Assembly: GCA_028683435.1 (NCBI GenBank) | Contig: JAQUIG010000026.1 | Span: 1 to 40,455 of the forward strand | Direction of reading: 5' to 3' | Length of the DNA stretch: 40,455 nucleotides | From: Desulfuromonadaceae bacterium | Lineage (GTDB): Bacteria; Desulfobacterota; Desulfuromonadia; Geobacterales; Pseudopelobacteraceae | Shown: positions 1 through 40,455 of the stretch, in pieces | Numbering within the stretch: position 1 is the first letter of the stretch | How the letters are laid out: each line of letters starts with the position of its first letter | The notes under the pieces: generated by a model | Databases searched by the model: none | What the model was told of the DNA's origin: nothing | Seen by the model: the letters and a program-made list of their open reading frames with translations, nothing else | Translations under genes and position numbers: made by a program

Positions 1-1355
<1,355 letters not shown>

Positions 1356-1376
1356 AAACAATAGAAAGGTCCTAAA

Positions 1377-1781
1377 ATGCTCACTAAAATCAACCACATT
1401 GGCATTGCCGTGAAATCCCTTGACGATGCAATTCCCTTCTACCGCGACAATCTCGGTATGGCACTTGCCGGGATCGAAGAGGTTCCGGAGCAGAAGGTGC
1501 GGGTCGCCATGCTGGAAGTTGGTGAATCCAAAATTGAGCTTTTGGAGCCGACCGCCGCAGACAGTCCGGTCGCCAGATTCATCGAAAAAAACGGTGCCGG
1601 TATCCACCACATCGCCTACGAGGTTGATGATATTGAAACAGCAATAGCCACGCTGCTTGCCGATGGTGCCCGCATGATTGACGAAAAGCCTCGCCAGGGT
1701 GCGCACGGCACACGCATCGCCTTTATTCATCCGAAGAGCAGCGGCGGTGTGCTGACGGAATTGTGCCAGGCGGGGAACTGA
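1377..1781 (+). CDS. mce: Methylmalonyl-CoA epimerase
   Basis: A 134-residue single-domain VOC (glyoxalase fold) protein, the usual length for methylmalonyl-CoA epimerase, which converts the (S) and (R) epimers so the mutase can use them. It starts LTKINHIGIAVKSLDDAIPFY and carries GAGIHHIAYEVDDIE, the His-containing metal-binding segments typical of the family, and ends with the HPKSSGGVLTELCQ signature. A ribosome site (AAAGG) precedes the ATG. The gene follows the mutase after 21 bases and they are probably co-transcribed. No terminator is evident directly after it; the next 520 bases are non-coding apart from regulatory signals. Confidence 0.95.
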   Translation: MLTKINHIGIAVKSLDDAIPFYRDNLGMALAGIEEVPEQKVRVAMLEVGESKIELLEPTAADSPVARFIEKNGAGIHHIAYEVDDIETAIATLLADGARMIDEKPRQGAHGTRIAFIHPKSSGGVLTELCQAGN

Positions 1782-1914
1782 CATTATAAAAATAGTGTTG
1801 ATTCAGATCACGGTGGGTACGTCTGCGATACATGATATTTTGGTTACGATTTAAAAACGGAAAGGTGTCAAATAATCTATTGTTCTATTATTAGTCGATA
1901 AATGTAATTTTAAG

Positions 1915-1942
1915 TTGACATACGTTTGATTTGTAGTATATT
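1915..1942 (+). promoter_or_regulatory. Sigma70-type promoter in the gap before the porin
   Basis: Perfect -35 TTGACA at 1915-1920, a 16-base spacer and TATATT at 1937-1942. The start point would be near 1950, about 350 bases upstream of the porin start codon, giving either a long leader or a separate short RNA ending at the hairpin at 2099-2141. Confidence 0.65.
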
Positions 1943-1949
1943 GCGCCCA

Positions 1950-2149
1950 TTCTAATAAAACAAAGCCTGAAACAAACGAACCTAGAAGTAGCTAACCGAG
2001 TATAATTACTGAGCGCCAGCACCTGCTGGCAGCGACGACCGGGAGCGAAACATACTGTGAACGTTTCAGAAAGAAAAAATATTTGTGTACCCCTTTTTAT
2101 GCCTTCAAGCATCGGTTTCTGAACCGGATGCTTGAAGGCATTTGTGTTT
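1950..2149 (+). ncRNA. Candidate structured leader or small RNA upstream of the porin
   Basis: Between the promoter at 1915 and the terminator-like hairpin at 2099 lie about 150 bases with no convincing ORF. They contain a perfect 6-base-pair hairpin (GCCAGC 2015-2020, loop ACCT, GCTGGC 2025-2030), a GC-rich stretch after it and an A-rich segment (2070-2080). The layout would give a transcript of about 200 nucleotides. I compared it by eye with the c-di-GMP (GEMM), cobalamin, TPP, glycine, SAM and fluoride riboswitch consensus features and saw no match. Existence and class are inference; the remaining gap to 2303 holds only the porin leader and ribosome site. Confidence 0.35.
2099..2149 (+). 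terminator. Strong hairpin with U-rich tail upstream of the porin
   Basis: A 15-base-pair perfect stem (arms 2099-2113 and 2127-2141, ATGCCTTCAAGCATC and its complement) is extended by GGTT/AACC across a one-base bulge at 2126, with loop TCTG. It is followed by TTTGTGTTT, a fair U-tract for the plus strand; the other side is A-rich then G-rich, so it would act only left to right. It lies 155 bases before the porin start, so it could end a small RNA or attenuate the porin transcript. Confidence 0.55.
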
Positions 2150-2303
2150 AAAGAGCCTTTTGATTCTGATGACGAAGTTGTTTGAGATGTTCAGGCAAAA
2201 TTTACGACGAAAGGTGGTGGGAAGCGGCATCAATACTAATCTGACAGTACGTATAACCGCAGTTGTACCAGCAACTATCATAAAAATGAAATGGGAGGAA
2301 CAC

Positions 2304-3605
2304 ATGAACTTTAAAAAAGCAGCAACAATCGCAACAGCAGTAGGTGCCTTGGCAGCAGTATCAGTACCGGCATTTGCATTAGAGAACGAGTTCCACGGTA
2401 TGTATCGCCTGCGTGCGATGATGTCAAATTATGAAAACGCAGCTGGAGGCGCGCTGTTGGATGACGCCTCTACCCTGACAGTTTTTGAGCAGCGGGCACG
2501 TTTACAGTATACTGCCAAAGCCAATGCCGACCTGAAACTGGTGACCCAGTTTGAGATCGACTCCAGCTGGGGTGATGCAGCCTATTCTAACGGCCGTGGT
2601 ACTGGCGGAGCAATGGGTGCAGATACGGTTAACCTTGAGACCAAGCACGTCTATCTTGATTACAACTGCCCGCTGACCGGCGCCAACTTCAAGGTTGGTA
2701 TCCAGGCACAGAGTGACGCTTACAAGGGTGTTTTATTCAATGACGATCTTGCCGGCATCTTTGCCGCCAAAAAATTTGGCGCAGTGACTGCTACTGCCGG
2801 TTTCGCTCGTTTGGAGGATGCTGGTAACGCTAGTCCTGTGGGCAAGAAAACTAATGATCTTTTCCTCCTTGATGCCAAATTTGCTGTTTCCAAAGATTTG
2901 TCTGTTGGCGGCTCATATTATCTCGTACGTACGGACATTCTTCAAGCCAAAGCTTCAGACATGCATATGGTTGGCGTGAATGCTGCGGCTAAATTTGGCA
3001 TTGTCAACGCTGATGCCTTCGTTGCTTATCAGGGCGGTAAAGAGCTTTACAGTGCTACAAGAAGAGACGTTTCCGCATTTGCTGCTCAGGTAGGTGCCAA
3101 GGTTAATCTCGACAAAGCCGGTACTGTCCGCGCTGATGTTCTGTATCTTTCCGGAGATGATGGCGCAGGTTCAACTACAAATGCATGGCAGACCATGGAC
3201 AGTGGTGTGACCAGCAGTGCTGCTCTTACATCTGCTTCGAACAACTACTATGGTTCCAAGATGATGCTGCTCGTGAGAAACGTCTATAATATGGACTCAG
3301 ACAAGGCACTGGTCTACAACCTCAGCAACCTTACTCTTCTGACCGCTGGTTATGATGCTAAAATCAGCGACAAGCTGGGAGCTTCTGTAAATCTTGGTTA
3401 TGCAATGTTGAACGAAAAGGGTGCTCTTTCATCCAGCTCAATCGGTACAGAGCTTAACGCCCAGGTTGATTACAAGATGTTCGACAACCTGACCGCCAGT
3501 CTCCAGGCCGCTTATGTTTTTGTCGGTGATGGCGCTGTTAATGGAACTGGTAAAGGCGCTGACGACCCTTACCTGACGGCACTGATGTTGAACTACACAT
3601 TCTAA
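2304..3605 (+). CDS. Outer-membrane porin (beta-barrel)
   Basis: A 433-residue secreted protein. The start ATG at 2304 is chosen because GGGAGGAA lies just upstream and because the protein then begins with a clean signal peptide (MNFKKAATIATAVGALAA, cleavage after AFA near residue 25). The open frame extends further upstream, but that part looks non-coding. After the signal come alternating hydrophobic and polar short strands, many aromatic residues at strand ends (FHGMYRLRAMM, KHVYLDYN, GGSYYLVRT) and a final LNYTF; the terminal Phe is the usual outer-membrane barrel insertion signal. It resembles the alginate/phosphate-type porins of this bacterial group, but the substrate cannot be read from sequence. 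It sits alone between its own promoter region and a strong terminator at 3631. Confidence 0.82.
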   Translation: MNFKKAATIATAVGALAAVSVPAFALENEFHGMYRLRAMMSNYENAAGGALLDDASTLTVFEQRARLQYTAKANADLKLVTQFEIDSSWGDAAYSNGRGTGGAMGADTVNLETKHVYLDYNCPLTGANFKVGIQAQSDAYKGVLFNDDLAGIFAAKKFGAVTATAGFARLEDAGNASPVGKKTNDLFLLDAKFAVSKDLSVGGSYYLVRTDILQAKASDMHMVGVNAAAKFGIVNADAFVAYQGGKELYSATRRDVSAFAAQVGAKVNLDKAGTVRADVLYLSGDDGAGSTTNAWQTMDSGVTSSAALTSASNNYYGSKMMLLVRNVYNMDSDKALVYNLSNLTLLTAGYDAKISDKLGASVNLGYAMLNEKGALSSSSIGTELNAQVDYKMFDNLTASLQAAYVFVGDGAVNGTGKGADDPYLTALMLNYTF

Positions 3606-3630
3606 TCAACGTTTCATCTGATGTCCTGAA

Positions 3631-3656
3631 GGGCGGGAGCAGTCCCGCCCTTTTTT
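3631..3656 (+). terminator. Rho-independent terminator of the porin gene
   Basis: Perfect 8-base-pair stem GGGCGGGA/TCCCGCCC with loop GCAG, followed by six T's, 25 bases after the porin stop codon. Confidence 0.93.
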
Positions 3657-3693
3657 GATTTTAGAAGAGTTTTACAGGTAATTCGGAGGAATC

Positions 3694-5181
3694 ATGAAAA
3701 AAATGATCATTTTGTTGGCGGCATTGCTGGTCCCGTTGACGGTAGTCCCCTCTTTTGCCGCCCAGATACGGCTGTTCGTCGCCGGCATCAGTGCGACTGG
3801 CGTGCAGAACCGCGACGAGATGCAAGCGACTCTGCAGACGCTGCTGGCATCGCGTCTGAACGGCGACAGCATTGCGGCGGTGGGAAGTGCGTCTGAGGCA
3901 GATGTTGTAGTGACCGGCACCTATGTCATTTTCGGCAAGATATTCAGCCTTGATGCTATTGCCAAAACTGCTGCCGGCAAAACAGTTACCCGTGCTTTTG
4001 TGCAGGGAGAAAGTCAGGACGAACTGATCCCCGCCGTGGGAAAATTGGCTGACAAGTTGTCTGCCGAGTTGGTCAAAATGTCTTCCAACAGTCAAAAACC
4101 TGTGCCTGCCCCTTCAATGGTTGCCCGTCCGAATGTCACTATTTCAGGCACGTCTGCTGTTTTACCGGTGTCTGGTGGTGATTTTATCAAGCCGCGCGAG
4201 CAGGAAACAAACACCACTAACGGTTGGCTGAGCAAGCGTCTGATCGGTGCGGCAAACCTTATGGCGATCGGGAAAACCCTGCCTGATGGCGGTCGTGAGA
4301 TTTTTCTGGCGGAAGCGCACCGTATTACCTTCTACCGCCAGGGAAACGACATGACGCTGGTGTCAGAAGCTGAACTCGGCAGCGAGGGTAAAATTATTTC
4401 CCTTGATACTTTTCCTGTAAATGACGGCAGCCTTGATGTGTATGTCACGATGATCAATGCTGGCGAACCGTCTTCACAGGTCTGGCAGGTGAAGAATGAC
4501 AAGCTGGTGCTCGTCGCTGAAAAAATGCCCTTCTACTTTCGCAGTGCCAGTCTGGCCGGAGGAGCGAAAAAACTCTACGCCCAGGCTGTCGGGCGCGAAG
4601 ACGATTTTTATGGCGATGTCGCCGAGGCAACTCGCAACGGTTCTACCGTGATTATGAAAAACCCGATCAAGATGCCCCGTTACGGGACAATCTACAATTT
4701 TAACCAGTTCCGTGACCATGATGGCACGACCTTCACCGTCGTCATTGATCCTGACGGCTATCTGATCGTCTATGATCAGGAAATGAAGGAACTCTGGCGC
4801 AGTAATGACAAGTTTGGCGGTTCCGAATTGTATTTCCAGAAAGATGATACGATCAATGCGCGGGTGACCGGCAGCATATATCGCTGGGTCTTCATGAACC
4901 AACGCATCCAAATTTCGTCCAGGGGAGAGATTCTGGTGGGAAAAAACGACGGTTTCTGGGTACTGGGTAATTCCCGCTCCTACAAGCGTGGCGCAGTCTA
5001 CTGCTTTGTCTGGAACGGCTCAAGCCTGGAAGAAAAATGGCGTACGCGTGAAACCCAGAATTATATGCCCGATTACTCATTTGACGAGGCTCGCAACGAG
5101 CTGCTGATCCTGCAGACCGTTCAGCGCCCCGGAATTACCACTCGCGGGGCTTCCTCGCTTTCTATTAAAAAAGTCGAGTAG
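3694..5181 (+). CDS. Secreted protein with an N-terminal TolB/FlgO-like part and a C-terminal VCBS-like repeat region
   Basis: A 495-residue protein preceded by TCGGAGGAATC. Residues 1-22 are a signal peptide (MKKMIILLAALLVPLTVVPS, cleavage after SFA), so it is exported. Residues about 25-130 (RLFVAGISATGVQNRDEMQ, then VVTGTYVIFGKIFSLDAIA) resemble the small alpha/beta domain seen in TolB/FlgO-type proteins that sums lipoprotein-like activities. From about residue 180 the chain has repeating beta segments with acidic turns (VYVTMINAGEPSSQVWQVKND, VVIDPDGYLIVYDQEMKELW), as in VCBS/FG-GAP propeller repeats. I do not know a specific function. It has its own terminator at 5218 and probably its own transcript, although it lies only 37 bases after the porin terminator. 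Confidence 0.7.
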   Translation: MKKMIILLAALLVPLTVVPSFAAQIRLFVAGISATGVQNRDEMQATLQTLLASRLNGDSIAAVGSASEADVVVTGTYVIFGKIFSLDAIAKTAAGKTVTRAFVQGESQDELIPAVGKLADKLSAELVKMSSNSQKPVPAPSMVARPNVTISGTSAVLPVSGGDFIKPREQETNTTNGWLSKRLIGAANLMAIGKTLPDGGREIFLAEAHRITFYRQGNDMTLVSEAELGSEGKIISLDTFPVNDGSLDVYVTMINAGEPSSQVWQVKNDKLVLVAEKMPFYFRSASLAGGAKKLYAQAVGREDDFYGDVAEATRNGSTVIMKNPIKMPRYGTIYNFNQFRDHDGTTFTVVIDPDGYLIVYDQEMKELWRSNDKFGGSELYFQKDDTINARVTGSIYRWVFMNQRIQISSRGEILVGKNDGFWVLGNSRSYKRGAVYCFVWNGSSLEEKWRTRETQNYMPDYSFDEARNELLILQTVQRPGITTRGASSLSIKKVE

Positions 5182-5217
5182 ATGATCTGGACGAAGCGAG
5201 TTTTGAGTGAACAATCA

Positions 5218-5243
5218 GGCGGGAGAGATCCCGCCTTCTTTTT
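5218..5243 (+). terminator. Rho-independent terminator
   Basis: Stem GGCGGGA/TCCCGCC (7 base pairs), loop GAGA, then TTCTTTTT, 36 bases after the preceding stop codon. Confidence 0.92.
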
Positions 5244-5252
5244 GTCTTTTCT

Positions 5253-5281
5253 TTGACGAAGGCAGGGAGCTGTGGTACATT
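5253..5281 (+). promoter_or_regulatory. Sigma70-type promoter for the par cluster
   Basis: TTGACG at 5253-5258, 17-base spacer, TACATT at 5276-5281. The start point near 5288 gives a 20-base leader to the ribosome site CCGGAGG and the ATG at 5308. Confidence 0.65.
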
Positions 5282-5307
5282 CCTGCGACGCGAAATCCGG
5301 AGGTTAT

Positions 5308-5607
5308 ATGCAGCTGAATCAGATCGCTATATTACTTGAATCCATTGACAGTAAAGTTCAAATTACAATGGAGGCGGTTTCTGCCCTTGATAAGAAAATT
5401 GATACCAAAATCGATGAACTGCGGATTGAGCTGAAGCAGGATATTGCCGTAGTTGATAGCAAGGTTATGGGGCTGAGCAAGCGCATAGATTCCGTAGAAG
5501 AACGTATTTCCAACGAAATTGCGGAGGTCCGCAATGATCTTGCCGCCCACCGCAACAACACCGAACTGCATCACGCACAGCCAAAACGCCCTCTGAAAAG
5601 AGCATAA
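5308..5607 (+). CDS. Small coiled-coil protein upstream of parA, function unknown
   Basis: A 99-residue protein. The ATG at 5308 is preferred over the upstream in-frame start at 5272 because CCGGAGG stands 5 bases ahead of it and because 5272 falls inside the predicted promoter. Residues about 5-80 show a heptad pattern rich in I, L, V at core positions and K, D, E outside (IDSKVQITMEAVSALDKK, then AVVDSKVMGLSKRIDSVEER), which predicts one long coiled coil. The tail is basic (QPKRPLKRA). There is no signal peptide. It ends 4 bases before the parA start, so it is likely co-transcribed and perhaps translationally coupled with parA-parB; a role in chromosome partitioning is only a guess from position. 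Confidence 0.7.
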   Translation: MQLNQIAILLESIDSKVQITMEAVSALDKKIDTKIDELRIELKQDIAVVDSKVMGLSKRIDSVEERISNEIAEVRNDLAAHRNNTELHHAQPKRPLKRA

Positions 5608-5611
5608 TCCC

Positions 5612-6394
5612 TTGAAGCCACCATCAAAAATCATCTGTATCGCCAACCAGAAGGGCGGCGTCGGCAAGACGACTACCGCCGTCAATCTTGCCGCATGTCT
5701 TGCCGCTGCGGAGCGGCCGACTTTACTGGTTGATATCGATCCGCAGGGTAATGCGACAAGTGGCGTCGGCGTCAATAAGGCGTCACTGAAGCGCACGGTT
5801 TACGATGCCCTGATAAATGAAGCAGACCCGTGCGAATTGGTCATTGATACGGGCCATCCTTTCCTGCACATCATCCCCTCCAATTCCGACCTTGCCGGTG
5901 CAGAGCTGGAGCTGGCTGCTGAAATAGGGCGTGAGCACAAGCTGAAATACGTTCTGTCGCTCCTGGCGGAAAAGTACAACTATATTATCATCGATTGTCC
6001 CCCATCGCTCAGCCTCCTGACGATCAATGCCATGACCGCCGCCGACTCGGTGCTGATACCGCTCCAGTGCGAGTTTTACGCCATGGAAGGGTTTTCACAG
6101 ATTCTGCGTACCATCAAGCTGATTCAGAAAATGGTTAATCCGCGGCTGACAATCGAAGGAATTCTGTTAACCATGTACGATGCGCGCGGTAATCTGAGCA
6201 AGGATGTTGCTGAAGAGATCCGTACGCACTTCCCCGGGCAGGTGTTTGAGTCGGTCATCCCCCGCAATGTGCGTCTGGCGGAAGCGCCGAGCCACGGCAA
6301 ACCGGTTATTTATTATGATATCACTTCGCGCGGTGCAGCCGGCTATCTGCAGCTGGCCCGAGAGATTATTCAGAGGGAGAGAGTAAATGGCTAG
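5612..6394 (+). CDS. parA: Chromosome partitioning ATPase ParA/Soj
   Basis: A 260-residue deviant Walker ATPase that drives segregation of the replication origin together with ParB. The N terminus carries the deviant P-loop KGGVGKTTT (residues 14-22), the Walker A' LLVDIDPQGNAT and the Walker B IIIDCPPSLSLLT. The length is normal for chromosomal ParA without an N-terminal DNA-binding extension. The start is TTG at 5612, 4 bases after the preceding stop; no in-frame ATG lies between it and the P-loop, and GAAAAGAG acts as a weak ribosome site. It overlaps parB by 8 bases. Confidence 0.95.
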   Translation: MKPPSKIICIANQKGGVGKTTTAVNLAACLAAAERPTLLVDIDPQGNATSGVGVNKASLKRTVYDALINEADPCELVIDTGHPFLHIIPSNSDLAGAELELAAEIGREHKLKYVLSLLAEKYNYIIIDCPPSLSLLTINAMTAADSVLIPLQCEFYAMEGFSQILRTIKLIQKMVNPRLTIEGILLTMYDARGNLSKDVAEEIRTHFPGQVFESVIPRNVRLAEAPSHGKPVIYYDITSRGAAGYLQLAREIIQRERVNG

Positions 6395-7241
6395 AATAGG
6401 CGGCCTCGGCAAAGGGATGGCTGCGCTGTTGCAGGGTACGGAAACGGTTGATGAGTCAAAAAACTACTTTGTCTGCCCTATTGAAAAGATCAGCCCCAAC
6501 CGCAACCAGCCCCGCAAGCATTTTGCCGCGGAAAAACTGGAAGAACTGGCCGCCTCGATCCGCGAGAAAGGGATCATCCAGCCGCTGGTAGTTACCAGAA
6601 TTGACGGCGGCTACGAGATCATTGCCGGTGAACGACGCTGGCGTGCGGCCCAGAAAGCGGGGCTGCATGAAATCCCGGTCATCATCCGTGAAGCCACCCC
6701 GGATGATGTTATGGAGCTGGCCCTGATCGAGAATATCCAGCGACAGGATCTGAACGCCATTGAAGAAGCGCAGGCATACCGTTCGCTGGTGGAGCATTTC
6801 AGCATCTCCCAGGAGGATGTGGCGCGCAGGGTCGGCAAGAACCGGACAACGGTTACCAACTCGCTCCGTCTCCTCAAGCTGCCGGATGAGATTCAGCGGG
6901 ATATCGTTGAGGAGCGGCTCAGTATGGGGCACGCCCGAGCCCTGCTGTCGCTTGATAGCGGCGAGCTGGTCGAAAAGGCACGCCACGAGATACTGCATCG
7001 CCAGTTGAGCGTGCGCGCCACGGAAGATCTGGTGCGCCGACTGAAAATAAATCCGCATCCCGCCCCGGTAAAGCGGATGCAGCAGCCAGACCTGCTGATG
7101 TCATCGCTTGAAGAGCAGTTGCAGAAACGCTTCCAGTCACGGGTTGCGATCCGTAAAGTAGGTTCCAAAGGTGGGCGACTTGAGATTCATTTCAGCGATT
7201 CGGATGAGCTGACTCGCATAATTGATCTGCTGGATATTTAA
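6387..7241 (+). CDS. parB: Chromosome partitioning protein ParB/Spo0J
   Basis: A 284-residue CTP-dependent DNA clamp that loads at parS sites and is moved by ParA. The family features appear in order: a short N-terminal tail (GGLGKGMAALLQG), the N-terminal domain with the CTP-binding GERRWRAAQKAGL motif and ALIENIQRQDLNAIEEA, a helix-turn-helix (ISQEDVARRVGKNRTTVTNS) for parS recognition, and a C-terminal dimerisation part. The ATG at 6387 lies inside parA's last codons, with GAGGGAGAG as ribosome site; the pair is translationally coupled. I looked for a parS palindrome (GTTTCACGTGAAAC-like) and did not find one in the window. Confidence 0.96.
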   Translation: MARIGGLGKGMAALLQGTETVDESKNYFVCPIEKISPNRNQPRKHFAAEKLEELAASIREKGIIQPLVVTRIDGGYEIIAGERRWRAAQKAGLHEIPVIIREATPDDVMELALIENIQRQDLNAIEEAQAYRSLVEHFSISQEDVARRVGKNRTTVTNSLRLLKLPDEIQRDIVEERLSMGHARALLSLDSGELVEKARHEILHRQLSVRATEDLVRRLKINPHPAPVKRMQQPDLLMSSLEEQLQKRFQSRVAIRKVGSKGGRLEIHFSDSDELTRIIDLLDI

Positions 7242-7341
7242 CCCCTGAAACGGCAGTGTCGACTAACGTGGAGCTGCTCCGTGTTTCTGTTGATTTCAAG
7301 TACAAAACCAATAAAATAAATATACAGTGAACTCAATTTCC

Positions 7342-7371
7342 TTGACATCTCTTCGGTTGTCATGGTAGTTA
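7342..7371 (+). promoter_or_regulatory. Candidate promoter of the ATP synthase operon
   Basis: Perfect TTGACA at 7342-7347, 18-base spacer, weak TAGTTA at 7366-7371; start point near 7378, about 60 bases ahead of the first gene. The 196-base gap also has an imperfect inverted repeat at 7265-7285 (AAC..GGAGC/GCTCC..GTT). Confidence 0.45.
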
Positions 7372-7437
7372 GCTTCTGTTTTGCGCCCGTCTCTGGGATA
7401 CAGTATACAACTTTAGCATGCCTGTAAGGGGTAGGTC

Positions 7438-7863
7438 GTGATTGAATTAAATTTATCGTTTGTCGTCCAGCTGATCAATTTCGGCATCCTCGTCCTCGTT
7501 CTCAACACCTTTCTGTACAAGCCGATCCGCAAGGTGCTGGCCGACCGCCGTCAGGTAATCGACTCGGCCCGCGAGAAAACCGTTTCGGTTGATGCCGAGG
7601 TGCAGAGCAAGATGGATCAGTATGAAGCCCGTCTGCATGCTGCCAAGGCCGAAGCCGGTGCTCGCCGCGCTGATGCGCTGAAACTTGCTCAGGCTGAGGA
7701 AGCACTCCTGCTTGAGAAAGCCCGCAAACAGGCTGCCGAGTCGCTGGCCTCGATCCGTGACAGAGTCGCCAGGGAAGCCGGCGAAGCGCGCGAGCTGCTG
7801 AAAAAACAGGCCGAGATTCTGGCCGGCGCTATCAGCGAGAAAATCCTCGGGAGGAGCCTGTAG
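7438..7863 (+). CDS. atpX: ATP synthase F0 subunit b'
   Basis: A 141-residue peripheral-stalk subunit. The N-terminal membrane segment (LSFVVQLINFGILVLVLNTFL) carries no signal peptide, and the rest is a charged helix (KAEAGARRADALKLAQAEEA, then REAGEARELLKKQAEILAGA) that pairs with the b subunit to hold F1 against the rotor. The start is GTG at 7438, preceded by AAGGGGTAGG. It is the first gene of the operon and lies 2 bases before the second b-type gene; two different b subunits are usual in photosynthetic bacteria and Geobacter-type organisms. The genes for subunits a and c are not in this window. Confidence 0.9.
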   Translation: MIELNLSFVVQLINFGILVLVLNTFLYKPIRKVLADRRQVIDSAREKTVSVDAEVQSKMDQYEARLHAAKAEAGARRADALKLAQAEEALLLEKARKQAAESLASIRDRVAREAGEARELLKKQAEILAGAISEKILGRSL

Positions 7864-7865
7864 TT

Positions 7866-8474
7866 ATGAGTATGGTAACCGATCGCTCCAAAAAAATTAT
7901 AATCACACTGGCGTATATTTCAGCCATTGTTCTGCTGGCATCTGCCGGCTTTGCCTCTGAAGGTGGCGAAGGCGCTCACCATGTTGACAGCGGTGCTCAG
8001 ATGAAGGACTTCGGCTGGCGAGTGCTCAACTTCGCCGTGCTGGCCGCGATAATTGTCTGGGCGCTCAAAAAGGCAAATGTCAAGGGGGCGTTGGCTGCCC
8101 GTCAGGCGGATATCGAAAAGAGCCTGAAAGATGCCGAAGCAGCCCGTGATGCCGCCGAAGCCAAGCTGGTCGAATACGGCGCCAAGCTTGACCAGGCGTC
8201 AAAAGAAATTGATGAACTTCATGCCGCTATCGTGCGTGAAGGCGAGCAGGAAAAGGTCCGCATTATTGCCGAGGCTAACCTCGCCGCTGAAAAAATAGTT
8301 GCCCAGGCGGCATTGTCTGCCGAGCAGGAAACGGTAAAAGCCCGCAATGAGCTGCGTGCCGAAGCTGCAAGACTTGCAGTGGAGATTGCGACCGGCAAGC
8401 TGACCGGCGCTATTCAGAAGAACGACCACGACCGATTTGTCGGCGAATATCTTGACAAGGTGGTACAGATATAG
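7866..8474 (+). CDS. atpF: ATP synthase F0 subunit b
   Basis: A 202-residue b subunit. It has two N-terminal hydrophobic stretches: residues about 10-30 (IIITLAYISAIVLLASAGFA, signal-like) and about 48-66 (WRVLNFAVLAAIIVWALK), the membrane anchor. A long Ala/Glu/Lys-rich helix follows (AARQADIEKSLKDAEAARDA). The extra N-terminal hydrophobic segment is typical of the b subunit in Geobacter-like bacteria and may be cleaved. It acts with b' as stator. The stop TAG at 8472-8474 overlaps the GTG of atpH by one base. Confidence 0.92.
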   Translation: MSMVTDRSKKIIITLAYISAIVLLASAGFASEGGEGAHHVDSGAQMKDFGWRVLNFAVLAAIIVWALKKANVKGALAARQADIEKSLKDAEAARDAAEAKLVEYGAKLDQASKEIDELHAAIVREGEQEKVRIIAEANLAAEKIVAQAALSAEQETVKARNELRAEAARLAVEIATGKLTGAIQKNDHDRFVGEYLDKVVQI

Positions 8475-9016
8475 TGATCAATAACGCGATTGCGAGACGA
8501 TACGCCAAAGCGCTTGTGCAGCTTGGCTCGGAGGGCGGCCTGATTGACAGTTTCCGCCTTGAGCTGTCGGTAGTTGACGGCCTTTTCAGGGATAACAGCG
8601 AATTGCGGGCCGCTTTTGCAGATCCGGCCCTTACCATGGTACAGAAAAAGAACATCATGAAGGAACTGTCAGCCAAGGCGGCCTGTTCCGAACTGGTCGG
8701 AAACTTTCTGCTGCTGCTGGTGGACAAGAATCGCGTCGCTTTCCTCGGGCAGATCGTCCAGACCTATGAAAAACTGGCCGATGAGTTCTCCGGAGTGATC
8801 CGTCCGCTCATCAAAACCGCTTTTCCGCTGGACGACAGCCAGGTGGGTGCGATCCAGAGTGCCCTGGAGAAGAAGACAGGGATGAAAGTTGTACCGCAGA
8901 TGGTCGTCGACCCGTCCCTGTTGGGCGGCATAGTAACCCAGATAGGTGATATCGCGTACGACAACAGTGTCAAGACTCAGCTTAAACGGATTGAAGATAT
9001 ATTACAGAAGGGGTAG
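8474..9016 (+). CDS. atpH: ATP synthase F1 subunit delta
   Basis: A 180-residue subunit linking the top of F1 to the b/b' stalk. It begins [17 protein letters not shown], the family's N-terminal signature, and has the C-terminal [20 protein letters not shown] motif near residues 145-165. The start is GTG at 8474, overlapping the atpF stop (TAGTG), so translation is coupled. Normal length. Confidence 0.95.
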
Positions 9017-9024
9017 GAGCATTC

Positions 9025-10533
<1,509 letters not shown>

Positions 10534-10551
10534 ACAAGGACGGTTTGAGAT

Positions 10552-11418
10552 ATGGCAAGCCTTAAAAGCATCAAAAAACGGATCGTATCCGTAAAAAATA
10601 CTCGCCAGATCACCAAAGCCATGAAAATGGTTTCGGCCGCAAAGCTGCGCCGTGCCCAGGAAAATGTTGTAGCCGCCCGCCCGTATGCAAAAAAGCTGGG
10701 TGAAGTGCTGCAAAGTCTGGCGGCAAATCTTGAGGGCGATCTTCACCCGCTGCTGGAAAAGCGTGAGGCTAAAAAGCTGCTTCTGATCGTACTGACATCG
10801 GATCGTGGACTGTGCGGCGGTTTCAACACAAACCTCTGCAAGGCGGCTGATCGCTATATCAAGGATAAAGCGGCTACATTCGAGCAGATCAGCGTTATGA
10901 CGGTCGGTCGGAAAGGGTATGAGTTCCTCCGCAGCCGTTATACGGTGTATAAGAACTTTTCCAATGTTCTGGCAAAACCAAATTATCAGACCGCTGTCAT
11001 GCTTGCCCAGGAAGTTATCGATGGTTTTGTGGCAGAAGAGTACGATCAGGTGGAACTCCTTTTCAACTCGTTCCGTACGGTCATGACCCAGGACATAACC
11101 TTTCAGCAGATGCTGCCGGTTGAACCGGAAGCAACGGATATTGCTGACGAAACACCTGTTGAGTTTATCTATGAGCCGTCCGTTGGTGAATTGCTTGCAG
11201 AGATACTCCCCAAAAACATAGAGGTTCAGATTTTTAAAGCCATGCTGGAGACGGTGGCCGGTGAACATGGTGCCCGCATGACCGCTATGGACAGCGCCTC
11301 AAAGAACGCCAACGAAATGATCGGCAAGCTGACCCTCCAGTACAATCGGGCGCGTCAGGCTGCAATTACCACGGAGCTGATGGAAATTATCTCCGGCTCT
11401 GAATCGATTAAAGGCTAA
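10552..11418 (+). CDS. atpG: ATP synthase F1 subunit gamma
   Basis: A 288-residue central shaft. The N-terminal helix ([20 protein letters not shown], then [15 protein letters not shown]) and the C-terminal helix ([20 protein letters not shown], then [14 protein letters not shown]) that form the rotating coiled coil are both present, with the intervening [12 protein letters not shown] motif. The length is normal. Fifty-seven bases separate it from atpD, with AGGAGG as the next ribosome site. Confidence 0.98.
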
Positions 11419-11445
11419 TAAATTACTAAACGTAACATTATATGA

Positions 11446-12891
<1,446 letters not shown>

Positions 12892-12987
12892 ACCCCCCTT
12901 GATCCCCCCTTGTCAGGGGGGAGATACTGAAAATCTCTTACCCCTCCCCAGATAAGGGGAGGCTGGGAGGGGTTACAAGGATCATAT
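12892..12987. repeat. GC-rich hairpin-forming intergenic repeat between atpD and atpC
   Basis: This spacer holds two inverted repeats: CCCCCC/GGGGGG (12904-12909 and 12916-12921, loop TTGTCA) and CCCCTCCC/GGGAGGGG (12941-12948 and 12965-12972). The last 30 bases (12951-12980) match 36851-36880, upstream of ligD, at 26 of 30 positions. It is longer than the other gaps between the F1 genes. It looks like a dispersed intergenic element; effects on atpC expression are unknown. Confidence 0.65.
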
Positions 12988-13404
12988 ATGGCAGAAAAGA
13001 TGAAGCTGGAAATTGTCACCCCTTATAAAAAAGTTGTTGACACCGAGGTTGACGAAGTAACTGCAACCGGTAAGCTGGGCGAATTCGGTATTTTACCGGG
13101 GCATGCACCGTTTTTGACCTCGCTAAATATCGGTGAACTTGTTTACAAGAACAACGGTGTTGCCGAGCATATGTCTCTCAACTGGGGCTATTTCGAAGTC
13201 CGTGATGACAAGATCATTGTCTTGGTAGAGACGGCAGAAATGGCTGAAGAGATAGATGTAGAGCGTGCTAAGGCAGCATTGGGCCGCGCTGAAGAGGCTC
13301 TTAAAAAACTGACTTCCGAAGACAAACAACACAAGATTTATGAAGCGGCTCTCCAACGGGCGATTATCCGTATGCAGGTTGCAGGTAAGAGCATGCGTAA
13401 ATAG
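12988..13404 (+). CDS. atpC: ATP synthase F1 subunit epsilon
   Basis: A 138-residue subunit of the rotor. It has the N-terminal beta-sandwich (KLEIVTPYKKVVDTEVDEV, then GEFGILPGHAPFLTSLNIGE) and a C-terminal two-helix part (AKAALGRAEEALKKL and following) that can inhibit hydrolysis in the family. AAGGATCAT precedes the ATG. It is the last gene of the operon and is followed by a terminator at 13438. Confidence 0.97.
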   Translation: MAEKMKLEIVTPYKKVVDTEVDEVTATGKLGEFGILPGHAPFLTSLNIGELVYKNNGVAEHMSLNWGYFEVRDDKIIVLVETAEMAEEIDVERAKAALGRAEEALKKLTSEDKQHKIYEAALQRAIIRMQVAGKSMRK

Positions 13405-13437
13405 GTCTGTCTTCATATACACAATCAATTATATTCA

Positions 13438-13465
13438 AGAGCGGCAGCGATGCCGCTCTTTGTGT
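13438..13465 (+). terminator. Terminator of the ATP synthase operon
   Basis: Perfect 9-base-pair stem AGAGCGGCA/TGCCGCTCT with loop GCGA, followed by TTTGTGT, 33 bases after atpC. It also lies just beyond the 3' end of the converging fmdB gene, but the minus-strand tail is poorer in T. Confidence 0.85.
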
Positions 13466-13495
13466 ATAACGCCAACCTGGCGCTACTTATACGCT

Positions 13496-13678
13496 TCAAC
13501 CACTACTGAAACAGCCAGCTGTCGATGATGAACTCCCTGCCGATGAAAACGTTGAAAACTCCTTTTTTACTTCCATTGAGCCGCACTTTGGGCACTCTAT
13601 ATCATACTTCACACCTGATTTCTGGAGTTTCTCAAAGCGGTTACCACATGTTGAGCATACAAATTCGTAAATCGGCAC
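13496..13678 (-). CDS. FmdB-type zinc-ribbon protein
   Basis: A 60-residue protein of the FmdB/CxxC_CxxC_SSSS family. It begins PIYEFVCSTCGNRFEKLQ and has a second pair CPKCGS, giving one Zn(Cys)4 ribbon (Cys 8, 11, 29 and 32), then a Ser/Gly-rich tail (SSAGSSSSTAGCFSSG). Members are called putative regulators after FmdB of methylotrophs, but no biochemical role is established for most. The start is GTG at 13678 with a strong GGGAGG 8 bases upstream. A good promoter at 13719-13747 and a palindrome at 13701-13720 precede it, suggesting that the gene itself is regulated. Confidence 0.88.
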   Translation of the reverse strand: MPIYEFVCSTCGNRFEKLQKSGVKYDIECPKCGSMEVKKEFSTFSSAGSSSSTAGCFSSG

Positions 13679-13700
13679 TTATGTTACCTCCCATTAAACA

Positions 13701-13720
13701 ATATTCAATTTCTTGAATAT
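13701..13720. promoter_or_regulatory. Perfect palindrome over the fmdB transcription start (possible operator)
   Basis: Arms ATATTCAA (13701-13708) and TTGAATAT (13713-13720) with a 4-base centre. The right arm touches the -10 box and the rest covers the predicted start of the minus-strand transcript, a typical repressor position. The binding protein is unknown. Confidence 0.5.
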
Positions 13721-13747
13721 AATAGCGGCTCTCCCTGGGACTGTCAA
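13719..13747 (-). promoter_or_regulatory. Strong sigma70-type promoter of the FmdB-type gene
   Basis: On the minus strand: TTGACA (13747-13742), 17-base spacer, TATTAT (13724-13719). Start point near 13712, about 34 bases upstream of the GTG. Confidence 0.8.
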
Positions 13748-13812
13748 TGAGGTGGTTGGAAAATATCCCGGTCACTGATCTGCTGCCGCAAATGTATGTC
13801 GGGCGGTTATAG

Positions 13813-13841
13813 TACTTTTTATCGTCCTTCTTTGCTATAAG
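13813..13841 (+). promoter_or_regulatory. Candidate promoter for the gene at 13878
   Basis: Extended -10 TGC-TATAAG (TATAAG at 13836-13841) with a weak -35 TACTTT at 13813-13818, 17 bases apart. The start would be about 30 bases upstream of the ATG. Confidence 0.4.
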
Positions 13842-13877
13842 TAGCACGTTGAGTATTTCTTTTGAGTGGAGAAGCGA

Positions 13878-14402
13878 ATGCCCCAATCTCATGAACTGAA
13901 ACGTACCCGCTGTTACGAGATCTTTTCCCAATCTGCCGGTGTTGAAATTCGCGAGGGGATGAAAACCGCCGAGGAGCGTGGTGAGGCTGTTGAGAGGAGC
14001 GGCAGGATTCACCTCCGCTTTTTCAAGCTGGCACCGAGAATAAATCCGGATGAAGTTACTCAGATCCGCTTCATCTGTGAACCTGATGAGGCTTTTGGTC
14101 TGTCTTTGATGATTGATCAGGTGGCGAATTCTTCTGTGCCGTGCAAGGAAAAACTGAATCCGCACAAGTTTTCAGTTGGTGAACGTGGCGAGGAAACTGT
14201 GACGACTCTTTCCGTGGAAAAGTGGGAGCGAGGTGGGAAGAGCGGCTATGCATTAGCGGTGGGGCGCGGCAAGGATTTTATCAGCGTACCGCTGCCGCTT
14301 TCCAAATTTCTCTTTGCGGGAAATTTTCTGCGGTTCCTTTCTACGGAACAGAGCTGGGTGGAAAGGGTCGAAAAAAAGGCACCAGCACATGCAGTCCGCT
14401 GA
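13878..14402 (+). CDS. Conserved-looking protein of unknown function
   Basis: A 174-residue protein that I do not recognise. The ATG at 13878 is chosen for its ribosome site GTGGAGAAG; an in-frame GTG at 13866 would overlap that site. There is no signal peptide or membrane segment. It has alternating charged and hydrophobic segments (GRIHLRFFKLAPRINPDEVT, then LSLMIDQVANSS) and a C-terminal part with GRGKDFISVPLPLSKFLFAG that looks like a small beta-rich domain. The stop is 2 bases before the start of the radical SAM gene, so they are probably one transcript, which hints at a shared role but does not identify it. Confidence 0.7.
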   Translation: MPQSHELKRTRCYEIFSQSAGVEIREGMKTAEERGEAVERSGRIHLRFFKLAPRINPDEVTQIRFICEPDEAFGLSLMIDQVANSSVPCKEKLNPHKFSVGERGEETVTTLSVEKWERGGKSGYALAVGRGKDFISVPLPLSKFLFAGNFLRFLSTEQSWVERVEKKAPAHAVR

Positions 14403-14404
14403 AG

Positions 14405-15376
14405 ATGTCACAGCCTAAACGTTACAATACATTCTCCAGTGAGCTTAAGCGGGAATTCGGCTGCAAGGTGCAACGCATCTCGGTTGACGCTGATTTTACA
14501 TGCCCCAACCGGGATGGCACGCTGAGCTCTAAAGGGTGCATTTTCTGCGGAGGCCACGGTTCCGGTTCGCATGGTATTCGGCGCGATCTTGGTATTGCTG
14601 CCCAACTTGAAGACGGCAAAGATGTCATGAGGCGCAAGTACAGGGCGCATATGTTCATCGCCTATTTCCAGGCATACTCAAATACATACGCTCCGGTCGC
14701 ACGATTACGAAGTTTGTACTCCGAAGCACTTTCCGCTCATGATGTGGTGGGCCTTATTGTCGCAACACGCCCCGACTGCGTTCCAGACGCTGTTTTGGAT
14801 TGCCTGCAGGAACTTTCCCGCCAGACCTACTTCTGGTTGGAACTGGGGATGGAGTCCATGTATGGACGAAGCCTGGAATTGATGAACCGGTGCCATGGTC
14901 ATCGCTGCAGTGTGGACGCCATACTGCGCGCCAAGTCACGGGGCGTGAAGGTCTGTACCCATATAATTCTGGGGTTGCCTGGTGAAACGCGTGAGGAGAT
15001 GCTGGCAATGGCTGGAGAGTTGAACCGTCTCGGTGTGGAAGGTGTCAAGTTGCACCTGCTGCATGTCATGAAGGGTACGGTGCTCGCGGATATGTACGGG
15101 CGGGGTGAGGTGACGGTCATGTGCAGAGATGATTATGCCGGTCTGGTCTGTGACTTTCTGGAACTGCTGGACCCGCGCATCTTGATCCATCGCCTGACAG
15201 GTGACGGCGGGCATAACAACCTGATAGCACCGCTCTGGTCGCTGAAAAAGTTTGAAATACTCAATCTGATTGACGCCGAAATGGAGCGACGAGGAACACG
15301 GCAGGGAAGCAGGTACATTCCACCTCTGCCAACAGCGGTCGCCGGTTATTCCTGCTCTACATCTCCACGCGTGTGA
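14405..15376 (+). CDS. Radical SAM protein, TIGR01212/YhcC family
   Basis: A 323-residue protein. The iron-sulfur cysteines are C33, C45 and C48 (FTCPNRDGTLSSKGCIFCGG), the widely spaced Cx11CxxC pattern of the YhcC family rather than CxxxCxxC. Further family features are VGLIVATRPDCVPDAVLD, YFWLELGMES and THIILGLPGETREEM. Substrate and reaction are unknown for this family; links to tRNA modification are only suggested by similarity to Elp3-like enzymes. The ATG at 14405 is chosen because the radical SAM domain starts right after it and it couples to the preceding stop; the open frame upstream overlaps the preceding gene. Its 3' end overlaps the convergent kup gene by 20 bases. Confidence 0.85.
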   Translation: MSQPKRYNTFSSELKREFGCKVQRISVDADFTCPNRDGTLSSKGCIFCGGHGSGSHGIRRDLGIAAQLEDGKDVMRRKYRAHMFIAYFQAYSNTYAPVARLRSLYSEALSAHDVVGLIVATRPDCVPDAVLDCLQELSRQTYFWLELGMESMYGRSLELMNRCHGHRCSVDAILRAKSRGVKVCTHIILGLPGETREEMLAMAGELNRLGVEGVKLHLLHVMKGTVLADMYGRGEVTVMCRDDYAGLVCDFLELLDPRILIHRLTGDGGHNNLIAPLWSLKKFEILNLIDAEMERRGTRQGSRYIPPLPTAVAGYSCSTSPRV

Positions 15377-17177
15377 CAACCCCCTGCATTTTTGTTGAAG
15401 GGAGTTTGTTGAACTGGACGAAGCTGGGGGTCAGTTTCTTGATTAAAGCAAATATCTTCCAGATCGGATTACGGGTTTCAATGTCTTCAATGCCGTAGAA
15501 GATGACCTTCTCTTGAATACCATGCTGCTTGAGTGCCGCCTCGATATCTAAAACCTCCATGTACCCCGATGATACCTCGAAGAACTCCAGGCCGTTTGCT
15601 ATGCCGGTCTTGTGCCGGAATACCGTGCCGAACGGCTCGTCGGTACGCATGATTGAAATAAAGACGTTGCGCTCATAGATGATATTGGAGCGGATCACGC
15701 AGTGCACAACGTATGGGGGTACAACGTCGAGACCTTTCGTAAAATAGAGACCACAGCCGGGTATCCTGCTTTTGGCGTAAATCTGTTCATATGAGAGCAG
15801 AAAAATATCCATATCCAGAGGGCGCATGGCACGGTAAAGGGAACGTTGTCCGTTGGTCCAGACGAGAATGGTGATAAAAGGAATGGAGGCCAAAATAATG
15901 GACCAGTATGCCCCATGTGGGAATTTGGAAAAGGTGGAGGTGAAATAGACCACGTCGATGATGGCTACAACGACAACGATTGGAACCTTCCATTTTTTTG
16001 TGGTCTTTGAAAATACCATGATCATCATCAGGGCGGTAATCGTCATCGAGCCGGTGACCGCCATGCCGTAGGCTGCCGCGAGGTTTCCCGACCTCTGGAA
16101 AAAGAACATCACAAAGATTACCGCCGCCATCAAGCCCCAGTTGACGACGCCGATATAAATCTGTGACTGGATGTGACTGGATGTATACTTTACCTTCATC
16201 AACGGCATCAGCCGTGTCGTGATCCCTTGGTAAACGATCGAGAAGACGCCGCTTATTATTGCTTGCGAAGCGATGATGGTTGCCGCGATCGTGAGCAGAA
16301 GGAAGGGTATATACAATAATCTGGATTCGCTCCGGATCATGGCAAAAAGGATGTTTTTGGCTTCTGGTGCTCTGAGCAGAAATGCTCCCTGTCCCAGATA
16401 GTTAACGTACAGGGCTACGAAGACAAAATACCAGGCCCTGATGATTGGTTTTTTCCCGAGGTGACCCATGTCGGCGTAGAGCGCCTCGCCGCCGGTGGAG
16501 CAGAGGATGACTTCTGATAATACAAAATACCCTGCGAGGCCATTGTTCAAGAGAAATTCAAATCCGTACCATGGGTTGATCGCCTTGACAATGCCGGGCG
16601 TATCAACAATGGAGATGGCACCGGACACGAACAGAGCCAGAAAGTACAGCACCATTATCGGGCCGAATACCCGGGTCACCTTGTCGATGCCGCGTGACTG
16701 TACAAAAAAGAGTGAGAAAGCGATAAATGCGGCAATAAAGACCAGAAGCGTTTGATTGGTCCCGGCCAGAGCCGGAATCAGCAGCAGTCCTTCCACCGCT
16801 GACAGGATAGAGATGGCCGGGGTGATGACCCCGTCACCAAGGAGAAGAGATACGCCCAGAAAGGAGAGGAAACCTGCAAACCCGAGCACCCGCCCCTTTT
16901 TAAACAGTTTGATAATGATTTCACGAAGGACAATCTCGCCCCCCTGTCCCTTGCGTCCAAGACTCATGGCCAGCCAGGCATACTCGACCGTCACGAGGAT
17001 AGTCATGGTCCAGAATACCAGAGACAGAATGCCGAATACATTGGCCACGGTCGGTTTGGTCAGGGCAAACACAACCGTCAGCGTATAAATCGGGCTGGTG
17101 CCGATGTCACCAAAAACCAGTCCCAGAGCTTTTACTATCCCGCCCCAGAATGAATCGGTTTCCTGCGCCTGTACCAT
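15357..17177 (-). CDS. kup: Low-affinity potassium uptake protein Kup
   Basis: A 606-residue membrane protein of the KUP/HAK/KT family, a K+/H+ symporter of the inner membrane. The N terminus has the hallmark GLVFGDIGTSPIYTLTVVF, followed by about 12 hydrophobic segments up to roughly residue 440 (for example GVSLLLGDGVITPAISILSA and GGEALYADMGHLGKKPI) and a soluble C-terminal domain. Full family length. The ATG at 17177 has AAGGAAGTGGAG upstream. The gene is divergent from the Usp-ATPase pair; about 140 bases upstream, on the same strand, lies a terminator-like hairpin (17319-17346), so expression may involve the leader RNA. Its 3' end overlaps the radical SAM gene. Confidence 0.95.
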   Translation of the reverse strand: MVQAQETDSFWGGIVKALGLVFGDIGTSPIYTLTVVFALTKPTVANVFGILSLVFWTMTILVTVEYAWLAMSLGRKGQGGEIVLREIIIKLFKKGRVLGFAGFLSFLGVSLLLGDGVITPAISILSAVEGLLLIPALAGTNQTLLVFIAAFIAFSLFFVQSRGIDKVTRVFGPIMVLYFLALFVSGAISIVDTPGIVKAINPWYGFEFLLNNGLAGYFVLSEVILCSTGGEALYADMGHLGKKPIIRAWYFVFVALYVNYLGQGAFLLRAPEAKNILFAMIRSESRLLYIPFLLLTIAATIIASQAIISGVFSIVYQGITTRLMPLMKVKYTSSHIQSQIYIGVVNWGLMAAVIFVMFFFQRSGNLAAAYGMAVTGSMTITALMMIMVFSKTTKKWKVPIVVVVAIIDVVYFTSTFSKFPHGAYWSIILASIPFITILVWTNGQRSLYRAMRPLDMDIFLLSYEQIYAKSRIPGCGLYFTKGLDVVPPYVVHCVIRSNIIYERNVFISIMRTDEPFGTVFRHKTGIANGLEFFEVSSGYMEVLDIEAALKQHGIQEKVIFYGIEDIETRNPIWKIFALIKKLTPSFVQFNKLPSTKMQGVVTRVEM

Positions 17178-17291
17178 CAGTCTCCACTTCCTTGTTTCAA
17201 TTTAAAATCAAGAGTGCATCTTATTAGTTGGCTTCGCCCGCGCAATATATTCCGGTACACCCTGATCCCTTGAAGGGTGACGTTTGCATTA

Positions 17292-17368
17292 AAGCTGGAA
17301 CTACCGGCGGCCATGCACAAAAAAAGAGCGGGATTTCAAGCCGCTCCAGCTTATACACTATTTTTTTT
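17292..17368 (+). promoter_or_regulatory. Larger overlapping hairpin with T-run on the plus strand
   Basis: AAGCTGGA (17292-17299) pairs with TCCAGCTT (17345-17352), and GGCGGC (17306-17311) can add pairs with GCCGC (17340-17344). Eight T's follow at 17361-17368 after an 8-base gap. It encloses the minus-strand terminator and competes with its stem. The 297-base gap between kup and the Usp gene otherwise holds only a small hairpin at 17258-17279 (CACCCT/AGGGTG). Confidence 0.35.
17319..17346 (-). terminator. Terminator-like hairpin in the presumed kup leader
   Basis: On the minus strand: stem GAGCGG/CCGCTC (17346-17341 with 17331-17326), 9-base loop, then seven U's (17325-17319). It points towards kup, whose start is about 140 bases further on, and no minus-strand gene lies upstream of it. 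This could be an attenuator or end a short RNA. Confidence 0.55.
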
Positions 17369-17474
17369 GCTAATGCCACAATGCAGGCAGGGTTCCGGCT
17401 TCACTATGACTTCCAGCATTGTCTGGTACACTGTTAGGATGAAACTTTTCTTAACTGGTTGTAGGGAGTATGCC

Positions 17475-18275
17475 ATGAGCTACCACACGATACTTGCCGT
17501 CATTAACGAACACACCGGATCAACAGTGGCAGCGCGCTATGCCATGGCGCTGGCAGCTTCAGAGGAGTGCAAACTCGTGCTGTACAGCGCTCATAGCGAG
17601 GTGGGTGACACTGCTCCAGTCCGCCTGACAGAAAAACATCTGGGGCACCTATTCAGCGAAGCCATTGTACTTGGTCTCGACGTCACGCAAGTCGCCGAGA
17701 TCGGCAGGATTACCAGGATACTGCCGCATCGGGCTCTCGCCGAAGCGGTGGACCTGGTACTCTATCCGTTGACTCCTGGTGAACGGTACGGATCAACCCT
17801 GCAACAGCAGACCGCCTATCATCTACTGCGCACGATCAGGGCCGATCTGGCGGTCATGCGGATCATGCATATGGGGAAGCCGCACCCTCATCGCATCCTG
17901 GTGCCGGTTGGGGGGATGGTCAGCGACAGGGAACAGCGTGTCAGGTTTGTCGCCTCCCTGGCTAAATGCTTCCATTCTCAGGTGACGCTGTTTCATCGCC
18001 CCGACATTGGAAAACAGGACCTGCCTGATGATCTTGTCACCATGCAGAATGATCTGCGCCTGCGCCATCTGCCGGTGCTGGAGCGGAGCGCTCCAGGAAA
18101 TATCGCCCGGGCGATCGCACTGGAGGCGGTCAGCCATCACAACGACCTGATCGTGCTGGGCGCGAGCGAGAGGGGTACGCTGCGGCACATCTTCTTCGGC
18201 AATCCGGCCGGAGAGGTGATGCGGCAGCCCCCCTGCAACGCCATCCTGTTCCGTCCCGCACGGCTGTTGGCATGA
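17475..18275 (+). CDS. Protein with two universal-stress-type (Usp) domains
   Basis: A 266-residue soluble protein. The start ATG at 17475 is chosen because the Usp fold begins there (SYHTILAVINEHTGSTVAAR) and GTAGGGAG precedes it; the upstream extension of the frame runs through non-coding hairpins. The first domain is about residues 1-130. The second (about 135-263) starts HRILVPVGGMVSDREQRV and ends with LIVLGASERGTLRHIFFGN, the ATP-loop region of the Usp type found fused to cation antiporters and permeases. The stop overlaps the ATPase start by 4 bases (ATGA), so it probably regulates or senses for that pump; this is inference from coupling. Confidence 0.75.
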   Translation: MSYHTILAVINEHTGSTVAARYAMALAASEECKLVLYSAHSEVGDTAPVRLTEKHLGHLFSEAIVLGLDVTQVAEIGRITRILPHRALAEAVDLVLYPLTPGERYGSTLQQQTAYHLLRTIRADLAVMRIMHMGKPHPHRILVPVGGMVSDREQRVRFVASLAKCFHSQVTLFHRPDIGKQDLPDDLVTMQNDLRLRHLPVLERSAPGNIARAIALEAVSHHNDLIVLGASERGTLRHIFFGNPAGEVMRQPPCNAILFRPARLLA

Positions 18276-20878
18276 AGATCCAGGCGCTACCCCACGATGA
18301 AGTTTTCGCAACCCTGCTCAGCGGCCCGCAGGGGATAACAGGGGAAGAGGCCGCCCGCCGTCTGGAGGAATACGGCCCGAACGAGATCCGCGAAATGCAC
18401 GCCAGGTCCCTGGGGTCCCGGCTGGCGGCCCAGTTCACCCATTTTCTGGCGCTGCTGCTCTGGTTCGCCGCTTCCCTCTGTTTCCTGTCTGAATACCTCC
18501 ACCCCGGCGAAGGGCTTGGCCGGCTCGGTATCGCCATTCTGGCGGTGATCTTCATCAACGCTTTTTTTACCTTCATTCAGGAGTACCGAACCGAAAAAGC
18601 CATCGAGGAACTCCGCAAGTTGCTCCCGTTCCGCGTCACAATTGTCAGGGATGGTGCAGAAACTGAGATTGATGCACGGAATATCGTGCCGGGTGATCTG
18701 ATCGCTCTGCGTGAAGGTGACAAGGTGCCGGCTGACGGCCGGGTTGTCCAGTCGAGCCGTTTAACCGTCAACAACGCTCCGCTGACGGGTGAATCGGATT
18801 CCCGCGTGCTCTCTGATGCTCCCTCTAACGTGGAGATGCTTGAAAGTCAGAACCTGGCATTCGCCGGGACGCTGGTGGTGAGCGGCAGCGGCAGGGTTGT
18901 GGCCTATGCGACCGGCATGGCGACCGAGTTCGGCAAGATCGCCCATATCACCGGCAGGGTGGTGGAGGAGGTGAGCCCCCTTCAGGTGGAGATTATACAT
19001 GTTACGCGTGTTGTCGCCGTCATAGCCGTTGCCAGCGGCGCCTGTTTTTTCGCTCTGGGAGCGGTATTCGGCCGGGGATTCTGGGATAATTTTCTGTTCG
19101 CCATCGGGATCATTATTGCGATGGTCCCAGAGGGGCTGCTCCCGACCGTGACCCTCTCACTTGCCATGGGGAGCCGGCGTATGGCACACCGCAACGCGCT
19201 GGTGAAAAACCTGAATGCAGTGGAGGCTCTCGGTTCGGTTGATCTGATCTGCACCGATAAAACCGGGACGTTGACGCAGAACCTGATGACTGTCAGGGAC
19301 ACCTGGAGTCCTGACGACGGGATGATGGCCTGCAGAGTAGCGCTGTTCTGCAACAATGCGCTGCTGTCAAAGGAGGGGCTCCGGGGTGATCCGACCGAGA
19401 CGGCGCTGTATCGCTATGCGATGGAAAAGGTGAACGCCGCCGGGGAGCGGCTCGACGAAACGCCGTTCGACTCGGAACGGAAGCGGATGTCAACTCTGCA
19501 CCGCATCGATGGCCGGCTGCTGGTGCTGGTCAAGGGGGCCGGTGAAAGCCTGCTGCCGCTCTGCAGTTCGCTGCCACGGGAAGGCGGCACGGTTCCGCTT
19601 GACGACTCCACACGGGAGGAACTGGCAGTTCGACTGAGTGACATGGCTGCCGGAGGGCTGCGGGTGATCACCCTCGCCTTCAGGGAACTTGACGCACCAC
19701 CTGCGGGGGCGATTCCGGAAGAGGGGCTGATTTTTGCCGGTTTCATGGGGCTGGAGGACCCTCCCCGGCCGGAGGTGCAGCAGGCGCTCGAACAGTGCCG
19801 CAGTGCTGGCATCAAGGTGATCATGGTCACCGGGGACGCCGGGCCGACGGCGGCGGCAATAGCCCGGGAGATCGGCCTGATCACTGGCGCCCCCTGCATT
19901 ATCGAAGGGAGGGAGTGCACTGCCATGCCGGACGAACAGCTGCGTGCTGCGCTGGAGGGGGATAACCTGATCTTTGCCCGCATGTCCCCCCAGAACAAGA
20001 TGCACATCGTCAGCCTGCTGATCGAACAGGGGCACCGGGTAGCGGTCACCGGCGACGGAGTCAACGATGCGCCGGCGCTGAGAAAGGCCCACGTCGGCAT
20101 CGCCATGGGCCTTTCCGGCACGAGTGTGGCCCGCGAAGCGGCGGACATCGTGTTGCTGGATGATAACTTTGCCTCCATCGTGCACGCCATCGAAGAGGGG
20201 CGCACCGTCTTTGGAAACATCCGCAACTTCATTACCTATATCTTCGCTTCGAACATACCTGAACTGGTCCCCTACATCGGCTACATTCTGTTCGGCATCC
20301 CTCTGCCGCTGACGGTCATGCAGATCTTGGCGGTCGACCTCGGTACCGACATGATACCGGCCCTGGCGCTCGGTTCGGAAAAACCTTCGCCGGAAATCAT
20401 GCAGCGCCCGCCGCGACCAAAGAGAGAGCGTCTGCTCACCAGGGGGATGCTGACCAGGGCCTATCTCTTTCTGGGGTTGTTCGAGGCGCTGGCCGGCATG
20501 TCTGCCTACTTCTACGTCATGCAGGGAGGTGGCTGGAGCTGGCCGCAGACCCTTGCACCCACGTCGATACTTTATCTGCAGGCAACCACGGCATGCCTCG
20601 CCGGAATCATCGCCACACAGGTTGCCAATGTACTCACCTGCCGCTCCCCGACCATCTCCCTCACCACGCTCGGTTTCTTCTCCAATCCGTTGGTGCTGCT
20701 CGGGGTCGCTGCCGAACTGGCCCTGGCCGGCTTCATCATCTACTCCCCGTTCGGCAATGCCATCTTCGGTTGTGCACCGATCGGCATCAACGTCTGGCTG
20801 CTGCTGATCCCCTTTGCCCTGCTGCTGCTGGCGGCGGACGAGGCCCGCAAGTATTTTCTCCGGCGAGCCGGGGGATGA
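18272..20878 (+). CDS. P2-type cation-transporting ATPase
   Basis: An 868-residue ion pump of the inner membrane. Order of features: N-terminal cation-ATPase domain (about 1-65), first membrane pair (about 55-110), actuator domain with TGES (172-175), M4 with PEGLLP (286-291), phosphorylation motif DKTGTLT with D329, nucleotide domain, hinge TGDGVND (593-599), and six C-terminal membrane segments. M4 has PEGLL, as in Na+/K+-type (P2C) pumps, rather than PEGLP of Ca2+ pumps, so a Na+, K+ or H+ pump is more likely than Ca2+; the ion cannot be settled from sequence. It is translationally coupled to the Usp gene and divergent from kup, which also suggests monovalent cation balance. Confidence 0.9.
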   Translation: MKIQALPHDEVFATLLSGPQGITGEEAARRLEEYGPNEIREMHARSLGSRLAAQFTHFLALLLWFAASLCFLSEYLHPGEGLGRLGIAILAVIFINAFFTFIQEYRTEKAIEELRKLLPFRVTIVRDGAETEIDARNIVPGDLIALREGDKVPADGRVVQSSRLTVNNAPLTGESDSRVLSDAPSNVEMLESQNLAFAGTLVVSGSGRVVAYATGMATEFGKIAHITGRVVEEVSPLQVEIIHVTRVVAVIAVASGACFFALGAVFGRGFWDNFLFAIGIIIAMVPEGLLPTVTLSLAMGSRRMAHRNALVKNLNAVEALGSVDLICTDKTGTLTQNLMTVRDTWSPDDGMMACRVALFCNNALLSKEGLRGDPTETALYRYAMEKVNAAGERLDETPFDSERKRMSTLHRIDGRLLVLVKGAGESLLPLCSSLPREGGTVPLDDSTREELAVRLSDMAAGGLRVITLAFRELDAPPAGAIPEEGLIFAGFMGLEDPPRPEVQQALEQCRSAGIKVIMVTGDAGPTAAAIAREIGLITGAPCIIEGRECTAMPDEQLRAALEGDNLIFARMSPQNKMHIVSLLIEQGHRVAVTGDGVNDAPALRKAHVGIAMGLSGTSVAREAADIVLLDDNFASIVHAIEEGRTVFGNIRNFITYIFASNIPELVPYIGYILFGIPLPLTVMQILAVDLGTDMIPALALGSEKPSPEIMQRPPRPKRERLLTRGMLTRAYLFLGLFEALAGMSAYFYVMQGGGWSWPQTLAPTSILYLQATTACLAGIIATQVANVLTCRSPTISLTTLGFFSNPLVLLGVAAELALAGFIIYSPFGNAIFGCAPIGINVWLLLIPFALLLLAADEARKYFLRRAGG

Positions 20879-21005
20879 ATGGAATTTGCTGTTTACACGC
20901 TGCTCAAAGCTGGTAAACTCGGACTTCAGCGCAATCTGACCGTAAAATGTGTTACCGGGGCAGAAAAAATCGAAGCATCTGAACATGTTAGGAGAACAGG
21001 ATTCC

Positions 21006-21236
21006 ATGATCTGCCGCTATTTCAAAGTCGCCCACCGCGACATGGTCTTTCTCAAATTTATCCTGGAGGCGTACGAGGGGATGAACGTTATGAGCACCGT
21101 CGATAACCGTGCCGGTATCATCCGCATCGCCATTATGCCTGGTTTCGTTGATGATATGGATGGGGTGTTGGCCGATTTGGGGCGTCAGGTGGTCATGGAA
21201 CCGGCCTTGTGGCATGATGAAACCTGTGTGTTCTGA
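21006..21236 (+). CDS. DUF4911-type small protein
   Basis: A 76-residue protein starting MICRYFKVAHRDMVFLKFIL and continuing EAYEGMNVMSTVDNRAGIIR, which matches my recollection of the DUF4911 family found in Geobacter-type bacteria (function unknown). The ATG at 21006 has AGGAGA about 10 bases upstream; in-frame ATGs at 20949 and 20985 would add residues that do not look family-like. There is no signal peptide. It lies 127 bases after the ATPase gene and converges on the DUF4080 radical SAM gene with a 30-base gap that holds no obvious terminator. Confidence 0.7.
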   Translation: MICRYFKVAHRDMVFLKFILEAYEGMNVMSTVDNRAGIIRIAIMPGFVDDMDGVLADLGRQVVMEPALWHDETCVF

Positions 21237-21266
21237 TCTTGATTTTATACGCCACTGGCGGCCTGC

Positions 21267-22970
21267 CTAAGCTGTTAGCACCTGCAGGCCGCGCCCTGCA
21301 CCCGATACATAGACAAACGTCATAACGGTTGGTTCACCGCTCTCCTGTTCGATTCGATAATCACATCCGAATTCATGGCGGAAAGCCTTGACTCTGCTGT
21401 CAGGGGGCAGTTCCAGATCGTCCGGGAGGTCTCGAAGCGCGGGCCAGGAGCAGTTACCCTGCTGTCCAGTTGCGAAGGAGGGGAGTTTGCCCATCAGCGG
21501 CATCTCGATACGGCAGTAATCAAAAAAGAGGGCGTCATGCAGAGTCGCTCTGAAGTCTGGATCCGGCAGTGGTTCTGCAAGGCGCGCAAAAAGCTCGAAA
21601 ACTCTGCGGCAGGAGAGACTGGAGAGATTTTCATTGCCGGCTCGTCGTGCCATCTGGTCAAGAATACCGGAGAAGGGAGTGCGGCGTTGCAGTAACCGGA
21701 AAGCGGCCGCAAAGCCGCCATGCTTGTGGAACAGGTCGAGCAGGCGCCCGATCGTCTCGATGCGGCAGATGTCATCAAAGGAAAGCCACGGGTTACGCAG
21801 GATCGTGTAGGGGGGGAATTCGGAAAAGGCATACCCTTCGCGAACTGCAATCGCACGCATCGGGGCGCCTTTGAGCATCTTGAGCGGTTCAATCTGGATC
21901 ATACCCGGCTTCAGGCCGGAAATTGCTTGCAGGGAGTTCAGGAAACCGGTGTAATTTTCCCCTGGCAGGCCAGCCACCAGGTCAAGGTGCAATTCAATGG
22001 CTGTTTCGGCCCCGAGCCGCACCACATTGGCGAAGATCCTGGACAGGTCAGCTGTTCTTCCGACCTGTTCAAGGGTTGATGCCGACGACGACTGGACCCC
22101 GATTTCAAAGCGGAAGGTGTTCTCCGGGACTCTCGCCAAAATTTTCAGATTGTTTTCAGTCAGCAGGTCCGCGGAAATTTCAAAGTGAAAGTGACTGCTG
22201 CGGTTATGTTCCAGGATGAACTCCCAAATCGCATCAGCCCTCCCTGCATTGTAATTAAAAGTGCGGTCTACCAGCTTGATCTGTGCTACGCCTCTGTTCA
22301 TGAGAAATAGAAGATCTTTTTTTATCCTCTCCATGCTGAATGTTCGTACCGCTCCCTCAACTGATGAAAGGCAGAAAGCGCAGGAGAAGGGGCAGCCGCG
22401 CGAGGTTTCGTAATAGAGCAGCGGCTTTGAAAAATCCACCAGTCCGGCTTCAAAGGGTGAAGGGAGAGTGTCCAGTCCCAGGTTTTTTCTGCTGAGCGGT
22501 CCTGAAGCTGTATCGCTGCCGTCGCGAAAAAACAGGTTGTCGATCTCTGCCAGGCTCTCTTGCAACAGAGGGGGGGGCGCCTCTGCCAGCGTCTCAAGCA
22601 GCCGCCTGAAAGTCTCTTCCCCTTCACCCTTGATCACAAAGTCGATCGCAAGGTTATCGTGCATAAGGTCGAATATCCCGAAGGAGACCTCCGGTCCCCC
22701 CAGAACGATGCGGGTATGTGGAGATACCTTCTTGAGGTCGGAAACGATCCGCAGGGTCTCTTCGATATTCCAGATATAACAGGAGAAGGCGACCAGATCG
22801 GCCGCTTCGGCCATGACGAGTCTCAGGATCTGCTCGCGAGGTTCGTTGACGGTCCATTCGCGGATCGCCAACTCGACCTCCGGGAGGTCTTGACAGTACA
22901 CGGCAAGGCAGGGGAGCGCCAGTGACGCATGAGAGTATTTGGCGTGCAGGGTTGTGAGAAGTATTTTCAT
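21267..22970 (-). CDS. B12-binding-domain radical SAM protein (DUF4080 C-terminus)
   Basis: A 567-residue protein. Residues 1-125 form a cobalamin-binding-like Rossmann domain (KILLTTLHAKYSHASLALP, then GGPEVSFGIFDLM), though without the DxHxxG motif. The radical SAM cluster is C193, C197 and C200 (TSRGCPFSCAFCLSS), followed by the barrel (FRFEIGVQSSSASTLEQVG, LDLVAGLPGENYTGFL) and a C-terminal region of the DUF4080 kind. The reaction is unknown; relatives modify small molecules or RNA. The ATG at 22970 is used because the fold begins there; the open frame further upstream overlaps serS and is spurious. No strong ribosome site is visible. It is divergent from serS with a 120-base gap. Confidence 0.83.
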   Translation of the reverse strand: MKILLTTLHAKYSHASLALPCLAVYCQDLPEVELAIREWTVNEPREQILRLVMAEAADLVAFSCYIWNIEETLRIVSDLKKVSPHTRIVLGGPEVSFGIFDLMHDNLAIDFVIKGEGEETFRRLLETLAEAPPPLLQESLAEIDNLFFRDGSDTASGPLSRKNLGLDTLPSPFEAGLVDFSKPLLYYETSRGCPFSCAFCLSSVEGAVRTFSMERIKKDLLFLMNRGVAQIKLVDRTFNYNAGRADAIWEFILEHNRSSHFHFEISADLLTENNLKILARVPENTFRFEIGVQSSSASTLEQVGRTADLSRIFANVVRLGAETAIELHLDLVAGLPGENYTGFLNSLQAISGLKPGMIQIEPLKMLKGAPMRAIAVREGYAFSEFPPYTILRNPWLSFDDICRIETIGRLLDLFHKHGGFAAAFRLLQRRTPFSGILDQMARRAGNENLSSLSCRRVFELFARLAEPLPDPDFRATLHDALFFDYCRIEMPLMGKLPSFATGQQGNCSWPALRDLPDDLELPPDSRVKAFRHEFGCDYRIEQESGEPTVMTFVYVSGAGRGLQVLTA

Positions 22971-23024
22971 GTCAGTATGGTCTCGGGATGCTGTTAGATA
23001 TTGATTTAGCAGGGCTCTTTTGCA

Positions 23025-23053
23025 TTGACGTATAACGACGCAAGTGTTACTAA
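23025..23053 (+). promoter_or_regulatory. Candidate promoter of serS
   Basis: TTGACG at 23025-23030, 17-base spacer, TACTAA at 23048-23053; start near 23060, about 30 bases before the serS ATG. The -10 is weak. Confidence 0.4.
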
Positions 23054-23078
23054 ATACACGCTTACTATCTAAAAATAA

Positions 23079-24362
<1,284 letters not shown>

Positions 24363-24422
24363 GTCCCCGGTTTGTACCGTGTCCACCAGTTCTTAATAAA
24401 AACCGAGGCTGCAAGGGGTACT

Positions 24423-24911
24423 ATGTTTGGTAAAAAGAATGCATTATTGCTGGCCGAAGCGGCGGCCAAAATAAAACAGCAGCAGGATAAGCTTGATTGG
24501 TATCAACAGCACTACGAAAAGCAGCAGGTCTACATCGAAGAGTTGTATGATGTTGTCGGCGACCTTTCCCGCCAGATGGGTATGGTGCTTAAAAGCGAGA
24601 ATATGGAGCGTATTCACGCAAGCCCCTTTCTGGAAGACAACAGCAATTTTTTTCTGGATTTATGTCTGCTGTTCAGTACGAGGTTCAAGAAGGGCAGGAA
24701 TGTTACCTGCTATTATGGTAAGGAATTTGAGGAATTACGGCGTAAATTCGAGGACCGTGATTTCAAGAACAGTAAAATTATATTCCTTACTGAGCGTCTC
24801 TCTTTAGACGACTTGCGTACCCTGTTAAGGGTTGGCCTCTGGAGAAAATCGGTTAAAGATGCCCTGCAAACAATAAGAAGTGAGAGAAAGCTTGAAACAA
24901 ATCAGCCGTAA
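24423..24911 (+). CDS. Coiled-coil protein of unknown function
   Basis: A 162-residue protein I do not recognise. The ATG at 24423 follows AAGGGGTACT; the open frame starts a little earlier, but without a ribosome site. Residues about 8-60 form a predicted helix rich in Q, K and E (LAEAAAKIKQQQDKLDWYQQ, then HYEKQQVYIEELYDVVGDLS). The rest is mixed (CLLFSTRFKKGRNVTCYYGK, then FEELRRKFEDRD) with hydrophobic and basic patches. There is no signal peptide or membrane segment. It lies 60 bases after serS and may be read from the same promoter; no function can be assigned. Confidence 0.65.
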   Translation: MFGKKNALLLAEAAAKIKQQQDKLDWYQQHYEKQQVYIEELYDVVGDLSRQMGMVLKSENMERIHASPFLEDNSNFFLDLCLLFSTRFKKGRNVTCYYGKEFEELRRKFEDRDFKNSKIIFLTERLSLDDLRTLLRVGLWRKSVKDALQTIRSERKLETNQP

Positions 24912-24945
24912 GTTGATACAACATATGACCGGTGGCGGTTACCAT

Positions 24946-24974
24946 TTGAAAATCTGAAATAGGTGTGCTATAAG
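24946..24974 (+). promoter_or_regulatory. Promoter of tRNA-Ser
   Basis: TTGAAA at 24946-24951, 17-base spacer, TATAAG at 24969-24974. The start point near 24981 is about 11 bases upstream of the mature tRNA. Confidence 0.75.
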
Positions 24975-24991
24975 ATCACTTGTATGACAAC

Positions 24992-25079
24992 GGAGAGGTG
25001 GCCGAGTGGTTTAAGGCAGCGGTCTTGAAAACCGCCGAAGGTAACACTTCCGTGAGTTCGAATCTCACCTTCTCCGCCA
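24992..25079 (+). tRNA. tRNA-Ser (anticodon UGA), CCA encoded
   Basis: An 88-base tRNA. The acceptor stem GGAGAGG (24992-24998) pairs with CTTCTCC (25069-25075) with one G-U pair; discriminator G25076 is followed by an encoded CCA. The anticodon stem GCGGT/ACCGC holds the loop CTTGAAA with anticodon TGA at 25026-25028, which reads UCA and other UCN codons. The T-arm has GTTCGAATC, and there is a long variable arm as expected for tRNA-Ser. It has its own promoter and terminator. Confidence 0.98.
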
Positions 25080-25092
25080 TAAAACAGATACC

Positions 25093-25128
25093 GGCGGTTG
25101 GCGATTCTATACGCTGACCGCCTTTTTT
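25093..25128 (+). terminator. Terminator after tRNA-Ser
   Basis: Stem GGCGGT/ACCGCC with an inner GCG/CGC extension, followed by six T's, 14 bases after the tRNA. Confidence 0.9.
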
Positions 25129-25150
25129 ATTAGTGGAGAGAAAACTGATT

Positions 25151-25354
25151 ATGCAGATAACAACGCCGTACATAAAACTGGACTGTCTCCTGAAAGCGGA
25201 AAATGCGGTTTCTTCCGGTGGTGAGGCAAAGGCAATGATCGCCGAGGGGTACATTTCGGTGAATGGCAAAGTGGAACTCCGCCGTGGACGCAAGCTGTAT
25301 CCGGGAGACATGGTTGTATACGGGAGAAGAAAGTTCATGGTTGAAGCAGCGTAA
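25151..25354 (+). CDS. Small S4-domain RNA-binding protein
   Basis: A 67-residue protein consisting of a single S4 RNA-binding domain of the YbcJ/YaaA type: YIKLDCLLKAENAVSSGGEA, then KAMIAEGYISVNGKVELRRG, then RKLYPGDMVVYGRRKFMV. This compact domain binds structured RNA, often rRNA or tRNA; the target here is unknown. The ATG at 25151 is used; GGAGAG lies about 11 bases upstream, so the in-frame GTG at 25133 remains possible but would bring in the ribosome site itself. It follows the tRNA terminator directly and may have a separate promoter not visible to me. Confidence 0.85.
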   Translation: MQITTPYIKLDCLLKAENAVSSGGEAKAMIAEGYISVNGKVELRRGRKLYPGDMVVYGRRKFMVEAA

Positions 25355-25420
25355 AAGATGACTGGCTATGGCTATCTGAAGTGCTCCGCTTGACTCAGGT
25401 AGCAGTAGGGCTCAAATAAT

Positions 25421-25450
25421 TTGACTTATCCCGTTGTTTGAAATTAGAAT
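25421..25450 (+). promoter_or_regulatory. Candidate promoter of hemE
   Basis: TTGACT at 25421-25426, 18-base spacer, TAGAAT at 25445-25450; start near 25457, about 50 bases before the ATG. Confidence 0.55.
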
Positions 25451-25505
25451 ATGGCTCTTATTTGTACCAATTTACAGGCTTTTATGAATTGTCGAGGAGA
25501 ATACA

Positions 25506-26528
25506 ATGAATATGAGATTTCTTGATGCCTGTTGGGGCAAGCCGGTTGACCGGACTCCCGTGTGGCTTATGCGTCAGGCCGGTCGCTACCTTCCGGAATA
25601 CCGGGCGATTCGCTCCAAGTGTACGTTTCTTGAATTATGTAAAACCCCTGAGCTTGCCGCTGAAGTTTCCATTCAACCGGTCGAAATTCTGGGGGTGGAT
25701 GCCGCAATTATGTTCTCTGACATCCTGACACCGGTTGAGCCGATGGGGATGAAGCTTGATTTCGTTCCGGGACCGGTATTTGAGAACCCGATACGCAGTA
25801 TGAAGGATGTCGAAAAACTGCGCATACCGGAGATGGAACAGGATGTCCCATACGTCCTTGAAACCATTAAAATACTGCGTCGTGAACTGGCCGGAAAAGT
25901 GCCGCTGATCGGTTTTGGCGGTGCACCGTTTACGCTGGCGTGCTACATGGTTGAGGGGAAAGGCTCCAAGGATTTTGCCGAGATCAAGCGGATGATGTAC
26001 GGTGCTCCTGATGTCTACGCCGCCCTGATGGAGAAGGTTACAACAATGGATATGGAGTATCTGAATGCCCAGATCAAGGCGGGCGCTCAGGCAATCCAGA
26101 TCTTTGATACCTGGGGAGGGGTGCTGTCACCATCTGACTACGCCAGTTATGTTCTCCCCTACACAACCCGCCTGATTAACGGCCTTGATCGCCAGAACAT
26201 TCCGGTCATCCATTTTGTAAAAGGCTCCGGAAGTATGCTTGATACCGTGAAACTGGCCGGTGGTGATGTCATGGGTCTGGACTGGCACGTCAATCTTGGT
26301 CATGCGCGCGATATCATCGGTCCGCAGATGGCTGTTCAGGGTAATCTGGATCCGACCGTGCTGTTTGCGCCCAAAACGTTCATTGAGTCCGAAGTAGCGC
26401 GGGTGTTGGCTGAAAATGCCGGGCGTCCGGGTCATATCTTTAATCTTGGTCACGGCATCATGCCATCAGCATCTCCGGAAAACGCCAAGTTTATGGTGGA
26501 TTGCGTGCATCGGTTGTCACAAAAATAG
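25506..26528 (+). CDS. hemE: Uroporphyrinogen decarboxylase
   Basis: A 340-residue cytosolic enzyme that removes four carboxyl groups from uroporphyrinogen III to give coproporphyrinogen III, on the haem branch after the split from B12 synthesis. The N-terminal signature PVWLMRQAGRYLPEYR and the second signature GFGGAPFTLACYMVEGKG are both present, and ILTPVEPMGMKLDF and FNLGHGIMPSASPEN complete the family pattern. GAGGAGAA precedes the ATG. Haem is heavily used by cytochrome-rich bacteria. A glyoxalase-fold gene follows after 13 bases. Confidence 0.98.
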   Translation: MNMRFLDACWGKPVDRTPVWLMRQAGRYLPEYRAIRSKCTFLELCKTPELAAEVSIQPVEILGVDAAIMFSDILTPVEPMGMKLDFVPGPVFENPIRSMKDVEKLRIPEMEQDVPYVLETIKILRRELAGKVPLIGFGGAPFTLACYMVEGKGSKDFAEIKRMMYGAPDVYAALMEKVTTMDMEYLNAQIKAGAQAIQIFDTWGGVLSPSDYASYVLPYTTRLINGLDRQNIPVIHFVKGSGSMLDTVKLAGGDVMGLDWHVNLGHARDIIGPQMAVQGNLDPTVLFAPKTFIESEVARVLAENAGRPGHIFNLGHGIMPSASPENAKFMVDCVHRLSQK

Positions 26529-26541
26529 CTGCGAGGTCTGT

Positions 26542-26895
26542 ATGTCCATCACCCTTAAAAATGTTGTCGTTTTCGTCACCGACCTCGCAAAAGCCAAGAC
26601 CTTTTACGTTGATCTTCTCGGCTTGCCGGTTGCCGGTCAGAGTGAGATGCTGATCGAGTTCTTCCCCGGGGTAGCCACAACGCTTGGTGTTTCCCTGGCG
26701 CTGCATGAAGATTCCCGCAGTCTGGTTGGAAGACACACCGGCATCACTCTTAAGGTAGAAAAGATTGTCGCACTCTGTGAAACACTGAAAAACGGCGGTG
26801 TGCATTTCGTGGAACCGCTGGAGTCCAGTCCTTGGGGCAAGATGGCGGTTGTGCAGGATTTTGACGGCAATATGATTGCCCTGGTGGATCGCTAG
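26542..26895 (+). CDS. VOC/glyoxalase-fold protein
   Basis: A 117-residue single VOC-fold protein (SITLKNVVVFVTDLAKAKTF, then YVDLLGLPVAGQSEML), ending WGKMAVVQDFDGNMIALVDR, the usual glyoxalase/bleomycin-resistance C-terminal strand with a possible metal-binding Glu or Asp. Substrate unknown. The start ATG at 26542 has GCGAGGTCT upstream; the longer frame overlaps hemE and is rejected. It is 13 bases from hemE and probably co-transcribed; no functional link to haem synthesis is implied. Confidence 0.75.
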   Translation: MSITLKNVVVFVTDLAKAKTFYVDLLGLPVAGQSEMLIEFFPGVATTLGVSLALHEDSRSLVGRHTGITLKVEKIVALCETLKNGGVHFVEPLESSPWGKMAVVQDFDGNMIALVDR

Positions 26896-26975
26896 GTGAA
26901 GGCTCTCATCCGTGAACTGCCGGATCAGGTCTCTGCCGAAGCAAGGCGGAACTTGAGATTGCGGAGTTTGAGCGA

Positions 26976-27581
26976 TTGATTGATCTGTGTGGCCGCACCC
27001 TTGCGTCGTTTCTTGTTTTTTGGGTTCTGAGCTCGACCGGTTCCGTCGTGTTCGCTGCGACTCCTCTACGAATGCGGCCTTATACAGGGATTGGCGTGGT
27101 CGTTTTTCGGCAGGCAGACAATTCTCAAAAGAACCTGCATCTGCAGTTATACAAAAAACCGGGCCTTTCACGGGTTGGAGTGCTGAATCGTCCCAGATTA
27201 TCCGGCAATGAATGGATCTTTGGTTTGCAGGAGGGGCATTCAACGCTGGTTGTTTCTGCCCGTAAAGGTGACTGGCTGCGGATATATTACGATGATGCCG
27301 GCCGGGAAGCATGGATTGACCCACTGAATAATGGACGTTTTCAATCGTGGGAAGAGTATCTGAAACGGCAGACCGGCCGGTTGCTTCCCGGTCTGCAGCC
27401 GAAATATTACCAGATGCAGCAGCCTGGTGGGAGGGCGTTCGCTACAATGTCTCCAAAACAGGTATTCAAGGTTTTAAAACTTGAGAATGAGTGGGGAATG
27501 GTGCTGACCGACCAAGCGCAGATCGGATGGCTGCGCTGGCGTGATGAGGACGGCAGGCTTTTGATGGGGATCAATCCTTGA
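26976..27581 (+). CDS. Exported protein with SH3-like repeats, function unknown
   Basis: A 201-residue protein. The N terminus has a signal-peptide-like stretch (TLASFLVFWVLSSTGSVVFA, cleavage after FAA near residue 28). The body looks like bacterial SH3 domains: LHLQLYKKPGLSRVGVLN, then VVSARKGDWLRIYYDDAGRE, then a second copy ending VLKLENEWGMVLTDQAQIGW. Such proteins often bind cell-wall glycans. No ATG lies in the frame before the signal peptide; TTG at 26976 with GCGGAG about 11 bases upstream is the best start. It follows the VOC gene by 80 bases. Confidence 0.6.
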   Translation: MIDLCGRTLASFLVFWVLSSTGSVVFAATPLRMRPYTGIGVVVFRQADNSQKNLHLQLYKKPGLSRVGVLNRPRLSGNEWIFGLQEGHSTLVVSARKGDWLRIYYDDAGREAWIDPLNNGRFQSWEEYLKRQTGRLLPGLQPKYYQMQQPGGRAFATMSPKQVFKVLKLENEWGMVLTDQAQIGWLRWRDEDGRLLMGINP

Positions 27582-27608
27582 CATGTCTTTACAATGCCGC
27601 AAAAACCA

Positions 27609-27637
27609 TTGACGTCCCCGCATCGGTATGATATTGA
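27609..27637 (+). promoter_or_regulatory. Candidate promoter of the Ala-leader and aminotransferase
   Basis: TTGACG at 27609-27614, 17-base spacer, TATTGA at 27632-27637; an alternative -10, TATGAT at 27627-27632, is closer to consensus but only 12 bases away. Either start point (about 27640-27645) is at or just before the leader ATG, so the leader mRNA would have almost no 5' untranslated region. Confidence 0.4.
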
Positions 27638-27645
27638 CACCCATT

Positions 27646-27729
27646 ATGATGATCATGCTTACAGCAACAGCAGAACGAGCTATTATCGCCGCGGCGCGTA
27701 ATGCCGCAGCTCTGCCTGTTGCCCGCTGA
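27646..27729 (+). CDS. Ala-rich leader peptide of a predicted attenuator
   Basis: A 27-codon ORF, MMIMLTATAERAIIAAARNA then AALPVAR and TGA. Ten of 27 codons are Ala (GCA, GCT, GCC and GCG are all used), with two Ala triplets at codons 15-17 and 20-22. It ends 29 bases before a strong terminator (27759-27788), upstream of an alanine-type aminotransferase. Such repeats of one amino acid before a terminator are typical of leader peptides in ribosome-mediated attenuation. No clear ribosome site precedes it; the promoter position suggests leaderless initiation, and codons 2 or 4 (also ATG) are alternative starts. Expression is inferred. Confidence 0.55.
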   Translation: MMIMLTATAERAIIAAARNAAALPVAR

Positions 27730-27774
27730 TTATCGCTCCACTTCAAAAGATAATCGCAAGCCGTGGGCAGGAGC
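27709..27774 (+). promoter_or_regulatory. Alternative pairings that would prevent the attenuator terminator
   Basis: TGCCCGC (27720-27726, the last leader codons) can pair with GTGGGCA (27763-27769, 5' arm of the terminator), 7 pairs with one G-U. GCTCTGCC (27709-27716) can pair with 27766-27774, 8 pairs with one bulged G. A ribosome at the stop codon would hide these segments; one stalled on the first Ala triplet would leave them free. A separate hairpin, GATTATC/GATAATC (27728-27734 and 27749-27755), lies between. Confidence 0.45.
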
Positions 27775-27788
27775 CCGCGGCTTTTTTT
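27759..27788 (+). terminator. Attenuator terminator before the aminotransferase
   Basis: Stem AGCCGTGGGC/GCCCGCGGCT (10 pairs, one T-G) with loop AGGA, followed by seven T's. It stands 56 bases before the aminotransferase start and 29 bases after the leader ORF stop. Confidence 0.85.
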
Positions 27789-27844
27789 ATTGGATGCGGT
27801 CTGGCAGATAATTGATGCATATAAACCATACAGGGAGAACATGG

Positions 27845-29149
27845 ATGAGAATTGAACTGGTAGCGCCAGGAACCGGCGAGTTGACGTATGAAATCAGAAA
27901 TATCGTCAATGTGGCAGAGAAGCTCCAGAAACATGGTGTCAAGATCAACTGGGAAAACATTGGGGACCCGATTGTCAAGGGTGAAAACATTCCGGAGTGG
28001 ATGAAGGAGGTTGTCGCCAGAGCCGCAATGGACAACCGTACCTGGGGCTATTGCCATACCCGCGGTGTGCTTGAAACCCGTGAATTTATCTGCGAAAAGA
28101 CCAATAGTCGCGGCGGTGCTCAGATTACTCCTGATGATATCATTTTTTTTAACGGGCTTGGAGACGCCATTGCCAAAATCTACGGTTGCCTGCGTCCGGA
28201 GGCGCGGGTGCTTATGCCGTCGCCATCCTACACCACCCACACTCTGGGTGAGATTGGCCATGCCCACTCTGCTCCTTCGCTGTTTTGCCTCAAGCCGGAT
28301 AACAACTGGTACCCGGATATGGAGGATCTGCGCAATCATGTCCGCTACAATCCGAATATCTGCGCGATCATGCTCATCAACCCGGATAATCCGACCGGTA
28401 TGGTCTACACCAGGGAGCTGTTGCAGGAGATCGTTGCGGTAGCCCGTGAGTACGACCTGTTCATCATCGCCGATGAGGTTTACATCAATATCGTGTATAA
28501 CGGTGAAAACACGGTGCCGATCAGTGATGTGATCGGCGATGTCCCAGCTATTTCACTGAAAGGGATATCGAAGGAGTTCCCGTGGCCAGGGTCACGCTGC
28601 GGCTGGATTGAAGTGTATAACGGCGAGAAAGACGAACGCTTCAAGAAATATATCAACCTGATACTTACCGCCAAGATGAACGAGGTCTGTTCTACAACTC
28701 TTCCGCAGACAGTCATCCCCGAAATCGTCAGCCATCCCGAATATGCCGCGTACCTAGTGGAGCGCATCGCCAGTTACGAGCGGATGAGTAACATTACGTA
28801 TGATTGTCTCAGCCAGGTTCCTGAGCTGCAGGTGAATCGTACCAACGGCGCTTTTTACATGGCCGTGGCATTCAAGGATGGTTTGCTGAACAACCGGCAG
28901 TCGCTTCCGATCGCCAACCATGAGGTCAGGGAACTCGTTGATGGTCTGGTCAATCAGCCGGGAGTCTCTCCCGATAAGCGCTTCGTCTATCAGATACTGG
29001 CAGCAACCGGCATCTGCACGGTGCCGCTTTCTTCGTTCTCGACACCGCTGCAGGGGTTCCGTGTGACCCTGCTTGAGAAAGACGAGAATGAGTGCCGCCG
29101 TATTTACCGCACACTGGCGGAGAAAATTGGTGAATATCTGAATTCCTGA
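27845..29149 (+). CDS. Alanine-type (glutamate-pyruvate) aminotransferase, class I/II PLP enzyme
   Basis: A 434-residue pyridoxal-phosphate enzyme. The order of motifs follows E. coli AlaA: YEIRNIVNVAEKLQKHG at the N terminus, NIGDP, GYCHTRGVLETREFI, the INPDNPTGMVYTRELLQEIV segment (substrate and cofactor contacts), FIIADEVYINIVY (PLP-ring Asp and Tyr) and the Schiff-base lysine in SLKGISKEFPWPGSRCGW. AlaA-type enzymes make alanine from pyruvate and glutamate; exact substrates here are inference. The ATG at 27845 has AGGGAGA 6 bases upstream. Expression is likely governed by the Ala-rich leader and terminator upstream, and a bidirectional terminator follows at 29225. Confidence 0.85.
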   Translation: MRIELVAPGTGELTYEIRNIVNVAEKLQKHGVKINWENIGDPIVKGENIPEWMKEVVARAAMDNRTWGYCHTRGVLETREFICEKTNSRGGAQITPDDIIFFNGLGDAIAKIYGCLRPEARVLMPSPSYTTHTLGEIGHAHSAPSLFCLKPDNNWYPDMEDLRNHVRYNPNICAIMLINPDNPTGMVYTRELLQEIVAVAREYDLFIIADEVYINIVYNGENTVPISDVIGDVPAISLKGISKEFPWPGSRCGWIEVYNGEKDERFKKYINLILTAKMNEVCSTTLPQTVIPEIVSHPEYAAYLVERIASYERMSNITYDCLSQVPELQVNRTNGAFYMAVAFKDGLLNNRQSLPIANHEVRELVDGLVNQPGVSPDKRFVYQILAATGICTVPLSSFSTPLQGFRVTLLEKDENECRRIYRTLAEKIGEYLNS

Positions 29150-29224
29150 TGATCGTCGCCAGGCTACAGGAAAAGAAAGTGACAAAGGTCAGCGATAAGG
29201 CACGGATGCCGGCTGACTGGAGTT

Positions 29225-29267
29225 AAAAAACGGGGAGTGAGGCAAGTACCTCTCTCCCCGTTTTTTT
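29225..29267. terminator. Bidirectional terminator between the aminotransferase and tatA
   Basis: Stem ACGGGGAG/CTCCCCGT with an inner GAGG/CCTC. Seven T's follow on the plus strand, and six A's precede it, which give a U-tract for the minus strand. Confidence 0.9.
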
Positions 29268-29289
29268 GTGCAGCAGAATAGCGGTATGA

Positions 29290-29478
29290 TCAGCCCTTTT
29301 TGTCACTATCCTCGCTCTTGGGCTTGATTTCGATCTCGTCCTTGCCATCAGACGCTTTCTTGAAATTACGGATACTTTTACCCAGCGCCCCGCCAATTTC
29401 TGGAAGTTTTCCAGCCCCGAAAACGACCAGAACTATGACCAGTATAATTATCATTTCCGGCATGCCAAAACCAAACAT
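29290..29478 (-). CDS. tatA: Twin-arginine translocase subunit TatA/TatE
   Basis: A 62-residue protein: a short N-terminal segment, one membrane helix ([20 protein letters not shown]), the conserved [20 protein letters not shown] hinge and amphipathic helix, and a charged tail ([18 protein letters not shown]). It forms the pore-like assembly that exports folded proteins with twin-arginine signals. The ATG at 29478 has AAGGAGG upstream; the longer open frame has no ribosome site. It is monocistronic here; no tatB or tatC neighbours. Confidence 0.95.
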
Positions 29479-29503
29479 TGTGCCTCCTTCGCAGCAGTTG
29501 TGT

Positions 29504-29531
29504 ATTGTAGGTGGCACTATCTCATTGTCGA
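29504..29531 (-). promoter_or_regulatory. Candidate promoter of tatA
   Basis: Minus strand: TCGACA (29531-29526), 16-base spacer, TACAAT (29509-29504); start near 29497, about 20 bases before the ATG. Confidence 0.55.
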
Positions 29532-29655
29532 AAAAAAAAATCAAGCTCAGTGACGCGTGCATCAGGCCTTCACGTGTGGTAGGTACAATTCTACTATATC
29601 TTGCAAAGCCTTAAAGAACGAATAGTTACCGGCGTGGTTACCGCTTGATGATTTA

Positions 29656-29684
29656 TTGACGCTGTTTTTAACGCATGGTACAAG
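29656..29684 (+). promoter_or_regulatory. Promoter of the DUF3187 gene
   Basis: TTGACG at 29656-29661, 17-base spacer, TACAAG at 29679-29684; start near 29691, about 28 bases before the ATG. Confidence 0.65.
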
Positions 29685-29718
29685 TAATCGTCATATCCGA
29701 TTGGTACGAGGGGGGTGC

Positions 29719-30759
29719 ATGTCAAACAGACCATATATGCTTAGCAGGTTTATCAGTGTAGGGTGCTCAGTGTTGTTTTTCTTCCTGCTCGGTACAGTTG
29801 TGGACGCTGCCGCTGCTGACATGGATATAACACCCTTCAATACCTCCAACCAGAGTCCGCTGATCCAGATTTACGGTCTCCCGCATGACAGCGGCGCTGA
29901 TTTGATCCCCCCCGGAACGTTTCGCATAAGCATGAATCAGGATCTCTCCAGTAACTATGCCGTAAGCAACAATTCGCGCGAGCTGATGACTCTCGATGGT
30001 GAATCCTACCGTCTGGCCTTTGTTGCCCGTTACGGCTTTGCTCCGCGCTGGGAAGTCGGGATTGAGATCCCCTATCTTTTTCAGGGAGGTGGCTTCCTCG
30101 ATTCTTTTATAATCGGCTGGCACAATACAATTGGGCTGCCGCAAGGTGGCCGGGACAGCGCCGCCAGGGACCGCATGGATTACAACTACAGCAAGGACGG
30201 TGCGCAGAAACTGGAGGTGGAACATGCCGGCTCAGGGATCGGCGATATGAGTCTGATGTCGGGATTTGGCCTGTATGAAAACAGTGATGATAAATCACAC
30301 GATCAGTTGGCACTGAAGGCGGCCCTGAAACTTCCCACCGGTGACAGCTCAAGCCTGCGCGGCAGCGGCGGGACTGATTTCGTGCTCCAGCTATGCGGTA
30401 GCATGACCAATTACAGCGAGTGGGGTTCTCTCGGTGTCTATGGGTCTGCCGGTGCACTTGCCATGTCAAAGGGGGACGTGCTGCGAAATCAGCATAACCA
30501 GTTCGCGGGTGTCGGCACGCTCGGCTTCGGCTGGGGGCCGGCTCCATGGATATCATTCAAGGTTCAGCTCAATGGTAATACCCCGCTGTATCGAGACAGT
30601 TCGCTTGACGAACTCTCAAAAAGCGCGTTGATGCTTGTTTTAGGGGGGGCGCTCAGGTTTCCGGGGGAGTATCTGCTGGATATCGGTGTCACGGAGGATC
30701 TGGCTGTGGGGTCTGCACCGGATGTGGGTTTCCATCTGGGACTGAGTAAGCTGTTCTGA
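29719..30759 (+). CDS. DUF3187 family outer-membrane-like protein
   Basis: A 346-residue exported protein. The signal peptide is residues about 1-35 (SRFISVGCSVLFFFLLGTVV, then DAAAA). The mature part (DITPFNTSNQSPLIQIYGLP, then GTFRISMNQDLSSNYAVSNN) follows the DUF3187 pattern, beta-rich with a final GFHLGLSKLF ending in Phe, suggesting an outer-membrane barrel. Function unknown. The ATG at 29719 is preceded by GAGGGGGGTGC; a longer in-frame start at 29656 would fall inside the promoter. It is single-gene, bounded by a promoter and the bidirectional terminator at 30759. Confidence 0.82.
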   Translation: MSNRPYMLSRFISVGCSVLFFFLLGTVVDAAAADMDITPFNTSNQSPLIQIYGLPHDSGADLIPPGTFRISMNQDLSSNYAVSNNSRELMTLDGESYRLAFVARYGFAPRWEVGIEIPYLFQGGGFLDSFIIGWHNTIGLPQGGRDSAARDRMDYNYSKDGAQKLEVEHAGSGIGDMSLMSGFGLYENSDDKSHDQLALKAALKLPTGDSSSLRGSGGTDFVLQLCGSMTNYSEWGSLGVYGSAGALAMSKGDVLRNQHNQFAGVGTLGFGWGPAPWISFKVQLNGNTPLYRDSSLDELSKSALMLVLGGALRFPGEYLLDIGVTEDLAVGSAPDVGFHLGLSKLF

Positions 30760-30794
30760 ACAAAAAAGCCCCTATTAAAAGGGGCTTTTTTGTT
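30759..30794. terminator. Bidirectional terminator between the DUF3187 gene and leuD
   Basis: Perfect 15-base-pair inverted repeat (30759-30773 and 30780-30794; core GCCCCT/AGGGGC with A6 and T6 flanks). It serves both converging genes. Confidence 0.95.
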
Positions 30795-30810
30795 ACCACG
30801 CTGCTGCTGA

Positions 30811-31338
30811 TCAGTATTTCTGATCAGCGTAATCCACCCAGCCTCCAGCCAGCACGAGCGCCTTGTCGAAGGGTGAAATCTCAAAGCTGAATGTTTTTTG
30901 CTTGCCACCGCCATTCATTGTCAGGGTTCCAGCCTCGATGCCGATGCTCATGGTGGCATCTTCGTCGCTTGCGTGGGAGAAGATCAGATCGAGATCTGCC
31001 TTGGGAAGTTCAATAGCGGCCATGCCGCAGTTGAACATGTTCTGACGGAAAATGCGGGCAAAGGATTCGGCGATTACGGCGGTGATGCCGTTGACTTCAA
31101 ACACCCATGGGGCGTGTTCACGCGACGAACCACAACCGAAGTTGGCGCGGGAAACGATCACCCGTGCATTCTTCGTCTTGGGCCCATTCGGGTCGAAGCC
31201 GGGCAGCTTCAGGTCTTCGAGGATGTATGGTTTGAGATCTTCCTTGGTGATCTCGGTCAGGTATTTGGCCGGGATGATCTCATCGGTGTTGATGTCGCTG
31301 CGGTCAAGAAAGAGGACGGGGCCTCCGAATGTTTTCAT
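30811..31338 (-). CDS. leuD: 3-isopropylmalate dehydratase, small subunit
   Basis: A 175-residue swivelling domain subunit of an aconitase-family enzyme. Motifs: FLDRSDINTDEIIPAKYLTE at the N terminus and NFGCGSSREHAPW, the family's substrate-binding loop. With LeuC it isomerises 2- to 3-isopropylmalate in leucine synthesis. The ATG at 31338 has AAGGAG upstream. It lies 31 bases after leuC in the same operon. Other aconitase-family activities (homoaconitase-like, for example) use similar pairs, so substrate is assigned with some reserve; no leuB or leuA is adjacent. Confidence 0.85.
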   Translation of the reverse strand: MKTFGGPVLFLDRSDINTDEIIPAKYLTEITKEDLKPYILEDLKLPGFDPNGPKTKNARVIVSRANFGCGSSREHAPWVFEVNGITAVIAESFARIFRQNMFNCGMAAIELPKADLDLIFSHASDEDATMSIGIEAGTLTMNGGGKQKTFSFEISPFDKALVLAGGWVDYADQKY

Positions 31339-31369
31339 ATGTTTGCTCCTTAAAGCAGAAATTGGAAGG

Positions 31370-32653
31370 TTACAGGTACTTCCTCGGGTCGGCGATTTTG
31401 CCTTCTATCGCGCTGGCGGCGGCCGTGGCCGGTGACATCAGGTGCACCATGCCCCCTTTGCCCATCCGCCCCATGAAGTTGCGGTTGGTGGTCGAGGCGC
31501 AGACTTCGCCCTCTGCCAGGACGCCGTTGCTCATCCCCAGGCAGGCGCCGCAGGTCGGATTGGTTACGCAGAATCCGGCCTCCATGAAGATATCGATCAA
31601 TCCTTCATGCATTGCCTGCTGCTGGACTTTTGGGGTGGCCGGCGAGAGGATGCCGCGTACGTTCGGAGCCAGTTTGTGCCCTTTCAGAATTCCGGCGGCG
31701 ATACGCAGGTCTTCGATGCGGCCGTTGGTGCAGGATCCGATGTAGATCTGGTCAAGCGGGGTGCCGGCCATTTCGGATACGGTCTTGACCTGATCCGGTT
31801 TGTAGCCGAAGGTGATCGTCGGTTCCAGGACCGCGACATCGATCTCGATCGTCTGGTCATATTCTGCATCGGCGTCGGCACGCCACTGTGAATAATCGGC
31901 CAGCGCAGCTTCCTTGCTGGCAAACTCTCCCTGAATGAACGGCCAGAGGTAGTCGACGGTGGTCATGTCCGGCTGGCAGATACCCGATGTACCGCCCGCT
32001 TCGATGGCCATGTTGCAGAGCGTCATACGCGATTCCATGGTCATGCCATCGATGGTGGCACCGTGAAATTCCATCACCCGGTCGGTGGCGCCGTTGACGC
32101 CGATCTTGCCGATGATGTGCAGGATGACGTCCTTGGCGTAGACCCCTTTGGGGAGGGTGCCGTTGACGTTGAATTTGATTGTTTTGGGCTGGCGGAAGGC
32201 GCAGACCCCTTTCAGGATGCCGACCTCCAGATCGGTCGTACCGATGCCGGCGGCAAAGGCGCCGAAGGCACCGTGGGTACAGGTGTGGGAGTCACCCATG
32301 ATGACCGTGTAGCCGGGACGGATGAAGCCGCGTTCCGGGAAGAGGGCGTGGCAGACGCCGTTGGCGCCGATATCAAAGAAATCCTTGATGCCGTGACGGC
32401 GGGCCCAGTCACGCAGGATCTTGGCCTGTGTGGCCGTCTTTGTGTCCTTGCTGGGGGTGACATGGTCGATAACCGCCTTGATCTTCGTCGGATCGAAGAC
32501 GCGATCCTTGCCGCGCCGGATCAGGTCATCAATGGCGATCGGTGTGGTGATCTCGTGGCAGAGCACCGCGTCCAGGCGCAGAACTTTGGTGCCCGGAAAG
32601 GGCTCGTTTACCAGGTGTGCATCAAATATCTTTTCTGCAGTTGTTTTACCCAT
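31370..32653 (-). CDS. leuC: 3-isopropylmalate dehydratase, large subunit
   Basis: A 427-residue [4Fe-4S] hydro-lyase subunit of the shorter LeuC/HacA type found in archaea and many anaerobes. The cluster cysteines are C308 (GSCTNG), C368 and C371 (NPTCGACLG). Other landmarks are GDSHTCTHGAFGAFAAGIGT and TTNRNFMGRMG. It forms the leucine-pathway isomerase with leuD downstream. The ATG at 32653 has GAGAGGT upstream; five extra codons upstream are possible but lack a ribosome site. A promoter is visible at 32686-32715. Confidence 0.87.
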   Translation of the reverse strand: MGKTTAEKIFDAHLVNEPFPGTKVLRLDAVLCHEITTPIAIDDLIRRGKDRVFDPTKIKAVIDHVTPSKDTKTATQAKILRDWARRHGIKDFFDIGANGVCHALFPERGFIRPGYTVIMGDSHTCTHGAFGAFAAGIGTTDLEVGILKGVCAFRQPKTIKFNVNGTLPKGVYAKDVILHIIGKIGVNGATDRVMEFHGATIDGMTMESRMTLCNMAIEAGGTSGICQPDMTTVDYLWPFIQGEFASKEAALADYSQWRADADAEYDQTIEIDVAVLEPTITFGYKPDQVKTVSEMAGTPLDQIYIGSCTNGRIEDLRIAAGILKGHKLAPNVRGILSPATPKVQQQAMHEGLIDIFMEAGFCVTNPTCGACLGMSNGVLAEGEVCASTTNRNFMGRMGKGGMVHLMSPATAAASAIEGKIADPRKYL

Positions 32654-32685
32654 TTTTCGACCTCTCATGGTTCAGTATTCGTAGA

Positions 32686-32715
32686 GTTGTAGCATAGCTG
32701 CCGGGAAAAAGTAAA
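32686..32715 (-). promoter_or_regulatory. Promoter of leuC-leuD
   Basis: Minus strand: TTTACT (32715-32710), 18-base spacer, TACAAC (32691-32686) preceded by TGC (extended -10). Start near 32679, 26 bases before the leuC ATG. Confidence 0.55.
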
Positions 32716-32772
32716 CCGGTGAACATTTTTTTGATTTCGCTCAACTTAAAATCGGGAGCGATCCCGCCCTGC

Positions 32773-32800
32773 TTGAAATAGTCGATAACTTTGATATAAA
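32773..32800 (+). promoter_or_regulatory. Promoter of the DUF393 gene
   Basis: TTGAAA at 32773-32778, 16-base spacer, TATAAA at 32795-32800; start near 32807, about 22 bases before the ATG. A small CGGGA/TCCCG hairpin lies just upstream (32753-32766). Confidence 0.6.
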
Positions 32801-32828
32801 TTTTGAATTGAAATCAGTTGGGGGCCTC

Positions 32829-33213
32829 ATGACGGTAACTCCTGTTTTCCCGTTACGCATCTTTTACGACGGTTCCTGTTCGGTCTGTGCCACGGAGGTG
32901 GAACGTTACGGCCGCAAGGATCGAGATGGCCGCTTGATCCTGGTGGACATCAGTGCCCCTGATTTTGATGCGGATTCTTTCGGTATCACGCTGAAGGGAT
33001 TCATGTACCAGATGCATGCCATCGACCAGAGCGGAAGGGTTTTTCGTGGGGTGGAGACATTCTGGGCCATCTGGTTGCGGCAAGCTGATTATGCTGCCGC
33101 TGGTCAATCCGCTCGCCAGGCTCGGTTACCGTCTGTTCGCCAGTATCCGCGGCTATCTGCCGAAGCGGCATAAAGAGTGTTCTGCCGGTTCATGCCGCAT
33201 CGGAAAGGGGTGA
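32829..33213 (+). pseudogene. DUF393 (DCC family thiol-disulfide oxidoreductase-like) gene, apparently frameshifted
   Basis: The first frame from ATG 32829 gives LRIFYDGSCSVCATEVERYG with the DxxCxxC (DCC) motif, then GVETFWAIW near residue 80. After that it runs into unrelated Ala/Arg-rich sequence and stops at 33173. The expected DUF393 C-terminus appears in another frame from about 33083: KLIMLPLVNPLARLGYRLFA, then SIRGYLPKRHKECSAGSCRI, stopping at 33213. The two halves abut where the family normally has about a dozen more residues, so a small out-of-frame deletion near 33075-33085 is likely. Read literally, the product is a 114-residue protein with a foreign tail; a sequencing error cannot be excluded. 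The function of the family is unknown (redox suggested by the Cys pair). Confidence 0.65.
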
Positions 33214-33217
33214 CGTG

Positions 33218-33769
33218 TCAGTAATCGATCCCCTGTTGTGCTTCGATCCCATCCCGGTAGGCGTGCTTGACTTCAACCATCTCGGTCACGGTTTGCGCCC
33301 GCGCACAGACTTCCGGGTGGGCATCACGCCCGGTCAGCACCAGATGAAGAGACGGCGGCTTGGCGTCAAGCAGTTCCAGCACCTGGGGCAGATCCACAAG
33401 ACCGAGTTTGAGGGCGTTATTGATTTCGTCCAGTATGACGATCTCGAAAAGGCCGGAACGTATTTTATCACGGGCCAGTTCGATGGCGCACTGGGCATTG
33501 ACGCGATGCTCGTGGTATGGGATCTGGTTCCCCTGGATGCCGCAGAAGCCTTTGCCGGTCTGATGAAACTCGACCAGCGGGGCCAGCCATTTCACCCCGT
33601 CAATCTCGCCGCAGTAGAGATCTCCTTTCATGAACTGAATAATACAGACCCGCAGCTTATGGCCGACCGCCCGCAGGACCATCCCCAGGGCCGAGCTGGT
33701 TTTTCCCTTGCCGTTTCCAGTCAGCACCACGATCAGCCCCACTCTATTCTTTGTTTCCAAGTGTTCCAT
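33218..33769 (-). CDS. cobO: Cob(I)yrinic acid a,c-diamide adenosyltransferase
   Basis: A 183-residue ATP-dependent enzyme (CobO/BtuR/CobA family) that attaches the adenosyl group to the cobalt of corrinoids, making coenzyme B12. It has the P-loop [12 protein letters not shown] near the N terminus, then [30 protein letters not shown] and [12 protein letters not shown]. It supplies the cofactor used by methylmalonyl-CoA mutase at the left end of the window. The ATG at 33769 is preferred over GTG 33775 because AAAGGAGG is 8 bases from the ATG but only 3 from the GTG. It converges on the DUF393 gene with a 4-base gap; no other cobalamin genes are adjacent. Confidence 0.93.
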
Positions 33770-33888
33770 ATTCACTTGCCTCCTTTTGGGCCAGTCTTTT
33801 AACTCTCTGTATTTATGCTACTCTTTCTTCAGTGTTGGATGGCTTGTATCCTTCCAGCAGCAGACATAATCGAAAAAGGAGCAGCGCC

Positions 33889-34062
33889 ATGAACAAGTGG
33901 AGATGCACCATCTGCGGCTATATTTATGACCCGGCCGAAGGCGATGTGGATAATGGTGTCCCGGTGGGAACGCCCTTCAAGGAGATCCCCGATAGCTGGG
34001 AATGCCCCAGGTGTGGGGTCGGCAAGGAACTGTTCGAGCAAATACTGCAGGACAGCGATTGA
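33889..34062 (+). CDS. Rubredoxin
   Basis: A 57-residue iron protein with two CxxCG knuckles ([16 protein letters not shown] near the N terminus and [14 protein letters not shown] near the C terminus) binding one Fe. It is a small cytosolic electron carrier, in anaerobes often serving oxygen or superoxide defence. The ATG at 33889 has AAAAAGGAGCAG upstream; the longer open frame includes the non-coding gap and is rejected. It is divergent from cobO, with no partner gene (rubrerythrin, reductase) next to it. No clear terminator follows. Confidence 0.95.
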
Positions 34063-34325
34063 CCCGGAATTGGAACAGGCTGAATTTCATTTCATGTGGC
34101 TAGTATACCCCCGGTTCTGCCGCTCTGCAAATTTGCGGAGGGGTGTTCCAGTTCTGTAAGTATTTGGCAGAATTCTGTCGGTACAAATTACAATTAGAGA
34201 GTTTGGCTTGTCGCAATGGCCGGCATTAAATGTTGAAATCAAGCATGTTACGTGCTGGCACATCAGTTGCTTGCGATACTATTTGCCCCTGTTCCGGTGC
34301 CGAATAAATCCACGGAGGAATTCCA
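34063..34325. other. Intergenic region between rubredoxin and ku1
   Basis: A 263-base gap without a convincing gene. It has a palindrome at 34123-34140 (CTC..GCAAATTTGC..GAG) and only a weak promoter candidate (TTGGCA 34164-34169, 19-base spacer, TACAAT 34189-34194). The ribosome site GGAGGAA of ku1 is at its end. Confidence 0.4.
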
Positions 34326-35102
34326 ATGACAAGAGGAACAATCTGGAAAGGATATATCCATTTCGGGGATACGGATGTACCCGTGAAACTGCATGCAGCG
34401 ATCAAGGAGGAGCGGATTCAATTTCATCTCCTTCACCGGAGTGATCATGAGAAATTGCACCAGCAGATGATCTGCGCGAATGAAAAAACACCCGTGCCGC
34501 CGGAAGCTCAGATCAAAGGATTTGAGGTGGAGGAGGGGAAATATATTATCGTCGATCCGGCGGAGATGGAGCAGACCACTCCTGAAAGCAGCCGGATGAT
34601 TGAAGTCCACGAATTCGTCAAGACTGAACAGATCGATCCCATCTTCCTCGACCGCGTCTACTACCTGGCGCCGGATTCAGACATTTCCGCATCGGGGTAT
34701 AGCGAACTTGTCGGTGCTTTGCGGGAGACGGGTGTAGAAGGGATCTGTACCTGGACCATGAGAAAGCGCTCCTATCTCGGGGCCTTGAAGGCAAGCGGAA
34801 AAATTCTTCGCCTGAATACCCTCCGGTATGCCGATGAAGTGATTTCGATTAAAGCTCTTGAACTGCAGGAAATACCCGTGTCCGAAAAAGAGCTGAAAAT
34901 CGGGAGTGATTTGATCAATCAGTTGACCGTTCCTTTTCAGCCGCAAAAATTCGAGAACGAACATCAGAAGAGGCTGCAAAAGCTGATCGAAAAAAAAGCC
35001 CACGGCGAAAAAGTTGTGCTCCTGCGTCCCAGAATATTGCAACCCACGGCATCGGATCAGCTGCTTCAGGTACTTGAAGCGAGTCTGAAGAAAGCCGCCT
35101 GA
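34326..35102 (+). CDS. Ku protein (first of two), non-homologous end joining
   Basis: A 258-residue DNA-end-binding protein of the bacterial Ku family. It starts RGTIWKGYIHFGDTDVPVKL with the Ku core (VEEGKYIIVDPAEMEQTTPE, then IDPIFLDRVYYLAPD), and ends with a C-terminal extension (HQKRLQKLIEKKAHGEKVVL) that in the family contacts LigD. Ku rings slide onto broken ends and recruit the ligase. CGGAGGAATTCC precedes the ATG. It is the first gene of a Ku-Ku-Pol-Lig cluster. It is quite different in sequence from the second Ku, so the two may form a heterodimer rather than being simple duplicates. Confidence 0.93.
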   Translation: MTRGTIWKGYIHFGDTDVPVKLHAAIKEERIQFHLLHRSDHEKLHQQMICANEKTPVPPEAQIKGFEVEEGKYIIVDPAEMEQTTPESSRMIEVHEFVKTEQIDPIFLDRVYYLAPDSDISASGYSELVGALRETGVEGICTWTMRKRSYLGALKASGKILRLNTLRYADEVISIKALELQEIPVSEKELKIGSDLINQLTVPFQPQKFENEHQKRLQKLIEKKAHGEKVVLLRPRILQPTASDQLLQVLEASLKKAA

Positions 35103-35104
35103 AT

Positions 35105-35140
35105 GGTGGAATGATCGGAGGAATGAACGGAGGAATGAAC
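35105..35140 (+). repeat. Three tandem 12-base units carrying ribosome site and ATG before ku2
   Basis: GGTGGAATGATC (35105-35116), GGAGGAATGAAC (35117-35128) and GGAGGAATGAAC (35129-35140), the last ending directly at the ATG at 35141. Each unit has a ribosome site plus an in-frame ATG. Confidence 0.85.
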
Positions 35141-35926
35141 ATGGCTGTGCAGGGAATGTGGAGCGGAACGATCAGTTTCAGCCTGGTGGCAATTCCGGTG
35201 CATGTGGTCAAGGCCGTCAAGCCGGGGCGCATCACGTTTCGTACGCTTCACAGCAAGGATTACTCTCCCCTTGCGAGGAGGATGTTCTGTCCGAAACAGG
35301 GGGAAATCGTTCCCCCGGACGAAATTGTCAGGGGATACGAAATCAGCCCCGACAAATTCATACCGGTAACGGATGAGGAATTGGAGTCCGTGTCGCCCGA
35401 ACGGAGCCGCACGATCGAAATTATCGAATTCATCGACATGAATGAAGTCGATCCGATCTATTTTGATCACCCGTATTATCTCGTTCCTTCGAAAGGGGGC
35501 GAAAAAGCGTACCGACTGCTGGCCCTGGTGATGAGCCGGACGAACAGGGCCGGTCTCGCACGATTTGTGCTGGCCGAGCGCGAGTATCTCGTGGCGGTCA
35601 AAAGTTCGGAGGGAGCACTGACCCTGTTCACCCTCCATTACAGCGAAGAAGTGCTGTCCGATGACGGCATCGCGCCGAAGGAGGGGAAGATCGAAGCCAA
35701 AGAGAAAAGCCGTATGGAAAAAAACATCGAGAATATGATGGCAGACTTTGATCCGGGAAAATATGCGGACGAGCGGAGGGGAAAAGTCATGGAGCTCCTG
35801 AAGAAGAAGATGAAGGAAAATGTCCCGGTTGAGGCTCCTGCCGGTGAGGAAGAAGAGGGAGAAGGCCCGCCCGATCTGGTCGCGGCGTTGGAGGATATCA
35901 TGCGTGACATGAAGAAGAACCGGTGA
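35141..35926 (+). CDS. Ku protein (second of two)
   Basis: A 261-residue Ku protein starting AVQGMWSGTISFSLVAIPVH, the classical N terminus of bacterial Ku, with EIVRGYEISPDKFIPVTDEE and DPIYFDHPYYLVPSKGGEKA in the core. The C-terminal tail is charged (KMKENVPVEAPAGEEEEGEG, then LEDIMRDMKKNR). The start at 35141 is chosen because it matches the family N terminus with GGAGG 7 bases ahead; in-frame ATGs in the upstream 12-base repeat (35111, 35123, 35135) would add GGMN-type residues. The stop overlaps the polymerase gene's GTG by 4 bases. It acts with Ku1 and the LigD modules. Confidence 0.93.
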   Translation: MAVQGMWSGTISFSLVAIPVHVVKAVKPGRITFRTLHSKDYSPLARRMFCPKQGEIVPPDEIVRGYEISPDKFIPVTDEELESVSPERSRTIEIIEFIDMNEVDPIYFDHPYYLVPSKGGEKAYRLLALVMSRTNRAGLARFVLAEREYLVAVKSSEGALTLFTLHYSEEVLSDDGIAPKEGKIEAKEKSRMEKNIENMMADFDPGKYADERRGKVMELLKKKMKENVPVEAPAGEEEEGEGPPDLVAALEDIMRDMKKNR

Positions 35927-36825
35927 GCCGAAAAGTCGTAGAGATTGCCGGGAGAAGATTCGCGTTGTCGAACCTTGAAAAGGAGCTCTACCCCTCCCAT
36001 GGTTTCACGAAGGGCCAGGTCCTGGAATACTACCGCCGGATGACGGAGTTCATCCTGCCTCATCTGAAAGACCGGGCATTGACCCTGAAGCGCTATCCCG
36101 ACGGGGTGGAAAAGGATTTCTTTTTCGAGAAGCGGTGTCCTCTCCACCATCCGCCCTGGGTGGAAACGGCCGAGGTCTTCCATAAGGGCGAGCGGATGAC
36201 GGCCTGCCTGGTCAACAACCCTGAAACGCTCCTATGGGTGGAGAACCTTGCGTCCCTTGAGCTCCATGTGCCTCTGGCCAGGACAAGTTCTCCTGAAACG
36301 CCTGATGCCATGGTCTTTGATCTGGATCCCGGCGAACAGGCCACTATTCTGGATTGTGCCCGGGTGGCGCTGATACTGCGGGAACTGCTCACCCGGTTGG
36401 AACTGGCAAGTTATCCAAAAACCTCGGGCCAAAAAGGTCTCCATGTCTTTGTTCCCTTGAACTTCCAGGGGGCGACCTTTGACGATACCAAGAAATTCTC
36501 AAAAGCCGTGGCGGTGATCATGCAGAAAAATTATCCTGATCTGGTGACCGCAAAAATGGCGAAGGAGCAGCGCAAGGGGAAGGTCTTTATCAACTGGTCG
36601 CAGAACGATGCGTCAAAGACGATGATCTGCGTGTATTCCCTGCGGGCCCGGGAAAAGCCGTTCGTTTCGTTTCCCCTCGAATGGGGGGAACTGGAGCATC
36701 CGGCAGGGCAGGGTAACCCGGAAGGGCTGCAGGTCATGTATTCGGAAGCCGTGAGCAGGGCCGAAAAAATGGGTGACCTTTTCCGTGAGGTGCTGGTGAA
36801 AAAACAGAAGTTGCCTCATCTGTGA
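35923..36825 (+). CDS. LigD-type polymerase (primase-like) domain protein, stand-alone
   Basis: A 300-residue protein made only of the LigD polymerase domain (archaeo-eukaryotic primase fold), which fills gaps with ribo- or deoxynucleotides during end joining. Catalytic Asp pair D133/D135 in MVFDLDPGEQ; TSGQKGLHVFVPL (167-179) binds nucleotide; VFINWSQNDASKTM supplies the third site. The start is GTG at 35923 overlapping ku2 (GTGA). In Mycobacterium and Pseudomonas this domain is fused to phosphoesterase and ligase modules; here it is a separate gene 51 bases before the phosphoesterase-ligase gene. Confidence 0.93.
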   Translation: MSRKVVEIAGRRFALSNLEKELYPSHGFTKGQVLEYYRRMTEFILPHLKDRALTLKRYPDGVEKDFFFEKRCPLHHPPWVETAEVFHKGERMTACLVNNPETLLWVENLASLELHVPLARTSSPETPDAMVFDLDPGEQATILDCARVALILRELLTRLELASYPKTSGQKGLHVFVPLNFQGATFDDTKKFSKAVAVIMQKNYPDLVTAKMAKEQRKGKVFINWSQNDASKTMICVYSLRAREKPFVSFPLEWGELEHPAGQGNPEGLQVMYSEAVSRAEKMGDLFREVLVKKQKLPHL

Positions 36826-36850
36826 AAGAACCTCACGTTCCTCACATTAC

Positions 36851-36880
36851 GATAAGGGGAGGATAGGAGGGGTTGCATGG
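36851..36880 (+). repeat. Copy of the GGGGAGG-type repeat supplying the ligD ribosome site
   Basis: These 30 bases match 12951-12980, between atpD and atpC, at 26 positions. AGGAGG at 36865-36870 sits 6 bases before the ligD ATG, so the element provides its ribosome site. Confidence 0.6.
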
Positions 36881-38466
36881 GCTTACAGGAATACACAGCC
36901 AAACGGCAATTCGGGAAAACGCCTGAACCGAAACCGGACGTTACTCATGCGGGGCGTCGTCTCGAGTTTGTTGTCCATAAACATGCGGCAAGGGCGCTTC
37001 ATTACGATCTCAGGCTGGAGCTCGGCGGGGTTCTGAAGAGCTGGGCTGTGCCGAAGGGGCCCTCGCTGGATCCTGCCATAAAGAGGCTGGCCGTCATGGT
37101 TGAAGACCACCCTCTCGATTACAAGGATTTTGAGGGGGTTATCCCGGAGGGGAACTACGGCGCTGGCAGCGTTATCATCTGGGACCGGGGCTTTTATCAT
37201 CACCCGCATGCCGGGGATGATAAAGAAAACGAGCAGCGTCTTCTGGAAGGATTGAAAAAGGGGGATCTGAAGTTTGTCCTCGAAGGCGAAAAGCTTCAGG
37301 GCGAATTTGCGCTGGTCAAGACCGGAAAGGATGAGAAGTCGTGGCTGCTTCTGAAGAAAAAAGATCGGAATGCGGCTACAGAAGATATTCTCAAGGAGAA
37401 CCGATCTATCGTATCCCATAAAACTCTGGAGGAAATACTCGAAACCGGCGCGGAGAAGACTTTTAGACAAAAAAAACTAAACCAGGTCCGACTTCACGAA
37501 GCGCTGGAAACCGACGAGCTGAAAGATGCACCGGTTACGGCAATGCCGCATGACATAAAACCGATGCTCGCGACTTTGATCAAAGAACCGTTTGACCATC
37601 CGGACTGGCTCTTTGAAGTGAAATGGGACGGGTACCGGGCTCTCGCCGAGATTCGGGATGGCGCCGTTTCGCTCTATTCCCGCAACGGGATCTCGTTCGA
37701 TAAAAAGTATCTTCCCGTTGTGGAGTCGCTGCGGAAAATCGGCTTCGAGGCCGTTCTGGACGGTGAAATTGTGATTTTAGATGACCGGGGACGCCCCGAT
37801 TTCCAGCAGCTGCAGCATTACCGGGAGTCGGGAAGGGGCCATCTGTTCTATTACGTCTTCGATCTGCTGTATTTCAAGGGACATGATCTGACCAGCCTTC
37901 CCCTCTTCAAGAGGAAAGAACTCCTGAAGAGAATTCTCCCGCCTGTCCCGAAAATACGCTTCAGCGATCACATATGGAATGAAGGCGTCTTGTTTTACCA
38001 GGCCTCCAAAGAAAAGGGATTGGAAGGGATCATCGCCAAGCATGCTCAGAGCGTGTACGAAACAGGCAGAAGGAGCCGGCAGTGGCTGAAGGTGAAGACA
38101 CGGCTCACGCAAGAGGCGGTGATTGCGGGATTCACGGAGCCGAGGGGGAGCAGGAAGTATTTCGGCGCCCTTGTTCTGGGCATGTTCAAAGGGGACGAGT
38201 TGCTGTACATCGGTCATTCGGGAGGAGGATTCGGGGCGAGGGGTTTAAAGGAAATCCGCGAAAAACTGGATACGCTGATCCAGAAGGAATGTCCTTTTAA
38301 CGTAAGGCCGGAAACCAATACCCCGGTCACCTGGGTGAAACCGGAACTGGTCTGCGAGACTGGTTTATCCGGCTGGACTGAAGACGGCATCATGAGGCAT
38401 CCCGTTTTCCTGCGGCTGCGCGAGGATAAAGCCGCCGGAGAAGTGGTGCGCGATAACGGCGGTTAA
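36877..38466 (+). CDS. ligD: LigD: 3'-phosphoesterase plus ATP-dependent DNA ligase
   Basis: A 529-residue two-domain protein. Residues about 1-160 are the 3'-phosphoesterase domain: HKHAARALHYDLRLE (H34, H36, H42, D44) and EDHPLDYKDFEGVIPEGNYG carry the metal-site residues that trim 3' phosphates and ribonucleotides. Residues about 220-529 are the ATP-dependent ligase with adenylated lysine K249 in FEVKWDGYRALAE, then LDGEIVILDDRGRPDFQQLQ, GIIAKHAQSVYETGRRSRQW and a C-terminal OB domain (TWVKPELVCE). With the separate polymerase and two Ku proteins it makes a complete end-joining set. The ATG at 36877 has AGGAGG within a repeat upstream. Confidence 0.96.
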   Translation: MGLQEYTAKRQFGKTPEPKPDVTHAGRRLEFVVHKHAARALHYDLRLELGGVLKSWAVPKGPSLDPAIKRLAVMVEDHPLDYKDFEGVIPEGNYGAGSVIIWDRGFYHHPHAGDDKENEQRLLEGLKKGDLKFVLEGEKLQGEFALVKTGKDEKSWLLLKKKDRNAATEDILKENRSIVSHKTLEEILETGAEKTFRQKKLNQVRLHEALETDELKDAPVTAMPHDIKPMLATLIKEPFDHPDWLFEVKWDGYRALAEIRDGAVSLYSRNGISFDKKYLPVVESLRKIGFEAVLDGEIVILDDRGRPDFQQLQHYRESGRGHLFYYVFDLLYFKGHDLTSLPLFKRKELLKRILPPVPKIRFSDHIWNEGVLFYQASKEKGLEGIIAKHAQSVYETGRRSRQWLKVKTRLTQEAVIAGFTEPRGSRKYFGALVLGMFKGDELLYIGHSGGGFGARGLKEIREKLDTLIQKECPFNVRPETNTPVTWVKPELVCETGLSGWTEDGIMRHPVFLRLREDKAAGEVVRDNGG

Positions 38467-38477
38467 GGAGCCAAGAT

Positions 38478-39191
38478 ATGAAAATCCACGTCGGTACAAG
38501 CGGGTATGGGTACAAGGAATGGAAAGGAATATTCTATCCTGAAAAAATATCGCCCAAGGAGATGCTGCACTTCTACGGGGAGCGCTTCGACGCGGTAGAG
38601 ATCAATTATACGTTCTATCACATGCCCACGGTGGCGGGCCTCACATCCTGGGCGGAACAGGTCCCCGACGATTTTGCGTTCGCACTCAAAGCCCCCCAGG
38701 TCATCACACACTTCAAATTGTTGAAAAATGTCGGCGAGGAGACCCAGTACTTCTTCAAAACGCTGTCGGTCCTGGACAAAAAGCTGGGGACGGCCCTGTT
38801 CCAGTTTCCCGGGAGTTTTCGCGCAAACCGGCCGGCGTTGGAAGAGTTTCTCGCCCTGATTCCCGACACTATTTCCTGCGCGTTCGAGTTCCGCAGCAAG
38901 AGCTGGTTCAATGATGAAATTCTGGAGCTGCTCCGTACCAGGGGATGCAGCCTGTGCACTGCGGACACCGACGAGAAACCGGCAGGCGAGATCATCGGCA
39001 CGGCGCCGTGGGGGTATCTGCGCCTGCGCCGTTCCGATTATACGGAGGCCGATCTATCACAATGGCTGGATCGTATCCTGGCGCAGAAATGGGAGCGGGC
39101 TTTCGTGTTTTTCAAGCACGAGGGAGAGGCCAAAGCGCCTGAACTGGCGCGGTGGTTTCGTGAGCTTGCCGATTCACGGCAAAAATTATGA
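38478..39191 (+). CDS. DUF72 (YecE-like) protein
   Basis: A 237-residue TIM-barrel-like protein of the DUF72 family: KIHVGTSGYGYKEWKGIFYP at the start, EINYTFYHMPTVAGLTSWAE, FALKAPQVITH and GYLRLRRSDY near the end. The function is unknown. AAGGAGCC precedes the ATG and it lies 11 bases after ligD, probably in the same operon; genes of this family are sometimes found beside DNA repair genes, so a link to end joining is possible but unproven. Confidence 0.85.
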   Translation: MKIHVGTSGYGYKEWKGIFYPEKISPKEMLHFYGERFDAVEINYTFYHMPTVAGLTSWAEQVPDDFAFALKAPQVITHFKLLKNVGEETQYFFKTLSVLDKKLGTALFQFPGSFRANRPALEEFLALIPDTISCAFEFRSKSWFNDEILELLRTRGCSLCTADTDEKPAGEIIGTAPWGYLRLRRSDYTEADLSQWLDRILAQKWERAFVFFKHEGEAKAPELARWFRELADSRQKL

Positions 39192-39248
39192 TATAATTGC
39201 CTGAGAAAGGACGAGATGCCTAACCCTAGAGGAGAGGAGAGGATTCTC

Positions 39249-39620
39249 ATGTTAAAAGAATTCGAAGTCACCGCCGAAGCGGTGAAGGAACATATGCACC
39301 ATGGCGATCCGTTGTTGATTGTCGAGTTGTGTCACCATGAAGAGCACGACTGTGGCCTGTTCAAGGCACGCGGTGCGTTGCGCCTTGAGAATGAAACGTT
39401 GGAACAGCAGTTGACGAAGATCCCCCGCAACCGGTCGATCGTGGTCGTTACGGAATATCCCGGGGAAGAATCCGGTACCTTGGCAGCGCAGTTGTTGCTG
39501 AAAAATGGCTGGAGCGATGTTCACAAGCTGGTCGGGGGATTCGATGCCTATCTTGAGGCCGGTCTTCCGGTGGAACCGATTTCAAAGGCGGTCCCCGCCA
39601 CGAAAATAATGTGGCTCTGA
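39249..39620 (+). CDS. Rhodanese-like domain protein lacking the catalytic Cys
   Basis: A 123-residue single rhodanese-fold protein. PLLIVELCHHEEHDCGLFKA, then RGALRL matches the usual first half, and IVVVTEYPGEESGTLAAQLL, then LKNGWSDVHKLVGGFDAYLE the second half. The active-site loop (normally CxxGxRS) reads TEYPGEESG with no cysteine, so sulfur transfer is unlikely; it may act as a binding or regulatory domain. The ATG at 39249 has GAGAGGAGAGG upstream; ATG 39216 is an alternative that adds 11 residues. It lies 57 bases after the DUF72 gene, followed by a hairpin at 39633. Confidence 0.78.
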   Translation: MLKEFEVTAEAVKEHMHHGDPLLIVELCHHEEHDCGLFKARGALRLENETLEQQLTKIPRNRSIVVVTEYPGEESGTLAAQLLLKNGWSDVHKLVGGFDAYLEAGLPVEPISKAVPATKIMWL

Positions 39621-39632
39621 GTCGCCACATAA

Positions 39633-39663
39633 AAAGGGAACTGCATGATCTGCAGTCCCCTTT
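39633..39663 (+). terminator. Terminator-like hairpin after the rhodanese-like gene
   Basis: AAAGGG and ACTGCA pair with TGCAGT and CCCTTT across an A/C mismatch, loop TGATC. The T-tract is short. It also lies just beyond the 3' end of the converging small gene and could serve both. Confidence 0.6.
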
Positions 39664-39687
39664 CCTGAAACCGGCTGAAACTATGTA

Positions 39688-39843
39688 TTAATGATCCGGC
39701 TCAATCAGCTCCGGCTCACAGACGCTCTCACTGTCGTGGGCCTTGGCACCGCATCGCGCACAACAGAACTCGGCCTTATCGGCCAGTTTAGTGAGCAGGC
39801 GGGAGTCGGTCACCGCGCAAACCTTAGCGTGTTCCCGTCTCAT
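39688..39843 (-). CDS. Small Cys-rich (zinc-ribbon-like) protein
   Basis: A 51-residue protein: MRREHAKVCAVTDSRLLTKL, then ADKAEFCCARCGAKAHDSES, then VCEPELIEPDH. The cluster FCCARCGAKAHDSESVCEP (four Cys and a His) looks like a metal-binding knuckle, with an acidic tail. The ATG at 39843 has AAAAAGGGGG 8 bases upstream; GTG 39852 is an in-frame alternative. A promoter is visible at 39886-39915. I do not know the family or function. Confidence 0.65.
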   Translation of the reverse strand: MRREHAKVCAVTDSRLLTKLADKAEFCCARCGAKAHDSESVCEPELIEPDH

Positions 39844-39885
39844 GACATTCACCCCCTTTTTGTGAAATTCCTCTTCCTTATAAAA

Positions 39886-39915
39886 ACTATAATACGCTTT
39901 TTAAGCCGAAATCAA
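39886..39915 (-). promoter_or_regulatory. Promoter of the small Cys-rich protein gene
   Basis: Minus strand: TTGATT (39915-39910), 18-base spacer, TATAGT (39891-39886); start near 39879, about 36 bases before the ATG. Confidence 0.5.
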
Positions 39916-40062
39916 CAGCACGTCCTTGGCCGTGGAGCCCTTCGCCAGGCCGCCATGAAAGCTGACCACCCCCTTTTGTGCCCGCCGGTTTTTTTGCATG
40001 GAAAACCGCCGCAGGCATGATATAACGGCACCTACTCTATTTGAATGCAGCAGGACGCGTAC

Positions 40063-40455
40063 ATGAATCAGAAATTTCTCAAAATAATGCTCGATTCGGT
40101 TCAGCAGGGCGGTCTTTCCGTAGATGCCGCCCTGCAGCAGTTACGACAGCTTCCCTTCCAGGATATCGGTTGTGCCCAGGTCGACCATCATCGCCACTTG
40201 CGTCAGGGAATGCCGGAAATGATTTTCGGCGAAGGTAAAACGGCGGAGCAGATTGTCGCAATCACTGCTGCCATGTCTGACAGGGGGAGTAATGTCCTTG
40301 TCACACGTCTTGACAGCGAGAAGGCGGGGCGGATCGCGCAGGTCTTCCCGGCGGCGTGCTATCATGACGAAGCTCGCTGTCTGACGCTTGAGCATCAGCC
40401 GCCTGAACAGCGCGGCAAAGGTACGATTCTGGTCGTTTCAGCCGGCACGTCCGAT
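40063..40455 (+). CDS. larB: Nickel-pincer cofactor biosynthesis protein LarB, 3'-truncated by the window
   Basis: The first 131 codons of a gene that runs off the right edge. LarB carboxylates and hydrolyses nicotinic acid adenine dinucleotide in the first step of nickel-pincer nucleotide synthesis, the cofactor of lactate racemase-type enzymes; it shares the PurE (AIR carboxylase) fold. Visible signatures: DHHRHLRQGMPEMIFGEGKT and ILVVSAGTSD at the edge, the start of the PurE-like half. GCAGGACGC lies upstream of the ATG at 40063. No other lar gene is in view. Confidence 0.9.
   Translation, partial: MNQKFLKIMLDSVQQGGLSVDAALQQLRQLPFQDIGCAQVDHHRHLRQGMPEMIFGEGKTAEQIVAITAAMSDRGSNVLVTRLDSEKAGRIAQVFPAACYHDEARCLTLEHQPPEQRGKGTILVVSAGTSD

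Follow-up and report, generated by a model that had tools for sequence, protein, structure and literature searches.

The window analyzed here, i.e., the whole stretch of 40,455 nt on the forward strand of contig JAQUIG010000026.1 (GCA_028683435.1) from a Desulfuromonadaceae bacterium, contains an aminotransferase gene that is preceded by a short alanine-rich ORF and an intrinsic terminator. This arrangement raises the question whether the gene is controlled by ribosome-mediated transcription attenuation, as the original prediction for this region had proposed. The alanine run, the reading frame and compensatory changes in relatives support that reading, and the element is very likely an attenuator of this type, with charged tRNA-Ala as its signal and an alanine-forming aminotransferase as its target. 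A conserved frame, a codon run of alanine only, a terminator and a competing pairing were established by sequence comparison and are described in the following.

Leader, terminator and gene in the window

The features of the locus are listed in Table 1. The leader ORF (translation MMIMLTATAERAIIAAARNAAALPVAR*) with its 27 codons, 10 alanine residues and two Ala triplets was confirmed on the sequence, as was the terminator between the ORF and the gene, for which 11 pairs including one G-U and seven T's were found. The start codon of the aminotransferase (ATG at 27845) is located 56 nt past the last T of the terminator, and the proposed complementarity of 27720-27726 to the 5′ arm of the terminator at 27763-27769 was found to include one G-U. 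Accordingly, an in-frame leader ORF, a run of Ala codons and a terminator before the gene, the sequence features of an attenuator, are all present at this locus.

Table 1. Positions of the predicted attenuator elements and of the downstream gene in the window.
Feature	Position	Strand	Remarks
-35 hexamer TTGACG, predicted leader promoter	27609-27614	+	TTGAC in 80/80 main-type leaders of the order
Extended -10, TGA + TATTGA	27629-27637	+	17 nt after the -35; TGnTA conserved at such spacing
Leader peptide ORF	27646-27729	+	27 codons, 10 Ala; ATG at, or close to, the predicted start of the transcript
CGA-GCT (Arg-Ala), shortly 5′ of the Ala run	27676-27681	+	CGA in 81/81, GCT in 79/81 main-type leaders
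First Ala triplet (AAA), control codons	27688-27696	+	Ala in 80, 81 and 80 of 81 leaders of the order
Small hairpin holding Ala codons	27691-27707	+	Arms 27691-27696 / 27702-27707
Second Ala triplet	27703-27711	+	Codons 1, 2 and 3 are Ala in 78, 72 and 11 of 81 leaders of the order
Antiterminator 5′ strand	27713-27734	+	27720-27726 pairs with 27763-27769; 27728-27734 pairs with 27749-27755
Intrinsic terminator and T tract	27758-27788	+	27758-27768 pairs with 27773-27783, 11 pairs, one G-U; T's 27782-27788
Ribosome binding site GGGAG of the aminotransferase	27833-27837	+	Sequence
PLP-dependent aminotransferase NF005334/PRK06855	27845-29149	+	434 aa; NCBIfam 751 bits, cutoff 443

Ala-rich ORFs of this size are rare in the window. 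Among 319 ATG-started ORFs of 15-35 codons, four consist of at least one-third alanine and contain an Ala-Ala-Ala (AAA) run, and three of these four are nested starts of the leader ORF itself; in the long ORFs, alanine accounts for 9.2% of the codons. The region 27636-27795 folds more stably than expected from 200 dinucleotide-shuffled versions, one of which reached an equally low value (z = -3.57), and no Rfam family was found at gathering score at the site of the leader and terminator.

The predicted promoter follows a pattern of TTGAC, a spacer of 16-18 nt and an extended -10 of the form TGnTA, which is present in all 80 main-type leaders of the order (see below) for which the 5′ sequence is available. 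Due to the missing final T, the -10 element of the window was not listed by a consensus promoter scan. Another candidate, TTGACG-N12-TATGAT, was rejected because its spacer is too short, the spacing of the 17-nt type with TGnTA being the one kept in 80/80 leaders.

The downstream gene product carries the Pfam domain Aminotran_1_2. By sequence, the best solved chains are 1xi9, a putative transaminase, and 4cvq, the glutamate-pyruvate aminotransferase AlaA, which is in agreement with the resemblance to AlaA noted in the original prediction. From this similarity, the PRK06855 enzyme presumably makes alanine.

Distribution in the order, the class and the phylum

For the comparison within the order (Geobacter relatives), 141 genomes were searched with the protein sequence, and upstream DNA was obtained from 142 homologue loci in 136 genomes. 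A leader of the main type, i.e., that of the window, was found at 81 loci and a variant type at 21, with neither type at the remaining 40 within the DNA examined. The element is thus located directly upstream of the gene in 102 of 142 loci. These belong to 102 of the 136 genomes and represent 27 of the 29 genera of the order, a conservation far beyond chance.

The leader ATG is in frame with the alanine core in all 80 main-type leaders having 5′ sequence (L060, which has none, was left out of the promoter test), and the frame played no part in the choice of the ATG. Six values between 24 and 39 nt occur for the distance from ATG to core, plus 18 nt in L006, a leader scored on the nearer of two TTGAC motifs; all of these are multiples of three. 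The upstream comparison in relatives that had been suggested for the locus also found the Ala run itself to be kept, codons 5-7 of the core being Ala in 80, 81 and 80 of the 81 leaders. The first Ala codon of the run varies synonymously (GCC 52, GCA 20, GCG 7, GCT 1; one non-Ala in 81), and the middle one is GCG in 81/81. Single other positions are partly kept, namely Ile at core codon 3 (62/81) and Pro at codon 14 (54). No conserved run of Ile, Leu, Val, Thr or any other non-Ala residue was detected in the 81 aligned cores, so the earlier suggestion of a broader signal including Ile, Leu and Val was abandoned: the conserved codon run is one of alanine alone.

All 21 variant leaders, which belong to three genera (g19, g21, g27), contain 4-5 consecutive Ala residues in a different leader sequence, and their ATG is located 29-31 nt after the -35. 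Some leaders deviate in detail. A one-base frame shift after AAA alters the peptide tail in L066 and L068 and leaves the Ala run unchanged; the weakest leaders of the order contain 5 Ala in 20 codons (L100) and 4 Ala in 30 codons (L068), and the longest Ala run is only 2 in 2 of 80 leaders.

The 81 main-type sequences served to build a covariance model (R1). Its 81 strongest matches in the order (E ≤ 1.2e-15) are distributed one per genome over the 81 main-type genomes, as expected by construction, followed by a match in genome G001 (L184, E = 1.6e-10) and then by matches from 1.9e-6 on. Twenty weak secondary matches in the order were fetched and revealed no clear attenuator; 12 of them are the ends of Ala/Lys-rich genes with terminators, and the candidates L213 and L214 were rejected as such gene ends followed by terminators. 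The second match in the window's own genome (L315) has no Ala leader. By these comparisons, the element has one strongly conserved target gene.

The model of the order was also used for a search in the class, where 205 of 277 genomes (order included) and 72 of 82 genera match at E ≤ 0.01, a threshold at which the weaker matches include chance ones. Thirty-eight matches were fetched to span families, of which 37 lie outside the order in 16 families and the 38th is L184. In 36 of the 37 matches outside the order the element is followed by the aminotransferase gene, and in the 37th (L178) the contig ends before the gene. With the chosen starts, the 38 leaders contain 7-14 Ala residues, with a longest Ala run of at least 3 in 34 and of 2 in 4 leaders; another locus from the class, L312, is a weak case with 5 Ala in 25 codons.

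In a sample of the phylum, 55 of 395 genomes match a second model at E = 1e-4. Twenty matches were fetched, 17 of them from outside the class. These 17 comprise 7 Ala-rich leaders before the aminotransferase gene (families f26, f46, f72 and f109), 8 leaders rich in another residue and 2 that are neither. For six of the eight leaders rich in another residue the next gene could be named: trpE follows a Trp run (506 bits, just below the model cutoff of 517.7), leuA follows Leu runs at three loci outside the class, iorA follows a Tyr run, and the gene of a 2-oxoacid:acceptor oxidoreductase gamma subunit follows a Leu run. The codon run clearly fits the downstream pathway in four of these cases (trpE and the three leuA loci) and plausibly in the other two. 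These leaders provide an internal control on the interpretation of the Ala run as a signal for alanine.

The element is missing at a considerable number of loci. Among the 40 loci counted without leader, three are untestable or special. L086, truncated by the contig end, shows a partial leader and terminator but was left out of the leader count; L016, for which the available upstream DNA is limited to 41 nt, is treated as "none" in the counts and the tree; and in L087 (family f2), likewise counted as none, a leader (L184) is located 1.1 kb further upstream behind another gene. According to the original prediction, orthologous loci that keep the gene without the ORF would speak against the attenuator, and the absence at 40 of 142 loci does go in this direction. 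A terminator scan of the loci counted without leader, which missed 4 of 81 main-type terminators, found no matching terminator lacking an Ala ORF.

On the gene tree, the sister of the window's species (L004), whose enzyme is 94% identical, is without the element, and the 30 loci of the window's genus divide into 14 with and 16 without it (L016 among the latter). At least three changes between presence and absence lie on well supported branches of the genus tree, and seven changes occur on the best tree. Judging from these trees, the element is lost repeatedly within the window's own genus, and together with the state of the sister locus this indicates that regulation by the element is dispensable. 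The SH3-type gene that lies upstream in the window is found at 72 of 81 main-type leader loci, ending 214-390 nt before the aminotransferase gene, and at 27 of the 40 loci without leader, where it ends 33-114 nt before it. The shorter gap where the element is absent suggests that promoter, ORF and terminator were lost together. With repeated losses in one genus beside the same neighbor gene, the cost of losing attenuation is open to study.

Competing structures, leader start and proposed mechanism

The RNA structures were compared on the alignment of the 81 main-type sequences, and compensatory changes of the kind sought after the original prediction were seen in both terminator and antiterminator. 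In the terminator, 97.8% of the cells are paired and 8 of 10 aligned pairs are changed on both sides. The small hairpin holding Ala codons is paired in 97.1% of the cells; only 1 of its 6 pairs is changed on both sides, and its covariation is therefore weak. Because Ala codons lie inside this conserved hairpin and the middle codon is GCG in 81/81, part of their conservation may be due to RNA structure.

An antiterminator that excludes the terminator is present, with compensatory changes, in a register picked on the same alignments. The register common to the alignment of the order is 27713-27719, and the stronger local match in the window's genome is 27720-27726. In the 81 sequences the antiterminator is 86.1% paired, as compared with at most 58.7% in slid registers, and both-side changes occur at 4 of 7 pairs in 24 cells. 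None of 500 shuffles matched the observed percentage, the number of double-change cells or the covariation score, and the two other of the five measures, double-change pairs (241/500) and pair types (389/500), were not above the shuffles. A class-wide version with 10 pairs is 87.9% paired in 52 sequences (slid registers at most 41.8%), and 6 of its 10 pairs are changed on both sides, with one mismatched mid-helix column excluded from the count; both registers, that of the order and that of the class, are the best of a scan over the very alignments on which these values were then determined.

Furthermore, in 47 out of 60 genera, pairing of the leader segments with the terminator arm of the same genus is better than the mean for the arms of the other genera (Wilcoxon p = 1.3e-6, a generous value as genera are not independent), and in 56 of 60 genera the leader segments bind their arm better than shuffled segments do. 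A pairing of 27679-27687 with 27749-27757 was rejected since, by eye, it is not kept in L015.

Concerning the start of the leader, 29-33 nt separate the -35 from the ATG in all 80 main-type leaders of the order, with the -10 preceding the ATG by about 6-10 nt, and a Shine-Dalgarno-like match of at least 4 nt was found in 3 of 80. Due to this proximity to the promoter and the rarity of Shine-Dalgarno matches, the leader in the order is predicted to be leaderless, and the earlier remark that it may be leaderless and has no clear ribosome site is probably correct. At the class level, 28 of 38 leaders have a Shine-Dalgarno-like match, with start codons chosen partly by Shine-Dalgarno score, and in 33 of 38 the nearest TTGAC precedes the chosen start by 43-66 nt. 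Outside the order, a longer 5′UTR is seen at most of the fetched loci, which look non-leaderless. The apparent switch from Shine-Dalgarno-led to leaderless starts offers a natural experiment on the coupling of leaderless translation and transcription.

In the proposed mechanism, RNA polymerase would start at or a few bases from the leader AUG, and a ribosome would load on the 5′-terminal AUG and trail the polymerase. With ample alanine, this ribosome would clear the Ala run, reach the stop codon and cover the segment just upstream of and around it; with this segment covered, the 5′ arm of the terminator would be free, the terminator would fold and transcription would end before the aminotransferase gene. 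When charged tRNA-Ala is short, the ribosome would stall on uncharged tRNA-Ala in the Ala run and leave the downstream segment free, which would then capture the terminator 5′ arm and let the polymerase read through. Transcript start, translation of the leader and stalling are all presumed in this scheme.

The pairing choices of this scheme were modeled by folding the RNA downstream of the ribosome before the 3′ arm of the terminator is made, with capture defined as at least 6 nt of the arm. With the ribosome stalled at the first Ala, the terminator arm is captured in 75 of 81 modeled leaders, and with a stall at the third Ala in 78 of 81, compared with 9 of 81 for a ribosome that has reached the stop codon. 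With no ribosome on the modeled RNA, the arm is still captured in 63 of 81, and the classical rule of termination in the absence of translation is therefore not predicted. This departure from the textbook scheme may matter little if ribosomes load at once on the 5′-terminal AUG.

The codon pair shortly upstream of the Ala run is a further, nearly constant feature of the main-type leaders. CGA is present in 81/81 leaders, although it accounts for 7% of the Arg codons (520 in total) that the window's 21 long ORFs contain, and the CGA-GCT core codons lie in no helix found on the alignment of the order. A possible role is that of a slow codon which sets the timing, or of a peptide or RNA signal. 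The combined view of an alanine attenuator of old, phylum-level origin that switched from a Shine-Dalgarno-led to a leaderless start in one order and carries an invariant slow CGA/Arg-Ala timing device before the Ala run is tentative and, taken as a whole, rather doubtful.

The invariance of CGA in 81/81 main-type leaders, given its share of 7% among the Arg codons of the window, also favors an attenuator that responds to arrest by the nascent chain or the slow codon (Arg-Ala-x-x-Ala-Ala-Ala, CGA) or to general translation stress, not to alanine shortage. Against this, the variant genera still hold 4-5 Ala without an Arg-Ala-x-x-Ala motif, the codon runs of the sister attenuators fit their downstream genes, and the target aminotransferase is close to AlaA-type enzymes, which makes this explanation unlikely. 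The CGAGC core and the GCGGC/GCCGC hairpin are strongly conserved at the nucleotide level, synonymous sites included. This could in turn reflect a structured RNA, i.e., a riboswitch or tRNA-binding leader sensing alanine or tRNA-Ala directly, for which the frame would be incidental or secondary; the CGAGC core may resemble the complement of a tRNA D-arm. It is very improbable that this is the case, as the ATG-core spacing varies by multiples of three alone (80/80) and the variant genera keep the Ala run in another sequence context. The Shine-Dalgarno-like matches at 28 of 38 class-level starts (chosen partly by this match) also speak against a structured RNA, and at Rfam gathering scores no T-box or riboswitch match was obtained for the element and six relatives; with the threshold relaxed to E = 10, a single weak and unrelated match was seen near the locus.

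The terminator might also simply be that of the upstream SH3-type gene, with the Ala-rich ORF being a GC-rich accident. The presence of this gene at 72 of 81 leader loci and the 9.2% Ala among long-ORF codons are in line with such an origin, whereas the conservation across genera of the Ala run and its frame, of the spacing in the promoter and of the competing pairing, as well as the gap of 33-114 nt without the element versus 214-390 nt with it, are not. As it is contradicted by the in-frame spacing pattern, this origin has hardly any probability left. The attenuator sensing charged tRNA-Ala is hence the reading that is compared with known systems below.

Comparison with known systems

Leader-peptide attenuators are a textbook mechanism, known from the trp, his, leu, ilv, thr and phe operons of proteobacteria. 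The element shares with them a short ORF with a codon run for the product amino acid and a stop before a terminator, an antiterminator that takes the 5′ arm of the terminator, and a biosynthetic gene downstream. It differs from them in its alanine run, its single conserved transaminase target and, in the order, the probably leaderless leader; moreover, no clear protector hairpin was established here, and in the model the arm is captured in 63/81 even without a ribosome. T-box leaders of the alaS type, found in Firmicutes, also read the charging of tRNA-Ala and control a terminator, which is likewise proposed for this element, but they need no ORF, in contrast to the arrangement described here.

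Alanine transaminases known from E. coli include AlaA, AlaC and AvtA. The PRK06855 enzyme is, by sequence, a related class I/II aminotransferase with a probable role in alanine synthesis and, unlike these, forms a separate family with a putative substrate; we know of no attenuator at the genes of AlaA, AlaC or AvtA. If the reading is true, the Ala leader before the PRK06855 gene means that the cell treats the product of this enzyme as alanine, which would give a function to a family named by its chemistry class only.

No alanine leader-peptide attenuator was found in the open-access literature searched, which is no proof of absence. Geobacter-specific literature yielded nothing useful, and no earlier report of a leader-peptide attenuator in this phylum was found in the literature searched. 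By word search, the main text of PMC2965389 does not mention alanine, Geobacter or aminotransferase, and the searched text of PMC1262725 does not mention alanine.

The closest parallels for the leaderless start are the leaderless attenuator ORFs with Cys runs of mycobacteria (Canestrari et al., 2020, as cited in PMC9031893) and trpL of S. meliloti, where the 5′ end of the transcript begins with the trpL ATG (PMC7298713). They share with the element a regulatory ORF with which the transcript begins (predicted in our case) and attenuation of the genes downstream. The element differs in the amino acid and in the bacterial group, and in that the same kind of leader occurs with a longer 5′UTR outside the order.

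The arrangement recurs before this gene in numerous relatives of Geobacter and also in certain members of the phylum that are less closely related. If the reading holds, alanine would be added to the amino acids that are read by leader-peptide attenuators. The kind of mechanism is known; the element stands out by its use of alanine, its unusual reach, a leader that is probably leaderless and a practically invariant pair of codons ahead of the Ala run.

Surroundings of the leader in the window

The CGA-GCT hexamer that precedes the Ala run is nearly invariant as nucleotides, despite CGA being the rarest Arg codon across the long ORFs of the window. For the product of the gene upstream of the leader, no NCBIfam or Pfam match was obtained at an E-value of 0.001. 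The same gene precedes the aminotransferase in 72 of the 81 loci with the commoner leader type of the order and in 27 of the 40 loci counted without a leader.

Coordinates of the features in the window and in two loci from the phylum-level search
Sequence	Position	Feature	Length	Remark
Window	26976-27581	Gene preceding the leader	201 aa	Judged SH3-like on visual inspection
Window	27676-27681	CGA-GCT		Ahead of the Ala run
L301	150-1919	Tyr-run leader, then iorA		Indolepyruvate:ferredoxin oxidoreductase alpha
L305	200-962	Leu-rich leader, terminator, then oxidoreductase gene		2-oxoacid:acceptor oxidoreductase gamma subunit

Duplicated aminotransferases and a displaced leader

The aminotransferase is present twice in some genomes, i.e., G078 (loci L009 and L033), G084 (L031 and L035) and G120 (L041 and L060), the last of which carries a leader at one copy and none at the other. 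At locus L184 (genome G001, family f2 of the order), an extra gene, judged methyltransferase-like by eye, is interposed, and the distance from the Ala leader to the aminotransferase is about 1.1 kb.

Leaders with other codon runs in the phylum

Among the loci matched by the phylum-level covariance model search, L301 originates from a genome of a different class of the same phylum, and from its sequence the leader looks like a Tyr or aromatic attenuator before iorA. Further putative leader-peptide attenuators of the phylum comprise a Trp-run leader upstream of a trpE-like gene (L303) and a Phe/Tyr-rich one upstream of a gene without a name (L314).

The arrangement at L305 suggests a keto-acid oxidoreductase under Leu attenuation. 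Putative attenuators with Leu-run leaders were also observed in the phylum at L307, where the leader abuts the contig end, and at L304, L308 and L309, in each of which the leader precedes leuA.
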